In this document: positions 1 to 64,000 of the stretch, in pieces
Numbering within the stretch: the first letter of the stretch is position 1
Layout: every line of letters starts with the position of its first letter
DNA from: an uncultured Algibacter sp.
GTDB lineage: Bacteria > Bacteroidota > Bacteroidia > Flavobacteriales > Flavobacteriaceae
DNA: 64,000 nucleotides
NCBI RefSeq assembly: GCF_947487605.1
Contig: NZ_CANKXK010000012.1
Location: forward strand, 62,001-126,000
Direction of reading: 5' to 3'
The notes under the pieces: generated by a model
Databases searched by the model: none
What the model was told of the DNA's origin: nothing
Seen by the model: the letters and a program-made list of their open reading frames with translations, nothing else
Translations under genes and position numbers: made by a program

Positions 1-842
1 GATTTGCAATCACATCGGTTAGAATAGAAGGTGTAGATCATGAGTTTTCTGCAATTGCAGGAGTAGTAGAAGATGTAACCGAAATAATCTTAAACTTAAA
101 ACAAGTACGTTTTAAAAGACAAATTGAAGATATTGATAACGAATCTATTTCTATATCAATTTCTGGTCAAGAACAAATATTAGCTGGCGATTTTCAAAAG
201 TTTATCTCAGGATTTCAAGTTTTAAATTCAGAATTAGTAATCTGTAATTTAGACCCTAAAGTAAATTTCAATATAGAAATCACTATAGAAAAAGGTAGAG
301 GATATGTACCTGCTGAAGAAAACAAAAAAGCTTCTGCACCAATAGGAACTATTTTTACCGATTCTATTTACACGCCAATCAAAAATGTTAAGTATAGTAT
401 TGAAAACTATCGTGTTGAGCAAAAAACTGATTACGAAAAATTAGTTTTTGAAATCATTACAGATGGTTCTATTACGCCACAAGACGCATTAACAGAGGCA
501 GCTAAAACCTTAATTCACCACTTCATGTTATTCTCAGATGAGCGTATAACTTTAGAAGCAGATGAAATTGCACAAACTGAAACATATGATGAAGAATCAT
601 TACATATGCGCCAGTTGCTTAAAACAAAGTTAATTGACATGGATTTATCTGTTCGTGCATTAAACTGTTTAAAAGCTGCAGAGGTAGATACTTTAGGAGA
701 CTTAGTGTCGTTTAATAAAAATGATTTAATGAAGTTCCGTAACTTCGGTAAAAAATCTTTAACAGAGCTTGAAGAGCTTGTAAATGTTAAAGGCTTAAAC
801 TTCGGAATGGATTTAACAAAGTATAAATTAGATAAAGATTAA
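1..842 (+). CDS. rpoA: DNA-directed RNA polymerase alpha subunit, 5' end cut by the window
   Basis: The frame is open from base 3 to the TAA at 840-842 and gives 279 residues of a protein usually about 330 long, so roughly 50 N-terminal residues lie outside the window. Alpha dimerises to start core RNA polymerase assembly. The visible part covers most of the N-terminal dimerisation domain ([14 protein letters not shown] near the start) and the whole C-terminal domain, with the helix-hairpin-helix signature [18 protein letters not shown] that contacts UP-element DNA and activators. rplQ follows 59 bp downstream, the usual end of the ribosomal operon. Identity is secure from the conserved sequence and the neighbour. 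Confidence 0.97.
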
Positions 843-853
843 TTAATCATATT

Positions 854-883
854 TTGCTCCTCGCATGTCGAGTTTGGTAGCAA
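854..883 (+). other. Imperfect stem-loop in the rpoA-rplQ spacer
   Basis: TTGCT (854-858) pairs with AGCAA (879-883), and inside it CTCG (860-863) pairs with CGAG (869-872). It lies about 20 nt before the rplQ start. No T-tract follows, so it is not a terminator. It could be an RNA processing or translational control element, but this is inference only. Confidence 0.35.
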
Positions 884-901
884 GATGATAAAACAAATGT
901 C

Positions 902-1372
902 ATGAGACACGGAAAAAAGGTAAACCATTTAGGTAGAAAAACTGCCCATAGAAAATCAATGTTGGCTAATATGGCTTGTTCATTAATTGAACACAAACGT
1001 ATTAACACTACAGTTGCCAAAGCAAAAGCTTTAAAGCAATTTGTTGAGCCAATGATTACTAAATCTAAAGAAGATACAACTCATAACAGACGTATCGTTA
1101 TGGCAACTTTAAGACAAAAAGATGCGGTAACAGAATTATTTAGAGATGTAGCAGTAAAAGTAGCCGATCGCCCAGGAGGTTATACTAGAATTATCAAGTT
1201 AGGAAATAGACTTGGTGATAATGCTGATATGGCAATGATTGAGTTAGTAGATTACAACGAAATCTACAACGCTGGTAAGAAAGAAAAGAAAACAACTAGA
1301 AGAAGTAGAAGAAGAGGTTCTAAACCTGCTGCTGCTCCAGTTGAAACTCAAGCATCTAACGAAGAAGAATAA
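902..1372 (+). CDS. rplQ: 50S ribosomal protein L17
   Basis: The protein has 156 residues and begins [17 protein letters not shown], the diagnostic start of bL17, which sits near the exit tunnel of the large subunit. The core, up to about residue 120, is typical. It is followed by a tail of about 35 residues: first basic ([16 protein letters not shown]), then Ala/Pro and acidic (ending ASNEEE). E. coli L17 is about 127 residues, so the tail is an extension; such tails are familiar in Bacteroidota. It is the last gene of the ribosomal operon: a strong intrinsic terminator follows 23 bp after the stop. Confidence 0.97.
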
Positions 1373-1395
1373 ATGTTAATAAGCATTTAAATATA

Positions 1396-1428
1396 AAGGA
1401 TAAACTATTTTAGTTTATCCTTTTTTTT
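1396..1428 (+). terminator. Intrinsic terminator after rplQ
   Basis: A perfect 10-bp stem GGATAAACTA (1398-1407) / TAGTTTATCC (1411-1420) has a TTT loop and is followed by eight T. It closes the rpoA-rplQ transcript. Confidence 0.93.
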
Positions 1429-1446
1429 ATGCAATTTTGTAAAACT

Positions 1447-1470
1447 TCATTCCTGTGTAGGCAGGAATCT
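1447..1470. repeat. Dispersed palindromic repeat in the carA leader
   Basis: Arms ATTCCTG (1449-1455) and CAGGAAT (1462-1468) form a 7-bp hairpin. A close relative lies at 52189-52213 (three inner differences). The repeat ends about 20 nt before the carA start codon, so it is probably transcribed as part of the carA 5' leader. Confidence 0.7.
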
Positions 1471-1489
1471 TATGAATTTAAGCGAATAA

Positions 1490-2617
1490 ATGAAATATCA
1501 AAAACGACAAAATGCCATCATTCTACTAGCAGATGGTACAATTTTTTACGGTAAGGCAGTAGGAAATAAACAAGGAACAGCTTTTGGCGAAGTATGCTTT
1601 AATACTGGCATGACAGGATATCAAGAGATTTTTACAGATCCTTCATATTACGGACAATTAATGGTAGCCACTAATGCCCATATTGGTAATTACGGAACAA
1701 ATGCAGATGAAGTAGAATCAGATTCTATAAAGATAGCAGGTCTTATAGTAAAAAACTTTAGCTATGAGTATTCTAGAGTAGATTCAGAAGGTTCTTTAGA
1801 AGATTTTCTTGAAAGAAATAATTTATTAGCAATATCAGATGTTGATACTAGAGCTTTAGTAAGTTATATTCGAGATAATGGCGCTATGAATGCTGTAATT
1901 TCCACCAATGTAGATAATATAGATGGTTTAAAGAAGCAATTAGCCGAAGTACCTAATATGGAAGGTTTAGAGCTAGCTTCAAAAGTATCAACCAAAGAGC
2001 CATATTATTTTGGTGACGAAAATGCTACCTACAGAGTTGCAGCATTAGATATAGGGATAAAAAAGAACATCCTTCGAAATATTGCAAAAAGAGATGCTTA
2101 TATAAAAGTGTTTCCATACAATTCAAAATTCGAAGATTTAGCGGCTTTCAATCCAGATGGTTATTTTTTATCTAATGGACCTGGAGATCCAGAACCATTA
2201 ATAGAAGCCCAAGAGGTTGCAAAGGAAATTATAAAAAGAGATTTACCTTTATTTGGTATCTGTCTTGGTCACCAAGTAATTGCGTTAGCAAATGGTGTAT
2301 CTACGTATAAAATGCATAATGGACATAGAGGTATTAACCACCCAGTTAAAAATTTGATAACTGGTAAAGGCGAAATAACATCTCAAAATCATGGTTTTGC
2401 AGTTAATAGGGAAGCAGCAGAAGCAAATGCAGATTTAGAAGTGACACATGTTCATTTAAACGACCACACAGTAGCTGGTTTAGCCATGAAAAATAAAAAT
2501 TGTTTCTCAGTTCAGTATCATCCAGAAGCAAGTCCTGGCCCACATGATTCTGATTATTTGTTCGATCAATTCATTGAAAATATTAAAAAAGGTAAGTTAG
2601 AAATGGCTAACAAATAA
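1490..2617 (+). CDS. carA: Carbamoyl-phosphate synthase, small (glutaminase) subunit
   Basis: This 375-residue protein hydrolyses glutamine and passes ammonia to CarB for carbamoyl phosphate synthesis, feeding pyrimidine and arginine pathways. The N-terminal CPSase small-chain domain (about residues 8-140) carries FNTGMTGYQEIFTDPSY. The C-terminal class I glutamine amidotransferase domain (about 182-365) shows the nucleophile Cys258 in FGICLGHQ and His344/Glu346 in QYHPEASPGP. The length is normal. No carB lies next to it in this window, so the two subunit genes are either separated or the large subunit lies elsewhere. The leader contains a palindromic repeat. Confidence 0.96.
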   Translation: MKYQKRQNAIILLADGTIFYGKAVGNKQGTAFGEVCFNTGMTGYQEIFTDPSYYGQLMVATNAHIGNYGTNADEVESDSIKIAGLIVKNFSYEYSRVDSEGSLEDFLERNNLLAISDVDTRALVSYIRDNGAMNAVISTNVDNIDGLKKQLAEVPNMEGLELASKVSTKEPYYFGDENATYRVAALDIGIKKNILRNIAKRDAYIKVFPYNSKFEDLAAFNPDGYFLSNGPGDPEPLIEAQEVAKEIIKRDLPLFGICLGHQVIALANGVSTYKMHNGHRGINHPVKNLITGKGEITSQNHGFAVNREAAEANADLEVTHVHLNDHTVAGLAMKNKNCFSVQYHPEASPGPHDSDYLFDQFIENIKKGKLEMANK

Positions 2618-2709
2618 CATCTAAAAATAGACTAAATTTTACTAAAACGTTATAGAAGTGTTTTTGATTGTTTTCTTAAAAACATCTAAAAAAAGAGAAG
2701 ATTTAGCCG

Positions 2710-2717
2710 TAAATTTG
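2710..2717 (+). promoter_or_regulatory. Candidate -7 element for eno
   Basis: TAAATTTG matches the Bacteroidota sigma-A -7 consensus TAnnTTTG and lies 30 bp before the eno ATG. No good TTG is seen at the -33 distance, so the call rests on the -7 box alone. Confidence 0.5.
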
Positions 2718-2726
2718 AAGTATTAA

Positions 2727-4040
<1,314 letters not shown>

Positions 4041-4064
4041 AGAGTCTTAAACTATATTCAAGAG

Positions 4065-4092
4065 GCGATTGTTATTTTAGCAATCGCTTTTT
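4065..4092 (+). terminator. Intrinsic terminator after eno
   Basis: The stem GCGATTG (4065-4071) / CAATCGC (4081-4087) has a 9-nt loop and a T5 tract, 24 bp after the stop codon. Confidence 0.88.
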
Positions 4093-4211
4093 ATTTAGTA
4101 TCAATTTTAATAATATTTAAATTGATTAAAACATTACCAGTAAGCTTTAAAAATAAGGGGATATTTCGTAAATTAGCGTTCCGCTTAACAAAATTAAATT
4201 AACGTGTACTT

Positions 4212-5498
4212 ATGGCAAATACTGCTACCATAGAAATAGATGGTCAAAAACATGAATTTCCTTTAATTGAAGGAACTGAGAACGAAGTTGGAATTGATAT
4301 AAAAAGCTTAAGAGCTGCCACAGGAGGTTGTATAACTTTAGATCCAGGTTACAAGAATACAGGCTCTTGCGAAAGTGGTATAACGTTTTTAGATGGAGAA
4401 AAAGGAATTTTAAGGTATAGAGGATATTCTATTGAAGAATTAGCCGATAAAGCAGATTTCTTAGAAGTAGCTTTTCTTTTAATTTTTGGAGAACTACCTA
4501 CAAAAGAACAACACGATAAATTTCATGCAGACATTAAATCTAAATCTATTGTAGATGATGATGTAAGAAAAATTATTGATGCCTTTCCTAAGTCGGCACA
4601 TCCAATGGGCGTGTTATCATCACTTACAAGTGCTTTAACAGCTTTTAATCCATCTTCGGTAAATGTTGATTCTGAAGAGGATATGTATAATTCTGTTGTA
4701 AAAATACTAGGAAAGTTTCCTGTATTAGTAGCTTGGACTATGCGTAAAAAACAAGGGCTTCCTTTAGATTATGGGTCTAACTCTTTGGGTTATGTTGAAA
4801 ATGTTTTAAAAATGATGTTTAAGCAGCCTAACGAGGAATATGTTCAAAATAAAATAATAGTAGATGCTTTAGATAAGTTATTAATACTTCATGCAGATCA
4901 TGAACAAAACTGTTCAACTTCTACAGTAAGAATTGTTGGTTCATCACATGCGGGGTTATTTGCATCATTGTCTGCTGGTATTTCTGCGCTTTGGGGACCT
5001 TTGCATGGTGGAGCAAACCAAGCAGTTCTTGAAATGTTGGAAGCAATAAAAGAAGATGGTGGCGATACTAAAAAGTATATGGCAAAAGCCAAAGATAAAA
5101 ATGATCCGTTTAGATTAATGGGCTTCGGTCATCGTGTGTATAAAAATTTCGATCCACGTGCTAAAATTATTAAAAAAGCAGCAGATGAAGTACTTGCAGA
5201 TTTAGGTGTTGAAGATCCAATTTTAGAAATAGCAAAAGGACTAGAACAAGAAGCATTAAACGACCCGTATTTTGTAAAACGTAAATTATACCCAAACGTA
5301 GATTTTTACTCAGGAATAATTTATAGAGCTATGGGAATTCCAACAGATATGTTTACAGTAATGTTTGCATTAGGGCGTTTACCTGGTTGGATTGGACAAT
5401 GGCGAGAAATGCGTTTGCGTAAGGAACCAATTGGAAGACCAAGACAACTATATATAGGAGAAAAGCATAGAATGTTTAAGTCTGTAGAAAACAGATAA
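4212..5498 (+). CDS. gltA: Citrate synthase
   Basis: The 428-residue protein condenses oxaloacetate and acetyl-CoA at entry to the TCA cycle. Length and the N-terminal small beta domain (ATIEIDGQKHEFPLIEGT) match the long bacterial type. Catalytic elements are visible: His in WGPLHGGANQAVLEML, His in MGFGHRVYKNFDPRA, and the Asp in VDFYSGIIYRAMGIP. It has its own terminator. Aconitase, the next TCA enzyme, lies about 16 kb away rather than in an operon. Confidence 0.97.
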   Translation: MANTATIEIDGQKHEFPLIEGTENEVGIDIKSLRAATGGCITLDPGYKNTGSCESGITFLDGEKGILRYRGYSIEELADKADFLEVAFLLIFGELPTKEQHDKFHADIKSKSIVDDDVRKIIDAFPKSAHPMGVLSSLTSALTAFNPSSVNVDSEEDMYNSVVKILGKFPVLVAWTMRKKQGLPLDYGSNSLGYVENVLKMMFKQPNEEYVQNKIIVDALDKLLILHADHEQNCSTSTVRIVGSSHAGLFASLSAGISALWGPLHGGANQAVLEMLEAIKEDGGDTKKYMAKAKDKNDPFRLMGFGHRVYKNFDPRAKIIKKAADEVLADLGVEDPILEIAKGLEQEALNDPYFVKRKLYPNVDFYSGIIYRAMGIPTDMFTVMFALGRLPGWIGQWREMRLRKEPIGRPRQLYIGEKHRMFKSVENR

Positions 5499-5523
5499 TA
5501 AATATTTTTTTTGCAATATTATT

Positions 5524-5559
5524 AAGCTTCATGAATTTTTCATGAAGCTTTTCTTTTTT
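5524..5559 (+). terminator. Intrinsic terminator after gltA
   Basis: A perfect 12-bp stem AAGCTTCATGAA (5524-5535) / TTCATGAAGCTT (5539-5550) with a TTT loop is followed by TTCTTTTTT. Confidence 0.93.
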
Positions 5560-5604
5560 AACTCAATAATTTTACGAATAATTCAAAAAGTGCTTAATTA
5601 TTAT

Positions 5605-5612
5605 TAGCTTTG
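5605..5612 (+). promoter_or_regulatory. Candidate -7 element for the amidinotransferase pair
   Basis: TAGCTTTG fits TAnnTTTG and lies 27 bp before the start of the first gene. The -33 element is not obvious. Confidence 0.5.
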
Positions 5613-5639
5613 AGGCCTTAAATATTTTAGTTCTAGTAT

Positions 5640-6554
5640 ATGTTAAAATTAAATGTAAAAAATGAAACTTCAAGGTTAAGAGCTGTTGTTTTGGGTACGG
5701 CAGAAAGTAATGGACCTACTCCAAAAATTGAAGATTGTTATGATCCTAAGAGTATAGAGCATATAAAAGCTGGAACCTATCCAAAGGAAAAAGATATGAT
5801 TCTTGAAATGAATGCTGTTGAAGCTGTTTTCAAGAAATACGATATTAAAGTCTATAGACCAGAGGTTATAAAAAATTGTAATCAAATTTTCTCAAGAGAT
5901 ATAGCATTTGTTATAGAAGATAAAATCATTGAGGCTAATATATTGCCACATCGAGAAGAAGAGGTGCAGGCAATAGATTATATATGGAATCAAGTTGCCG
6001 AAGAGAATAGAGTGATTCTTCCAGAAGAATGTCATGTTGAGGGAGGCGATGTTATGCCATGGAACGATTATATTTTTGTTGGAACATATTCTGGTGCAGA
6101 TTATCCAGAATTAATTACAGCACGCACCAATATAGATGCTGTTATGGCACTTCAAGAACTTTTTCCAAACAAAACAGTTAAGTCGTTTGAGCTCAGAAAA
6201 TCCAATACCAATCCTAAAGAAAATGCTTTACATTTAGATTGTTGTTTTAACCCACTGGGAAAGGGTAAAGCGATTATTCATAAAAACGGATTTTTGGTTG
6301 AACATGAATATGAATGGCTAGTTAATTTCTTCGGAAAAGACAATGTGTTTGAAATTTCCAAAGAAGAAATGTACGAAATGAATAGTAATGTTTTTTCAAT
6401 TTCTGAAGATGTTATTATTTCAGAAAAAAATTTCACACGATTAAATACATGGCTTCGTGAGCAAGGTTTTACAGTAGAAGAAGTGCCGTATGCAGAAATA
6501 GGAAAGCAAGAAGGGTTATTACGTTGTACCACATTGCCACTTATAAGAGATTAA
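5640..6554 (+). CDS. DDAH/amidinotransferase-family hydrolase
   Basis: The protein has 304 residues and the pentein (guanidino-group-modifying) fold. The sequence shows FSRDIAFVI (Asp87), HVEGGDVM (residues 132-139), His198 in ALHLDCCF and a C-terminal nucleophile Cys296 in LLRCTTLPL. This is the catalytic Cys/His/acid set of dimethylarginine dimethylaminohydrolases and amidinotransferases. Members attack arginine-like guanidino groups through a covalent Cys adduct; the exact substrate (methylarginine, arginine or another) cannot be told from sequence. It ends one base before the ATG of the next pentein gene, so the two are surely co-transcribed and probably act on related compounds. Confidence 0.85.
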   Translation: MLKLNVKNETSRLRAVVLGTAESNGPTPKIEDCYDPKSIEHIKAGTYPKEKDMILEMNAVEAVFKKYDIKVYRPEVIKNCNQIFSRDIAFVIEDKIIEANILPHREEEVQAIDYIWNQVAEENRVILPEECHVEGGDVMPWNDYIFVGTYSGADYPELITARTNIDAVMALQELFPNKTVKSFELRKSNTNPKENALHLDCCFNPLGKGKAIIHKNGFLVEHEYEWLVNFFGKDNVFEISKEEMYEMNSNVFSISEDVIISEKNFTRLNTWLREQGFTVEEVPYAEIGKQEGLLRCTTLPLIRD

Positions 6555-6555
6555 A

Positions 6556-7491
6556 ATGCAACAAACTACAAATACTATATTAATGATTCGTCCTGTAGGC
6601 TTTAGGATGAACGAGCAAACAGCAGTAAATAATTTTTACCAAAAAGTTTTGGATAATATATTACCCGAAACCGTGAATGCTAAAGCACAAAAGGAATTTG
6701 ATAACTATGTCGAAAAACTTAGGAGTATAGGTGTTAATGTACTGGTTGTAGATGATACGAAAGAAACAGATACTCCAGATTCAATTTTCCCAAATAATTG
6801 GGTGTCATTTCATGAAAATGGCGATGTTGGATTGTATCCTATGTTTGCCGAAAATAGACGTTTAGAAAGACGTGAAGATATTTTAGAAACCCTAGAAGAA
6901 CAAGGCTTTGTTATTAACAGAATAATTGATTATACCAATGCAGAAAAAGAAGACGTATTTCTTGAAGGAACAGGAAGCGTTATACTCGACCGTGTAAATA
7001 GAAAGGCTTATTGTGCATTATCTCCAAGAGCAGATGAAGATTTGTTTATTGAGTTTTGTGAAGACTTTGAGTTCTTTCCAATTGTTTTTACTTCAAATCA
7101 AACAGTAAATGGGAAACGCAAAGCTATTTATCATACAAATGTTATGATGTGCATTGGCGAGACTTTTGCTGTTATTTGCTTGGAAAGTATTGATAATAAA
7201 AAGGAGCGTAAAAATGTGATTAAACATTTAAAGGAAGATGGTAAAGAGATAATAGCTATTACCGAGAATCAGGTGAATAATTTTGCTGGAAATATGTTGC
7301 AGGTAAAAGGAGCAAATGATGAACACTATTTAATTATGAGTCAAGCTGCATACAACTCGCTTTCTACAAGTCAAATAAAAACCCTTAAGAAGCACTCAAA
7401 TATCCTATCAAGTTCATTAGATACCATTGAAGCCTGTGGTGGTGGTAGCGCTCGTTGTATGATGGCAGAAGTGTTTTTGCCAAAAGCTTAA
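6556..7491 (+). CDS. ctlX: CtlX-like citrulline/arginine-deiminase-related hydrolase
   Basis: The protein has 311 residues and is a second pentein-fold enzyme. Key segments are IRPVGFRMNEQTAVN at the N-terminus, DSIFPNNWVSFH (75-86), VFLEGTGSVILDR (acid/glycine loop), His193 in IYHTNVMMCIG and the nucleophile Cys301 in GGGSARCMMAEVF. This pattern belongs to the arginine-deiminase-related group that includes the citrulline ureidase CtlX. Substrate assignment to citrulline is by family, not proven here. It starts one base after the preceding DDAH-like gene, and its stop is 3 bp from the stop of the convergent histidine kinase. Confidence 0.75.
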   Translation: MQQTTNTILMIRPVGFRMNEQTAVNNFYQKVLDNILPETVNAKAQKEFDNYVEKLRSIGVNVLVVDDTKETDTPDSIFPNNWVSFHENGDVGLYPMFAENRRLERREDILETLEEQGFVINRIIDYTNAEKEDVFLEGTGSVILDRVNRKAYCALSPRADEDLFIEFCEDFEFFPIVFTSNQTVNGKRKAIYHTNVMMCIGETFAVICLESIDNKKERKNVIKHLKEDGKEIIAITENQVNNFAGNMLQVKGANDEHYLIMSQAAYNSLSTSQIKTLKKHSNILSSSLDTIEACGGGSARCMMAEVFLPKA

Positions 7492-7494
7492 TTT

Positions 7495-9552
7495 TTAAAT
7501 TTCAGGCTTTTGTTTGGGTAATTGTACATAAAATGTACTGCCAACATTTAAGGTGCTTTCAACCCATATTTTACCTTTGTTAAGCTCGACAAGTTCTTTG
7601 CAAATAGATAAGCCTAAACCAGTGCCTTTTTCATTGTTTGTGCCAGTAGTTGTAAAAGAACTACTTTTAAAAAGTTTATCAATATTTTCTTTCGAAATAC
7701 CTACACCTGTATCTGCTACACTTAAGATACAATGACCATTACTAATGTGATTGGATACTGTAATTGTATCACCTCCATTACAGAATTTCAGTGCATTTGC
7801 CAGTAAGTTTTGTATAACAATTTCAATCATACTTTTATCGGCATAAGCAAAATCGCGTAAGGAGTGATCTACTAAATTAATACCCTTACTTTCCATACGC
7901 TGTTCAATAAGCTTTACTTTATCTTCAAAAACATCTTGAATATCAAATAAACTCGGTTTAGGTTCTAAAGATTGCATTTGAGATTTTGACCAATTCAATA
8001 GGTTGAATAATAACAATGAAGCATTGTTAGCATTCTCGCTAAGTTCTGGTATTAAATTATCGAACTCTTCTCTCGATAAACTTCCATCTTTAAGCAAATT
8101 AATAAACCCGTTAATAGATGATAACGAATCTTTTAGGTCATGTGATATAATGGAAAATAATTTGTCTTTTACTTCATTTACATTCTCTAAATGTTTGGTT
8201 TGCTCGGCAAAAGCTTCATTTTGCAATTCAATTTTTAAATTCTTTTCTTCTAATTCTTGTACATACTTAACATTGTCGTTACGCTTAGAATAAATTAATG
8301 CTAAAAAAATACCCATTATAATCAATGCAGCTAATAGAATATAAAACAATAATTTAAAGCGTTTCATTTTTTCTTTATTTTCAGAAACCTCTTGATTATT
8401 TGCTGCAGACAAGTTGTTAGAAGTACTCGTTTCTGTAATATTTAAATCCGATTCTAACTCCATATTAGGTATTACACTAACAGAAGTAGTATTGGTGTTT
8501 AATTTGTTTTTTAAGTCGTAATATTCTCTTTGCCAAATAAAAGCACGATCAAATCTTCTTTTAGTAGAATCTAAGGTTTTCATTAAACCGTAGTAGGTTA
8601 ATAGTTCCTGTTTGTTGTCAATTCGCTTGGCAATAGCACCTGCTTCTAACAACTGTCTTTCGGCTAGTAGTAATCTTTTTTGCTGTAAATTTAAAGCGCC
8701 TAAATTATTTAATGAGGTCAATAAACCAGTTTCATTTTTGGTTTGGCGGTTTATATTTAATCCTTCTAATAGATATTTGGAGGCATTTGTAAAATCGTTG
8801 AACTGTAAATATTCTCCACCTAATTTAGCCGATATTTGGCCTCTTATTGAATCGTTAGATTGGTTTGCATTTAAAACCTTGGTGTAATACTCGATAGCTT
8901 TTCTATGCTCTTTATTCATTGAATAGAGTATCGCTAATTGGCTGTTAGATTCGTTAACGCCTTTGGTATCATTTAAAATTTCTTGAATGTTCAACGCTTT
9001 TAAATAATACTCTGTCGCCTTATCGTAAGCTTTAATACTAAAATATGCTTCAGCTAGATTACTGTACGCTAGGTTAAGGTCGTTTTTTAAATTACGTTTT
9101 TCTAAAACATTTATAGCAGATAGAGCATGCTGTAACCCCTTGGAATAATTACCACGTTTTATTTCGATAATCCCAATGCTATTGTTTACTCTGGCAATAC
9201 CAAGAGTGTCTTGTAGTTTACTAAAAAGTAATTTAGATTTAGAGTAACTACTTATGGCATTTATATAATCATCTTTTCGAGTATAAATTAATGCTTTGTA
9301 ATAATTAATTTCAGCAAGACCATGATTGTAATTTAAGTCGGTTGCAAGTTTTTCACTTTCAAGAATATATTTTAAAGCTCTATTATATTCGCCTGCATCA
9401 TAAAGTGACTTAATAAGTTTTAAAGACGTGTCTGCTTTTAAAGTATCTTGTTTTTGAAAGGCTAATTGTATGGTTAGGCTATCTATTTCCTGAGTTTGAG
9501 AGAACCCTAAGAAGAAAGTAAATAATAAACCTAACGTAATTATTTTATTCAT
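7495..9552 (-). CDS. TPR-repeat sensor histidine kinase
   Basis: The protein has 685 residues. A signal peptide (about 1-20) precedes a periplasmic array of tetratricopeptide repeats (about 25-345; for example LAYSNLAEAYFSIKAYDKA). One transmembrane helix (about 399-421) and a short coiled coil follow, then HisKA with the phosphoacceptor His471 in FSIISHDLKDS. The ATPase domain has N-box NLLANALKF, G1 DTGVGI (614-619) and G2 GTGLGL (643-648), all intact. It is therefore a membrane kinase that senses through a TPR ectodomain, a design common in Bacteroidota. No response regulator is adjacent; the nearest in the window is the LytTR protein at 49452. The signal is unknown. Confidence 0.9.
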   Translation of the reverse strand: MNKIITLGLLFTFFLGFSQTQEIDSLTIQLAFQKQDTLKADTSLKLIKSLYDAGEYNRALKYILESEKLATDLNYNHGLAEINYYKALIYTRKDDYINAISSYSKSKLLFSKLQDTLGIARVNNSIGIIEIKRGNYSKGLQHALSAINVLEKRNLKNDLNLAYSNLAEAYFSIKAYDKATEYYLKALNIQEILNDTKGVNESNSQLAILYSMNKEHRKAIEYYTKVLNANQSNDSIRGQISAKLGGEYLQFNDFTNASKYLLEGLNINRQTKNETGLLTSLNNLGALNLQQKRLLLAERQLLEAGAIAKRIDNKQELLTYYGLMKTLDSTKRRFDRAFIWQREYYDLKNKLNTNTTSVSVIPNMELESDLNITETSTSNNLSAANNQEVSENKEKMKRFKLLFYILLAALIIMGIFLALIYSKRNDNVKYVQELEEKNLKIELQNEAFAEQTKHLENVNEVKDKLFSIISHDLKDSLSSINGFINLLKDGSLSREEFDNLIPELSENANNASLLLFNLLNWSKSQMQSLEPKPSLFDIQDVFEDKVKLIEQRMESKGINLVDHSLRDFAYADKSMIEIVIQNLLANALKFCNGGDTITVSNHISNGHCILSVADTGVGISKENIDKLFKSSSFTTTGTNNEKGTGLGLSICKELVELNKGKIWVESTLNVGSTFYVQLPKQKPEI

Positions 9553-9836
9553 ATAATTTATAATATATAACCTAAAGCCTTTTAATAAGTAGTTATATAT
9601 AGAGGTCTTTATTGAGGGAATAAGAAAACTCTATTTTAAGTTTAAATTTATTTGATAGTTAGTGTAAAAAAATGATATAAACTTATCGGATTGATTAATA
9701 GCTTTAACAAAAATGTCAAAAACCTCTATTAAAAGCTAATTTCTAGGTTTTACTACCAATAAATTAGATGAAATGAGGATGGAATTTTAGCAAAAAATCG
9801 ACGAATAGATTAACGGCAAAAATCATAGAAAAACAA

Positions 9837-9882
9837 CACTTTTATCGATGAAATGCATGATTAACTCTTCAATCGATAAGTG
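9837..9882. repeat. Inverted repeat with ATCGAT cores
   Basis: Left arm CACTTTTATCGATGAA (9837-9852) and right arm TTCAATCGATAAGTG (9868-9882) are near-complementary around a 15-nt spacer. The right arm and the following bases resemble 50213-50242 in the other intergenic region. It could be a binding site for a dimeric regulator or an RNA hairpin. Confidence 0.5.
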
Positions 9883-9997
9883 CCTTAAACATAGAATTTT
9901 AGCTTTTTTTGTTAATTGGTGATTATTGTATTATTTGAAACAAACCATAGGTTTTCTTTTTAGCAATCATTTGAAAGCTTAAAAGTAATAAATATTC

Positions 9998-10005
9998 TAT
10001 ATTTG
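9998..10005 (+). promoter_or_regulatory. Candidate argS promoter (-7 box)
   Basis: TATATTTG matches TAnnTTTG, 22 bp before the argS ATG. A TTTG at 9970-9973 lies 24 bp upstream, slightly more than the usual spacing. Confidence 0.6.
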
Positions 10006-10027
10006 CACACTTAAAAAGTGACTGTTA

Positions 10028-11836
10028 ATGAGCCTTCAAGAGACTATAAATAATCAAGTAAAGCAAGCTGTTTTAGAGAATTATAAAGTAGAAATTACTA
10101 CTGTAGAATTTCAAGCAACACGTAAAGAGTTTGCTGGTGATATTACGGTGGTTATTTTTCCAATGCTACGATTCATTAAAGGGAATCCCGTACAAATAGG
10201 AGAAGCTATTGGTAATTATTTAGTTGATAATGTCAATGAAGTTAAAGGGTTTAATGTTGTAAAAGGATTTTTAAATATCGAAATTAACGATAAGTATTAT
10301 ATTAATTTCTTCAACTCTATAAAAGATAATAATAACTACGGATTAATTAAACCTAAATCTGGAGAAAATGCTGTTATGGTCGAGTATTCTTCGCCTAATA
10401 CCAATAAACCACTACATCTTGGTCATGTTAGAAACAATCTTTTAGGATATAGTGTTGCCGAAATTTTAAAAGCATCTGGAAAGAAAGTTTATAAAACGCA
10501 AATTATTAACGACCGTGGTATTCATATTTGTAAAAGTATGTTGGCTTGGGAGCGTTTTGGAAATGGAGAAACTCCAAAAAGTACTGGTTTAAAAGGAGAT
10601 AAGCTAGTTGGGAATTATTATGTAAAATTTGACCAGGAGTATAAAAAAGAAATTCAAAATTTAATTGCCCAAGGAAAGACTGAAGAAGATGCTAAAAAGC
10701 ATGCACCAATTTTATTAGAAGCACAAAACATGCTTCGTAAATGGGAAGCTGGAGATGAAGAAGTTGTGTCGCTTTGGGAAAAAATGAATGGTTGGGTATA
10801 TGAGGGGTTTAACGAAACATATAAAAACTTAGGTGTAGATTTTGACACCTTGTATTACGAAAGTAAGACCTATTTATTAGGTAAAGAATTTGTAGCCGAA
10901 GGGTTAAATTCTGGTGTTTTTGTAAAAGAAACCGATGGCTCTGTTTGGTGTGATTTAACCGAAGACGGTCTCGATAAAAAAATAGTACAGCGAGCCGATG
11001 GAACAGCGGTATACATGACTCAAGATATTGGAACGGCAATTCAACGAATTAAAGATTTTCCAGATGTAGGAGGTATGGTCTATACCGTTGGAAATGAGCA
11101 AGACTATCACTTTAAAGTATTGTTTTTAATACTAAAAAAATTAGGTTTTGAATGGGCAAAAAACCTGTATCATTTAAGTTATGGGATGGTAGATTTACCT
11201 AGCGGAAAAATGAAAAGCCGAGAAGGAACCGTTGTTGATGCAGACGATTTAATTGATGAAATGGCTAAAACAGCAGGTGATATTTCGGAAGAATTAGGGA
11301 AACTTGATGGATACAGCAAAGAAGAAAAACAAGCGTTATATAAAATAATTGGCTTAGGAGCCTTAAAGTATTATATTTTAAAGGTAGATCCTAAGAAACG
11401 TATTTTGTTTGACCCAAAAGAGTCTATTGATTTTCAAGGAAACACAGGGCCATTTATTCAGTATACCTATGCTAGAATCCAGTCTATCTTAAGAAAGGCT
11501 AATTTAGATTCTAATATTACGTTGAGCACTTCGACTGCGCTCAGTACAGGCTCTGTTGAAACGTCTTTACATCCAAAAGAAAAAGAACTAATCAAGCAAA
11601 TACAGTTGTTTCCCGAAGTGGTTCAAAATGCAGCAGAACAGCATAGTCCAGCTTTAATTGCTAATTATACTTACGATTTGGTTAAAGAGTTTAACTCTTT
11701 CTATCAAAATGTATCTATTCTTGGAGCAGATTCTGAAAATGAAAAACTATTTAGAATACAACTTTCTAATAAAGTAGCATTAACTATTAAAAATGCTTTT
11801 AGTGTTTTAGGAATTCAGGTGCCTGAGAGAATGTGA
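10028..11836 (+). CDS. argS: Arginyl-tRNA synthetase
   Basis: The 602-residue protein charges tRNA-Arg. It has an N-terminal additional domain (about 1-90) and a class I catalytic core with the HIGH motif as HLGH (130-133) in NKPLHLGHVRNN. The KMSKS-like loop is KMKSREGTVVDADDL, and a DALR anticodon-binding domain lies at the C-terminus (ends SVLGIQVPERM). An odd Ser/Thr-rich segment at residues 499-512 (LSTSTALSTGSVET) coincides with a dispersed palindromic DNA repeat inserted in frame between the core and the DALR domain. The gene otherwise looks intact and must be functional unless a second argS exists. Confidence 0.97.
   Translation: MSLQETINNQVKQAVLENYKVEITTVEFQATRKEFAGDITVVIFPMLRFIKGNPVQIGEAIGNYLVDNVNEVKGFNVVKGFLNIEINDKYYINFFNSIKDNNNYGLIKPKSGENAVMVEYSSPNTNKPLHLGHVRNNLLGYSVAEILKASGKKVYKTQIINDRGIHICKSMLAWERFGNGETPKSTGLKGDKLVGNYYVKFDQEYKKEIQNLIAQGKTEEDAKKHAPILLEAQNMLRKWEAGDEEVVSLWEKMNGWVYEGFNETYKNLGVDFDTLYYESKTYLLGKEFVAEGLNSGVFVKETDGSVWCDLTEDGLDKKIVQRADGTAVYMTQDIGTAIQRIKDFPDVGGMVYTVGNEQDYHFKVLFLILKKLGFEWAKNLYHLSYGMVDLPSGKMKSREGTVVDADDLIDEMAKTAGDISEELGKLDGYSKEEKQALYKIIGLGALKYYILKVDPKKRILFDPKESIDFQGNTGPFIQYTYARIQSILRKANLDSNITLSTSTALSTGSVETSLHPKEKELIKQIQLFPEVVQNAAEQHSPALIANYTYDLVKEFNSFYQNVSILGADSENEKLFRIQLSNKVALTIKNAFSVLGIQVPERM
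11522..11563 (+). repeat. Dispersed palindromic repeat inserted in frame in argS
   Basis: TGAGC (11523-11527) and GCTCA (11539-11543) bracket CTTCGACTGC, followed by GTACAGGCT. The same string, with three changes in about 25 bases, occurs in intergenic DNA at 52114-52138, and a partial relative (GAGCTTTTCGACTTCGCTCA) at 52237-52256. In argS it encodes LSTSTALSTGS without breaking the frame. Confidence 0.75.
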
Positions 11837-11959
11837 TTTTAATTTTAAATATTTTATTAATTCGATTTCCTATTTTCATATTAAAACAAGTTTAACACAG
11901 GTGATATATATTAAACGGTAATCAAAATCATCCAATTTTTATAACAAAGTCAAGTAGGG

Positions 11960-12199
11960 TTAGTTTGATAAATATACTTGCCCACGATGAGGTTTTAAGG
12001 CATCTCGAATAGGTTTCATATCATCTTCATTAACAACTAAAAAAGCGATACTATGCATGTCATTTATATGCGCCACATCAGTAATGGTAATGGCTTTATT
12101 TTCAAGATTAATGTATTCTTTTAGATGAATTACATGATGCTCTGCTGTGCGACTAGCGTTCGGTCCTCGAAAATCCCATATAAGTTTTAATTGGCGCAT
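11960..12199 (-). CDS. Conserved hypothetical protein, 79 residues
   Basis: The protein begins MRQLKLIWDFRGPNASRTAEH and is rich in His, with a plausible small alpha/beta composition (TITDVAHINDMHSIAFLVV, then KPIRDALKPHRGQVYLS). It has no signal peptide or membrane segment. I recall similar short proteins in other flavobacteria but know of no assigned function. It lies alone between argS and the PPIase operon, on the opposite strand, so it has its own promoter. Confidence 0.75.
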   Translation of the reverse strand: MRQLKLIWDFRGPNASRTAEHHVIHLKEYINLENKAITITDVAHINDMHSIAFLVVNEDDMKPIRDALKPHRGQVYLSN

Positions 12200-12411
12200 A
12201 AATGGTTTTAATAAAAGCCAAAGATAATTGTTTTGTGGTATTAATTTGACTAAACGTAAATGTTAGTTCGAGTAATTTTCAAAAGAAAATTGTATCGAAA
12301 ACAGGTTTTAAAATGGAAAATTTTATGGTCACTCGATTTAACAAATTTCACTCAAAATAGACATGGGTTTTCACCATAATATATTCTTGTTTTAATCGTT
12401 TGTTAAACAAC

Positions 12412-12441
12412 TTGTATTATAGGTTTATATTAGTATTTTTG
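12412..12441 (+). promoter_or_regulatory. Promoter of the PPIase-MoxR operon
   Basis: TTG at 12412-12414, a 19-bp spacer and TATTTTTG at 12434-12441 match the Bacteroidota -33/-7 consensus closely. The first ATG of the operon is 27 bp downstream. The remaining 12200-12411 holds no gene that I can see. Confidence 0.78.
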
Positions 12442-12467
12442 TGATTCTTATAAAATAAAATTAGCAT

Positions 12468-14423
12468 ATGAAGTTAAAGTATATTTTAGTTTTTGTATTT
12501 GCAATATGTAAGTTAAATAATTACGGACAAACGGTTAATGAAGATGTTCTTTTTACTGTAGATAATGACCCTGTTTCTGTTTCAGAGTTTTTAAGAGTTT
12601 ATAATAAGAATTTAGATTTAGTCCAAGACGAATCTCAAAAAAATATAGACGAATACTTAACTCTTTATACCAATTATAAATTAAAACTTAAAGAGGCCAG
12701 AGCTCTTGGCTTGCATGAGAAGTCAAGTTACCAAAGAGAATTAGGGAACTATAGAAAACAATTGGCTAAGAGTTATATTTCAGATTCTAAAGTCACCAAT
12801 GCTTTAGTAGAAGAAGCATACGAGAGAGTCACAAATGATGTAAAGGCGAATCATATTTTAGTAAGAGTAGATGAAACAGCAAGTCCAGAGGATACTTTAA
12901 ACGCTTATAATCAAGTACTAAAATTAAGAGAGAGAGCACTTAATGAAGGCTTTGAAAAAGTAAGGAAAGAAGTGCATAACGGAAAAACTATTTATGGTGA
13001 AGAACTTGGTTATTTCACAGGCTTTAAAATGGTTTATAAATTTGAAAATGTTGCTTACAATACGCCAGTAGGTGAGATATCTCAACCTTTTAGAACCCAA
13101 TTTGGGTATCACTTTATTAAGGTGTTCGATAAAAGAGCATCTCGTGGCGAACTTACGGTTGCTCATATCATGCTAACCTTAAAAAAGACTGATTCTTTAA
13201 GTGAAAATCCAGAAGAAAGAATTCAAGAAATTTATAAAAAAATAGAACAAGGTGAAGATTTTGAAGCATTGGCAAAACAATTTTCAGAAGATAAAAATTC
13301 TGCACCAAAAGGCGGCTTGTTAAAGCCTTTTTCTGGAGGTCAACTTAGTGTGCCAATATTTGAAGAAGTTGCGTTTGGCTTAAATGCTGTTGGAGATATT
13401 TCTAAACCATTTAAATCAAAATTTGGATGGCATATAGTAAAGTTATATGCTAAGAAACCAGTAGCGCCTTTCCAAGATATAAAACCAGAATTAGAAGTTA
13501 AAGTAAAACGCGATGCGCGTTCTAAACTTATAGATGAAGCTTTACATACCAAATTAAAGAAGCGTTATAATATAAGCGAAAAACAACCAGCTTTAAATTA
13601 TTTTACATCTATACTTAATGACGACTTTTTTGCTAGAAAATGGGTGCTTCCTGAAGATTTTACAGGTAATAAACCTTTACTTAAAATTGGAAACAAACAA
13701 TTCTATTACAAAGACTTTGGCGAATATTTATTAAAAAACCAGCGTCATAATAGAGCAAAAATGGATTTAAATAATATAGTAAACGATAATTATAATACGT
13801 TTTTAACTTCCAATTTGGTTCAATATCAAGAAGATAATCTGGAGTTTGAAAACGAAGAGTTTGCGCATATAGTAGGCGAATACCGAGATGGCTTATTATT
13901 GTTTGACCTTATGGAATCTTCTATATGGAATGCCGCCAAAACCGATTCTATAGAAGTTAAAGATTTCTACAATGCTCACAAAGAGAACTATATTATACCA
14001 GAAAGAGTCAATGCTGTTGTAGCGTCTTCAGATAAACAAAAAACGCTTAAAAAAGTAGCTAAGTTGTTAGCACAAGGTATGGAACTTGATAAGATTAAAA
14101 ATTTAGTTAATAGTAACGATAAAATAGAAGTTATTTTCTCTACAGGCATTATGGAAGCTAACCATCAGGCGTTACCTAAAGATTATACATTTGAAACCGG
14201 TATTTCAAAAATTTATAATCATAATTCTGGTTACGTAATTGTGCAAGCTAAAGAAATTCTTCCTAAAGAAATAAAGCCTTTCGAAGAAGCAAAGGGTTCC
14301 GTTATTTCAGATTATCAGGCAGATAAAGAAAAAAGTTGGTTAAACGAGTTAAAAGAAAAGTATCCTGTAGTTATTAATCAAAGTATTTTAAAACAGGTAA
14401 GAGAGCAAATTAAAAACCATTAA
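12468..14423 (+). CDS. Secreted peptidyl-prolyl isomerase with two parvulin domains
   Basis: The protein has 651 residues, with a signal peptide at about 1-20 (ILVFVFAICKLNNYGQ). An N-terminal SurA-like helical region is followed by two PpiC/parvulin domains, about residues 125-225 (ANHILVRVDE ... FGYHFIKVFDKR) and 228-335 (VAHIMLTLKK ... FGWHIVKLYAKK). A long helical C-terminal part shows chaperone-like character. Parvulins catalyse cis-trans isomerisation of Xaa-Pro bonds; this protein probably helps outer-membrane or secreted protein folding in the periplasm. It is the first gene of a run with a lipoprotein and a SurA-like PPIase, coupled by adjoining stop and start codons. Confidence 0.9.
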   Translation: MKLKYILVFVFAICKLNNYGQTVNEDVLFTVDNDPVSVSEFLRVYNKNLDLVQDESQKNIDEYLTLYTNYKLKLKEARALGLHEKSSYQRELGNYRKQLAKSYISDSKVTNALVEEAYERVTNDVKANHILVRVDETASPEDTLNAYNQVLKLRERALNEGFEKVRKEVHNGKTIYGEELGYFTGFKMVYKFENVAYNTPVGEISQPFRTQFGYHFIKVFDKRASRGELTVAHIMLTLKKTDSLSENPEERIQEIYKKIEQGEDFEALAKQFSEDKNSAPKGGLLKPFSGGQLSVPIFEEVAFGLNAVGDISKPFKSKFGWHIVKLYAKKPVAPFQDIKPELEVKVKRDARSKLIDEALHTKLKKRYNISEKQPALNYFTSILNDDFFARKWVLPEDFTGNKPLLKIGNKQFYYKDFGEYLLKNQRHNRAKMDLNNIVNDNYNTFLTSNLVQYQEDNLEFENEEFAHIVGEYRDGLLLFDLMESSIWNAAKTDSIEVKDFYNAHKENYIIPERVNAVVASSDKQKTLKKVAKLLAQGMELDKIKNLVNSNDKIEVIFSTGIMEANHQALPKDYTFETGISKIYNHNSGYVIVQAKEILPKEIKPFEEAKGSVISDYQADKEKSWLNELKEKYPVVINQSILKQVREQIKNH

Positions 14424-15275
14424 GTGCGTTACAAAGCAAGCCTAATCATACTATCGTTTGTTATAACATCTTGTTCTTTTTTTAAGAATACAGATAACCG
14501 TACTCCTGTAGCTAGAGTTAATGATGCTTATTTATATCTAGAAGATGTTAGCGATTTGGTTTCAGGAGAAACTTCAAAAGAAGATAGTACGCTTTTGGTT
14601 CAAAACTTTATAAATCGCTGGGCAACACAACAGTTATTGATTGATGGAGCTAAACTTAATTTAAGTGATACAAAGCAAGAAGCCTTTAATAAACTTATTA
14701 ATCAATACAGAAACGATTTATATACAAAGGCTTATTTAGAAGCATTAGTAAAACGCAGTATTGACACCTTGGTTAATGATGATGAAGCTCGTATTTATTA
14801 TAATGAAAATAAAGAAGCTTTCAAATTAAATGAAGAGCTTATAAAATTTAGATATGTATATTTAGATAAGAATATGCTTAATTTTCGTAGAATTGAAGAA
14901 CAGTTTAAACGTTTCGACCCAAAGGATAAAAAAGAGCTTGATTCTGTAGCTATTCAGTTCAAATCTTACTCTTTAAATGACTCCATTTGGGTAAAAGCAA
15001 CACAGGTAATTGATAAAATACCAGTATTACATTCTGAAAATAAAGATGAACTGTTAAAAAAATCTAATTTTATACAACTCAAAGATTCATTAGGAGTATA
15101 TTTGATGCAAATTAATGATGTTTTATTACGCAACGACACAGCTCCTTTGGAGTATGTAAAACCTACTATCGATCAAATAGTTATTAATAAAAGGAAGTTA
15201 GAGCTAATAAGACAATTAGAAAAAGATATTACAAAAGATGCCATTAAAAACAAGCAATTTGAAATTTATAAATAA
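14424..15275 (+). CDS. Lipoprotein of the PPIase operon (SurA N-domain-like)
   Basis: The protein has 283 residues. A GTG start directly follows the TAA of the previous gene with no gap, which implies translational coupling. The signal ends in a lipobox (LSFVITSCS, Cys at about 17), so the protein is likely membrane-anchored. The body is helical, with VARVNDAYLYLEDVSDLV resembling the N-terminal helical domain of SurA/PrsA chaperones, but there is no recognisable parvulin catalytic domain. Its reading frame overlaps the next gene by 38 bp. It is likely a periplasmic chaperone or partner of the two flanking isomerases; function is inferred from context. Confidence 0.75.
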   Translation: MRYKASLIILSFVITSCSFFKNTDNRTPVARVNDAYLYLEDVSDLVSGETSKEDSTLLVQNFINRWATQQLLIDGAKLNLSDTKQEAFNKLINQYRNDLYTKAYLEALVKRSIDTLVNDDEARIYYNENKEAFKLNEELIKFRYVYLDKNMLNFRRIEEQFKRFDPKDKKELDSVAIQFKSYSLNDSIWVKATQVIDKIPVLHSENKDELLKKSNFIQLKDSLGVYLMQINDVLLRNDTAPLEYVKPTIDQIVINKRKLELIRQLEKDITKDAIKNKQFEIYK

Positions 15276-16695
15276 TTATAAAACCTTAGCCTTCATATTT
15301 GTCGCTTTTTTTGCGATTAATTTTTCTTCGGCTCAAGAAATTATTGAAGATGAAAAACCTGTTGAGGAAGTAACAAAAGTAGTCGATACACTTAATGGTT
15401 TTAAAGCACAGAAAGTAGATGGTGTTGCTGCCGTTGTAGGCGACTATATTATTTTAGATTCTGACGTTGATAAAGCCTACTTGCAGTTACAAGCTCAAGG
15501 TGTTAATACAAAAGATATTGAGCGTTGCCAATTATTTGGAAAGTTGTTAGAAGATAAACTATACGCACATCACGCTATTCAAGATAGTTTAACTGTTTCA
15601 GATGCAGAAATAAGACGAAATGTAGATTATCAAATAGAACAATTTCTACAACAAGTTAATGGCGACATGAAACGTCTTTTAGAATTCTATAAAAAAGATG
15701 ACGAACAGAGTTTTAGAGACGAAATGTTCGAAATAAATAAAGCCAATCAGTTAGCCCAAAAAATGCAAGCGAGTATTGTTGAAGAAATTGAGGTGACTCC
15801 AGAGGAAGTAAGAACTTTTTTTAATAAAATTCCCGAAGATGAGCGTCCAACATTTGGTACAGAATTGAAAGTGGCACAAATTGTGGCAAAACCAAAAGTG
15901 TCTGAAGAAGAAAAGCAAAAAGTAATTGATAGGCTAAAGCAGTTTAAAGCCGATATTGAAGAGAATGGCGCCAGTTTTAGGTCTAAAGCGGTCTTATATT
16001 CCGATGATCCAGGATCTGCAAGTAAAGGTGGTAAGTATACCTTAAATAAGAAACAGCCTAGAATGGTTAAAGAGTTTAGGCAAGTTGCTTTTTCACTTCA
16101 GGAAGGTGAAATCTCAGATCCGTTTGAAAGCGATTTTGGTTTTCATATCATTCATTTAGAAAAAATTAGAGGACAAGAATATGATGTGGCACACATCCTT
16201 TTAATTCCAAAAGTATCAAATGAAGCCGTATTAGAAGCAAAAGACCGCCTTGAAAAAGTTAGAGAACGTATTGTGAGTGATGATATATCATTTGCTGATG
16301 CAGCAAGAGAAGCTAGTGATGAAGATGAAACACGTTATGATGGCGGTCAACTTATTAATCCAGCAACTCAAGATTATAATTTTGAATTGACAAGAATGGA
16401 TCCAGAATTATATGCTCAGATTCAAGACCTGAAAGATGAAGAAGTTAGTTTAGTTTTAAAGGAACAAGATAGACAAGGAAACCTTTCGTTTAAAATCTTA
16501 ATGGTTACCGATAGAATTGAAGATCATGAAGCAGATTATGCACGCGACTTTTTAAAAATAAAGGATTTAACACTTAATGATAAACGTGTAAAGGCTATAG
16601 AAAAATGGCAAGCCGAAAAGATTATGGATACTTACATAAAAATTAGTGGTGAATATAGAGATTGTGAGTTTTCTAGCAATTGGTTAAAAAAGTAA
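15238..16695 (+). CDS. surA: SurA-like periplasmic peptidyl-prolyl isomerase
   Basis: As listed the protein has 485 residues. The first ATG gives a 15-residue lead before the signal peptide; a TTG at 15259 would give the more typical MKFINNYKTLAFIFVAF leader ending in SSAQ, and either start overlaps the upstream gene. It has an N-terminal SurA helical domain (VAAVVGDYIILDSDVDKAYL) and two parvulin-type domains at about 200-310 (ELKVAQIVAKP ... FGFHIIHLEK) and 312-420 (YDVAHILLIPK). SurA escorts outer-membrane beta-barrel proteins through the periplasm. It is the third folding factor in this operon, with moxR directly following. Confidence 0.85.
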   Translation: MPLKTSNLKFINNYKTLAFIFVAFFAINFSSAQEIIEDEKPVEEVTKVVDTLNGFKAQKVDGVAAVVGDYIILDSDVDKAYLQLQAQGVNTKDIERCQLFGKLLEDKLYAHHAIQDSLTVSDAEIRRNVDYQIEQFLQQVNGDMKRLLEFYKKDDEQSFRDEMFEINKANQLAQKMQASIVEEIEVTPEEVRTFFNKIPEDERPTFGTELKVAQIVAKPKVSEEEKQKVIDRLKQFKADIEENGASFRSKAVLYSDDPGSASKGGKYTLNKKQPRMVKEFRQVAFSLQEGEISDPFESDFGFHIIHLEKIRGQEYDVAHILLIPKVSNEAVLEAKDRLEKVRERIVSDDISFADAAREASDEDETRYDGGQLINPATQDYNFELTRMDPELYAQIQDLKDEEVSLVLKEQDRQGNLSFKILMVTDRIEDHEADYARDFLKIKDLTLNDKRVKAIEKWQAEKIMDTYIKISGEYRDCEFSSNWLKK

Positions 16696-16700
16696 AACTT

Positions 16701-17654
16701 ATGTCAGACGTTGCTGCAATAGAACAGTTTGTAAAAAGATATAAAGAATTAAAAACCGAAATTGGTAAAGTAATTGTTGGGCAAGATGCGGTTGTAAACC
16801 AGATTTTAATTTCTATTTTTTCTGGAGGACACTCATTACTTATCGGAGTTCCTGGACTAGCAAAAACCTTAATGGTTAACACCATTGCACAAGCCTTAGG
16901 TTTAGATTTTAAACGCATCCAGTTTACGCCAGATTTAATGCCTAGCGATATTCTAGGAAGTGAGATATTGGATGAAGACAGGCATTTTAAATTTGTTAAA
17001 GGCCCTATTTTTGCCAATATTATTTTAGCCGATGAGATTAATAGAACACCACCAAAAACACAAGCCGCTTTATTAGAAGCTATGCAAGAACGTGCGGTAA
17101 CTGTTGCTGGGCATCATTATAAATTAAGCTTACCGTATTTTGTTTTAGCTACTCAAAACCCTATTGAGCAAGAAGGAACTTATCCGTTACCTGAAGCACA
17201 ATTAGACCGTTTCATGTTTGCAATAAATCTAGGGTATCCGTCATTTAATGAAGAAGTTCAAGTTGTTAAAGCAACTACAACAGATATTCAAGCAAAAGTT
17301 AATGCCTTGTTTTCTGCTCAAGAAATTATAGATTGTCAACAGCTTATTCGTCGAATTCCTGTAGCCGATAATGTAATTGAATATGCAGTAGCAATGGTTG
17401 GAAAAACAAGGCCAGAAAGTGATGAAGCTATTGATTTAGTAAAAACTTATATTGATTGGGGTGCAGGTCCTAGAGCATCACAAAACTTAATTTTAGCTGC
17501 AAAAACACATGCGGCTATTCATGGTAAATTTTCTCCAGATATAGAAAACGTTCAAGCGGTTGCATATAGTATTTTAAGACATAGAATCATTAAAAACTAC
17601 AAAGCTGAAGCTGAAGGAATTACCGAAAATCAAATTATTAAGAGTTTATTCTAA
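16701..17654 (+). CDS. MoxR-family AAA+ ATPase
   Basis: The chosen start at 16701 gives MSDVAAIEQFVKRY and 317 residues; an in-frame ATG at 16680 lies inside the preceding gene and is less likely. AAA+ motifs are complete: Walker A GVPGLAKT (49-56), Walker B IILADE (107-112), sensor 1 ATQNP (150-154) and the EAQLDRF box. MoxR ATPases act as chaperones in complex assembly, often with DUF58 and von Willebrand A partners. None of those partners follows here, because the next gene is convergent and overlaps the 3' end by 9 bp. It is likely co-transcribed with the PPIase genes, which suggests an envelope-related role. Confidence 0.9.
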   Translation: MSDVAAIEQFVKRYKELKTEIGKVIVGQDAVVNQILISIFSGGHSLLIGVPGLAKTLMVNTIAQALGLDFKRIQFTPDLMPSDILGSEILDEDRHFKFVKGPIFANIILADEINRTPPKTQAALLEAMQERAVTVAGHHYKLSLPYFVLATQNPIEQEGTYPLPEAQLDRFMFAINLGYPSFNEEVQVVKATTTDIQAKVNALFSAQEIIDCQQLIRRIPVADNVIEYAVAMVGKTRPESDEAIDLVKTYIDWGAGPRASQNLILAAKTHAAIHGKFSPDIENVQAVAYSILRHRIIKNYKAEAEGITENQIIKSLF

Positions 17655-18239
17655 TAATAACGCGATATCTTTTTTTAACTGATTTACGGAACTTTTATCT
17701 AATAAGTTATAAAAGCCACGTATGTATTGCTGCTTGTCTACAAGTGCAGCATAAGAGGAATGATAAAAATCCATACGATCTTCTTTAGGTTTAAAGCTTG
17801 TTCTAAATAAGCTAGATACATGTTTAAGCTGCTCATCACTGCCATTTAGAAAATGCCATTTTGAGCTTGGAATATTGGTAGCTTCAGCATAGCGTCTTAA
17901 AACAGGAATTGAATCATTATTGGGATCTATACTAAATGATAACAAGAGAAAATCTTCATTATTAATAAAATCTGTTGCGAAATTTGTTAATGCCGATGTC
18001 ATTTTTGGGCAAATACTTGGGCAACGTGTAAAAAAGAAATTGGCTAGATATACTTTATTATATGTGTTTTGATCTGTGATTAGTTGATTTAGTTGATTCC
18101 TAAATTCGAAATCACTTATGGTATAAGTTACATCAGCTCCATTCGTATCAATATAGCGACTTAAAATAGGTAACTCTTTTTTTGATTGACAGGAAGAAAT
18201 TAATAATACAGCAATTAAAAAAAGTAAACTATTGCGCAT
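17646..18239 (-). CDS. SCO1/SenC/PrrC-family copper chaperone lipoprotein
   Basis: The protein has 197 residues and a lipoprotein signal (VLLISSC, Cys17). The thioredoxin-like fold carries the copper-binding CPSIC motif (Cys73, Cys77) in FFFTRCPSICPKM and the third ligand His160 in DFYHSSYAALVD. SCO proteins deliver copper to, or reduce, copper centres, classically CuA of cytochrome oxidase. Here no oxidase gene is near. The start overlaps the stop of an upstream gene whose sequence suggests a PHM-type copper enzyme, so that protein is the most likely client. The 3' end overlaps moxR by 9 bp, convergently. Confidence 0.88.
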   Translation of the reverse strand: MRNSLLFLIAVLLISSCQSKKELPILSRYIDTNGADVTYTISDFEFRNQLNQLITDQNTYNKVYLANFFFTRCPSICPKMTSALTNFATDFINNEDFLLLSFSIDPNNDSIPVLRRYAEATNIPSSKWHFLNGSDEQLKHVSSLFRTSFKPKEDRMDFYHSSYAALVDKQQYIRGFYNLLDKSSVNQLKKDIALLLE

Positions 18240-19377
18240 CGTAATAAGTATTGATTTTTAAATCCATTTCCTTGTCATAAAAAAACAAAAACATACTAGC
18301 CATCATATCTTGAACTTCATTAGTTGTGTTATCAGTTACAAGGGTTAACTCATATTCATGATTTGGATACATTAAAACACCTTCTTTACTTGAAAATTCT
18401 GGTGTTTTAGTCAGACCAATTTTGTTCTTATGATTTATTACATCGCAATTATAAATAACTTCACCAGAAGTAAGATCTTTTAGTATAAATTGTTTTGCAA
18501 AAGGATGGAGGTGAGGTGTAACTTGATGCAGACGCATCGTATCTTTTATAGCTAGCTGTTCTGTTGCATTATATGAGAAAGTTTGTTCTCCTTCAAAAAT
18601 TTTCCAATGTCCAGAAAGCGCTTGTCCGTTTTTATCAAAGTAAGTGTGATTTTTTGTTTCTATTGGGATACATGAGTTTTCCATCATTTTTCCTTCAGAA
18701 TTAAAAGGATCGTTGATGTCAAAGGGTAGCATCATAAATATAGTTCTTGGAAGTAAAGGCTTTATGTCTCGTTTTTTGCTATATGCTATGGAGATATCAT
18801 GTTTTATTTGAAATATGGAATCATTTATATTGTGATTTAGTGCCTGTGTAATTATAAAAAATTGTTCATCACTAAAAAAAGGAAAGCCATATCCTTCAGG
18901 AAATTTAACAGATTCTACACCATGAGATAACGAAATTACTCTTGGATATTGCTTATTAATTCTATCTAGCATATTCCAACGACCATGGTGTTCTTGTTCT
19001 ATATAATCTATGTTTGTATGGCAAACAAAGTCATTAGAACGATTGTCATTTGTTTTAGAATCTACTGCTTCAATTTTAAAACCTGTCATCCAAAGTAAGT
19101 CTTGTTTAGATTGGTTTAAATAAAAATTTTGTAGTGCATTTGGACCTTCCATTGATTTATAAATTCCATCTATTAATAAAGAAGGAGATTGGAACTTTAT
19201 ATAATTATCAGTTAGTGATTTTGACCATTCAGAATCAATAATTTTGAAAAAATGTAGCGCTCGCGTTTTAACAATTGCTTTATATCTGTTAGACAAATTA
19301 AAATAGTATATTAGACCAATAGTAGTGATAATTACTAGGGAAATTATCGTGATTTTATGCCACTTTTTTAAAGTCAT
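18229..19377 (-). CDS. Membrane-anchored protein with PHM-like (type II copper, ascorbate-dependent) monooxygenase features
   Basis: The protein has 382 residues. One N-terminal transmembrane anchor (about 9-27) precedes an extracytoplasmic body. Family-like features are seen in order: DFVCHTNIDY (117-125), His152 in LSHGVES, ALNHNIND (179-186) where PHM proteins have an HYNN-like segment, the H-x-H pair His289/His291 in TPHLHPFAK, and Met-rich DMMASMFLFFYD (357-368), the position of the Met copper ligand. These fit the two half-sites of peptidylglycine monooxygenase-like folds, but overall similarity is faint and I rate the assignment as tentative. The 11-bp overlap with a SCO copper chaperone gene supports a copper protein. 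Substrate unknown. Confidence 0.5.
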   Translation of the reverse strand: MTLKKWHKITIISLVIITTIGLIYYFNLSNRYKAIVKTRALHFFKIIDSEWSKSLTDNYIKFQSPSLLIDGIYKSMEGPNALQNFYLNQSKQDLLWMTGFKIEAVDSKTNDNRSNDFVCHTNIDYIEQEHHGRWNMLDRINKQYPRVISLSHGVESVKFPEGYGFPFFSDEQFFIITQALNHNINDSIFQIKHDISIAYSKKRDIKPLLPRTIFMMLPFDINDPFNSEGKMMENSCIPIETKNHTYFDKNGQALSGHWKIFEGEQTFSYNATEQLAIKDTMRLHQVTPHLHPFAKQFILKDLTSGEVIYNCDVINHKNKIGLTKTPEFSSKEGVLMYPNHEYELTLVTDNTTNEVQDMMASMFLFFYDKEMDLKINTYYDAQ

Positions 19378-19413
19378 TAGATCTGTGTATTAATCAAAAT
19401 TACTAATATTTTA

Positions 19414-20538
19414 ATGCAACAACCAACGTTTTCAAGATTATTAGGCTTAGACTGTTTAAGAGCTTTAGCCATTAGTTTAGTTGTGTTGTCTCATATTACT
19501 TTTTTGCTATATCCTAACACGACATCTACACTTATAGATTTTGTACGCATTATGGGGGCTATTGGGGTCGATTTGTTTTTCGTATTAAGTGGTTATTTAA
19601 TAGGAGGTATTCTACTTAAGATTTTAAAGGAAGAGCATTTGCAATGGAGCAGCCTTATTAGGTTTTGGAAAAGACGCTGGTTACGAACATTGCCTAATTA
19701 TTTTTTAGTTTTAATTTTAAATGTTGTAGGGGCTTTAATTGTTGGTACTTCACTACCCAAAGATGTATTCTTATACAGTTTCTTTTTTCAAAACTTCGCG
19801 AGCGAACATCCAGATTTTTTTACTGAAGCATGGAGTTTGTCTATCGAAGAATTTGCTTATTTACTATTACCGTTCTTTCTTTTTTTGTCTGTAATGCTAT
19901 TTAAAAAGGGTAATAGACAATTGTTGTTTTTTAGGACAACATTACTGATAATCATTATGTTAACCATTTTTAAAATATTTTACTATTTCGATAATTCTAT
20001 TACTACTTATCACGAATGGAGTACATCTTTTAGAAAAGTTGTTATTTATAGAATGGATAGTATTTATTATGGTTTTATTGTTCTTTTCTTAGTTAAAAAT
20101 TTTCCAAACTTTATAACTCGTAAAAAAAATATATTATTAATTCTGGGATTGGCTTCATTTGCTTTACTTCACATTTTTGTTTACGTTTTCAATTTATTAC
20201 CTCAATCTCATTTTGGGTTTTATGTTTTTATATATCTGCAAATAGTTGGAATCTCATTGGCGCTCTTATTTCCCTATTTTTTAAATCTAAAAAGAACTTT
20301 TTTTGGTCAACAATTAATTGAATTTATTAGCAAGCGCTCTTATGCTATATATTTAGTGAATTATTCTTTAGTTCTATTAAATATTGAATTATTGTTTGAT
20401 ATCTATTCAATGAATATATTAGAAAAAACAGCTCTTGTTATTTTATTTTTATTAATGACTACGGTAATTTCAAATATCATGTATGTTTACTTTGAAAACC
20501 CCATTTTAAAATTTAGAGACCGAAAGTTTCCAAGGTAA
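19414..20538 (+). CDS. OafA/YrhL-type acyltransferase (acyltransferase 3 family), copy 1
   Basis: The 374-residue protein is integral to the membrane, with about ten hydrophobic segments. The N-terminal LGLDCLRALAISLVVLSH motif contains the conserved Arg and catalytic-site His of acyltransferase 3 proteins; GVDLFFVLSGYLIGG and WSLSIEEFAYLLLPF are further signatures. Members transfer acetyl or other acyl groups to sugars of O-antigen, exopolysaccharide or peptidoglycan. The start is only 36 bp from the divergent PHM-like gene. A second paralogue begins 3 bp after the stop, so the two form an operon. Confidence 0.9.
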   Translation: MQQPTFSRLLGLDCLRALAISLVVLSHITFLLYPNTTSTLIDFVRIMGAIGVDLFFVLSGYLIGGILLKILKEEHLQWSSLIRFWKRRWLRTLPNYFLVLILNVVGALIVGTSLPKDVFLYSFFFQNFASEHPDFFTEAWSLSIEEFAYLLLPFFLFLSVMLFKKGNRQLLFFRTTLLIIIMLTIFKIFYYFDNSITTYHEWSTSFRKVVIYRMDSIYYGFIVLFLVKNFPNFITRKKNILLILGLASFALLHIFVYVFNLLPQSHFGFYVFIYLQIVGISLALLFPYFLNLKRTFFGQQLIEFISKRSYAIYLVNYSLVLLNIELLFDIYSMNILEKTALVILFLLMTTVISNIMYVYFENPILKFRDRKFPR

Positions 20539-20541
20539 CAT

Positions 20542-21699
20542 ATGGCTTATAAAGCAAGAATATATGGACTAGATTTAATGAGGGCTATAGCCATTACCAT
20601 GGTAGTTTTTTCGCATTCACTTTATATTTTTCAAGGTTATAATAATGTTATAATTAGCGCAGTTCAAGTTATTGGTGTGCAAGGTGTGGAGGTTTTCTTT
20701 GTTTTGAGTGGGTTTTTAATTGGAGGGATGCTTTTCAGGTTAATAAAGACTACTCAATTTTCTAGAAAAGAACTATTTCATTTTTGGGTAAGACGTTGGT
20801 TTAGAACATTGCCATTGTATTTTTTAATGCTATTAATTAACATTGTAGTTGCTCTTTTATTAGGTTATGAATTGCCTCAGACTTTATGGAGGTACTTTTT
20901 CTTTTTACAAAATTTCTCAGCCTATCATGTCCCTTTTTTTCCAGAATCTTGGAGTTTATCGGTTGAAGAGTTTGCCTATCTTTTAGGTCCTTTTTGCCTT
21001 TTTACATTTTATAAAATTGCAAATAGATATATTATTAAAAAAGAAAAGATATTTTTACTAGTGTCTATGCTATTGGTGTTTGTCTTTTTAATATCAAAAT
21101 TCATTTATTATTGGTCTTTTTTAGATGAGGTACAATCTTTAAGAATATGGAATTCTAATTTAAAGGCGATAGTAATATACAGACTTGACGCCATTTTTTA
21201 TGGCTTCATTTTGCTATATTATTTTAAGCAGAACAAGACTAAAATCGAAAAACTAAAAGATAAACTTTTTATTATTGGAATCTTCCTGTGGGTAATGGTT
21301 TTGGTAATACTTCCTTTGTCAGGTATTACCATTCAAACACATACATTTTATTGGAATGTGCTGTATTTACCTTTTAATTCAATAGCTATTTGTTTGATGT
21401 TGCCTTATTTGTGTTTTTTAAGGCCTCCCAGACGAAGGTTTTTCAAATTCGTTAAAAGTATCAGTGTCTATTCTTATGCTATGTATCTTTTGCACTACAA
21501 CTTTATTTTGTATTTAATGCAAATCTTTTTAGACTTTCAAAAATTGAACTTAGTAGAACGGATTATTGGCTTGTTCGTTTATTTATCCCTTACTTACTTC
21601 TTGTCCAAAATAGTGTATACGTATTTTGAAAAGCCAATAACCAATTTGCGAGATTCAAAGCGTATTAAAAACAAGCTTAAGATTAATGTTAATAATTAG
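20542..21699 (+). CDS. OafA/YrhL-type acyltransferase (acyltransferase 3 family), copy 2
   Basis: The 385-residue protein is a tandem paralogue of the preceding gene. Shared blocks include YGLDLMRAIAITMVVFSH, GVEVFFVLSGFLIGGM, FPESWSLSVEEFAYLLGPF and the FEKPI element near the C-terminus. The N-terminal His and Arg of the family are kept. The two copies are clearly diverged, not a recent duplication, so they may acylate different positions or sugars. No glycosyltransferases are adjacent, so the acceptor is unknown. Confidence 0.9.
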   Translation: MAYKARIYGLDLMRAIAITMVVFSHSLYIFQGYNNVIISAVQVIGVQGVEVFFVLSGFLIGGMLFRLIKTTQFSRKELFHFWVRRWFRTLPLYFLMLLINIVVALLLGYELPQTLWRYFFFLQNFSAYHVPFFPESWSLSVEEFAYLLGPFCLFTFYKIANRYIIKKEKIFLLVSMLLVFVFLISKFIYYWSFLDEVQSLRIWNSNLKAIVIYRLDAIFYGFILLYYFKQNKTKIEKLKDKLFIIGIFLWVMVLVILPLSGITIQTHTFYWNVLYLPFNSIAICLMLPYLCFLRPPRRRFFKFVKSISVYSYAMYLLHYNFILYLMQIFLDFQKLNLVERIIGLFVYLSLTYFLSKIVYTYFEKPITNLRDSKRIKNKLKINVNN

Positions 21700-21867
21700 A
21701 TAGTTTTCAAATTAAAAATTTGAAAAAAACGTAACGATATCAAATTATAATAGGACTATAATAAATTAATATTAGTAGACATTGTATTCCTTAGTTAATT
21801 TTTAAAACTTTGCATTAATTTTGTACTTTGCATCACTTTAAAAATTCAACCATTTAAAACATAAAAT

Positions 21868-24135
21868 ATGGCATTTGATATCGACATGATTAAGGGTGTT
21901 TACAGCAGGATGGCAGAACGCGTTGATAATGCGCGTGAAGTAGTTGGTAAACCTTTGACACTTTCCGAAAAAATATTATACAACCACCTTTGGGATGGAA
22001 CACCTACAGAGGCATTTACAAGAGGAAAGGACTATGTAGATTTTGCACCAGATAGAATTGCATGTCAAGACGCTACAGCTCAAATGGCTTTATTGCAGTT
22101 TATGCAAGCAGGAAAAACTAAGGTTGCTGTACCAACAACGGTACATTGTGATCATTTAATCCAAGCTAAAGAAGGTGCTGCAACAGATTTAAAACACGCT
22201 AATAATGTAAGTAGCGAGGTTTTTAATTTCTTAGAGTCTGTGTCTAATAAATATGGTATTGGTTTCTGGAAACCAGGAGCAGGTATTATTCATCAAGTGG
22301 TTTTAGAAAATTATGCATTCCCAGGAGGAATGATGATTGGTACCGATTCACATACTGTAAATGCAGGGGGGTTAGGTATGGTTGCTATTGGTGTTGGAGG
22401 AGCAGATGCGGTAGATGTTATGGCAGGTATGGCTTGGGAATTGAAGTTCCCAAAACTAATAGGTGTTAAGTTAACTGGAAAACTTTCTGGATGGACAGCA
22501 CCAAAAGATGTGATTCTTAAAGTAGCAGAAATTCTTACTGTAAAAGGAGGAACAGGAGCTATTGTTGAATATTTCGGACCTGGAGCTACATCAATGTCAT
22601 GTACAGGAAAAGGAACTATTTGTAACATGGGCGCAGAAATAGGAGCAACAACTTCTACTTTTGGATACGATGAATCTATGGAACGTTATTTACGCGCTAC
22701 AGATAGAGCCGATGTTGCAGATGCTGCAAACGCTGTAAAGCAACACTTAACTGCTGATGCTGAGGTGTATGCTAACCCAGAGCAATATTTCGATCAAGTA
22801 ATTGAAATTAATTTATCAGAATTAGGGCCATTATTAAATGGACCATTCACTCCAGATTTATCTACAGAAGTTGGAGCTGCAATGACTGAAAAAGCAACAT
22901 CTAACGAGTGGCCTTTAAAAGTAGAGTGGGGACTAATCGGGTCTTGTACAAATTCATCTTATGAGGATTTATCAAGAGCATCTTCTATCGCACAACAAGC
23001 TTTAGATAAAGGTTTAAAAATGAAAGCTGAATTGGGAATCAATCCAGGTTCAGAGCAAGTACGCTTCACAGCAGAACGCGATGGTATTCTTGGAATTTTT
23101 GAAAACCTAGACGCTAAAATATTCACCAATGCATGCGGACCATGTATCGGGCAATGGGCAAGATATTCAGATCCTAAAAACGCACCAAAAAATAGCATCG
23201 TGCATTCGTTTAACAGAAACTTTGCAAAGCGTGCCGATGGAAATCCAAACACACATGCCTTTGTAGCATCACCAGAATTAACAGCTGCTATTGCAGTTGC
23301 TGGACGTTTAGATTTTAACCCGTTAACAGATAAGTTAATTAATGAAGACGGACAAGAAGTCATGTTCGATGAGCCAACAGGATGGGAATTACCACCAAAA
23401 GGTTTTGCAGTTGATGATAATGGTTATTTAGCACCAGAAGCAGATGGAAGTCATGTGCAAGTTTCAGTAAAAGACGATTCAGAACGTTTACAATTACTAA
23501 CACCATTCCAACCAATCGGTGGAGCAATCAATGGCGCAAAACTTTTAATAAAAGCCTTTGGAAAATGTACTACCGACCATATTTCTATGGCGGGTCCATG
23601 GTTACGTTTCAGAGGTCATCTAGATAATATTGCAAACAATACTTTAATAGGTGCAGTAAACGCCTTTGGACAAAAAACCAACTTTGTTAAAAACCAATTA
23701 ACAGGAGAGTATGGCGGAGTTCCAGATACGGCAAGAGCTTATAAAGCTGCTGGCGTTAAGTCAATTGTAGTTGGAGACCATAACTACGGAGAAGGGTCTT
23801 CTAGAGAGCATGCCGCAATGCAACCACGTCATTTAGGTGTTGCTGCGGTTATCGTAAAATCGTTTGCACGTATTCACGAAACAAACCTTAAAAAACAAGG
23901 GATGTTAGGTTTAACCTTTGCAAATGAAAGCGATTACGATTTAATCCAAGAGAACGATACATTTAACTTTATCGATTTAAATGAATTTGCTCCAGGAAAA
24001 CAATTAACACTAGAAGCTGTTCATGAAGATGGATCAAAAGATCTTATAAAATTGAATCACACCTACAACGATGCACAAATTGCATGGTATAACGAGGGTT
24101 CTGCGCTTAACTTAATTAAGAAGCAAAACGCATAA
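21868..24135 (+). CDS. acn: Aconitate hydratase (mitochondrial type)
   Basis: The 755-residue protein interconverts citrate and isocitrate. The length and the start [19 protein letters not shown] fit the mitochondrial-like AcnA found in Bacteroidota. The 4Fe-4S ligands are seen as Cys in [11 protein letters not shown] (about residue 360) and the pair in [10 protein letters not shown] (about 423 and 426). The C-terminal swivel domain has [19 protein letters not shown] with the substrate-binding Ser/Arg. Upstream, GTACTTTG (about 21823-21830) resembles but does not exactly match the TAnnTTTG box. It is followed by a strong hairpin terminator, so it is probably monocistronic. Confidence 0.96.
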
Positions 24136-24157
24136 TAATATATTGAGCATTTTACAT

Positions 24158-24200
24158 AGACCTGTCAGGTTTCAAAAACCTGACAGGTCTTTTTCTTTTT
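24158..24200 (+). terminator. Perfect hairpin terminator after aconitase, built from a dispersed-repeat sequence
   Basis: The 15-bp stem AGACCTGTCAGGTTT (24158-24172) / AAACCTGACAGGTCT (24176-24190) has a CAA loop and is followed by TTTTCTTTTT. The arm also contains the smaller palindrome ACCTGTCAGGT, typical of short repeats in flavobacterial genomes (recollection, not checked). Confidence 0.88.
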
Positions 24201-24210
24201 AAGATTTCCA

Positions 24211-24386
24211 ACCAGCAAGGTTTTCAAAACCTTGTAGGTTTATTTTCAATATCAAAACCCAGTTCTATAGCTAGATTTTTTATTCTATAATTATTTTTTT
24301 AAGTGTCTAGTATTTTAATATGGTAAGTTTAAAATTTGGGCGTTCCCTGCGTTCCATACCTACAAGGTTTTCAAAACCTTGCAGGA
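24211..24386. repeat. Pair of inverted palindromic repeats
   Basis: The 19-bp palindrome CAAGGTTTTCAAAACCTTG occurs at 24216-24234 and 24363-24381. Flanks show that the two units are in opposite orientation: GCAAGG...CCTTGTAGGT on one, and the reverse complement on the other. They bracket about 130 bp of AT-rich DNA. Confidence 0.8.
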
Positions 24387-24425
24387 GTCACTTCGGTCGG
24401 GCTTTCCGTTATATCTTTTTTTTTC

Positions 24426-24460
24426 GTCATAGTAAGAGGAACGACGTGACTATCTGTTAA
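24426..24460. repeat. GTCAT...ACGACGT-type dispersed repeat
   Basis: GTCATAGTAAGAGGAACGAC and the following GTGACTATCTGTTAA align with 52029-52062 (GTCATTGTTAGGAGGTACGA, then CGTAACAATCTGTA), roughly three-quarters identical. The repeat is non-coding. Confidence 0.65.
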
Positions 24461-24596
24461 ATTTTAGTTCTAAATAAGGCATGTTTTTATCTTTTCAAAA
24501 AAAGGATGCCACTACAATCCCTAACGCAACTTATCCGCTAACTTTATTTTTAAACCGAAAAGAGGTTTTTTTTGGAAAGGTTCGTTTAGCGGTTTT

Positions 24597-24913
24597 ACGG
24601 ATATACGTCGTTTCAATGACTTATATCCGACGTCAAACGAATTTATAATTTTTTTCTGACAAAATCAAGTTATAGATTATATTGTCAAGATCTAATTATT
24701 AAACAAATTACTCCCCATTCAAAACATCAAAATTGTATTTTTGAAAAACTTCTAAATAATGAACTCCAGACAAGATCAGTTAAAAGCTTTTGATAGATTA
24801 TTAACCATTATGGACGAGTTGCGTGAGCAATGTCCGTGGGATAAAAAGCAAACTATGGAAACTTTACGCCACTTAGCCATAGAAGAAACTTACGAACTTA
24901 GAGGCACTATTTT
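24597..24913 (+). repeat. Direct duplication, copy 1: mazG upstream region plus first ~50 codons
   Basis: The region matches 26592-26912. From about 24690 to 24910 the two copies are nearly identical, including ACAAATTACTCCCCAT and the start of mazG. From about 24597 to 24690 they are alignable but diverged (shared TTATATCCGA). The offset is close to 2.0 kb. Confidence 0.88.
24759..24913 (+). pseudogene. Truncated mazG 5' fragment
   Basis: About 50 codons identical or nearly so to the intact mazG at 26758, starting MNSRQDQLKAFDRLLTIMDE. Only a handful of base changes are seen in the first 142 nt. Then similarity stops: the frame reads ...EETYELRGTILFEFH and runs into the 3' end of the antisense peptidase gene. 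The catalytic Asp after EETYEL (GD in the intact copy) is changed to RG. No functional pyrophosphohydrolase can be made from it. Confidence 0.9.
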
Positions 24914-24938
24914 GTTTGAATTTCATTTGTTGGTTAGG

Positions 24939-26555
24939 TTATTTTCTAGCAGTTTTAAATTCACTTCCATTGTACCATTTTGGAAAATATTCTTCATTAG
25001 ATAATTTAAAACCTACATTAAAGAAAAGTTGTAAATCTAATTGAACACCACTTAATTCTGTTGTTTCAGGATTGTATTCGTCTGAAGGTTGATGATATTT
25101 ATTAATACGATAATAATCATTATACTTCTTTACTTCTTCAATACTAACATCAAACCCTTCATAAGTACCACTTGCATACAAAGCAGGTATTCCTATTTTT
25201 GCGAAATTAAAATGGTCTGATCTAAAGAAATATCCTTTTTCTGCTTCTGGATCAGGAATAATATACCTGTTTTGTTTATTAGCTGCTTCTCTGGCATATT
25301 CATCCATTTCAGATTGACCAAAACCTGTAATCGTTAAATCTTTCATTTTTCCTGGACTATCCAGCGCATCAATATTAATGTTTGCTATTGTTTTCTTAGG
25401 ATTAAAAATGGGGTTTTCTGAATAATATGCTGAACCTAATAATCCTTGTTCTTCACCAGTAACTGCTAATAAGACTATTGAACGTTTTGTAGGTTTGGTT
25501 TTTTTGAATGCTTCAGCAATTGCTAATAAACCTGCTGTACCAGAGGCATTATCTACTGATCCATTGTAAATTGAATCACCATTTATTGATTTACCAACTC
25601 CAAAATGATCCCAATGAGCAGAGTATATAATAAATTCATCTTTTCTATCTGTACCTGGTATAAGTGCAACTACATTTTTGGAAACATCTTTCTTAATTTT
25701 ATTTTTAATTCCTACTGAAACTTTTAAGCCTAATGGAATTGGTTTAAAGTCTTTATTTCTAGAAAGTGTTTTATAGTCTTGACCTTTCATTGTTGAAATT
25801 TCAAACATTTTCTCAGCACTTTCACCACTAATCCATGACTCAATATTTAATAGAGGTAAATCACTTTCTATAATTAACCGCGCACCGCTCCAACCAGATT
25901 CAATTACATTCCAACCATAAGAAGCTGGCTCTGTATCATGAATAATTATAAGTCCATCGGCACCTTGTCTTGCAGCTTCTTCATATTTGTATGTCCAACG
26001 TCCATAGTAAGTCATTTCATTTCCTTTAAATAAGATTGAATCACCAGATTTAAAACCAGGATCATTTATTAAAACAACAGCAGTTTTTCCTTTCCAATCT
26101 ATACCTTCATAATCATTCCATCCATATTCAGGAGCAACAATACCATAACCTGCAAATACAAGTTCTGAATTATCAAGTTTTAGGTCAGATTCTGTTTTAT
26201 TTGTTGTTGCAACAAAATCCTTTAAGTATTCTAAATTAAAGCTTTCGTTATTTCCTGAAATAATCATTTTTTCTGATGGAGTTCCAGTAATTTCTACCAT
26301 TGGAACATCTTGAAAAAAACTACTACCATTTCCTGGCAAAACTCCTAATTTTTCAAACTCATCTTTTAAATAGTTTACGGTCTTTACTTCCCCCTCAGTA
26401 AATGGTTTTCTTCCTAGAAATTCATCGGACGCTAGACGCTCAATATGATTACCAATAGTTGTTTGGTTAACTTCTACAAAATCTGTGACGTTTCTTTTGT
26501 TGTTTTCACAACTAATAAAAAGTACTAGTACTAAAATTTTTAAATAGTTCTTCAT
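24939..26555 (-). CDS. M28-family aminopeptidase lipoprotein with PA domain
   Basis: The protein has 538 residues and a lipoprotein signal (VLVLFISCENN, Cys16). A protease-associated (PA) insert spans about 130-250. The M28 zinc site is complete: His314 and Asp316 in SAHWDHFG, Asp335 in GSVDNASGT, Glu368/Glu369 in VTGEEQGLLGS, Asp396 in NIDALD and His488 in NKYHQPSDEY. It should be a dizinc exopeptidase acting on peptides outside the inner membrane. It lies antisense between a broken and an intact copy of mazG, with its 3' end about 25 bp from the mazG fragment, so the gene looks like an insertion. Confidence 0.92.
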   Translation of the reverse strand: MKNYLKILVLVLFISCENNKRNVTDFVEVNQTTIGNHIERLASDEFLGRKPFTEGEVKTVNYLKDEFEKLGVLPGNGSSFFQDVPMVEITGTPSEKMIISGNNESFNLEYLKDFVATTNKTESDLKLDNSELVFAGYGIVAPEYGWNDYEGIDWKGKTAVVLINDPGFKSGDSILFKGNEMTYYGRWTYKYEEAARQGADGLIIIHDTEPASYGWNVIESGWSGARLIIESDLPLLNIESWISGESAEKMFEISTMKGQDYKTLSRNKDFKPIPLGLKVSVGIKNKIKKDVSKNVVALIPGTDRKDEFIIYSAHWDHFGVGKSINGDSIYNGSVDNASGTAGLLAIAEAFKKTKPTKRSIVLLAVTGEEQGLLGSAYYSENPIFNPKKTIANINIDALDSPGKMKDLTITGFGQSEMDEYAREAANKQNRYIIPDPEAEKGYFFRSDHFNFAKIGIPALYASGTYEGFDVSIEEVKKYNDYYRINKYHQPSDEYNPETTELSGVQLDLQLFFNVGFKLSNEEYFPKWYNGSEFKTARK

Positions 26556-26591
26556 AAATTATTGATTTTGAATAAATTATTGCCAACTTTC

Positions 26592-26912
26592 ACGTATATG
26601 AAATCGTTTTAATGTTTTATATCCGATGGTAAGCTAAGTTAGCTAATTTTTCTGTCAAAATTAAGAAACGCAGTATATAGTTATTGTCAACAATTATTAA
26701 ACAAATTACTCCCCATCCAAAACATCAAAATTGTATTTTTGAAAAAACTTCTAAATAATGAACTCCAGACAAGATCAGTTAAAAGCTTTTGATAGATTAT
26801 TAACCATTATGGACGAGTTGCGTGAGCAATGTCCGTGGGATAAAAAGCAAACTATGGAAACCTTACGTCACTTAACCATAGAAGAAACTTACGAACTTGG
26901 AGACGCTATTCT
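26592..26912 (+). repeat. Direct duplication, copy 2: mazG upstream region plus first ~50 codons
   Basis: This is the second copy of the unit at 24597-24913, here leading into the complete mazG. The copies bracket the M28 peptidase gene exactly. Confidence 0.88.
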
Positions 26913-27531
26913 AGATAAGAATTTAGAAGAAGTTAAAAAAGAGTTGGGCGACGTATTATTGCACATTGTATTTTACGCTAAAATAGGTAGCGAAACCAAC
27001 CATTTTGATATTGCCGATGTGTGTAACAGCATTTGCGAAAAACTAATAAACAGACACCCGCATATTTATAGCGACGTAAAAGTTGAAAACGAGGAAGGCG
27101 TTAAGCGCAATTGGGAAAATCTAAAACTAAAAGAGGGAAAAACCAGTGTTTTAGAAGGGGTTCCAAAAAGTTTACCAGCCTTAGTAAAAGCCAACCGAAT
27201 TCAAGAAAAAGTAGCAGGTGTTGGTTTTGATTGGGAAGAACCAGCTCAAGTTTGGGAAAAAGTAGAGGAGGAGCTAAACGAATTTAAAACTGAAGTGCAA
27301 TCTGGTAACCAAGATAAAATGGAAAGTGAGTTTGGAGATGTCATGTTTTCAATGGTAAACTACGCACGTTTTCTAAACATTAACCCAGAAAATGCTTTGG
27401 AGCGTACGAATAAGAAATTTTCAAAACGTTTTCAGTATCTAGAAAGTAAAGCAAAAAGCTTAAATAAACCACTTAAAGATATGACGCTTGCCGAAATGGA
27501 TGTATTTTGGGAAGAGGCTAAAACTTTGTAG
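26758..27531 (+). CDS. mazG: Nucleoside triphosphate pyrophosphohydrolase MazG
   Basis: The 257-residue protein hydrolyses NTPs to NMP and PPi, cleaning the nucleotide pool and in E. coli affecting ppGpp levels. Two MazG domains are seen. The N-terminal one carries CPWDKKQTMETLRHL and the metal-binding EETYELGDAI followed by ELGDVLLHIVFYA; the C-terminal one carries EEELNEFKTE and EFGDVMFSMVNYARF. Length is close to the E. coli protein (263). It is intact, in contrast to the fragment 2 kb upstream. Its promoter region is also duplicated. Confidence 0.95.
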   Translation: MNSRQDQLKAFDRLLTIMDELREQCPWDKKQTMETLRHLTIEETYELGDAILDKNLEEVKKELGDVLLHIVFYAKIGSETNHFDIADVCNSICEKLINRHPHIYSDVKVENEEGVKRNWENLKLKEGKTSVLEGVPKSLPALVKANRIQEKVAGVGFDWEEPAQVWEKVEEELNEFKTEVQSGNQDKMESEFGDVMFSMVNYARFLNINPENALERTNKKFSKRFQYLESKAKSLNKPLKDMTLAEMDVFWEEAKTL

Positions 27532-27548
27532 CTGTGCATGTATTTGTA

Positions 27549-27640
27549 ATTTCGAACAGTGTGAGAAACGAGCGACGAAAAATCTTTAAAACGTCGAGAT
27601 TCCTTCTCATGCTTCGGTCGGAATGATAAAGAAGTGAGTT
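27549..27640. repeat. Small imperfect inverted-repeat element after mazG
   Basis: ATTTCGAACAGTGTGAG at the left and GCTTCGGTCGGAATGATA at the right resemble the ends of short dispersed repeats of flavobacterial genomes. GTCGAGATTCCTTCTCATG lies between. The element is non-coding and occupies most of the spacer between mazG and the convergent DUF349 gene. Confidence 0.5.
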
Positions 27641-27713
27641 TAGTGATGTACCTTTTGAAGGTTAATTGCGATAGGTTTTTACCTTACAGTTTACTTTTTT
27701 AGCTAATGGCTAA

Positions 27714-29723
27714 TCAATATAAATCTTTAATTTTTCGAAGCTTAGCTTTCCACAAGTCTAAATCTTCTTTGTGTTTTTTTATGTTAGTATGTACCTCGTT
27801 AACTAGCGGGTTATCATCATCTACATTAGTAAAGAATTGTAAATTATTCTCTAATTGATTAATCTGACTTTTAACTTCATCAATTTTCTTTCGAATAAAA
27901 GAACGTTCGTTGTCTAAATCTCTTGTGCTTTCAGAACTATTTAAACTTTCTAATTTATTCTCGAACTTAATCATTTCAATCTCATTCTTATCCATTTTAA
28001 GATTAGAGAATAAACCATCTAAGGCTTTATGAAATTTTCCTTCAATATAGCGTTTGTCGTGAGGAACTCTTCCTAGTGTTTTCCAAGTATTTATTTGCGT
28101 GTTAATGATTTCTATATCTTTGGTTTTATCACCAGAAAGTTTTATTTTTTTTATAGAATCTAATAATTCATGTTTTTGGTTAAACGCATCTAGTTCTACT
28201 TTGTTAGATGCATTTCTTTCTGCATGAAGCTTATCGAAATAATGATTACAAGCTGCTTTAAACTGTTTCCATATTTTGTCACTATCTCGACGAGGTACAT
28301 GACCTATTTTTTTCCAATCACTTTGAATTTTTTTCATCAAAGCTGTGGTTACTTGAATATCTTCACTGTCTTTGTTGTCTTCAGCAATTTTTATTAATTC
28401 TAATTTTTTCTGAAGATTTTTATATTGTTCTTTTTTAAGTCCTTTGTAGAAAGCGTTTTTTTGTCTGTTAAAAGTTCTAACAGCGTCTTTAAACTTTGCC
28501 CAAGTGGCTTCATTTACTTTTAATGGTACTTTTCCAGCATTGAAAAAGTCGTTTCTTAAAGATTCAATTTCTTTTATCTTTTTCTGCCATGCACCATGAG
28601 AGCTAACTTGTTGAGAAGCAATTTCGTTAATGTTTGCAATTATTTCTTCTTTCTTCTCAAGGTTTTTCTCATAAACTTTATCTATTTCTTTAAAGTAAAG
28701 TTGACGCTTATCATTAATAACTTTTGTGGCTGTTTTAAAACGTTCCCATATAACCTCTCGATGTTCTTTTCCAACAGGACCCAACTCTTCTTTCCACATT
28801 TTATGCAGTTCTTGAAGTTCTCTAAACGATCGTGTTATATCATCGTCTTGTGCAAGTTCTTCTGCACGCTCAATAATTTTGAGTTTTTTATCTAAGTTAT
28901 GTTTAAAATCAAGATCGCGAAGATCTCTATTTAGATGTAAAAAATCGTAAAATATCTCAACATGGTGGTGATAGCTATTCCAAGCATTGTTGTATTTATC
29001 GCGCGGAATAGGTCCTGTATTGCGCCATCGTTCTTGTAATTCTTTAAAATGCTTGTAGGTTGTATTTATGTTTTCTTCAACATTAATTAAGCCTTTTAAT
29101 TCTTCAATTATTTCAAGTTTATTGGCTAAATTTTCTTTTAGATTTTTTTCAAGACTTTTATAATGCTCATTTAATTTATTGCGGTATTCTCTGTAAGCTG
29201 TTTTGTATCGTTTTTGAACAGGAGAGGAGTAATAGAAGTCTATTTCATTACCACCATCGGCTAAAAAATCTGCTTTTTTCTCATCTATTAAAGCTTGGAA
29301 TTTAGTTTTAAAATCACTGTTAATATGATCTACATGAGATTTAATAGCTTGAATTTTTTCTGTTTTAATCAGTTTTTCCAATTCAATAGCTAAGGCTTCC
29401 AACGACATTTTATCATACTCTTTAACTTCTATAGTATGTCGTTCTTTATTGCCTTCGTCTTCTGCATCTTCTGCATTAGAAGCTTCAATTTCATCAATAA
29501 CCTCGTCTGGTTCTTGTGTGTTTTCTGGTGTTTCAGAATTAGGAGTTTCATCGGAAGTTTCAGCCGTATTGGAAGCGTTATTAGATACATCTTCTGGCTG
29601 TGAAGTGTTTTCAATGTTTAAATCGGTATTCTCAGCTTGTTCCTGATTTTCCGTTTTATTTAAATCTAAATTTAATTCTTTATTTTCTCCTTCTGCTTTT
29701 TGCAGGTTATCAATCTCAGACAT
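27714..29723 (-). CDS. DUF349-repeat protein
   Basis: The protein has 669 residues. A disordered acidic, Asn/Thr/Glu-rich head (about 1-95) is followed by a long, highly charged helical body with several DUF349 repeats. These are recognisable by W-x-x-[ILT]GxVPR-type segments: LQERWRNTGPIPRDKYNNAW, MWKEELGPVGKEHREVIWERF, NAGKVPLKVNEATWAKF, DWKKIGHVPRRDSDKIWKQF and TWKTLGRVPHDKR. There is no signal peptide, so it is cytoplasmic. DUF349 proteins are widespread in Bacteroidota and Actinobacteria without a settled function. The next gene, aroE, is separated by 112 bp. Confidence 0.9.
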   Translation of the reverse strand: MSEIDNLQKAEGENKELNLDLNKTENQEQAENTDLNIENTSQPEDVSNNASNTAETSDETPNSETPENTQEPDEVIDEIEASNAEDAEDEGNKERHTIEVKEYDKMSLEALAIELEKLIKTEKIQAIKSHVDHINSDFKTKFQALIDEKKADFLADGGNEIDFYYSSPVQKRYKTAYREYRNKLNEHYKSLEKNLKENLANKLEIIEELKGLINVEENINTTYKHFKELQERWRNTGPIPRDKYNNAWNSYHHHVEIFYDFLHLNRDLRDLDFKHNLDKKLKIIERAEELAQDDDITRSFRELQELHKMWKEELGPVGKEHREVIWERFKTATKVINDKRQLYFKEIDKVYEKNLEKKEEIIANINEIASQQVSSHGAWQKKIKEIESLRNDFFNAGKVPLKVNEATWAKFKDAVRTFNRQKNAFYKGLKKEQYKNLQKKLELIKIAEDNKDSEDIQVTTALMKKIQSDWKKIGHVPRRDSDKIWKQFKAACNHYFDKLHAERNASNKVELDAFNQKHELLDSIKKIKLSGDKTKDIEIINTQINTWKTLGRVPHDKRYIEGKFHKALDGLFSNLKMDKNEIEMIKFENKLESLNSSESTRDLDNERSFIRKKIDEVKSQINQLENNLQFFTNVDDDNPLVNEVHTNIKKHKEDLDLWKAKLRKIKDLY

Positions 29724-29835
29724 TTTAAAAATGTTTAGGGTCGTTATTAATGTGATTCTATAAAGTCTAAAGATACTAACAACTCTAGTATTTACAAAGT
29801 GAAGATTGCGTTTTTAATAAGTTAAGCGAAGGTTT

Positions 29836-30576
29836 TTATTTTAAATCCCAGATAGACCATGCTTTTTCTGCTTGCAGTTTTAACATTTTTAAACCGTTAA
29901 TTGCAGTGGCATTTTTTTCTTTTCCCAGTTTTAAAAATTTTGTTTCATCTGGGTTATAGATTAAATCAAATAAGATATGATTATTTGTAATTCCGCCATA
30001 CGGAATATTTGGACAGTCATTTATATTTGGGAAGGTTCCTACGGGAGAGCAGTTAACAATAATTAGATGTTGTTTTATGATGTCTTCATTTAATTCTGAA
30101 TAGGTATAACTAACTTTTTTAGATACATTTCGAGAAACATAATGGCACTGAATATCTAGTTTTTTTAGGCTATAAATAACTGCTTTGCTTGCACCACCAG
30201 TGCCAAGGATTAATGCCGATTTGTGGTTTTCATTCAAATATGGAGCAATCGATTTTTTAAATCCATAACAGTCTGTATTGTAACCAATTAATTTGCCTTT
30301 TTTATTAATTTTAATGGTGTTAACTGCGCCTATAGCTCTTGCCTTTTTATTTAATTTATCAAGAAAAGGAATTACAGTTTCTTTATAAGGTATGGTAACA
30401 TTCATCCCTTTTAAGCCTTTTGTTTCATTGATTATTGAAGGAAAGAGAGTAATATCTTCAATATCGAAATTGTCGTAAGATACATTATCTATTTCTTCGT
30501 TTATAAACTTGTTTTTGAAGTATTCTTTAGAAAAAGAATAGGATATGTTTTTACCTAATAGCCCTAATTTATGCAT
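29836..30576 (-). CDS. aroE: Shikimate dehydrogenase
   Basis: The start chosen at 30576 gives MHKLGLLGKNISYSFSKEYF and 246 residues; the longer frame adds eight residues that lie inside the upstream gene. AroE reduces 3-dehydroshikimate to shikimate with NADPH in aromatic biosynthesis. Seen are the substrate-binding SYSFSKEYF, GMNVTIPYKE (catalytic Lys), GAVNTI, the nucleotide-binding GTGGASKAV and the C-terminal GLKMLKLQAEKAW. It overlaps the stop of the DUF368 gene by 8 bp, so it is the distal gene of that operon. Confidence 0.94.
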   Translation of the reverse strand: MHKLGLLGKNISYSFSKEYFKNKFINEEIDNVSYDNFDIEDITLFPSIINETKGLKGMNVTIPYKETVIPFLDKLNKKARAIGAVNTIKINKKGKLIGYNTDCYGFKKSIAPYLNENHKSALILGTGGASKAVIYSLKKLDIQCHYVSRNVSKKVSYTYSELNEDIIKQHLIIVNCSPVGTFPNINDCPNIPYGGITNNHILFDLIYNPDETKFLKLGKEKNATAINGLKMLKLQAEKAWSIWDLK

Positions 30577-31585
30577 GCTGTTTTCTAGTTTTCTTACCAT
30601 ATATTTCCAAGCCCAATACTATTAAAATTCCAAGAATAATAAAGGTAATAGCGTAAAAGGTTTCTGAATTTAATTCGGGTATATACCGCTGGTAATTTTC
30701 GATTATTTTTTCGCCTGTAGAATCTAGTGAATATACATCATTATTCATTTTGTAAATTGTTTTTTTCCACGGCCATACTACACCTAAGGAGCCAATAATA
30801 AAGCCTATTATGGCTGCAAGCGTAATATTTTTATAGTGTTTTAAAATATAGCTTAAAACATGGGAAAAGGTTACCAGCCCCGTTATAGAACCTAATGTAA
30901 AAACGGTTAAAACCTTTAGCATTCGAACTCGTACTGGATTCTCAGTAAAGCTAAAATTACCACCTAATATTTCATAAAAAGTATCATATAAAGCATTAAC
31001 TGAATCTACTAGTAGCAGTACATAATTCCCTATTAAAATAAGAATAAAGGAACCAGAAAATCCTGGAAGCGTCATTCCTGCAACACTTATAATACCACAA
31101 AAAAAGACAAACCAAAGGTTGTCGTTTTCTTTTGCGGGGTTTAAAAAACTGATGCTTAGTCCTAAAATAATACCGACGGATAAAGTTAATAAAGTTTTAG
31201 AATTCCAGTCTTTAAAATCTTTATTTATATAGTAAATAGAGCCTATAATCATTCCAAAAAACACACTCCATACAAATAATTCGTAATGCTTTATTAAGTA
31301 ATCTAGAATTTTAGAAACGCTAAAATAACTTATAATCATGCCAAAGAATAGCAAGCTTAAAAAACGCCCATTTATATAGTAGAAAAAACTCTTGAATCGA
31401 CCGTTTATTAATAATTTGAAAGCTTTACCATTTACTTTTTGAAGCGAATAAATGAATTCTTCGTAGAATCCTGCAACAAAAGCAACCACACCACCTGAGA
31501 CACCAGGAACTTTATTGGCAGCTCCCATGCCTAGTCCTTTTAAAACTAAAAAAAGTTTATCGGTAAATGTTCGAGTGCTTTGCAT
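30569..31585 (-). CDS. DUF368 / PopT-like undecaprenyl-phosphate translocase, copy 2
   Basis: The protein has 338 residues and about 8-9 membrane segments. The family signature GMGAANKVPGVSGGVVAFV near the N-terminus recurs in the second half as GMTLPGFSGSFILILIGNY, an internal pseudo-repeat. DUF368 proteins (PopT) have been shown to recycle undecaprenyl phosphate across the cytoplasmic membrane. Its ATG overlaps the upstream paralogue's stop as TAATG, implying coupled translation. aroE overlaps its end. Confidence 0.88.
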   Translation of the reverse strand: MQSTRTFTDKLFLVLKGLGMGAANKVPGVSGGVVAFVAGFYEEFIYSLQKVNGKAFKLLINGRFKSFFYYINGRFLSLLFFGMIISYFSVSKILDYLIKHYELFVWSVFFGMIIGSIYYINKDFKDWNSKTLLTLSVGIILGLSISFLNPAKENDNLWFVFFCGIISVAGMTLPGFSGSFILILIGNYVLLLVDSVNALYDTFYEILGGNFSFTENPVRVRMLKVLTVFTLGSITGLVTFSHVLSYILKHYKNITLAAIIGFIIGSLGVVWPWKKTIYKMNNDVYSLDSTGEKIIENYQRYIPELNSETFYAITFIILGILIVLGLEIYGKKTRKQHA

Positions 31586-32595
31586 TATTGTTTTTTAGAA
31601 CCAAGTTTTTCAAGAATAAAAATAGTTAAAAAACCAATAATCATTAAAACAACTGCAGGAGTTGTTTGTGGATATATGTATTCGTTGATTTCAGAATAAT
31701 TTAAAGCATAAACACTTTCTTCTAAAACAGTTTTATAAGAATCGAAATCGTTTGTTTGTTTTTGAAACACATTAAGTGTACCTAAATTAGATATTTCATT
31801 AAAAGGTAATATATCACCTGTCTGGTCAGACATTACAGAAACGGTTCTTTTCCAAGGCCAAACTTTGTTTAAAGAACCAAATATAAATCCTGTTAATAAA
31901 GCTAATGTTATATTATGATAATGTTTAAATAACCATTTTAATACGTGACTAAAACTTAATAAACCTATGATAGCACCAGTAGCAAAAATGACTATTTTTT
32001 TTATGTCGAAATCATGTAAAGCATTACTTAATGTTTTATACGCACCAAGAATAATTAAAATAAATGATCCTGAAATACCAGGAAGTATCATGGCGCAAAT
32101 AGCGACAGCACCAGAGATAAACAAAAACCAAGAATCATCATTATTTGCAAGTGCTGGCAGGGTAGTAGTATAAAAAGCAATGACCGCACCTACAATTAAT
32201 GAAACTATAGTTGCAAAGCTCCATTTGGTAATTTGTTTTCCAATAAAATAAATACTGGCTACGATTAAGCCAAAAAAGAATGACCAAATTAGTATGGGAT
32301 GATGTTCTAAAAGATATTTAGCAAGCCTCATAAAAGACACAAAACTCACAATTATACCTAATAAAAGCGCTGTTAAGAAATTTCCATTTGCTTGTTGCCA
32401 AAAAGCTTTTATCCCTTTTGTAAAAAGGGTGCGAAATAAAGAAATATTTACATTGCTAATTGTGGAAATTAATTCTTCGTAAATACCAGAAATAAAAGCA
32501 ATAGTACCACCAGAAACACCTGGGACGGCATCTGCAGCTCCCATGGCTATTCCTTTTAAAGAAATTATGAAATAATCTTGTAAACGTCTTTGCAT
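31585..32595 (-). CDS. DUF368 / PopT-like undecaprenyl-phosphate translocase, copy 1
   Basis: The 336-residue protein is the paralogue of the next gene, with the same architecture. It shows GMGAADAVPGVSGGTIAFIS at the N-terminus, AMILPGISGSFILIILGAY in the middle, and SLNKVWPWKRTV in a conserved cytoplasmic or periplasmic loop also present in copy 2. By family it should flip C55-P for reuse in peptidoglycan and O-antigen synthesis. Coupled tandem copies suggest either a heteromeric transporter or specialised copies. Confidence 0.88.
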   Translation of the reverse strand: MQRRLQDYFIISLKGIAMGAADAVPGVSGGTIAFISGIYEELISTISNVNISLFRTLFTKGIKAFWQQANGNFLTALLLGIIVSFVSFMRLAKYLLEHHPILIWSFFFGLIVASIYFIGKQITKWSFATIVSLIVGAVIAFYTTTLPALANNDDSWFLFISGAVAICAMILPGISGSFILIILGAYKTLSNALHDFDIKKIVIFATGAIIGLLSFSHVLKWLFKHYHNITLALLTGFIFGSLNKVWPWKRTVSVMSDQTGDILPFNEISNLGTLNVFQKQTNDFDSYKTVLEESVYALNYSEINEYIYPQTTPAVVLMIIGFLTIFILEKLGSKKQ

Positions 32596-32617
32596 TACTC
32601 GATTTTTAAACGAAAAT

Positions 32618-32625
32618 CAAAGGTA
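32618..32625 (-). promoter_or_regulatory. Candidate -7 element for the DUF368-aroE operon
   Basis: On the minus strand TACCTTTG fits TAnnTTTG, 22 bp before the ATG of the first DUF368 gene. No clear -33 element is seen. Confidence 0.5.
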
Positions 32626-32647
32626 TGCATTTTAATGAAACGTAACC

Positions 32648-34036
32648 TTAAAGATTTGCTTTTAGTAAATTTTTAACTAGAATTTTGTTTGCGACATCTG
32701 GAAAAAGTTCTTCTACTATAAAGCCATAGTCTTCGTTAAATCGAATACCATTTTTTAAATGAAATGTTCCTTTATCGTTTTCATTTAAAGCGAAATAAAG
32801 TCCAGCTAACCTATATTCTAATTCGGCATTTTCTGGATAAAATTCCACAGCTTGTTCAAAATTGTAGATGGCGGCTTCTAATTCGCCAAGCTTTATTAAA
32901 AGATCGCCACGCGATAACCAAGTGTTAAGTTCATAATTACCTAGTTCAAGTGTTTTTTTAAATCCGCGTTCGGCTTCTTCATAAAAGTTTAAACGCTGAT
33001 TAATTTGAGAATATAGTTTCCAATAAATTACATTTTCAGCGTCTATATTTATTGCTTTATTTATATAATACAAAGCTTTTTGGTAGTTCTTTTTGCGGTT
33101 GTAAAATTTAGTAATAGCTATCCAACCCTTGTCTAATAAAGGATCTTCATGAACTGTCTTGTAGTAGTATTGAACAGCTAAATCGTCTTTATTTAGTTTT
33201 TCATAACAGCCACCAATTCTTAATAATGCAAAAGATGTTGGGTCATCAAGTTTTAAAGTAATACTATAATTTTCTATAGCTTCTTCATATTTATTTAACT
33301 TTTCTAAAACTTTTCCGCGTTCAAGATAAGCACCGACAAATCTATCATCTGAAATAATAGCAAAATCGAAAGCAGTTAAGGCTTTTTCGTAGTTTTTTAA
33401 CTCAAAATACTGTTTCCCTAATTGATGCCATGCAACTTCACAATAAGGATTTTTATCTAAAAAGACATTTAAATAGTCTATAGCTTCATTATGTTGGTTG
33501 AGAAAATCGAAGCAATAAATTATATTATAAAGTGCAGAATAATCTTGAACATCTGCTTCAATGCATCTCATAAAATTTGATTTTGCATCTTCAAAAGAGT
33601 CTAAAAACAGATATTCCATACCAATTAGTGAATAGATGTCAACCACATCATCGGTTAATTCTAATGCTTTTTTTAGAACTTCAATGGCTTGTTGGTGATT
33701 ATCCTGTTTAGATAAAATATTTGCTTTTTGAATGAAGAGCTCTTCATTCATTGGGTCAAGTGAATAGAGAACATTTAATAATTCATTGGCGTCATCTAGC
33801 TTATCTTCAAACACATATACTTCAACCTTGAAAAGGCGTAAATTTATGGATGTCGGGTGTTGATCGAGCCCAAGCTTAATAGCTTTTTTAGCTAGAGCTA
33901 TTTTACCTTGGTTAAGGTAATGATGAATGATGTTTTCAAATTCTTCAGAATCAAAAAACAAAACATTGTTTGTTTTCAACATCGATTCAAATTTAGAAAG
34001 TGGCAAGTTGTTGTTGTCGTTATGACTAAACTCCAT
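32648..34036 (-). CDS. Tetratricopeptide-repeat protein
   Basis: The start at the ATG at 34036 gives MEFSHNDNNNLPLSKFESML and 462 residues; a GTG two codons upstream is possible. No signal peptide is present, so the protein is cytoplasmic. About ten TPR units cover residues 45-430, for example AWHQLGKQYFELKNYEKALT, AYLERGKVLEKLNKYEEAIE and YWKLYSQINQRLNFYEEAE. TPR arrays are protein-binding scaffolds and no enzymatic domain is present. I recall similar proteins across flavobacteria; the partner is unknown. It lies between the aminotransferase and the DUF368 genes, with about 160 bp of spacer on its 5' side. Confidence 0.88.
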   Translation of the reverse strand: MEFSHNDNNNLPLSKFESMLKTNNVLFFDSEEFENIIHHYLNQGKIALAKKAIKLGLDQHPTSINLRLFKVEVYVFEDKLDDANELLNVLYSLDPMNEELFIQKANILSKQDNHQQAIEVLKKALELTDDVVDIYSLIGMEYLFLDSFEDAKSNFMRCIEADVQDYSALYNIIYCFDFLNQHNEAIDYLNVFLDKNPYCEVAWHQLGKQYFELKNYEKALTAFDFAIISDDRFVGAYLERGKVLEKLNKYEEAIENYSITLKLDDPTSFALLRIGGCYEKLNKDDLAVQYYYKTVHEDPLLDKGWIAITKFYNRKKNYQKALYYINKAINIDAENVIYWKLYSQINQRLNFYEEAERGFKKTLELGNYELNTWLSRGDLLIKLGELEAAIYNFEQAVEFYPENAELEYRLAGLYFALNENDKGTFHLKNGIRFNEDYGFIVEELFPDVANKILVKNLLKANL

Positions 34037-34198
34037 AGGCACATTAGTAAGTTTCTACTTCAATAAATTTAAGGTTCTATTCTTTTTTTTGGCACTTGAT
34101 TTGTAAATGTTTTTAACAAAGTAATGAACATTTAAAATTTCTTAACGCCTGTTTAGTTGTTTTAATTTGATTTTCAGAAGTTTGAAGTTGGTTTTCGA

Positions 34199-35377
34199 TT
34201 ACTTCATACTATTTAAAATATCAATAATAATGCCACAGCCTTTTGTTATCTCTTCGTTAGATATGGTTAAAGGCGGTGTAATTCTAACGGCTTTATTTTC
34301 AAATAACAACCAAAATAGAATCAAGCCATGTTCTTGTGCTTGAAGAATTAGTGAATTTGCGATTTCCGATGTGGGCATTATTAAGGCCAGCATAAGCCCT
34401 TTTCCTCTAATTTCTGAGATTAGTGGATGTACTAAAAGGTTACGAATAAGTTTTTCTTTATCTGTAGCTTGTTGCATTAAGTTGCTTGCTGTTATTTCTT
34501 TTAATGTTGCTAGAGCAGAAGCAGCTATAACTGGATGTCCACCAAAGGTTGTAATGTGTCCTAATTTCGGGTTATCCATGAGTAAGTCTATAAGTTTAGC
34601 CGAAGCTGTAAAAGCACCAATTGGCATGCCGCCACCTAAACCTTTTCCGGTAACCAAAATATCTGGTGTACAGTTGTAATTTTCGAATCCAAAAAGTTTA
34701 CCTGTTCTACCAATTCCGGGTTGTATTTCATCTAGAATTAATAGTGCTCCAACTTTATCGCAGCGCTCTCTAACTTTTTTTAGATAATCATCTTTAGGTT
34801 CGATAAAGCCAGCGCCACCTTGAATAGTTTCTAAAATAACACCAGCGGTTTTATTAGTTATGAGATTTAATTCTTCAAAATTATTAAAAGAGATAAAACG
34901 AACATCTGGCAATAGTGGTCTAAATGCTTGCTTGCGTTCTTCAAAACCCATAACACTCATTGCACCCATAGTATTGCCATGATAAGCTTTGTTAGCAGAA
35001 ACTATTTCGCTTCTGCCAGTTGCTCGTTTAGCTAGTTTTAGGGCGCCTTCTATGGCCTCTGTTCCAGAATTTGTTAAATAGGTTTTTTCTAATTTTTCTG
35101 GAAGGTTTTTTGCCAAAAGTTTGGTTAGTTCTACAGCAGGTTTTTGAATGTATTCTCCATAAACCATGACATGTAAATACTTGTCTGCTTGTTCTTTTAT
35201 GGCATCAATAACTTTAGGATGATTATGACCTAAGGGACATGCAGATATGCCTGCAACAAAATCTAGATATGGTTTTTTGCTAATATCATAAATATATGAA
35301 CCCTTAGCATGAGAGATTTCCATTGCCAAGGGATGTGGCGTTGTTTGTGCTTGGTATTTAAAGAAATCTGAAATCAT
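34199..35377 (-). CDS. Class-III (acetylornithine/ornithine-type) PLP aminotransferase
   Basis: The 392-residue protein is a fold-type I PLP enzyme. Visible signatures are TNSGTEAIEGALKLAKRATG (PLP phosphate-binding), AYHGNTMGAMSVMG, ILDEIQPGIGRTGKLFGFE (Asp and Gln contacting the cofactor) and the Schiff-base lysine in VTGKGLGGGMPIGAF. The family transfers the omega-amino group of ornithine, acetylornithine, GABA or related compounds. Specificity is not decidable here, and no arginine biosynthesis genes are adjacent. It ends 2 bp after the upstream OstA gene's stop (OstA stops at 35380, this gene starts at 35377), so the two are co-transcribed. Confidence 0.88.
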   Translation of the reverse strand: MISDFFKYQAQTTPHPLAMEISHAKGSYIYDISKKPYLDFVAGISACPLGHNHPKVIDAIKEQADKYLHVMVYGEYIQKPAVELTKLLAKNLPEKLEKTYLTNSGTEAIEGALKLAKRATGRSEIVSANKAYHGNTMGAMSVMGFEERKQAFRPLLPDVRFISFNNFEELNLITNKTAGVILETIQGGAGFIEPKDDYLKKVRERCDKVGALLILDEIQPGIGRTGKLFGFENYNCTPDILVTGKGLGGGMPIGAFTASAKLIDLLMDNPKLGHITTFGGHPVIAASALATLKEITASNLMQQATDKEKLIRNLLVHPLISEIRGKGLMLALIMPTSEIANSLILQAQEHGLILFWLLFENKAVRITPPLTISNEEITKGCGIIIDILNSMK

Positions 35378-35379
35378 TA

Positions 35380-37209
35380 TTATTGACTGCTTTTAGGTGC
35401 TATCAGTTTCTTTTTATTGGGATCTGCTAATTTAGTGGGTCCTAAAAGTTTTCGTTTGGATTTTATTTTTTTAGGAAGGTTTCTAGATGCTTTAGACTTT
35501 GATTTATCTTGAATTTTAGATTCTTTATCTGCCTTGTTAATACGATCAATCATCTCTTCATCGAAAAACTCATCTTGAGGGATGTAATCATCCAAACCTT
35601 TAATTATTGGTAAATCTAGAGGTGGGTCATCACTAAATAAATCTTCAACGCTTTGAGGACGTTCTTTTTCACGCCAATCGAAACCTTTTAAAAGTTTTTG
35701 GTTTTCGGGAAATTCATCTTCAGGAAATATGTCGCCATCAATTTGGTTAAGCTTTCTTACTTCATCAATTTCTTTTTCGGTTATGAGTATTTTTATGCTT
35801 CCAGATTTAGATTTATCAATACCAACTAATTCTCCTTTGTCATTCCTAAAGTAATATATAGACTGTGCGTTTTTAATAATATCGACTTGATTTAAGTCAT
35901 TATTTTCGTTGAACAATCCTATTAATCTTCTTCCTGAAATTTGATTATAGCCTGCTTCAAGTGTGTCTCTGCTTATGAGGAATGCATTTTCGAATACAAT
36001 AAGAGAATCAATTTTTTCTGTTTCTGGATTTGATTTTAAATGAATAGTGTCGCCTGTAATTTGATTTTTAATATTCCATAAAATAGGTTTTCTAACAGTT
36101 GCAAATTTATCGGCAGAAGAAAACTTAGAAATATTAATAAACTTCATTAAACCAGTTTCATGGTTAACATGTACGGAATCTGATTTACCACTCATGTCTG
36201 ATTTATACATTTTCACATTTCTGAAAGCGCGCGTAATTCGTTTGTCTGGTTTTCCTGTTACCATTAAGGTGTCTGCATGCACATACAAAGAATCGTTTTC
36301 TTGAACTGTAATGGCTAATGCACGCTTTGTTATAAATAGGGAATCTTTTTCTGCACCTCTAAAAACTTCGGCATAATGACCTTTAACAATGCTGTTGTTT
36401 ATGGTGTCGGTAACTTTTATATTATTAGTTGCAGATGAGAAATTTCTATTATTATCAAAATATAAACTGTCTCCTTCAATAATACGATTGTCGTAATCTA
36501 TTCTAGATTTTTTTACGGCATATCCAGTTTTATTTTTAGTATCATAAAAACCTTTTTCGCAGTAGGTTTTACTCTCTTCTGTAACAATAGTTGATGGACC
36601 GTATAAATAGGCGTGTCCAGTATCTGAATAAAAATCGAAGTAATTTGAATTAATAGTCGCATCTGGATTTACTAAAACAACATCTTGAACAAAACGGTAC
36701 TTCTTTAAATTCATATAATATCTACCAACTTTACTCGTTATCGTGCCAGATGAATCTTTTACAACAGTTCCACCAGTTCTGTAAAAAGCTTCTTGTTTAA
36801 TACGGTCAAAGTACAAGGTGTCTGTTGTTATGGTGGAATTAGGGTCTGTTAAAACCACATCACCACTGGCAAAAGCGAGTTGTGTTTTTCCACTATATTC
36901 CACATATTTAGAATTCATGTTTATCGTGTCACCTTGAATCATTTTTACATTACCATAGGCTTCTATAAAGTTTTCGCTGCTATAGTGTATGGCACGATCA
37001 CACCACATATTAATACTCTCATGAGCAATATGTACTTGTTCGGAATCGTCACGAGTTAAAATTTTGGCACCAGGATTGTCTTCGTCGGTAGTTAAGAAAC
37101 CAGAATACTTAATTTCTATTTTCTTTTTGCTTTGTGCTTCGGAATGCGGTACAAAGAACAAACTTAGAAATAGGAAAATAAATATGCGAAAGCTTGAATT
37201 CAATATCAT
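35380..37209 (-). CDS. OstA/LptA-like LPS-transport protein
   Basis: The protein has 609 residues and a signal peptide at about 1-25 (IFLFLSLFFVPHSEAQ). Repeated LptA/OstA beta-jellyroll strands cover about 40-430. Each follows the pattern of gaining or losing a 'track' of the lattice, such as ENFIEAYGNVKMIQGDTINM and QLAFASGDVVLTDPNSTITT. The tail after about 530 is Asp/Pro- then Lys/Ser-rich (SKSKASRNLPKKIKSKRK). Proteins of this type form the periplasmic bridge or an accessory in LPS export. It is much longer than E. coli LptA (185 residues), as is usual for the Bacteroidota OstA-like form. Confidence 0.88.
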   Translation of the reverse strand: MILNSSFRIFIFLFLSLFFVPHSEAQSKKKIEIKYSGFLTTDEDNPGAKILTRDDSEQVHIAHESINMWCDRAIHYSSENFIEAYGNVKMIQGDTINMNSKYVEYSGKTQLAFASGDVVLTDPNSTITTDTLYFDRIKQEAFYRTGGTVVKDSSGTITSKVGRYYMNLKKYRFVQDVVLVNPDATINSNYFDFYSDTGHAYLYGPSTIVTEESKTYCEKGFYDTKNKTGYAVKKSRIDYDNRIIEGDSLYFDNNRNFSSATNNIKVTDTINNSIVKGHYAEVFRGAEKDSLFITKRALAITVQENDSLYVHADTLMVTGKPDKRITRAFRNVKMYKSDMSGKSDSVHVNHETGLMKFINISKFSSADKFATVRKPILWNIKNQITGDTIHLKSNPETEKIDSLIVFENAFLISRDTLEAGYNQISGRRLIGLFNENNDLNQVDIIKNAQSIYYFRNDKGELVGIDKSKSGSIKILITEKEIDEVRKLNQIDGDIFPEDEFPENQKLLKGFDWREKERPQSVEDLFSDDPPLDLPIIKGLDDYIPQDEFFDEEMIDRINKADKESKIQDKSKSKASRNLPKKIKSKRKLLGPTKLADPNKKKLIAPKSSQ

Positions 37210-37220
37210 GTGATTTAACG

Positions 37221-37228
37221 CAAAAATA
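37221..37228 (-). promoter_or_regulatory. Candidate -7 element for the OstA-aminotransferase operon
   Basis: On the minus strand TATTTTTG matches TAnnTTTG, 11 bp before the OstA start codon. The -33 element is not evident, and the purA terminator lies directly upstream. Confidence 0.5.
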
Positions 37229-37260
37229 ACGATTAAAATACTGTTTAAGTATATGGAAAC

Positions 37261-37290
37261 AAAAAACGCTCCAAAATAATTTGAAGCGTT
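37261..37290 (-). terminator. Intrinsic terminator after purA
   Basis: On the minus strand AACGCTTCAA (37290 down) pairs with TTGGAGCGTT with one G-T pair and an ATTATT loop. It is followed by T-rich sequence about 20 bp after the purA stop. Confidence 0.82.
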
Positions 37291-37310
37291 AGTTTATAAA
37301 AATAAATGTT

Positions 37311-38585
37311 TTAATTTCTAAAAATAGTTTGTTTTCTATCTGGTCCAACCGAAACGATTGTAATTGGAATTTCCAACTCTTTTTCTAAAAACTCTATATA
37401 TTCGTTTAAAGCTTGAGGTATTTGAGATGCTTCAGACATTTCTGTCAAATCTTCATTCCATCCACTAAAATCTGTGTAGATTGGTTCTACATTTTCTGGT
37501 TCAATATTATAAGGCAAATGATAAATCACATCACCTTTATATTTATATGCAGTACATACTTTTAAGGTTTTAAACCCTGAAAGCACATCGCCTTTCATCA
37601 TCATTAATTGCGTTACACCATTTACTTGACATGCATATTTTAAGGCTACTAAGTCTAGCCATCCACAACGTCTTGGTCTACCAGTTGTGGCTCCAAACTC
37701 GTTACCAACTTTAGCCATGGTTGCTCCGTCTTCGTCAAACAATTCTGTAGGAAAGGGACCTGACCCTACACGTGTTGTATAGGCTTTAAAAATCCCGAAG
37801 ACTTCTCCAATTTGATTTGGTGCTACCCCTAAACCAGTACAAGCACCCGCAGCTGTTGTGTTACTTGAAGTTACGAATGGGTAGGTTCCAAAATCAATAT
37901 CTAGTAAAGAGCCTTGAGCACCTTCAGCCAGAATGCTTTGTCCAGATTTTTGTGCTTGATAAATATATTCTTCAGAATCAATAAATTTTAAAGATTTTAA
38001 AACTTCAATAGCTTTAAAAAATTCGATTTCCAATTCAGCTAAATCATATTCTATCTCAACATTATAAAAAGCAATCATAGATTCATGCTTATTAGCTAGA
38101 GCTCTATATTTTTCTTTCCAATCGCTCAACTCTAAATCTCCAACACGAATACCGTTCCTGCCAGTTTTGTCCATGTAAGTTGGTCCAATACCTTTTAAAG
38201 TAGAACCAATTTTAGCTTTACCTTTTGAAGCTTCACTAGCTGCATCAAGTAAGCGATGTGTGGGTAAAATAATATGGGCTTTTCTAGAAATTAATAATGA
38301 TTTTCTATAATCAACGTCTTGTTCTTCTAGTTTGTCTAGTTCTCCTTTAAATATCACAGGGTCTATAACTACGCCATTTCCCACTAAGTTGGTAGCATCA
38401 TCATGAAATATTCCAGATGGTATGGTATGAAGTACATGTTTTCTGCCATTAAAAACTAAAGTATGTCCTGCGTTTGGACCTCCTTGAAAACGTGCAATAA
38501 TATTGTAGTTTGAGGTTAGTACATCAACAATTTTTCCTTTGCCTTCGTCTCCCCATTGTAATCCTAGTAGTAAATCTACTGCCAT
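37311..38585 (-). CDS. purA: Adenylosuccinate synthetase
   Basis: The 424-residue protein catalyses GTP-dependent ligation of IMP and aspartate, the first step to AMP. It starts LLGLQWGDEGKGKIVDVLT with the P-loop-like GDEGKGK and the catalytic Asp; GPNAGHTLVF holds the catalytic His. SLLDIDFGTYPFVTSSNTTA and TTGRPRRCGWLDLVAL complete the IMP and GTP sites. It lies 12 bp after the Fur-family gene, forming a transcript with RelA/SpoT upstream, which links a regulator, (p)ppGpp metabolism and purine synthesis; PurA is a known ppGpp target. Confidence 0.97.
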   Translation of the reverse strand: MAVDLLLGLQWGDEGKGKIVDVLTSNYNIIARFQGGPNAGHTLVFNGRKHVLHTIPSGIFHDDATNLVGNGVVIDPVIFKGELDKLEEQDVDYRKSLLISRKAHIILPTHRLLDAASEASKGKAKIGSTLKGIGPTYMDKTGRNGIRVGDLELSDWKEKYRALANKHESMIAFYNVEIEYDLAELEIEFFKAIEVLKSLKFIDSEEYIYQAQKSGQSILAEGAQGSLLDIDFGTYPFVTSSNTTAAGACTGLGVAPNQIGEVFGIFKAYTTRVGSGPFPTELFDEDGATMAKVGNEFGATTGRPRRCGWLDLVALKYACQVNGVTQLMMMKGDVLSGFKTLKVCTAYKYKGDVIYHLPYNIEPENVEPIYTDFSGWNEDLTEMSEASQIPQALNEYIEFLEKELEIPITIVSVGPDRKQTIFRN

Positions 38586-38597
38586 TGTAAAAAATAA

Positions 38598-39050
38598 TTA
38601 GTTGGTTGATTTTCTGTTTCCGTAAAAGTATAGTGAGTGGTTGTTTATTTCAATATCGAAAACCTCTTCAATTGTCTTTTTAATAGACTGAATTCTTGGA
38701 TCGCAAAACTCTATAACTTCTCCAGTATCTGTTAAAATAACATGATCGTGCTGTCTATCGAAATAAGATTTCTCGTAATGTGCCTGATTTTGTCCAAATT
38801 GATGTTTTCTAACCAATCCACATTCTAATAGTAGTTCTATGGTGTTATATAGTGTTGCTCTAGATACCCGATATTTTTTATTTTTCATACTAAGATATAG
38901 GGACTCTATATCAAAGTGTTCTGTATTATTATATATTTCTTGAAGAATCGCATATCGTTCAGGTGTTTTACGATGCCCATTAGTTTCTAAAAAGCTCGTA
39001 AATACACTTTTAACGATGTCTTGATTTTTGGTATCTGATTTTGCACTCAT
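38598..39050 (-). CDS. Fur-family transcriptional regulator
   Basis: The protein has 150 residues. A winged-helix DNA-binding domain (about 10-90) includes [16 protein letters not shown] and the recognition helix [17 protein letters not shown]. The dimerisation/metal domain starts at [20 protein letters not shown], with the regulatory-site histidines. The two CxxC structural-zinc motifs of classic Fur are absent; only one Cys (EFCDPRI) is near the expected place. It may therefore be a Fur/PerR variant lacking the structural zinc site, and metal specificity is uncertain. It is set between relA/spoT and purA. Confidence 0.9.
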
Positions 39051-39060
39051 AATTTCGTCG

Positions 39061-39068
39061 CAAATTTA
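39061..39068 (-). promoter_or_regulatory. Candidate -7 element for the Fur-family gene
   Basis: On the minus strand TAAATTTG matches TAnnTTTG, 10 bp before the start codon in the 26-bp spacer after RelA/SpoT. It suggests that fur-purA can be transcribed independently. Confidence 0.45.
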
Positions 39069-39076
39069 CACTTTTT

Positions 39077-41296
39077 TTACACTCTAGTAACCTTATCAAT
39101 ACCATTAATTTTCTTAAGTTTTTCTTGGAGTCTTTTTAACATAGTATTGTTTTTTACAATCACGTTAATTTTTCCAGAAAAAAGCCCGTCGTCTGTCTCG
39201 AAACTTAAGCTTTTCATATTAACATGCATGTTAGATGAAATGATTTCTGTTATTTCATTCACTAAACCTAAGTGGTCTATTCCAGATACTTCTATTTTTA
39301 CCAAAAATTCTTGCTGCGTAGAATCAATCCATTTTGCAGGCATGATTCTGTAGGCATAATTAGATTGTAAACTAAGTGCGTTTGGGCAGTTTTTTTTATG
39401 AACTTTGATACCATCGGCAACTGTTAAAAAACCAAAAACGTCATCACCTGGAATAGGATTGCAGCAATTGGCTAATTTGTAATCTAACTTATCTTCTTCT
39501 TTACCAAAAACTATAGAATCGAAATTAGATGTAACTTCCTCTTTTTCTAATTCTTCTTTCGAAATAGTTGCTTTTCGACTTATTTTATTTTTAATAAATG
39601 TCATTAAAGCATTGCTTCTAGAAGAAGCGTAGTCTTTAAGCATTTTATTATCTATAGAGCCTATACCAACACGGTAGAAGAGATCTAAACTTGTTTTAAG
39701 TTTGAAATAGCGAACTAACTCATTTATACTTTCTTCGTTAAGTGTAATTTTGAGTTGTTTTAGCTTTCTTCTTAAAATTTCTTTGCCGTCTTCACCAATT
39801 ATTTTTCGATTTTCCTTGAGGGCAGATTTTATTTTGCCCCTTGCTCTTGCTGTTGTTGAATAATCTAACCAATTGGCATTTGGTTTGGCTGTTTCGGCAG
39901 TTAAAATATCTACTTGATCACCACTATGCAACACATGACTTAAAGGAACTAGTTTTCCATTTACTTTTGCACCGCGTGTTTTCATACCAACTTCTGTATG
40001 GATACTGAATGCGAAATCTAATGCTGTAGCTCCTTTTGGTAATGACTTTAACTCGCCTTTTGGTGTAAATACAAATATTTCTTGTGCGTAAAGATTAAGT
40101 TTAAATTGTTCGACAAAATCTACTGCATTTAACTGTGGATTTTCTAAGGCTTCTTGTAATCGATTAATCCAGTTTTCAAGACTATCTTCAAGTTCTTCGC
40201 CTTGTTTGTATTTGTAATGAGCGGCGTAACCTTTTTCGGCTATTTCGTTCATGCGTTGGCTTCGTATTTGTACTTCAACCCAGCGACCTTTTGGTCCCAT
40301 AACAGTTATATGAAGGGCTTCATAACCTGTTGACTTTGGAGAAGAAATCCAGTCTCGTAGTCTAATAGGATTAGGTCTAAAATGATCTGTGACAATAGAA
40401 TATATTTTCCAAGCTAAGAATTTTTCATTGACTTCATCACTTTCATAAATAATTCGAATAGCGAATTTATCATAAACTTCATCAAAAGAAACTCCTTGTT
40501 TTACCATTTTTTTTCTAATAGAAAAGATGGATTTAGGTCTTCCTTTAATGTTATACTTCATGTTCTCTTTGTTTAGAGATTTTTCAATAACCTCGCTAAA
40601 CTGAAGAATGTATTTGTCTTGCTCTTCTTTACTTTCTTTTATTTTGTTTAGAATATCGTTGTATACTTCAGGCTCTGTGTATTTTAAGCCTAAATCTTCA
40701 AGTTCGGTTTTAATATTATAAAGACCAATTCTATGGGCAAGAGGTGCGTAAATGTATAGTGTCTCAGATGCAATTTTTACTTGTTTATCTGCTCGCATTG
40801 CATCCATAGTTTGCATATTATGGAGTCTGTCTGCAATTTTTATAATAATAACACGAACATCATCATTAAGCGTAAGCAGCATTTTTCTGAAATTCTCGGC
40901 TTGAAGCGAAACATCCATGTCTTGCTCCTTACTAAGTGAGGAGATTTTTGTAAGTCCGTTTACAATTTTTGCAATGATTCCTCCAAAAAGTTGTTCAATA
41001 TCATCAATAGAATAATCGTCACTATCTTCTACGACGTCATGAAGTAATGCTGAAGCTATTGAGGTTGCATCAAGACCAATTTCTTGAGCTACAATTTTTG
41101 CTACGGCAATGGGATGGAAAATATAAGCTTCGCCAGATTTCCTGCGTTGATCTTTATGCCCATCGAGTGCCACATCAAAGGCTTTTCGAATCAGTTTTTT
41201 ATCATCACTAGAAAGCGTTCTATAACTAACTTTTAGTAATTCTTTATATGCTTTTGTAATTGCTGCGTTTTCTTTTTCTATCGCTTCCTCTGTCAT
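39077..41296 (-). CDS. Bifunctional (p)ppGpp synthetase/hydrolase (RelA/SpoT family)
   Basis: The protein has 739 residues. The HD hydrolase domain shows His61 in YIFHPIAVAKIV and the intact HDVVED (86-91), so hydrolysis should work. The synthetase domain includes YDKFAIRIIYES and EIAEKGYAAHYKYK. A TGS domain (EIFVFTPKGELKSLPKGATA), a zinc-finger-like/helical region (CCNPIPGDDVFGF) and a C-terminal ACT domain (IEVSGIDHLGLVNEITEI) follow. It is thus a long bifunctional Rel that sets the alarmone level in response to starvation. It lies upstream of fur-purA on the same strand and downstream of rdgB, another nucleotide enzyme. Confidence 0.95.
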   Translation of the reverse strand: MTEEAIEKENAAITKAYKELLKVSYRTLSSDDKKLIRKAFDVALDGHKDQRRKSGEAYIFHPIAVAKIVAQEIGLDATSIASALLHDVVEDSDDYSIDDIEQLFGGIIAKIVNGLTKISSLSKEQDMDVSLQAENFRKMLLTLNDDVRVIIIKIADRLHNMQTMDAMRADKQVKIASETLYIYAPLAHRIGLYNIKTELEDLGLKYTEPEVYNDILNKIKESKEEQDKYILQFSEVIEKSLNKENMKYNIKGRPKSIFSIRKKMVKQGVSFDEVYDKFAIRIIYESDEVNEKFLAWKIYSIVTDHFRPNPIRLRDWISSPKSTGYEALHITVMGPKGRWVEVQIRSQRMNEIAEKGYAAHYKYKQGEELEDSLENWINRLQEALENPQLNAVDFVEQFKLNLYAQEIFVFTPKGELKSLPKGATALDFAFSIHTEVGMKTRGAKVNGKLVPLSHVLHSGDQVDILTAETAKPNANWLDYSTTARARGKIKSALKENRKIIGEDGKEILRRKLKQLKITLNEESINELVRYFKLKTSLDLFYRVGIGSIDNKMLKDYASSRSNALMTFIKNKISRKATISKEELEKEEVTSNFDSIVFGKEEDKLDYKLANCCNPIPGDDVFGFLTVADGIKVHKKNCPNALSLQSNYAYRIMPAKWIDSTQQEFLVKIEVSGIDHLGLVNEITEIISSNMHVNMKSLSFETDDGLFSGKINVIVKNNTMLKRLQEKLKKINGIDKVTRV

Positions 41297-41350
41297 AAAT
41301 TAAAAGTAGCATAAAGAATATTAACTAGCAACATGGTTTTTAATTTTTTG

Positions 41351-41929
41351 TTATTTAATTTTTAGAAATTGAACAAGCTGAGAAACAGCTTTTCCACGAT
41401 GACCAATTTTGTTCTTAAGGCTTAGATCCATTTCTGCAAAAGTTTGATTGTAATTGTTAGGTTTGAAAATAGGGTCGTAACCAAAGCCCTTTGTGCCTTG
41501 TATAGTATAGGTTATCTTACCTTTACAAATACCTGTAAAGGTTTTAAGTTCTCCGCCAAGATGTAAAGCAATGACCGTTTTAAATTGTGCTTTTCTATTT
41601 GTTTTGTCTTTCAATTTAAAGAGTAATTTATCCATATTGTCATTAGCATCTCGTTGTTTACCTGCGTAACGAGCAGAGTAAACTCCTGGCTCTCCATTAA
41701 GTATTTCTACTTCTAAACCAGTATCATCTGCAAAGCAATCATAGCCATAATGGGTTTTTATATAATTAGCCTTCTGTATAGCATTCCCTTCTATGGTGTT
41801 TTGTGTTTCTGGGATGTCTTCAAAACAGCCAATATCTTTTAAACTTAATAGTTTAATATGCTTAGGAATTAAAGCTTGAACTTCTTTAAGCTTATTTAAA
41901 TTATTGGTTGCGAACACAAGTTTTATCAT
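41351..41929 (-). CDS. rdgB: XTP/dITP diphosphatase (RdgB/HAM1 family)
   Basis: The 192-residue protein removes non-canonical purine NTPs (XTP, dITP) from the pool. Signatures are FATNNLNKLKEVQALIP at the N-terminus, DCFADDTGLEVEIL (catalytic Asp pair), GEPGVYSARYAG and GTKGFGYDPIFKPN near the C-terminus. Length is normal. It probably heads the transcript that continues into relA/spoT, 54 bp away, and the neighbourhood is all purine nucleotide metabolism. Confidence 0.95.
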   Translation of the reverse strand: MIKLVFATNNLNKLKEVQALIPKHIKLLSLKDIGCFEDIPETQNTIEGNAIQKANYIKTHYGYDCFADDTGLEVEILNGEPGVYSARYAGKQRDANDNMDKLLFKLKDKTNRKAQFKTVIALHLGGELKTFTGICKGKITYTIQGTKGFGYDPIFKPNNYNQTFAEMDLSLKNKIGHRGKAVSQLVQFLKIK

Positions 41930-42023
41930 AGTGTATAATTGCTAGTAAAGTATTTAAGTAATTTAAATTATTTATCTTAGTAAGCATAATAAATCTAATG
42001 TGTAAAATTAAAATTTATTGGTT

Positions 42024-42420
42024 ATGAAAAAATTAATATTAATTATTCTTCTTTTTGTTTTTTTGCATCTCATATTCCCAAAATAAAGATATTAGAAATA
42101 CTGTTATAAAGTCGAAGTACGAAAACATATTTTATAAATCTCCTCAACAAGGTAACAAAGAGATGCCTTTTAATGTGAAAAGAATTGTGTTTTCAACAAA
42201 TTTTAAAGGGTCGAAGTCAAAGAATCAATGTCAAATATCTATATATGGCATGGTAAATAATAAAAATGAGACTATTCATCACAATGTAGCCTCAATTGAA
42301 GAAATAGTTTATTATACCAAAGTTTTAAAAAATAAATATAAAAAGATTTTATTGTTCGAAAATTTATATAAAGTAGGTTCAAAAAATTATACAGATACGT
42401 CAATAGTAGTTGAGTATTAG
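42024..42420 (+). pseudogene. Small secreted protein with a frameshift in its signal peptide
   Basis: ATG at 42024 opens a typical signal peptide (MKKLILIILLFVFF) but runs to a stop after 20 codons. The next frame carries the rest: from about 42055 it reads FFCISYSQNKDIRNTVIKS and continues for about 120 residues to 42420. Removing one T from the T7 run at 42058-42064 would join them as ...LLFVFCISYSQNKD, a normal Bacteroidota leader with the usual SYSQ cleavage site. The mature part is small, basic and contains FNVKRIVFSTNFKGSKSKNQ; no known family. It could be a true frameshift, a phase-variable tract or a read error. Confidence 0.6.
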
Positions 42421-42449
42421 ATTAGGATGTAAAATTTAGATATATTAAT

Positions 42450-44009
42450 ATGAAACAAATCACCCTTCTTTTATTGATGGTTTTTATATGTTCTTGTAAA
42501 AATAAAGCTGTGAAAACTGATTATTTAGGAATAATAGATTTTGAAGTTACTGGAACTAAAGATGCGATTCCTAAATTTGAAAAAGGCTTATTGCTTCTGC
42601 ATAGTTTTGAATATCAAGATGCCAGAGAAGCTTTCTTAGAAGCACAGAAATTAGATCCCAACATGGCCATGGCTTATTGGGGAGAAGCAATGACATATAA
42701 TCATAGTTTATGGAGGGATCAAGATTTTGATAACGCAATTGAAACGGTTCAGAAAATTAAAAAACTTAGGGAAAAAGTTGAGTTTACTACTGTAGAAGAA
42801 GGCTTATTAGATGGTGTTGAAATTTTATATAAAGAAAAGACACTTAAAAAAGAAAGGGACCAAGCATATATGAAACATATGCAAGAGCTTTTTAAGAAAT
42901 TCCCAGAAAACAATGAAATTGCTGCTTTTTATTCATTATCACTTTTAGGTTCTGTTGCAGAAGGAAGAAATGATTCTATATATGGAGAAGGAGCAGTTAT
43001 TGCTAATAAGATATTACAAAGTAATAGAAAGCACCCTGGGGCATTACATTATTTAATACACTCTTATGATGATCCTAAACACGCTCATTTAGCACTTGAT
43101 GCTGCTGATGCTTACGCAAAAGTAGCACCAGATGCTAGTCATGCCTTACATATGCCATCTCATATTTATGTAGCTTTAGGCATGTGGGATAAAGTTGTTG
43201 CATCAAATATAGATTCTTATGGAGCAAGTGTTGCTAGAATGAAAAATAAAGAACTCGACAATAATGCGAGAGGTTATCATGCTTATCATTGGTTGGAATA
43301 TGGCTATTTGCAAAAAGGACAAGTTGCAGAGGCAGAGAAAATGGTTTGGGATATGGAAAAATATTGTAAAGAGGATCCGTCAAGAAGAGCGCGGGTTCAT
43401 TTGTTATTTCTAAAAGGAACTTTTTTAGCGGAAGCAGACCTTTGGAATCATCCAATTTCAAATATAGAGATTGATGTTTCAGATGCTAATATTGCTATTA
43501 AATCTCAAAACTATTTTATAGAAGGTAGAATTGCATTTGAAAACAATAATGCTGAGGTTTTAGGTAAAATAATAGAATCTATGGAAAGTGACATAAAAAG
43601 CGAATCACTTTTAGTCGATAACGTATCGAGTGGCTTTAGTGTTTGCGCATCTGGTAATCGGGAATTACCAAATAGAACAGATATTAGTGAGTCTATTGTA
43701 ATGAAAACCCAACTAATGGCATTACGGGCAAGATTAGAGAATAATATTATTGAGACTGAAAAATTCCTTAAGAAATCAGTTTTTTTACAAGACCAGTTGG
43801 CCTACAGTTATGGGCCACCATTTATTCAAAAACCAACTAAAGAAATGTATGCTGAGTTTTTGATGGATCAGAATAGGTTAGAGGAATCTATAGTTTTGTT
43901 TAAGCAAGCTTTAGAGAAAGGAACAAAAAGATTAACAGCTTTAAACGGATTAGAAAAAGCAACCTTGATGCTAGAGAAAAAGATGTCGGTTAAGGAAGCT
44001 GTATTATGA
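42450..44009 (+). CDS. TPR-repeat lipoprotein
   Basis: The protein has 519 residues and a lipoprotein signal (LLLMVFICSCKNK, Cys16). TPR-like helices start with FEKGLLLLHSFEYQDAREAF (residues about 43-62), followed by LDPNMAMAYWGEAMTYNHSL and GALHYLIHSYDDPKHAHLAL. A recurrent pattern of His-containing helices (SHALHMPSHIYVALGMWDKV) resembles the 'tetratricopeptide repeat' proteins with large periplasmic domains common in flavobacteria. It has no enzymatic motif I recognise. The short secreted protein lies 29 bp upstream. Confidence 0.85.
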   Translation: MKQITLLLLMVFICSCKNKAVKTDYLGIIDFEVTGTKDAIPKFEKGLLLLHSFEYQDAREAFLEAQKLDPNMAMAYWGEAMTYNHSLWRDQDFDNAIETVQKIKKLREKVEFTTVEEGLLDGVEILYKEKTLKKERDQAYMKHMQELFKKFPENNEIAAFYSLSLLGSVAEGRNDSIYGEGAVIANKILQSNRKHPGALHYLIHSYDDPKHAHLALDAADAYAKVAPDASHALHMPSHIYVALGMWDKVVASNIDSYGASVARMKNKELDNNARGYHAYHWLEYGYLQKGQVAEAEKMVWDMEKYCKEDPSRRARVHLLFLKGTFLAEADLWNHPISNIEIDVSDANIAIKSQNYFIEGRIAFENNNAEVLGKIIESMESDIKSESLLVDNVSSGFSVCASGNRELPNRTDISESIVMKTQLMALRARLENNIIETEKFLKKSVFLQDQLAYSYGPPFIQKPTKEMYAEFLMDQNRLEESIVLFKQALEKGTKRLTALNGLEKATLMLEKKMSVKEAVL

Positions 44010-44118
44010 ATTTTCTTAGAAGGTTAAGGTAGTTCAAATAAATTATTTTAAAATGATATAAGTCATCTTTAAAGATGCCAGTGTTATTTAAATTTGAGTA
44101 TAAATTAAAAAAGAAAAT

Positions 44119-44418
44119 ATGACGGTAAGTATCCAATATGTAGGAGTAGATAAAAGTGAAACACTTTCAAAATTCACTAAAGAAAAATTAAGTAAATTAC
44201 CTAATAAATATGAATTCTTAATAAGTGCTTCTGTGCATTTTAAACAAGATGAAAAAGAGCATATAAATGGTAAAATTTGCAACATAGAATTAAGTTTACC
44301 TGGACCAAGAATATTTGCGACTTCCAATGAACGCAATTTTGAAGTGTCTGTTAGAGAAACCATTAAAGATTTAGAACGTCAATTAAAAAAACGCAAACAA
44401 GTTTTTAAAACACATTAG
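44119..44418 (+). CDS. hpf: Ribosome hibernation promoting factor (HPF/RaiA family, short form)
   Basis: The 99-residue protein begins MTVSIQYVGVDKSETLSKFT and has the beta-alpha-beta fold of YfiA/HPF with the basic C-terminal helix VRETIKDLERQLKKRKQ that sits on the 30S decoding centre. Only the short form is present, without the long-HPF dimerisation domain. Such proteins inactivate ribosomes as 100S or idle 70S particles in stationary phase. The 3' end overlaps the convergent rlmH gene by 4 bp. Confidence 0.9.
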   Translation: MTVSIQYVGVDKSETLSKFTKEKLSKLPNKYEFLISASVHFKQDEKEHINGKICNIELSLPGPRIFATSNERNFEVSVRETIKDLERQLKKRKQVFKTH

Positions 44419-44888
44419 CGATGATGATAAGGCTCGTTTCTCAAAATTGTAAATCCTCTATAGAGCTGTTCAATAAAAAATAAGCGAATCATTTGATGAG
44501 AAAATGTCATTTTAGATAATGATAGTTTTCCATTTGCTTTGTTGTAAACATCCTTAGAAAACCCATAAGGCCCACCAATAACAAAAACAAGTTGTTTAAT
44601 ACCAGAATTCATGTGTTTTTGCAAATAAGAAGAAAAATCGATAGAATTAAGTGTTTTTCCTTGTTCATCTAATAATATCAATACATCAGTGGTGTTTATT
44701 TTATTAAGTATAAGCGTGCCTTCCTTTTCTTTTTGTTGTTCTTCGCTTAAATTTTTTGTGTTTTTTAAATCTGGAATAATTTCTAAATTAAACTTAATAT
44801 AGTGCCCTAATCGCTTTACATAATCTTCAATAATGGATGCAAGTTGCTTATTATCAGTTTTTCCAATAGCAAGTAATTTTATAGTCAT
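44415..44888 (-). CDS. rlmH: 23S rRNA (pseudouridine1915-N3)-methyltransferase RlmH
   Basis: The 157-residue protein is a SPOUT-fold methyltransferase. Motifs are LLDEQGK, the SAM-binding loop VFVIGGPYGFS, and the C-terminal knot LSLSKMTFSHQMIRLFFIEQ ending in EPYHHR. It modifies the pseudouridine at 1915 in 23S helix 69 as a late step. It is convergent with hpf, another ribosome-associated gene, with a 4-bp overlap of stops. Confidence 0.96.
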   Translation of the reverse strand: MTIKLLAIGKTDNKQLASIIEDYVKRLGHYIKFNLEIIPDLKNTKNLSEEQQKEKEGTLILNKINTTDVLILLDEQGKTLNSIDFSSYLQKHMNSGIKQLVFVIGGPYGFSKDVYNKANGKLSLSKMTFSHQMIRLFFIEQLYRGFTILRNEPYHHR

Positions 44889-44987
44889 ATAACAAAATTA
44901 ATATTTACAATTTGTCAAATATGCAATTAAAACAATAAAATTTGAAAATTTCGTAAATGTAAAATATAATTTCGCAAATCAATTTCT

Positions 44988-44995
44988 TATTTTTG
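44988..44995 (+). promoter_or_regulatory. Candidate -7 element for nadC
   Basis: TATTTTTG matches TAnnTTTG and lies 18 bp before the ATG at 45014. It overlaps the TTG that would otherwise serve as an alternative start at 44993, which argues against that start. Confidence 0.5.
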
Positions 44996-45013
44996 TTTCA
45001 AATTTTCTCAAAA

Positions 45014-45874
45014 ATGATAACACAAGAAATCTTTGATTCCGAAGTAAAACGTATTATATCTAGCGCCATAAATGAAGATGTTGGAGACGGCGATCATAGT
45101 TCTTTGGCATGTATTCCAAATAATGCAAGAGGAAAAGCTAAGTTATTAGTAAAGGATAAAGGAGTTATTGGAGGTGTTAACTTTGCAAAGAAAGTGTTTG
45201 CCTATGTCGATAAAAACTTAAAACTGGATGTTCTTATTGAAGATGGCACCGAAGTTACTTTTGGAGATATAGTTATGTATGTTGAAGGGCCTTCGCAGTC
45301 AATCTTGAAAGCAGAGCGCACCGTTTTAAATGCTATGCAACGTATGAGTGCTATTGCCACAAAAACTAAAATGTTTGTTGATTTAATTGATGGTACTAAA
45401 ACTAAAATTCTAGATACCCGTAAAACAACACCTGGAATACGTGTTCTAGAAAAATGGGCAGTAAAGATTGGTGGTGGAGAAAATCATAGATTTGCTTTGT
45501 ATGATATGATTATGCTAAAAGATAATCATATTGATTTTGCAGGAGGTATTACCAAAGCAATTGAAATGACTAAGCAGTATTTAAAGGAAACAGAGAAGGA
45601 CTTAAATATTATGGTAGAGGCTCGCAATTTAATGGAAGTTGAAGAAATATTAAGAAATGAAGGCATATATAGAATCTTGCTTGATAATTTCGATTATGAA
45701 GATACTAGAAAAGCAGTAAAATTAATAGGAGATCAATGTCTTACAGAATCTTCTGGAAATATTAATGAAACGACCATTAGGCATTATGCCGAATGTGGTG
45801 TAAACTTTATTTCTTGTGGTGCATTAACCCACTCGGTTCATAACATGGACTTAAGTTTAAAAGCAATGAAATAA
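45014..45874 (+). CDS. nadC: Nicotinate-nucleotide pyrophosphorylase (carboxylating)
   Basis: The start at ATG 45014 gives MITQEIFDSEVKRIISSAIN and 286 residues; a TTG seven codons upstream overlaps the promoter. The enzyme converts quinolinate and PRPP to nicotinate mononucleotide in de novo NAD synthesis. Seen are EDVGDGDHSSLACI, the PRPP/quinolinate site KILDTRKTTPGIRVLEKWAV, GGGENHRFALYDMIMLKDNH, and the C-terminal ISCGALTHSV. Quinolinate synthase and aspartate oxidase genes are not in the window. Confidence 0.95.
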   Translation: MITQEIFDSEVKRIISSAINEDVGDGDHSSLACIPNNARGKAKLLVKDKGVIGGVNFAKKVFAYVDKNLKLDVLIEDGTEVTFGDIVMYVEGPSQSILKAERTVLNAMQRMSAIATKTKMFVDLIDGTKTKILDTRKTTPGIRVLEKWAVKIGGGENHRFALYDMIMLKDNHIDFAGGITKAIEMTKQYLKETEKDLNIMVEARNLMEVEEILRNEGIYRILLDNFDYEDTRKAVKLIGDQCLTESSGNINETTIRHYAECGVNFISCGALTHSVHNMDLSLKAMK

Positions 45875-45956
45875 TTAATAGTTATAAGCCTTATTTGTTA
45901 GTTGATTTTTATATAAATTGCATGTATAAAATTCACTAAAGCAAATTGAAGTTTTA

Positions 45957-46898
45957 ATGACTAAACCTCTTGAAGATAAATTAGATAAAATACCAGTACT
46001 TAATATTTTAGTCCGCTTTTTAAAGCGTATAAAATTGCCTGGACTCGAAGGTTTGTCTTTTTACGATTTATTAGAACTTTATATTACAGGTATAGTAAAA
46101 GGTGCATTAACCACAAGAGCAAGTGCTATTGCGTTTAGTTTTTTTACCGCATTGTTTCCATTTTTACTTTTCGTTTTAATTATAATTCCTCTAATTCCAG
46201 TTGATAACTTTCAAGTAGAGTTTATGAATTTTTTGGAGTCGTTTTTACCACCAAGTACATCAGATTTTTTCTTTCATAATATTTTTGAAAACATTGAGAA
46301 CTCCCAAAGAGGAGGCTTGCTGTCTTCGGTATTTGTATTATCCATCGCTTTAATGGCAAATGGTGTAAATGCTATATTTTCGGGTTTCGAAAATTCCTAT
46401 CATGAGCAATTAACTAGAAATGTTTTTAAACAATATTTATATGCCCTAGGGATTGCTTTAATACTTGCTTTTTTATTAATTATAACTATTGTAGTACTTG
46501 TATATTTTCAAATTTATATTATTCAAGAATTGTTAGATGCATTAGAGAATAGAGGATATCAAGTAGAATCACAAAGCGTTTTTTGGTATGATATTGCAAA
46601 GTATTTATTCTTTGTTCTTATGGTTTATTTGGCTACCGCAACCTTATATTATTTTGGAACTAAAGAAGGAAGGCATTCCAATTTCTTTTCTGTTGGTGCT
46701 TTGTTTACAACACTTCTTATAATATTGTCATCCTATTTTTTTGGTGTTTATATAGAAAACTTCGGGCAGTACAACAAACTTTATGGCTCTATTGGTGCGC
46801 TTCTAATTTTACTATTTTACTTGTGGTTAAATGCCAATATTTTGTTATTAGGTTACGAGTTAAATGCGTCTCTAAATAAGTTGCGAAAAAGCTGCTAG
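45957..46898 (+). CDS. YihY/BrkB-family membrane protein
   Basis: The 313-residue protein is polytopic with about six membrane segments. The family marker TTRASAIAFSFFTALFPFLL lies in the first hydrophobic region; IALMANGVNAIFSGFENSYH and the final LYGSIGALLILLFYLWLNAN are also typical. The family was once annotated as ribonuclease BN but has no nuclease motif; its role is not established. It lies 83 bp after nadC and 3 bp before priA, so it is probably co-transcribed with priA. Confidence 0.9.
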   Translation: MTKPLEDKLDKIPVLNILVRFLKRIKLPGLEGLSFYDLLELYITGIVKGALTTRASAIAFSFFTALFPFLLFVLIIIPLIPVDNFQVEFMNFLESFLPPSTSDFFFHNIFENIENSQRGGLLSSVFVLSIALMANGVNAIFSGFENSYHEQLTRNVFKQYLYALGIALILAFLLIITIVVLVYFQIYIIQELLDALENRGYQVESQSVFWYDIAKYLFFVLMVYLATATLYYFGTKEGRHSNFFSVGALFTTLLIILSSYFFGVYIENFGQYNKLYGSIGALLILLFYLWLNANILLLGYELNASLNKLRKSC

Positions 46899-46901
46899 TT
46901 T

Positions 46902-49355
46902 ATGAAGGATTTTATAGATGTCATAATTCCTATTCCACTCCAAAAACTATTTACTTATAGTATTACACCTTCAGAATCTGAATTTTTAAAGGCTGGTATG
47001 CGGGTTGCTGTACCATTTGGAAAATCTAAAATATATACAGGTATTGTTGCTAGAATTCATAAAGATGCACCAACTGCGTATGAAGCGAAAGAAATTCATC
47101 AAATTCTAGATGAAACACCCATTGTTAATCGAATGCAGCTTAATTTATGGCAATGGATTGCAAGCTATTACATGTGTACTTTAGGCGATGTTATGCGTGC
47201 CGCTTTGCCAAGTGCTTTTATTTTAGAAAGTGAGACAGTTATTTCAAAAAAAGTTGATACCGTTATCGATGAATCTATTTTAAAAGATGATGAGTTTTTA
47301 GTTTATGAAGCCTTACACCATCAATCATCTTTAAAAATACACGAAATAGCGAACATTCTGGATAGAAAACAAGTGCTTCCTATTATTAAAAAGCTAATCG
47401 AAAAAGAAATCATTCACTTAGAAGAGGAAGTTTATGAAAAGTACAAGCCTAAATTGGTGCGATATGTGAAATTACATTCTGCATTTGCTACAGAAAAAGG
47501 ACTTCATGATTTGTTAGACAATTTAAGTCGCGCACCAAAACAGAGGCAAGTTGTAATGACTTTGTTTTCAATTTCTGCGACTACTAAGAAACCTGTAAAG
47601 GTGTTGGATTTAGTTGAAAAAAGCCAATCATCTTCAGCTATAATTAAAGCGTTAATCGATAAAAATGTTTTAGAAGAATATCATATACAAACAGATAGAG
47701 TACTTTATTCTGGAGATGAGACCGAAGATTCTAAAAATCTAAATGAACACCAAATCCAAGCTTTAAATGAAATAAAAGAATCTTTTAAAATTCATAATAC
47801 CACCTTATTACACGGTGTAACATCTTCTGGAAAAACCGAAATTTATGTCAAGCTTATTGAAGATGTTTTGAAGAAAAATAAACAAGTATTGTATTTGCTT
47901 CCAGAAATAGCATTAACCACACAATTGGTAACAAGACTTCAAAACTATTTTGGTGAGAAGGTATCTGTTTTTCATTCAAAATATTCAACACATGAGCGTG
48001 TTGAGGTTTGGAATAATGTTTTAAATAATTCTGCTAAAGCCCAAATTGTATTGGGAGCACGTTCTTCAATATTTATGCCTTTTAATAACTTAGGATTAAT
48101 AATTGTAGATGAAGAGCATGAGCAATCTTTTAAGCAGTTCGATCCAGCACCTCGTTATAATGCGCGCGATACAGCCATAGTTTTAGCAAATATGCATCAA
48201 GCTAAAACACTTTTGGGGTCTGCAACACCAAGTTTGGAAAGCTATTTTAATGCACAACAGAATAAATATGGCTTAGTTAAAATTACTAAACGTTATAACA
48301 ATGTGCTAATGCCTGACATCGAGTTAGTCGATTTAAAGGAAAAGCACAAAAAAAAACGTATGAAGGGGCATTTTAGTGATAGACTCATCGAAGAAATGAC
48401 TGAAACTTTAACAGATGGGCATCAAATTATTCTGTTTCAAAATAGACGAGGGTTTTCACCAATTGTAGAATGTAATACCTGCGGGCACTCGCCACAATGT
48501 CCTAATTGTGATGTTAGTTTAACGTTTCATCAATATCGAAATCAATTACGTTGCCATTATTGTGGTTATAATATTATTATGCATAAGAATTGTGAAGCCT
48601 GTGGTGGCGTGGAATTAGACTCGAAAGGCTTTGGAACTGAGCAAATTGAAGAAGAAGTGAAACTTTTATTCCCAGATAATAAGGTGGCACGAATGGATTT
48701 GGATACCACTCGTGGAAAATATGGTTATGAAAAAATAATAAACGCGTTAGAACAGCAAGAGATTGATATATTAGTAGGAACCCAAATGTTAACTAAAGGC
48801 TTAGATTTTAGAAATGTCAAGCTAGTAGGTATCATGAATGCAGATAATATGCTCAACTTCCCTGATTTTAGAGCCCATGAACGTAGTTTTCAATTAATGT
48901 TACAAGTATCGGGTAGGGCAGGACGAACAGAAGAAAGAGGTAAAGTGCTAATACAAACCTACAATCCGTATCATAACATATTACAACAAGTATCTGCAAA
49001 TAATTATATAGATATGTTTAAGGAACAAATGAACGATCGGTATAATTATAAATATCCGCCAATTTATAAGCAAATAAAAATAACCTTAAAGCATAAAGAT
49101 TATAATAGAGTAGAAACAGCTTCTATTTGGTATGCAAAATCATTAAGACAAGTTTTTGCTCAGAATATTTTGGGACCAGAATCGCCGCCAATTGCTAGAA
49201 TTAGAAATCAGTTTCATAAAAATATTTTGGTGAAAATTCCAAAAAAGCAATCCTTATTAAAAACAAAAGAAGCTATTATAAAAATAAATAACAGCTTCTT
49301 GAGTATTAAGGATTTTCGGTCAGTTAAAGTAATTTTAAATGTCGATAACTTTTAG
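46902..49355 (+). CDS. priA: Primosomal replication restart helicase PriA
   Basis: The 817-residue protein reloads the replisome at collapsed forks. The N-terminal 3'-end DNA-binding domain starts FIDVIIPIPLQKLFTYSI. Helicase motifs are Walker A LLHGVTSSGKTEIYVKL, DEEH box IIVDEEHEQSFKQFD and LGSATPSLESYF. Zinc-binding cysteines are in CNTCGHSPQCPNCD and RCHYCGYN...NCEACGG, and the helicase C motifs include VSGRAGRTEERGKVLIQTYNP. The length is slightly above E. coli (732). The gene follows brkB by 3 bp. Confidence 0.97.
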   Translation: MKDFIDVIIPIPLQKLFTYSITPSESEFLKAGMRVAVPFGKSKIYTGIVARIHKDAPTAYEAKEIHQILDETPIVNRMQLNLWQWIASYYMCTLGDVMRAALPSAFILESETVISKKVDTVIDESILKDDEFLVYEALHHQSSLKIHEIANILDRKQVLPIIKKLIEKEIIHLEEEVYEKYKPKLVRYVKLHSAFATEKGLHDLLDNLSRAPKQRQVVMTLFSISATTKKPVKVLDLVEKSQSSSAIIKALIDKNVLEEYHIQTDRVLYSGDETEDSKNLNEHQIQALNEIKESFKIHNTTLLHGVTSSGKTEIYVKLIEDVLKKNKQVLYLLPEIALTTQLVTRLQNYFGEKVSVFHSKYSTHERVEVWNNVLNNSAKAQIVLGARSSIFMPFNNLGLIIVDEEHEQSFKQFDPAPRYNARDTAIVLANMHQAKTLLGSATPSLESYFNAQQNKYGLVKITKRYNNVLMPDIELVDLKEKHKKKRMKGHFSDRLIEEMTETLTDGHQIILFQNRRGFSPIVECNTCGHSPQCPNCDVSLTFHQYRNQLRCHYCGYNIIMHKNCEACGGVELDSKGFGTEQIEEEVKLLFPDNKVARMDLDTTRGKYGYEKIINALEQQEIDILVGTQMLTKGLDFRNVKLVGIMNADNMLNFPDFRAHERSFQLMLQVSGRAGRTEERGKVLIQTYNPYHNILQQVSANNYIDMFKEQMNDRYNYKYPPIYKQIKITLKHKDYNRVETASIWYAKSLRQVFAQNILGPESPPIARIRNQFHKNILVKIPKKQSLLKTKEAIIKINNSFLSIKDFRSVKVILNVDNF

Positions 49356-49413
49356 TGAAACCCATAGTTTGGAAGTCCGAAGGACGTACTAAAATATGTT
49401 GGTTGAACTAATG

Positions 49414-49427
49414 CCGCTGAATAGCGG
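49414..49427. other. Small hairpin between the convergent priA and LytTR genes
   Basis: CCGCT (49414-49418) and AGCGG (49423-49427) flank a GAAT tetraloop, extended by weaker pairs on either side. The 3' tract on the plus strand (TATCTTATAATT) is only partly T-rich. It may be a weak bidirectional terminator. Confidence 0.4.
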
Positions 49428-49451
49428 TATCTTATAATTGCGTGTTGTTTT

Positions 49452-50147
49452 TTATATATTATTCAAAGCATCAACAAGTTGCGTTTTCTTGTTCCTGCTT
49501 AAAGGAATTTCATAAGCACCAACTTCAACATTTTTACTGTTGAATCTGTCTATCTTGTCTAGATTAACAATATAAGATTTGTGAATTCTTAAAAATTTAT
49601 TTTCTGGTAATTCCTTTTCAAACGATTTCATTGTAGATAATACAACAAGGCTTGTTTCTTCTGTTACCAATTTCACATAATCACCAAGGGCTTCAATCCA
49701 CTTAATGTCTTTTATGTAAACTTTACGTTTTTTAAGATTACTCTTTACAAAGATATGTTCGCCTTCTTCTTCGTTAAAGTCTAGTTTCAACTTATGTTGT
49801 TCTAGAGCTTTATCTACAGAGGTGTTAAAACGTTCTCTTGTAATGGGTTTGTGAAGGTAATCGGTAGCATCATAATTAAATGCTTTAAAAGCATATTCGG
49901 TTTTACCAGTTACAAAGATAATTTGAGGTTTGTTGTTTAATACGTCTAAAAGTTCAAATCCGTTTAGCACTGGCATTTCAATGTCTAAAAAGATTAAGTC
50001 AACTTGGTGCGTATTTAAACCATTTTTAGTTTCTAAAGCACTACTGTACTCTGCAATTAAGTTTAGAGATGGGTGATTCTCGACTAACTTAACTATTGAG
50101 AGACGTTGTATTGCTGAGTCGTCTACTACTACACAGTTTAAAGTCAT
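49452..50147 (-). CDS. LytTR-family response regulator
   Basis: The protein has 231 residues. The receiver domain (1-120) shows the acidic pocket VVVDDSAIQRL, the phosphoacceptor Asp55 in LIFLDIEMPVLNGFE and the conserved Lys in LHKPITRERF. The LytTR DNA-binding domain (about 130-230) includes KDIKWIEALGDYVKLVT and NKFLRIHKSYIVNLDKIDRF. Such regulators are normally partnered by a LytS-type (His_kinase) sensor, and none is adjacent. The upstream region contains the motif shared with the HK/argS region. Confidence 0.92.
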   Translation of the reverse strand: MTLNCVVVDDSAIQRLSIVKLVENHPSLNLIAEYSSALETKNGLNTHQVDLIFLDIEMPVLNGFELLDVLNNKPQIIFVTGKTEYAFKAFNYDATDYLHKPITRERFNTSVDKALEQHKLKLDFNEEEGEHIFVKSNLKKRKVYIKDIKWIEALGDYVKLVTEETSLVVLSTMKSFEKELPENKFLRIHKSYIVNLDKIDRFNSKNVEVGAYEIPLSRNKKTQLVDALNNI

Positions 50148-50212
50148 AACATTTTATTATTTCGGTTAAGATATCGACAATAGTACAAAAAATTCGGCTA
50201 AAAACCAAAAAT

Positions 50213-50242
50213 CATCGATAAAGTGCTTAATTTAACATAATT
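50213..50242. promoter_or_regulatory. Motif shared with the histidine kinase/argS intergenic region
   Basis: ATCATCGATAAAGTGCTTAA followed by TTTAACATAATTTTAAC aligns with 9871-9904 (ATCGATAAGTGCCTTAA, then ACATAGAATTTTAGC), allowing short gaps. Both lie in divergent spacers with a signalling gene on the minus strand and a translation gene on the plus strand, 130-150 bp before the plus-strand start codon. Confidence 0.4.
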
Positions 50243-50282
50243 TTAACATTTAAAAAACACTAATAATAAGTCGGGGTTATGT

Positions 50283-50313
50283 TTGCAATATAGAAAATAT
50301 TTGGCTACTTTTG
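50283..50313 (+). promoter_or_regulatory. Promoter of rpsF-rpsR-rplI
   Basis: TTG at 50283-50285, a 20-bp spacer and TACTTTTG at 50306-50313 match the Bacteroidota -33/-7 pattern. The rpsF ATG is 31 bp downstream. Confidence 0.8.
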
Positions 50314-50343
50314 CCCCCATTTTTAACAATAAATTAGATTTTT

Positions 50344-50682
50344 ATGAATCATTATGAAACTGTTTTCATCTTAAATCCCGTTTTATCTGAAGATCAGATA
50401 AAGGAAACAGTAAAGAAATACGAAGATTTTCTTGTTTCTAACGGCGCTAAGATGATAGCTAAAGAAGATTGGGGGCTAAAAAAATTAGCTTACCCAATAC
50501 AAAACAAGAAAAGTGGTTTTTATCACTTATTTGAGTATACTGTAGATGGAGAGGTAATCAATCCATTAGAAGTTGAGTTTAAACGTGATGAGCGTTTTAT
50601 GCGTTATTTAACGGTTGCGTTAGATAAACATGCCATTTCATGGGCAGAAAGAAGAAGAGTTAAACTTAAACAAAAAGCTTAA
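50344..50682 (+). CDS. rpsF: 30S ribosomal protein S6
   Basis: The 112-residue protein begins [19 protein letters not shown] and has the S6 ferredoxin-like fold, with [20 protein letters not shown] in the centre. It binds the central domain of 16S rRNA with S18. It is the first gene of the operon rpsF-rpsR-rplI, with rpsR starting 2 bp after its stop. No ssb or primosomal gene interrupts the group. Confidence 0.97.
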
Positions 50683-50684
50683 TT

Positions 50685-50981
50685 ATGTCAACAATAGAAC
50701 AACAATCTAAAGGAAAAAAAGACGGCGAAATTAGATATTTAACGCCGCTTAACATTGACACAAACAAGGCTAAGAAATATTGTATGTTTCAAAAGACTGG
50801 AATCAAGTATGTTGATTACAAAGATCCAGATTTTTTAATGCGCTTTATAAACGAGCAAGGTAAAATTTTACCAAGACGTTTAACAGGTACATCATTAAAG
50901 TATCAAAGAAAAGTTGCCGTAGCTGTTAAAAGAGCACGTCACTTAGCTTTAATGCCTTACGTAGCAGATTTATTAAAATAA
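50685..50981 (+). CDS. rpsR: 30S ribosomal protein S18
   Basis: The 98-residue protein has the S18 core [20 protein letters not shown] followed by [20 protein letters not shown], and an N-terminal extension (about 25 residues, Lys/Gln-rich) compared with E. coli (75 residues), usual for Bacteroidota. Its partner S6 is encoded immediately upstream. Confidence 0.96.
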
Positions 50982-50994
50982 AATACCGATAACA

Positions 50995-51441
50995 ATGGAA
51001 CTTATATTAAAACAAGACGTTGAAAATTTAGGATTTAAAGACGATGTTGTAACAGTTAAGAACGGTTATGGTAGAAATTTTTTAATTCCTCAAGGGCAAG
51101 CTATACTAGCTACAAGTTCTGCAAAGAAAGTTTTAGCAGAAAACTTAAAGCAAAGAGCCTTTAAAGAAAAGAAAATAGTTGATGATGCTAATAAGGCTGC
51201 TGAAGCATTAAAAGCATTAGAAATTAAGATACCTGCTAAAGTAGGAACAGGAGATAAATTATTTGGATCTGTTAATAATATAGATATTGCTTCAGCTTTA
51301 GAAAAAGAAGGACAATCAATAGATAAAAAATTCATTACAGTTACAACTGTAAAGCGTTTAGGTAAATATACTGCAGTAGTACGTTTACACAGAGAAGTAT
51401 CTGTTGATTTAGATTTTGAAGTTATTGCGCAGGCTAATTAA
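50995..51441 (+). CDS. rplI: 50S ribosomal protein L9
   Basis: The 148-residue protein begins MELILKQDVENLGFKDDVV, with the N-terminal 23S-binding domain (GYGRNFLIPQGQA), a long connecting helix (LAENLKQRAFKEKKI) and the C-terminal domain ending HREVSVDLDFEVIAQAN. It is the last gene of the operon, closed by a strong terminator. Confidence 0.97.
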   Translation: MELILKQDVENLGFKDDVVTVKNGYGRNFLIPQGQAILATSSAKKVLAENLKQRAFKEKKIVDDANKAAEALKALEIKIPAKVGTGDKLFGSVNNIDIASALEKEGQSIDKKFITVTTVKRLGKYTAVVRLHREVSVDLDFEVIAQAN

Positions 51442-51461
51442 ACTTTAAAAAGATATAGTTT

Positions 51462-51490
51462 AAAAGCCTCAACCTAGTTGAGGCTTTTTT
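51462..51490 (+). terminator. Intrinsic terminator after rplI
   Basis: The 12-bp stem AAAAGCCTCAAC (51462-51473) / GTTGAGGCTTTT (51477-51488) has a CTA loop and is followed by T-rich sequence, 20 bp after the rplI stop. Confidence 0.93.
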
Positions 51491-51548
51491 GTTATTTTTA
51501 TATTTGATATAGTAATTTCTTCCCTTTTGGGGAGATTAAGAAGGAATT

Positions 51549-52019
51549 ATGAAATATTCAAGACTTACAAAAGAGCAATTTGAAGAATTGCACCAAGAAT
51601 TCATAAATTTTTTGGCAACACAATCTATTACCCACGACGAGTGGTCTAACTTAAAAACCAATAAGCCAGAATTAGCAGAAATGGAATTGGACGTGTTTAG
51701 CGATTTAATCTGGGAGGGTGCATTAAATAAAGCAGAGTATCTGGAGCATTTTGCACCTCAGCATATGTATTTATTTCATTTAGATGAAGCTAATATGCAT
51801 GCCATTGTTGTAAATGTTAAGAATGGCGATATCGATATTACAACAAAAGATGGCTATAACTGGCTTAGGGAAAATTTAATGGACGATCGAGTGGAATTTT
51901 TACAAGCCGATAAAGAATATACTGAAGACAAGAATTTAGATAAATTCAAAATGATAGAACAAGGAGCTGTGATTACGAAAGGCGATTTGTATCATTATTT
52001 TTATAAACTTATAAATTAG
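51549..52019 (+). CDS. Conserved flavobacterial protein of unknown function, 156 residues
   Basis: The protein begins MKYSRLTKEQFEELHQEFIN and is acidic, helical, soluble and without a signal peptide. It includes NFLATQSITHDEWSNLKTNK and YLFHLDEANMHAIVVNVKNG. I recall a flavobacterial DUF family of this type (possibly DUF6495) but cannot verify the number. Position between rplI and hisS is the only context; no function is proposed. Confidence 0.8.
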   Translation: MKYSRLTKEQFEELHQEFINFLATQSITHDEWSNLKTNKPELAEMELDVFSDLIWEGALNKAEYLEHFAPQHMYLFHLDEANMHAIVVNVKNGDIDITTKDGYNWLRENLMDDRVEFLQADKEYTEDKNLDKFKMIEQGAVITKGDLYHYFYKLIN

Positions 52020-52028
52020 AATTTAACC

Positions 52029-52260
52029 GTCATTGTTAGGAGGTACGACGTAACAATCTGTATGTTGTTTAGTTTACTTTTTTAAATTCAGTTTCGGTTT
52101 ATGAGATTACCATACTTTGACTACGTTCAGTACAGGCTAATTTTTTCTAATGAAAAAGCTCGCAATGACGTTTTCATTAATTATTTTTGTCATTTCTGCG
52201 CAGGCAGGAATCCACTTTTAATTAGGTTGTCATACAGAGCTTTTCGACTTCGCTCAAGAT
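52029..52260. repeat. Cluster of dispersed short repeats before hisS
   Basis: Four different repeat units sit side by side: 52029-52062 (GTCAT...ACGACGT type, related to 24426-24460), 52114-52138 (CTTTGACTACGTTCAGTACA, related to the argS insert), 52189-52213 (GTCATTTCTGCGCAGGCAGG, related to the carA leader) and 52237-52256 (GAGCTTTTCGACTTCGCTCA). GTCATTG at 52029 and CAATGAC at 52163-52169 are inverted, and could be the ends of a MITE-like element of about 140 bp. No gene is seen. Confidence 0.7.
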
Positions 52261-52298
52261 AAACTAAAGGCGAAGTGCTTATTAACTAATATTATTAC

Positions 52299-53669
52299 AT
52301 GGCTCAAAAACCAAGCATTCCAAAAGGTACCAGAGATTTTAATCCAGAGCAGGTAGCAAAACGAAACTATATTTTTAATACCATTCGTAGTGCTTTTGAA
52401 ACTTTTGGATTTCAACCCATTGAAACACCTAGCTTTGAAAACTCAAGTACTTTGATGGGAAAGTATGGTGAAGAAGGGGATAGATTAATTTTTAAGATTC
52501 TAAATTCTGGGGATTATTTATCAAAAGCTAATGTTGAAGCATATTCTGAAAAAGACTCTAATAAGCTTACATTATCAATTTCAGAAAAAGCCCTTCGCTA
52601 TGATTTAACCGTGCCTTTTGCGCGTTACGTAGTGCAACACCAAAACGAGATAGAGTTTCCTTTTAAACGTTACCAAATTCAACCGGTTTGGCGTGCTGAT
52701 AGACCACAAAAAGGACGATTTAGAGAGTTTTACCAATGTGATGCCGATGTAGTTGGTAGCAAATCGCTCTGGCAAGAAGTGGAGTTTATTCAACTATACG
52801 ATGCAGTTTTTTCAACTTTAAAACTTGAAGGTGTTACTATTAAAATAAATAACAGAAAAATACTTTCTGGAATTGCAGAGGTTATTTGGGCAAGTGACAA
52901 ACTCATCGATTTTACGGTTGCCTTAGACAAGCTTGATAAAATAGGCGAGGAGAAGGTTAAAGAAGAAATGCGTTCTAAAGGAATTTCAGAGGACGGTATT
53001 TCTAGACTACAACCGTTGTTTACTTTATCTGGTTCTTTTGAGTCTCAAATTACAAGTTTAAAAACTATTTTATCCGCTTCTGAAGAAGGAAAAAAAGGTA
53101 TTGATGAACTAGAGTTTATAAATAAAGCAATTTCTGAGCTAGGACTATCAACAGCTACATTACAATTGGACGTTACTTTAGCTCGTGGGTTAAATTACTA
53201 CACAGGTGCTATTTTTGAAGTGTCTGCTTCAGACAAGGTCAAAATGGGTTCTATAGGTGGCGGTGGACGTTATGACGATTTAACGGGCATCTTTGGGATG
53301 AAAGACGTCAGTGGTGTTGGTATTAGTTTTGGGTTAGATAGAATTTATTTAGTACTTGAAGAATTAGGGTTGTTTCCTGAAACAGTTACAAAAAATATTG
53401 AAGTTCTATTTATAAACTTTGGCGAGCAAGAAGCTTTATTCAGTTTAAAAGCCATTAAACAATTGCGTTTACAGGGTATTAATGCTGAATTATATCCAGA
53501 TGCTGCTAAAATGAAAAAACAAATGAATCACGCTAATAAACGTAAGATTCCGTTTGTTGTTTTGGTAGGCGAGGAGGAAATTAATTCGAATAAATATACT
53601 TTAAAGAATATGCAATCTGGTGTGCAAGCTAAAATTTCAATTGATGAACTTATTCATAAATTAAAATAA
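52299..53669 (+). CDS. hisS: Histidyl-tRNA synthetase
   Basis: The 456-residue protein is a class II synthetase that charges tRNA-His. Motif 1 ([20 protein letters not shown]), motif 2 ([20 protein letters not shown]), the histidine-specific [13 protein letters not shown] and motif 3 ([10 protein letters not shown]-like, here [16 protein letters not shown]) are all visible, with the anticodon-binding domain at the C-terminus. It is preceded by a repeat cluster and followed by a hairpin terminator shared with the convergent M14 gene. Confidence 0.97.
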
Positions 53670-53670
53670 G

Positions 53671-53698
53671 AAAACCTCCATATAGGAGGCTTTCTTTT
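53671..53698. terminator. Bidirectional terminator between hisS and the M14 gene
   Basis: CCTCC (53675-53679) and GGAGG (53685-53689) flank ATATA, preceded by AAAA and followed by CTTTCTTTT. It fits termination of both convergent genes. Confidence 0.78.
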
Positions 53699-53717
53699 AA
53701 AATAACAATTATCTAGC

Positions 53718-56700
53718 TTATTGTTTTATAAACTTCTTGGCAACAATATTATTGCCATTTCTGGCTTCAATAAAATATAATCCAACTTCTAAATTTCTGA
53801 CATCAATTTCTTTGTTTGTTGTTCCAACTTTTACAACCTTCCCAAGAGTATTAATAATACGATAGGAAACTTGCGAAGCATTAGTTATTTTTAAATTTAA
53901 AGTACTTCCTTTTACTGGGTTAGGGTACAAGGTAAATAGTTCATCATTGTTATTTGATCCAGGAATTGATAATAATTTACTATTGTCTCCAGCTTTGGCT
54001 GCAGCACTACCACCAAATCCAATAATTTCTACTGCGTCAATAAAAACCTGATCACCATTATTTCCTGCATCACATTGTATTCTAAATTGGGCACCATTAA
54101 CTAAATTGCTATTTAAAGTTACAGAAACAAAGTTAAAGCTATTATTAGTAAAGCCAGAACCACTAGCCCAAGTAGCTATAGTTGACCACCCAGATCCATC
54201 ATTATAACGCAACCATAAGTCCTCACCATTTTCCATACTGTTAGCATAAAAATGAAAACTAATTCCCACTTCATCATAAGGTGATAAATCAAATGTTGGT
54301 GAAGTCATTGAAGAAGATACTCCAGAGTTATCTCTTAATCTTATTGAAAAGGAATTTTCGAAAGATCTTGCGGCATCTTGAACTCTATCACAGTCATTAC
54401 CTCCATCGATCCAACCGTCTAAACCAGTTTCAAAAAATCCTTGGTTCAAAATCACATCACTAGGAGGGCAGGCAGGACATACGGTTCCACCACAATCAAC
54501 TCCTGTTTCATCACCATTTTGGATACCATCATTACAAGTTGGTGAAGCTAATGTAGCCGGATTAATGGCATTGCTTTGTCCAGAACTATTGCCTGCAGCA
54601 TCTCTTGCTACTACATAGAACGTGTAAATTGTACTCTCACTAAGTCCAGTAACTTGGTAACTGGTGCTAGAGATATTTACTAAAAATGTAGTGTCTATAT
54701 AAATATCATACCCTGTTACTCCAACATTATCTGTAGATGCGTTCCAACTTAAATCAATACTGGAATCTGTAATATTTGAAGCTGCTAATCCAGTTGGGTT
54801 CGAAGGTGGGTCTAAATCAATAAATTCATTGGTTGTGACATTAATCGCGTTACTTTGTGAAGAACTATTCCCAGCTGCATCTCTTGCAACCACATAGAAA
54901 TTGTAAGTAGTTGATGGGGACAACCCAGTAACTATATATGTAGTGCTCGAAACATTCGTTAAAAAGCTACCATCTTGATAAACATCGTATCCTGTAACAC
55001 CAACATTATCTGTAGATGCCGTCCAAGATAAATCTGTAGTAAATTCTGTTGTATTAGAAGCGATTAGATTGGTCGGTGTAGTGGGGTTTTCTGTATCAGG
55101 AGGGTCTAGTGTAGTAATATTTTCATTATTACTTTGAGTTGAACTATTACCCGCTGCATCTCTGGCTATAACATAAAATGTATAAGCTGTACTGGGGGAT
55201 AAACCAGTAACTTGATAAGAAGTATTAGAAACATTGGCTATTAAAGCGCCATTTTGATAAACATCATATCCTGTTACTCCAATATTATCTGTAGAGGCAT
55301 TCCAGGATAAATCGGTGGAAGTGTCTGTTGTATTTGAAGCTACCAGATTACTTGGTACACTAGGTGGTGTAACATCTGGTCCTGTGCTTTCAATAGTAAT
55401 GGTGTAGTCTTCAACTTCTCCAGCACTAAATGATTCGCATGATGTAGGTGTGCTGTTATACTTCATACTAACACGCATTCTAAAAGAAGTTTCAGATGCA
55501 GTTTGAGGTATCGTAAAACTTGTGCTTATTTGGCTACTTTTTGTTGGACCCTGAGATAATATTTGTTCTCCAGCATCATTAAAATCTCCATCATAATTAT
55601 AATCAATCCAAACACCGTAGCCTTCACGTCTAGAGCGTCCAGTCCATTCTGGCGTTATAGTAATTGTATACTGTAAACCTTTTTCAACAATGGTTGAAAT
55701 ATTAGTAAAATCTGAATAAAGAGTAGCCCCCGATACATTATTTATAGTATTCAACTGCACGCGTCCAATATATTCCCTGCTATTACTTCCAGAAGTGGAT
55801 GAACAGTAGTTAATGCTACCTGTGGTAAATGTTACAGGAGAACTATAAGATGATTCAGAAGTGTCTGGACAAATACTATTAACCTGAACTTCGTATTGTG
55901 TAGAAGGTGTTAGGTTTGATAGTACGATAGAATTGCTAGACGTATTTTGTGTTATCCAAGTAGAAGATCCTAATTCTCTATATTGATAATTATAAGTTGC
56001 ACTACTAACACTATTCCAACTAATTGTAGCCGAAGAAGGAGATATATTAGAAGCTGCTAATCCAGTAGGAGGTTGCAAGCAAGGCGAGGGTAGTACCTCA
56101 AAAGATTGGTCTACATCGTTTGCGGCGTTATAGGTGCTATTCCCACTTTGACTAGCTCTCACGGTAACAGTTCCTGTAGTTCCTGACAATGTCACTGTGT
56201 TTCCGCTTACACTAGCAGGTCCTGAGACAATAGAAAAACTCACTGGCAATCCAGAAGAAGCCGTTGCATTGACTTGAAAAGGCACATCTGTAGTAAACTT
56301 GTCACTAATAGGGTCAAAGGTTATTGTTTGTGGGATATTAGTGGTGTTAGTAATAACTCTAAAATCGTCAAACACAAAACCATCAAAAGTAGTTGTGTAG
56401 CTATCGGCGTTATTAGTAGAGTCTGTATTAAAATTAAACCTTAAAAATACTGTAGATTGATTGTGGAAAGCACTATTCTCTGAACTGGAAATAACAATTT
56501 CTTCCATCATCCATTTATCCTGAGTATCTCCATCATAGAGTTGCTCTCCATCAGGTTGAAAGTTGTTATTGGTAGAACTTTTCCCAGAATATGTGTTATT
56601 AGCATTAGGTGCTCCAGGTTTGGTATAAGTGCCACAAAGCGGTGTCCAAGTCGATCCATTGGTGGAGGCCTCGATTTGAATGTAATCAAAACTACGCTCT

Positions 56701-58676
56701 AAATCCCATTTGGCATTATACTGAATGACTGTTTGTACAAGCCCGCTAGTAGATATACTGTTATTAAGTTGTAGCGAATTACTTTGATTATTGGCATAAG
56801 CGCCAGAAGGCGAGTCTGTAATAGCAACACTACCAGAAAAAGCATCAGAGGTAGTTCCCCAGGAGCCACCAGAAGCAGTCCAGTTAGAGATGCCGTTGGT
56901 TTCTTCATCATCTTCAAAAAGCACTGTAGGCGTATAGTATTTAATAATGTTAGCTTCATAAATAAGACCATCATCATTATTAAGAGCCACTTTAAATTCA
57001 ATAGCATCATTGGGTTGAATACTTCCATCAAGAGTATAAGGCGCTGAAACAATACGTTGTTCAAGAGTGGTCATTCCCGTTTGTGTACTAGGGCTAGTTA
57101 GTCCAGTGATGTTAGATGAAATAGGCGTAACAGTAAGCGTAAAATCACTATCTGTTTGTCCTAAGTATTCAATACCAAAGTCGAAATCACCATTTAAGGA
57201 TGTAATATTAGACGATGTTAAATCAATAAGTTTAGCATATTTACCACTAAAGTAAGCAGCAAGGAAATTGGCTCTCATAGCACGACGAGCAATATCATCT
57301 ATAAATAGTGGGTCTGGCCAGAAACCACTACCAGTAGAACCAGCTTCAGATCCAGATCCATTTTCAGGAGTCCATGCCATGGTATCTTTACCAGCCCCAG
57401 GGCCACCTGTAGAACCTGCAAGGGCAGGACCCATCATCCAATCGTTCATATTACCACTGTTAAGAGCACTAATTTGTGTACTAGGGCCATAGGCATAACG
57501 ATTAAAGTGTGTCATATCATGATTGTACTTAGCAAACTCATCCTCACGTCTGTCTACACCAGCGGCATCCAAAGTAGCAGGATCCACTCCAGCATATCCA
57601 TGAAGCATGGCATTTTTAAAGGAGTGATGATTAAGTACCAATTTAAAATCATGATCCATGAAAAAATCTCTAACAATTTGCGATTCAGGTTCAGAGAAGA
57701 ATGTAGTACCTCTATATGTTTGGTTACAGCCATCTGTTGAAGATCCGCCGTTACCCCAATAGTACCCAAAATTTCTATTTAAATCTATACCATCATTATA
57801 CGTAGAACACGCTCCAGTATCTCTTCTGTTTTTACGTTGTAAACCACCGCCATTAGGGGCTACAGATTCGTTATAAGCCAATCCATCGGAGTTAACAATA
57901 GGAATAAAGTAGAGTTCTTGATTATTCACTAAGGAAGTAATAGCAGGATCTGAACCATAGTTTTCAAGAATGTACCACATGTAATACATAAGATTCATAA
58001 GGCTGGACAGCTCTCTAGAGTGTGTCATCCCAGTATATAAAGTTTCAGGTTCTCCCGCTTCATCGATATCTGGATTGTCTGAGATACGCACATAATAAGT
58101 AGTTCTTCCTTCTAAAGTGGTTTGGTTTGATGGCGAGGCATCTGTTTTAGCAGAAATTAGATTAGGATATAAAGAGCGCATTAAGTCTAATTCTGCTAAT
58201 GCTTCGGTAACTGTAAAACAGCCACCCATACTCCCAAGTTTAAAGTTTGATGGTACACTCCAATTAATTTCATCACAGCCATTATATTGTCCAATATTGT
58301 CAAAAACAACACTAGATGTACTGCTTTTACCAAAACCAGCTTTAGCAGTACTGTATTTTTGAGATTGTAGTTCTTGTTTGGCACGCGGTAGATTTTTCTG
58401 AGCTCTATCAGCATAGTATTTAGTAAGGTCATCAATAAGGACTCTGTATGGTACGCCTAATTTAGAAACGCTTCGTAGTTCATGCTCAGAGAGCTCAAGT
58501 TGTAGGCCTTCACTGGTTTGAATAGCGCCACAGGTTAAATCGATGCCTTGGTTGTTTAAACGAAACAACACATTTTCCGAAGGGTTACTAATTACAACGC
58601 GTTTAAAATTCGATTGTTGTGCATAAGAAAAACTTAAACACAAAATTGTGAGAAAGAGGGATACTTTTCTTTTCAT
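53718..58676 (-). CDS. T9SS-secreted M14 zinc carboxypeptidase with FN3 and GEVED domains
   Basis: The protein has 1652 residues, with a signal peptide (about 1-19). The M14 catalytic domain (about 135-480) has zinc ligands His219 and Glu222 in THSRELSS, substrate Arg in QRKNRR and NRNFG, His351 in LNHHSF and the general base Glu438 in WTPENG. An Ig-like domain (about 780-860), an FN3 domain (862-952) and a GEVED domain (about 955-1097, FSAGEVEDYTI) follow. Next come three near-identical FN3 repeats (about 1100-1377), a CNDGIQNGDETGVDCGG linker and a MAM/jelly-roll-like domain. The last ~75 residues (FTLYPNPVKGSTLNLKI ... KKFIKQ) are a T9SS type A sorting signal. It is a cell-surface or released exopeptidase. 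Confidence 0.93.
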   Translation of the reverse strand: MKRKVSLFLTILCLSFSYAQQSNFKRVVISNPSENVLFRLNNQGIDLTCGAIQTSEGLQLELSEHELRSVSKLGVPYRVLIDDLTKYYADRAQKNLPRAKQELQSQKYSTAKAGFGKSSTSSVVFDNIGQYNGCDEINWSVPSNFKLGSMGGCFTVTEALAELDLMRSLYPNLISAKTDASPSNQTTLEGRTTYYVRISDNPDIDEAGEPETLYTGMTHSRELSSLMNLMYYMWYILENYGSDPAITSLVNNQELYFIPIVNSDGLAYNESVAPNGGGLQRKNRRDTGACSTYNDGIDLNRNFGYYWGNGGSSTDGCNQTYRGTTFFSEPESQIVRDFFMDHDFKLVLNHHSFKNAMLHGYAGVDPATLDAAGVDRREDEFAKYNHDMTHFNRYAYGPSTQISALNSGNMNDWMMGPALAGSTGGPGAGKDTMAWTPENGSGSEAGSTGSGFWPDPLFIDDIARRAMRANFLAAYFSGKYAKLIDLTSSNITSLNGDFDFGIEYLGQTDSDFTLTVTPISSNITGLTSPSTQTGMTTLEQRIVSAPYTLDGSIQPNDAIEFKVALNNDDGLIYEANIIKYYTPTVLFEDDEETNGISNWTASGGSWGTTSDAFSGSVAITDSPSGAYANNQSNSLQLNNSISTSGLVQTVIQYNAKWDLERSFDYIQIEASTNGSTWTPLCGTYTKPGAPNANNTYSGKSSTNNNFQPDGEQLYDGDTQDKWMMEEIVISSSENSAFHNQSTVFLRFNFNTDSTNNADSYTTTFDGFVFDDFRVITNTTNIPQTITFDPISDKFTTDVPFQVNATASSGLPVSFSIVSGPASVSGNTVTLSGTTGTVTVRASQSGNSTYNAANDVDQSFEVLPSPCLQPPTGLAASNISPSSATISWNSVSSATYNYQYRELGSSTWITQNTSSNSIVLSNLTPSTQYEVQVNSICPDTSESSYSSPVTFTTGSINYCSSTSGSNSREYIGRVQLNTINNVSGATLYSDFTNISTIVEKGLQYTITITPEWTGRSRREGYGVWIDYNYDGDFNDAGEQILSQGPTKSSQISTSFTIPQTASETSFRMRVSMKYNSTPTSCESFSAGEVEDYTITIESTGPDVTPPSVPSNLVASNTTDTSTDLSWNASTDNIGVTGYDVYQNGALIANVSNTSYQVTGLSPSTAYTFYVIARDAAGNSSTQSNNENITTLDPPDTENPTTPTNLIASNTTEFTTDLSWTASTDNVGVTGYDVYQDGSFLTNVSSTTYIVTGLSPSTTYNFYVVARDAAGNSSSQSNAINVTTNEFIDLDPPSNPTGLAASNITDSSIDLSWNASTDNVGVTGYDIYIDTTFLVNISSTSYQVTGLSESTIYTFYVVARDAAGNSSGQSNAINPATLASPTCNDGIQNGDETGVDCGGTVCPACPPSDVILNQGFFETGLDGWIDGGNDCDRVQDAARSFENSFSIRLRDNSGVSSSMTSPTFDLSPYDEVGISFHFYANSMENGEDLWLRYNDGSGWSTIATWASGSGFTNNSFNFVSVTLNSNLVNGAQFRIQCDAGNNGDQVFIDAVEIIGFGGSAAAKAGDNSKLLSIPGSNNNDELFTLYPNPVKGSTLNLKITNASQVSYRIINTLGKVVKVGTTNKEIDVRNLEVGLYFIEARNGNNIVAKKFIKQ
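54545..55375 (-). repeat. Three tandem FN3-coding repeats in the M14 gene
   Basis: Three units of about 265-290 bp encode FN3 domains sharing LSWNASTDNVGVTGYDVYQ-like, YQVTGLSPST and FYVVARDAAGNSS-like blocks with few differences. They lie at about 55125-55375, 54836-55110 and 54545-54810, suggesting unequal recombination or recent duplication. Confidence 0.85.
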
Positions 58677-58789
58677 TTTGATTATAAATTAAGTTAAGGT
58701 TTGGCTAAAAATAATGTTTTAATATAGTTTATTGAAGGTTTATTATAATGTTTAATAACAAATAATTGTTAATAAAGTGTTCTCTGCTT

Positions 58790-58826
58790 ATAAAAAATAA
58801 AAGAGGCTGGTAAAAAACAGCCTCTT
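58790..58826 (-). terminator. Intrinsic terminator after the giant surface-protein gene
   Basis: The 9-bp stem AAGAGGCTG / CAGCCTCTT (58801-58809 with 58818-58826), read on the minus strand, is followed by TTATTTTTTAT. It lies about 70 bp after the stop codon of the 58893 gene. Confidence 0.85.
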
Positions 58827-58892
58827 CATATTTTTAGTTAAGTGATGGTAGATTTGGGGTCTAACTAACTCAAACTAAAGTCCAACTAAAAC

Positions 58893-61800
58893 TTAATTTA
58901 TTAATACTTTTTTAGAAACTGTGCCATCAACTGTTTTTAACTTAATAATATAAGTTCCAGCGCTTACTTTTCTAGTTTTAAATTCTTGATAATTTTCCTT
59001 TTCAATTTTATTAAACTTTTTAATCGATTGACCAAGTATGTTTAATACTTCTAACGATTCTACATCTTTTAATTTTGGATTATGAAGTATAAAACTTCCT
59101 AATTCATTTGAGTAATAAGTATTCAAATTCTCATTTTCAAGATCATTTGTTCCTAATGAAGATGATTCAGCAGCAGATTCAAACGTTATTTCGAAACGAT
59201 CTAAGTGTGTTCCTGCATTTAGGAAAACTTCATAATGACCTTCTTTTAAATTTTGATAAACATCTAATTCTTTATCATGAACATAGATGTTTTTGCTAGC
59301 ATCTATGTTTTCTAAAGCATCAATTTTAATAGATGCCAAACCTTCTTTTTCAACCTTTATTCCTAACGGTAGTATTTGGTTATTGTCAAAATTATTTACA
59401 GCTTGAATAACAAAATGACTGTTATCAAATACCCAAAACATATCCTCTTTATTAGTTTCGTTTATAACGGCATCATAACCAATATCGAATCCATTTGAAG
59501 CGCTCCCGTCTACACCTGCTAATAGCTGGCGATGATATCCTTTAGGAGAATCAAACATCAATCTTATTTTTTGCCTGGTATCACTATTTACTTTTGCACC
59601 ACTGGATTTTGATTTACTACCAGATGTTTTTAAAAAGGCTGAGTTTCCAGAAGATTCGGTAGCAAATACACGTTGACTGTTTTTGAAAATGATATCGCCT
59701 CCTTCAACTTCTTCATTAAGTGGGTTTGCTACACTTGGAAATGCGGAAACAAAGAAGCCTTGTCCAACAGGGATGTATCTTTCAGGAGTTTTTGTTCCAG
59801 AAGCTCCTGTAGCATTAATTCGAGTATCGTTATTTACGGCAGGAGTACCTCCCATAAGTGTGTAAGTTGCATAGCCTCCTTCGTATTCGGCTAAAATATG
59901 TGTATTACTAGCAAAGTGATCCCAGAAATATAATGCACCATTTATGATGTTTTTGGTATTTCTTCCAATTGGATCTCCTGATCCATCCAGCTCTAATGTG
60001 CTTAAATTGTCTTTAATAAATTCATCTGCATCTATAGCCGAAGGATATGGGTTTCCAACTAAGTATTGACTCCATTGAGCAACGGTAAGGGTTATATCAC
60101 CGTTATTTGGTTTACCGTTAAACACGTAATTTTGACTTTGAGTAATTAGACCACCTGTATTGGCAACACCTTTCATAGTAAAACCTTCACCAGCGCTTAT
60201 TGAACCTGTGCTTCTTGCGTGTTGCCAGAACGAATATTGATTGGCTGGACTATTAGCATATTTCCATATCCAGTAATCTGCAATACCTAATGGGGTAGAG
60301 CCACTTACACCTGGAGTTCCATTATATCCAGAGGTTAAGAAATTTATACTTAAAGGAGTGGAAGATAGTGTTCCGTCACTTAGCATTTCGGGTACAGTAT
60401 AGGCATTATTATTACTAGTTGTGTTACTTCTTCCAGTAGGAGAAGACCAATAATTATAGGTATATAAATCTCTTGTCCCTTGCTGGTCTTTTTCAACCGT
60501 TCCAGAACTTGTTACATCTAAATCACTGCCTTCGGACTGTATAAGTTGTGATTCACCTTCAAGGTCAATATCACCATCTAACTTTAAATAGTGTGTGACT
60601 GTTAATCCATTACCAGTTCCAGAACTATTGTCACCAGTTAATGTTAATTCATTAGAATCTACAAACAAGCCTAGCACAGATCTGTTACCATTATTGCCTG
60701 CTGGTAAAGATGAATTGTCCATGGTTATATTATGTGCAGTTCTAACGATATTCCAGTCTACCGTAACCGTATTGTCAGCCAACGCAGTCGTACCAGGAAT
60801 TGTCTGTACATCGCCATTTATCCAAGAAGCGTTTGTGTTCCAATCACCATTTTGAGCAGATATGTAAGGTAAAGGGGCTGTTTGCCAGTCTACTGTTTTT
60901 AAATTCTTTAAGGCTCCTTGGTGGCCTTTTCCAGATTCATCTTTTGTATTTGTGTAGGTATACGTTGACATTGGGTAGTAACCTGCAAGATTAGACCAAG
61001 GTATGGTAGCAGTTTCATTTTTAGTTGGACTTACCGAACGACTGATGAAATAGCCTGGACCAACATTAAGAGAATTATCTGTGATTTCTTGATTCATAAT
61101 GTACCGTAATTGATCTACAGTTAAGGCAGTATCCCAAACGCGAACTTCATCTATGTTTCCATGGAAGAAAGCTTCTGGAGTCAATTTGGCCGCAGCAGCA
61201 ATAAAGAAAGATTGCGTTGTGTTAACTGGTGGAGATAAAGTTGCTGTTTTTTCTAATACACCATCGATGTATAGGTTAGCCGTAGAACCATCATAAATAA
61301 CTGCTACTTGGTGCCACTCATTTTCTGGTATTACAACGTCTGAGACAATGGTTTGAGTTCCTCCATTTATCCAAGACATTTCTACATGTCCAGTTGCGTT
61401 TATTTTAAGATCGTATCCTTCAGAGTATGCAGCATTTCTTTTTGATACAATAGATTTATCTAAAGAGTTAGTTCCTCTCTTAATCCATGCAGAAACCGTA
61501 AAACTTGTTGGATTTAAATCTAAATTATCTTCTACATCAACATAATGACCATTAGACGGATCAAAATATATTGAACGCTCAAAAGTTTCTTCTGGAGCCC
61601 AACCAAATGTAATGTATTCTGTATTGTCAAAATCGTATTGAGCATATAAATTACCTCCAGATTCTGTCATTACACGATAGTCTGCAGTTGGATCGAAAAC
61701 TCCTGTTGCAGAAATGAACATTAAATAGCGACCATCTGGTGGTGCTGCTGTTCTTACAGCGCTTACAGGGATTGAAACTTCAACCGCTGGAATATCTCCA

Positions 61801-64000
61801 CCATTAGCATTTTCTACAACTTTCCAAATTCGTGGAATGGCTGTAAATGATACATTAGTGGTTGGTTTTGCTCCAACGATGTTTTCACTCATATCTACAG
61901 TTACGTTGATAGCAGCACCATTAATATCGGCATTGTTATTCCCCCACATTAAAAACTGTCTATCATCTAAAGCTGTTGTGTTGGCAATATTTTCTTTATT
62001 TGTTGCGTAAGTACTTGTCAAAGACATGGTTAGAAACCCTGTAGTAGGGCCATCAATATCTGATTCATCATTTTGACTTCTAGATTGTCTTTGATCTAAT
62101 AAAGATGCGTCATCGCGACCAATACCAGCAATATCGTAATTGTGTCCATTATTAACACTAGTATCCCAAATTACTGCACCCTGAGAATCAATATAATCTA
62201 TATCATTTAATCTATAGGTAGTTGCTGTACTTGCAGAATTTTGTAAGGTTACACCATATTTAACACCTAAGTAACTTTGTATTTTTTGTTGGTTTAAAGC
62301 TGAATTTGGTGAAGTATAAGATATAATTTCGGTTAACATACCATTCATTTGTGATGTTGTACGTCCGGCTAAACCACTTCTACCTGTTCCTACTAACAAA
62401 GGTGTATTGCTAAACTCTTTAAAGTTTAAATCTGCTCCATTACCAGCAGTACCAGTAGTGTTATCAACACGTTTACCATTTTTATAGATTTCGGTTGTAG
62501 TTCTTGCTGGATTAGATTTTACATTAACTATTAAAACATGATTCTGATATGTTTCTGTATTTGTAGTATATGCTCTTCCGTAAGAATTATCGTTTGGTGC
62601 AGAAGATCCATTAGGGAATGAGTTTACATTGTGCGACAAAATCTCATCCGTAAAACGGGCAGAAGTACTGCCCATACCCAACCCAGAAGGATCTTCATGG
62701 AAATTATCATCGCTGTAACGACCTCCAACTGCAAATTGCCTTCCTGGACTAAAGCTTCCTGTTTGCGTATCTACCACATCATCACTTCTAAATACAGCAA
62801 AATATTCTGTAGAATAAAAACCACCTTTACCATTCATATACTCCACATTATTATTGTCGAAGTCGAGTACAGGGTTGTAATTCATGTTTCTTATTCCATT
62901 GTCTCTATAAATAGGAGCTAAAGAAGCGGCTGCAGTAGCATCTTCTTTATCTAAAGTTGTAACATATGCTTGGTCTTCCCAATTTGTTAGTGCCGTACCA
63001 TCCGTAACGGCAATACCTTGATTTGCTTTAAGCCATAATCTTAAATTTGAAGTAATATTGGCTGGAGCAACAGAGGAATCACTTAATGGCGTGCTAGGAT
63101 CTGCTTCAATTCTAAAGTTATCAAATGCAACACCATCATCTGTACCAGAACCATTAGAGCTAAATTCTATTCTAAATTTAACATCACTTTGGTTAGCAAA
63201 TGTAGCATCAGATAGAGTAAGAGAGGCTCTAATAAATTTATTGTGTGTAAAAGCGGTATTAGTCGGGTGACTATTATTACTCCATCCATCAGCACTTAGA
63301 GCATTTACATTTCCTTCGTACCAGTTTGTGCCAGATCCGCTAGCGCCAAGTGGTGTATAAGCACCGCCAGCAACCGAATATAATATGCGCATACCATCAT
63401 TACCACTTTCAGTTTTATATTTCACATCTAAACTTAAACGGATATTATCTATTCCAGTAAAGTCTAACTGTGGGCTTTCAACTACAATATTTACATTACT
63501 TAAGTAGTTATCGTAAGTAGAACATCTCCAAAAACCACCTTCTGCTATTTCGATAGCTGTAGCAGGAAATGCATTGGTCCATAACCAAGAATCTCCTGTT
63601 GATGTTACTGCTGTCCATCCACCATTATCCGCATCAAAATTTTCATAGTAAGCGGTATATTCTGGTGGTGCTGCTGTACCTTCCCCTTGAACGGTAAATG
63701 TATACGGGTTTTCGTCACTATCATCATTTGCTATGGTTATAGTACCTGTAATAATACCAACAGAAGATGGTGTAAAAGTTACTGTAAAGGTTGTACTTCC
63801 ATTAGATGCTACAGTTGATGAAGGCGCTATTGTTATGGCAAAGTCAGCATTATCACTTGTTATGGAGTTGATGTTTAAAACTAATGAACCATTATTTTCA
63901 ATAGTATACTCTGTACTAATAGGTGATAGTGAATCTGTAGAACCAAAAGCAGTTTGGTTTAGTGCTGCTGGACTATCTGTACTACCATCACTAATAGGAT
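58893..64000 (-). CDS. Giant T9SS surface protein with choice-of-anchor D and LamG-like domains, 5' end cut by the window
   Basis: The frame is open without stops from 58893 to the window end, giving 1701 visible residues; the GTG at 63425 is not the true start. In order are a choice-of-anchor D (immunoglobulin-like) domain (about 15-106, TEYTIENNGSLVLNINSI), a jelly-roll domain with ENFDADNGGWTAV, and a repetitive middle (about 300-800) with YGVTLQNSASTATTYRLNDI and AGIGRDDASLLDQRQSRSQN. A LamG/concanavalin-like domain follows (about 815-980, FTVSAWIKRGTNSLDKSIVS). The final ~75 residues (LGSFILHNPKLKDVESLEVL ... GTYIIKLKTVDGTVSKKVLIN) form a T9SS type A sorting domain. It is probably an adhesin or surface-layer component. 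Confidence 0.88.
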   Translation of the reverse strand, partial: PISDGSTDSPAALNQTAFGSTDSLSPISTEYTIENNGSLVLNINSITSDNADFAITIAPSSTVASNGSTTFTVTFTPSSVGIITGTITIANDDSDENPYTFTVQGEGTAAPPEYTAYYENFDADNGGWTAVTSTGDSWLWTNAFPATAIEIAEGGFWRCSTYDNYLSNVNIVVESPQLDFTGIDNIRLSLDVKYKTESGNDGMRILYSVAGGAYTPLGASGSGTNWYEGNVNALSADGWSNNSHPTNTAFTHNKFIRASLTLSDATFANQSDVKFRIEFSSNGSGTDDGVAFDNFRIEADPSTPLSDSSVAPANITSNLRLWLKANQGIAVTDGTALTNWEDQAYVTTLDKEDATAAASLAPIYRDNGIRNMNYNPVLDFDNNNVEYMNGKGGFYSTEYFAVFRSDDVVDTQTGSFSPGRQFAVGGRYSDDNFHEDPSGLGMGSTSARFTDEILSHNVNSFPNGSSAPNDNSYGRAYTTNTETYQNHVLIVNVKSNPARTTTEIYKNGKRVDNTTGTAGNGADLNFKEFSNTPLLVGTGRSGLAGRTTSQMNGMLTEIISYTSPNSALNQQKIQSYLGVKYGVTLQNSASTATTYRLNDIDYIDSQGAVIWDTSVNNGHNYDIAGIGRDDASLLDQRQSRSQNDESDIDGPTTGFLTMSLTSTYATNKENIANTTALDDRQFLMWGNNNADINGAAINVTVDMSENIVGAKPTTNVSFTAIPRIWKVVENANGGDIPAVEVSIPVSAVRTAAPPDGRYLMFISATGVFDPTADYRVMTESGGNLYAQYDFDNTEYITFGWAPEETFERSIYFDPSNGHYVDVEDNLDLNPTSFTVSAWIKRGTNSLDKSIVSKRNAAYSEGYDLKINATGHVEMSWINGGTQTIVSDVVIPENEWHQVAVIYDGSTANLYIDGVLEKTATLSPPVNTTQSFFIAAAAKLTPEAFFHGNIDEVRVWDTALTVDQLRYIMNQEITDNSLNVGPGYFISRSVSPTKNETATIPWSNLAGYYPMSTYTYTNTKDESGKGHQGALKNLKTVDWQTAPLPYISAQNGDWNTNASWINGDVQTIPGTTALADNTVTVDWNIVRTAHNITMDNSSLPAGNNGNRSVLGLFVDSNELTLTGDNSSGTGNGLTVTHYLKLDGDIDLEGESQLIQSEGSDLDVTSSGTVEKDQQGTRDLYTYNYWSSPTGRSNTTSNNNAYTVPEMLSDGTLSSTPLSINFLTSGYNGTPGVSGSTPLGIADYWIWKYANSPANQYSFWQHARSTGSISAGEGFTMKGVANTGGLITQSQNYVFNGKPNNGDITLTVAQWSQYLVGNPYPSAIDADEFIKDNLSTLELDGSGDPIGRNTKNIINGALYFWDHFASNTHILAEYEGGYATYTLMGGTPAVNNDTRINATGASGTKTPERYIPVGQGFFVSAFPSVANPLNEEVEGGDIIFKNSQRVFATESSGNSAFLKTSGSKSKSSGAKVNSDTRQKIRLMFDSPKGYHRQLLAGVDGSASNGFDIGYDAVINETNKEDMFWVFDNSHFVIQAVNNFDNNQILPLGIKVEKEGLASIKIDALENIDASKNIYVHDKELDVYQNLKEGHYEVFLNAGTHLDRFEITFESAAESSSLGTNDLENENLNTYYSNELGSFILHNPKLKDVESLEVLNILGQSIKKFNKIEKENYQEFKTRKVSAGTYIIKLKTVDGTVSKKVLIN

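Follow-up and report, generated by a model that had tools for sequence, protein, structure and literature searches.

A segment inside the argS gene of an uncultured Algibacter sp. was identified, with a probability of about 0.8, as a copy of a dispersed REP-type hairpin with a CGTC/TGTC tag, which would enter in trans and survive in permissive loops. The repeat recurred throughout the genome, its stem covaried, it lay in frame in 11 genes, and the extra residues of argS and purL were absent from relatives. The general kind is already described as CGTC REPs, and the variant in the genes of Flavobacteriaceae appears to be new. The whole stretch of 64,000 nucleotides that was analysed is called the window here.

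The argS product was assigned as arginine--tRNA ligase by a family-model search (TIGR00456, 438.8 bits against a cut-off of 261.65, residues 4-602). The original prediction had placed an in-frame repeat at codons 499-512 (11522-11563), and both the coordinates and the reading were right. These codons were translated as LSTSTALSTGSVET, and the stretch of ArgS spanning the repeat-coded residues was TLSTSTALSTGSVET. The copy was a composite, in which an outer unit in one orientation was interrupted by a nested inner unit of 24 nt (Table 1). The same composite was found in nqrE with few differences. The tag of the argS copy was degenerate (TATTA). Two further repeats, which had been reported near 52114-52138 and 52237-52256, turned out to be related, and both were recovered by a covariance model of the repeat. 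They lay between a frame ending at 52019 and a frame of 456 aa starting at 52299, which we take to be hisS, and the second copy was upstream of the latter. The E values in the window were 6e-8 at 11520-11553 and 3e-8 at 52233-52266, both of which were training copies, and 2e-4 for the non-training copy at 52106-52139. The 16-mer CTTCGACTNCGCTCAG was found with at most three mismatches at three places in the window (11529, 52115 and 52242) against 0.42 expected, and none of 100 shuffles reached three. Rfam gave no match at gathering score between 9900 and 12500 of the window.

Table 1. Features of argS and the repeat copies in the window
Feature	Position	Strand	Evidence
argS, arginyl-tRNA synthetase, 602 codons, frame unbroken through the repeat	10028..11836	+	family model, AlphaFold2 model
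Left arm of outer repeat unit (ACGTTGAGC), read T-L-S	11519..11527	+	sequence; near-identical nqrE composite (L107)
Inner repeat unit, 24 nt, with 14-nt core TTCGACTGCGCTCA at 11530-11543, read TSTALSTG	11528..11551	+	matches the length of the 8-residue gap in 29 relatives
Right arm of outer repeat unit (TCTGTTGAAACG), read S-V-E-T	11552..11563	+	sequence; loop alignment
Intergenic repeat copy	52106..52139	+	covariance model 23.9 bits, E 2.2e-4, outside the training set; 16-mer with 2 mismatches
Second intergenic copy (= C12:114233-114266)	52233..52266	+	covariance model 36.4 bits; training copy

An AlphaFold2 model of ArgS was computed from 31 sequences and had a mean pLDDT of 83.9. Residues 500-510 had a pLDDT below 50 and formed a loop between the helices 474-491 and 516-526, and one other stretch (394-401) was equally uncertain. 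The repeat copy is therefore located in a loop modelled as disordered. Judging from this model, an insertion in that loop should be harmless to the enzyme.

On the TGTCA strand, the unit was TGTCA-NNN-TGAGCGNAGTCGAA-N'N'N', about 25-33 nt long and often followed by TCTCA. The NNN stem varied and stayed complementary. Within the core, a T-A pair, a two-base bulge, a GA/TC pairing and a loop of 6 were recognized. Covariation of the stem was measured in three sets of copies. The 28 copies of the source genome had 28 changes on both sides of the stem compared to 11.8 after shuffling, and 26 coding copies had 39 compared to 10.8. The coding copies were picked by hand and came from a model in which the pairing was already built in, and the unbiased test was the third. 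It used the 14-nt core as the sole criterion and gave 54 distinct 30-mers in five genomes that belonged to four other genera. Next to the core, three pairs matched in 52, 50 and 50 of the 54, with maxima of 49, 34 and 34 in 2000 shuffles, so that the observed values were never reached. In the same 30-mers, pairs 4-8 showed no excess over shuffles. In the source genome, a fourth pair (A-T or G-T) formed in 21 of 29 copies. The letters T, G, T, C and A upstream of the core were present in 44, 42, 47, 45 and 42 of the 54 distinct copies. Downstream, most coding copies continued with TCTCA. Beyond the stem, the copies from the five other genomes were rich in C, T and A and had no CCA consensus. 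Neither single copies nor the composite had a better fold energy than shuffled sequence (z from -0.63 to +0.60). The palindrome was established by covariation. Pairs of units were also observed. At 10 of the source-genome loci that were fetched, the form with the 13-nt core (TGAGCYTGTCGAA), the only one counted, occurred as very similar dimers of 72-74 bp (GTCA...TGACA) with the tags pointing outward. A T-rich, terminator-like tail followed each of these dimers (L141-L144, L147 and L149-L153).

The source genome comprised 3.38 Mb in 87 contigs. The 16-mer CTTCGACTNCGCTCAG occurred 26 times in it with at most one mismatch, compared to zero for the reversed pattern, and at least once in 29 of 60 genomes, the source included. 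With the 14-mer and up to two mismatches, 88 matches were obtained against 42 for the control, which indicated that about half of such loose matches were noise. The covariance model, built on 28 copies, gave 117 places at E<=5 and 44 at E<1e-3. Among these 44, 29 were training copies that match by construction, and 15 were new. Several copies were close to the end of a contig, at most some hundred bases away (G000:C14:39, C11:27, C4:303911 of 304550 and C9:169918 of 170177), which suggests that the assembly broke at longer repeats surrounding them. Several candidate targets were rejected. Locus L023, a gene that looks to us like kynureninase, had an exact match to the 14-nt core; the encoded GFDCAHGAGN looked native and no stem flanked it, and it was regarded as a chance match. 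L155 (presumably CoxB), L161 (presumably a methylmalonyl-CoA mutase) and the 297-aa frame of L158 were set aside because of native-looking motifs or weak scores.

A genome-wide search for the repeat in other reading frames had been proposed, and it was found in frame in 10 genes besides argS. Altogether, 12 of the 44 places were in frame within 11 genes, which were argS, mnmE, purL, the N-terminal metH gene, a bioF-like gene, nqrE, PDH-E2 (twice), rnr, mvaD, polA and a GHMP kinase gene of the GYDIA family. The names were taken from family models, and the scores of bioF, the metH part and mvaD were below the curated cut-offs. Half of the 12 places were non-training copies (both in PDH-E2, and those in RNase R, mvaD, polA and the GHMP kinase). 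Weaker places were seen in metG (E 0.0046) and truB (E 0.011), and in TruB 12 residues were unmatched against the TruB of M. tuberculosis. In most cases the repeat-coded residues were of the form xVTLSAVExSx. In the case of bioF they were CHLERSRKVSR, and in argS, nqrE and metG they resembled TSTALS. By inspection, the insertions were located in linkers (E2, PolA), tails (MetH, NqrE) and otherwise loops; RNase R was too divergent from the PDB entries for its insert to be placed. Since copies within genes were recognized by an open frame, any gene-breaking copies would be counted as intergenic. The source-genome copies at L100 and L115 were at the extreme N-terminus of their frames and stood outside the 12 places. 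These two, together with similarly placed copies of relatives at L210, L312 and L314, probably lie upstream of the true start. Repair and RNA genes were present among the targets, namely a helicase with UvrB-interaction and TRCF domains, PolA and RNase R (L320 of G028, L126 and L121). The target list echoes the account in PMC3733652, where, in the sections drawn on here, in-gene REPs are noted to hit replication and repair genes often.

Sites without the repeat were examined in near relatives for argS, purL, mnmE and bioF, and PurL, BioF and MnmE were aligned by MAFFT. PurL had exactly 11 extra codons (33 nt), GAT GTC ACC CTG AGC GCA GTC GAA GGG TCT CAG (DVTLSAVEGSQ), and none of its five closest relatives, which were 84-92% identical, had them. 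The short form was present in 23 of 29 relatives. The other six carried 6-11 different residues at this site, and G014 carried exactly 11. In the case of ArgS, the loop was 26 residues long, compared to 15-21 in 29 relatives and 18 in G001 of the same genus. The loop of relatives was shorter by 5-11 residues, and the alignment left an 8-residue gap in all 29, while part of the repeat occupied the place of their own variable loop. The proposed check, whether the roughly 14 residues are absent elsewhere, came out in favour of the prediction. The extra residues were absent from 29 of 29 argS genes; the net gain was not 14. MnmE was 5 residues longer than in most relatives; G020 had a decayed-looking copy at the site, and G009 had an intact copy with a different stem. 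For bioF, no net gain could be demonstrated because the loop length varied in all relatives. A target-site duplication could not be defined.

The repeat was widespread in the family. Of 296 genomes sampled across the order, 91 had the exact core TGAGCGNAGTCGAA, and so had 39 of 50 genomes of the family, the source included in both counts. In the family, it gave 821 matches compared to zero for the reversed pattern. In other genera, only 7 of 59 core copies, taken from the matches listed first for five genomes of four genera, overlapped a frame of at least 150 aa. Five of these were within the first 15 residues, and two were in frames of 154 and 169 aa. The habit of lying within genes is not general.

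Copies of relatives were also found in genes. Of 105 model matches, 84 were tested for frames, with loci fetched twice, tandem neighbours and weak matches left out; these copies were the best-scoring among the matches listed. Twenty of the 84 overlapped a frame of at least 150 aa, and three of them (L210, L312 and L314) were probably before the start codon. Five sites of the source genome recurred in the same genes of relatives, which were MnmE in G009, NqrE in G006, PDH-E2 in G007, MetH in G001, and BioF in G020 and G001 (family-model names, with bioF and metH below cut-off). The copy in MetH, common to G001 of the same genus, may reflect common inheritance. Other targets in relatives were ValS (G016), 3-hydroxyacyl-CoA dehydrogenase (G014), HsdM, HsdS, an alpha-2-macroglobulin-like protein (G029), the activation part of MetH (G030) and the UvrB/TRCF-domain helicase (G028).

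In 80 named argS loci (372,189 bases), 13 model matches were obtained at E<=3. Twelve of them, among which were all those at E<=0.015 (eight), fell in the argS loop and had one offset in common; the exception was L256. The eight included Winogradskyella, three Flavobacterium and Seonamhaeicola records. A loop was obtained from 77 of the 80 loci (L244, L275 and L284 were dropped), and these were combined with the window in a tree of 78 ArgS proteins from which the loop had been removed (quick LG+G4). The nine repeat-bearing rows required nine changes, at least six of which were forced by well supported branches, while shuffled labels required 8.7 on average. The repeat in the ArgS loop was not clustered on the tree at all. 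Two of the argS records were unusual in themselves. L279 (CALPPA020000306.1) was a metagenome bin labelled Klebsiella pneumoniae with a flavobacterial argS at 73% identity, and it is probably mislabelled or mixed. In L295 (Subsaxibacter sp. CAU 1640), the argS match extended over 1947 bases and exceeded that of most relatives by about 165.

We propose that an enzyme or process acting in trans lets copies into DNA that is single-stranded or being replicated. Insertions in genes would survive where the frame is open and the length is a multiple of three; by eye, the consensus has open frames in two of three in one orientation and in at least one in the other. Survival would further require that the added residues, typically xVTLSAVExSx, fall in a surface loop, linker or tail, and the repeat-coded residues probably do nothing for the enzyme. 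Such loops would drift later, and permissive ones like that of ArgS could be hit again in other lineages. Several observations ran against parts of this proposal. Single-copy argS loops in relatives were of ordinary length (17-19), which is not what a plain insertion of 33 nt would give. The bioF loop varied in length in all relatives, and six of 29 had other extra residues at the purL site. No mobilising gene was seen, and copies in frames were few in the other genera.

These loop lengths also bear on an alternative, which is that each shared site (ArgS, BioF, MnmE) received one ancient insertion that was inherited and decayed in most lineages. In some it would have been kept, or re-perfected through compensatory changes, by correction of the quasipalindrome or by conversion with other copies as donors. 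Most repeat-bearing ArgS loops were of normal length and, at equal length, graded from intact into decayed-looking ones, which spoke for this scenario. It was also consistent with the decayed-looking MnmE copy of G020, with the BioF copies of the source genome and G020, which were colinear and differed by a T-A to C-G stem change, and with the MetH and PDH-E2 copies that near relatives had in the same frame. The tree, however, did not support inheritance, since the number of changes was no lower than for shuffled labels, and a count of changes does not distinguish gain from loss. In addition, exact 14-nt cores were found next to near relatives without one. Because of the near-normal length and the graded decay, repeated insertion and ancient insertion with decay were not fully separated, and we regard the ancient origin as possible and rather improbable. 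Two other explanations had far less in their favour. Under ordinary protein evolution, LSTSTALS would be the chance reading of a variable loop, or else the peptide would be under selection. The loop was indeed variable in every relative aligned; yet the core DNA was identical, all codon positions were alike, and it was read in several frames and both orientations and was also intergenic. The stem complementarity was kept across amino-acid changes as well, and we consider this origin extremely unlikely. Uptake sequences are short words that are found in genes and as inverted pairs between genes, and the repeat could in principle be such a signal, spread by biased uptake and mutation without insertion. 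A short conserved word was seen in genes and in intergenic inverted pairs. However, PurL carried a gain of 33 nt over five close relatives, and a variable, covarying stem is unexpected for a fixed uptake word, which made an uptake signal very unlikely.

The preferred reading, a hairpin entering in trans, leaves room for different movers. We considered whether the repeat is mobilised by a RAYT (Y1_Tnp, HUH) transposase, as is thought for GTAG REPs and REPINs. This question concerns only the mover and is compatible with the preferred reading. The outward dimers at 10 loci pointed to such an enzyme. In 50 genomes of the family, the number of RAYTs was correlated with the number of cores (Spearman 0.56; partial 0.49 with genome size, kinship not corrected), and RAYTs were present in 18 of 20 core-rich genomes compared to 18 of 30 others (Fisher p 0.026). 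Against this, the correlation was weaker outside genus g56 (0.35, p 0.09), and the core was found in none of 56 RAYT loci (179 kb), where about one was expected by density, indicating no enrichment and not avoidance. The covariance model gave a single match, with E 0.69, over 30 RAYT loci. Moreover, genomes with many copies were without a RAYT match (G066 with 19, G325 with 10 and G132 with 48), and the only Y1_Tnp match of the source genome was fused to HemF. A RAYT as the mover was thus plausible and somewhat less than even in our estimate. Mobilisation in trans by this enzyme would be possible, and the identification of the element does not depend on it. The fused frame joined a RAYT-like Y1_Tnp domain to an oxygen-dependent coproporphyrinogen oxidase HemF in 491 aa (L031:1483-2955, G000:C2, about 61.7 kb), and its NCBIfam RAYT score of 53 was below the cut-off of 80. 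The same fusion was seen in a second genus (L447, G036:C27) as a 511-aa frame with an asparagine run at the joint, where the HemF part was recognized by eye. The fusion is possibly a domesticated transposase.

The closest described repeats were the CGTC-tagged REPs of Di Nocera, De Gregorio and Rocco 2013 (PMC3733652). In the sections of that paper drawn on here, a TGTC tag is allowed, units occur as HH dimers and within genes, no transposase is associated, RPE-4 is equated with CGTC-4 and RPE-6 with CGTC-1 within the CGTC superfamily, and G. forsetii is named among the CGTC-positive species. The repeat of the source genome showed the tag, intragenic copies (12 of 44) and no link to a transposase (0 of 56 RAYT loci). 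G. forsetii is presumably Gramella forsetii, a flavobacterium. As far as those sections describe them, CGTC REPs share with our repeat an unpaired CGTC/TGTC tag at one end, a short stem-loop whose stem residues alternate and remain complementary, copies in frame within genes and the lack of a flanked transposase gene. Their dimers have the tags mainly outside, and dimers of this kind were seen here at the 10 loci of the 13-nt-core form. However, their stems are given there as 8-9 bp that start with A-T pairs, with loops of 4-5, whereas three freely varying pairs made up the present stem, continued by the core pairing (T-A, then GA/TC after the two-base bulge) around a loop of 6. The tail there has three letters, mostly CCA, and the present repeat was without a CCA tail. 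We therefore called it a CGTC-like REP and placed it outside families CGTC-1 to 4, as set apart by those parts of their description.

The original prediction had also compared the argS segment with Rickettsia palindromic elements (RPEs), and this likeness in behaviour was supported. RPEs are palindromes that have entered many unrelated housekeeping genes without a shift of the frame, according to the parts of PMC10969869 and PMC3733652 used here. In the source genome, the repeat lay in frame in 11 unrelated genes, and its absence from orthologues was seen at argS, purL and partly mnmE. The literature in the extracts used also names truB as a target of RPE-1 in R. conorii; the truB copy found here was the weak one. 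The size differed, since RPEs are about 150 bp in the relevant part of the review (PMC10969869), and the unit in purL was 33 nt or 11 residues. Rickettsia is obligate intracellular, while the present host, by its kinship, would not be, and here copies of different genera had one loop in common. GTAG REPs and REPINs are likewise dispersed, intergenic hairpin units in inverted pairs (here 72-74 bp). Unlike them, the present tag was TGTC and no RAYT gene was flanked by the core in 56 loci. Bacteroidetes RAYTs with atypical flanking structures appear in the part of PMC6006769 that was used, and the RAYT flanks examined here were without the core. RepRanger (PMC12306157) analysed two Flavobacterium genomes among others, and its text, in the part used, holds no in-gene analysis. 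In titles and extracts from the open-licence literature, supplements aside, no description was found of in-frame insertion of such repeats in Flavobacteriaceae, and a search for the letters of the core gave nothing on bacterial repeats, judged by titles. The remark in the prediction that no family of this kind was known in Flavobacteriaceae needs correction for the repeats as such, since CGTC REPs are described and G. forsetii is listed as positive in the sections used of PMC3733652.

These comparisons leave one further idea, which we offer tentatively and would not ourselves bet on. A still active hairpin of Flavobacteriaceae may settle again and again in the same few surface loops of essential enzymes (ArgS, BioF, MnmE and others), independently in different lineages. 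It would take the place of native residues at near-constant length and bring compensating stem changes of its own. If this were true, proteins would repeatedly draw loop sequence from a mobile DNA hairpin. The best-known cases of in-frame palindromic insertion are those of the obligate intracellular Rickettsia. The same phenomenon was found here in a mostly free-living family, with a clean empty site in purL, loops recurring across genera and stem covariation in coding DNA. The family offers a tractable natural system for how CGTC-type REPs, for which no transposase is known, move and how far mobile DNA supplies loops to essential proteins.
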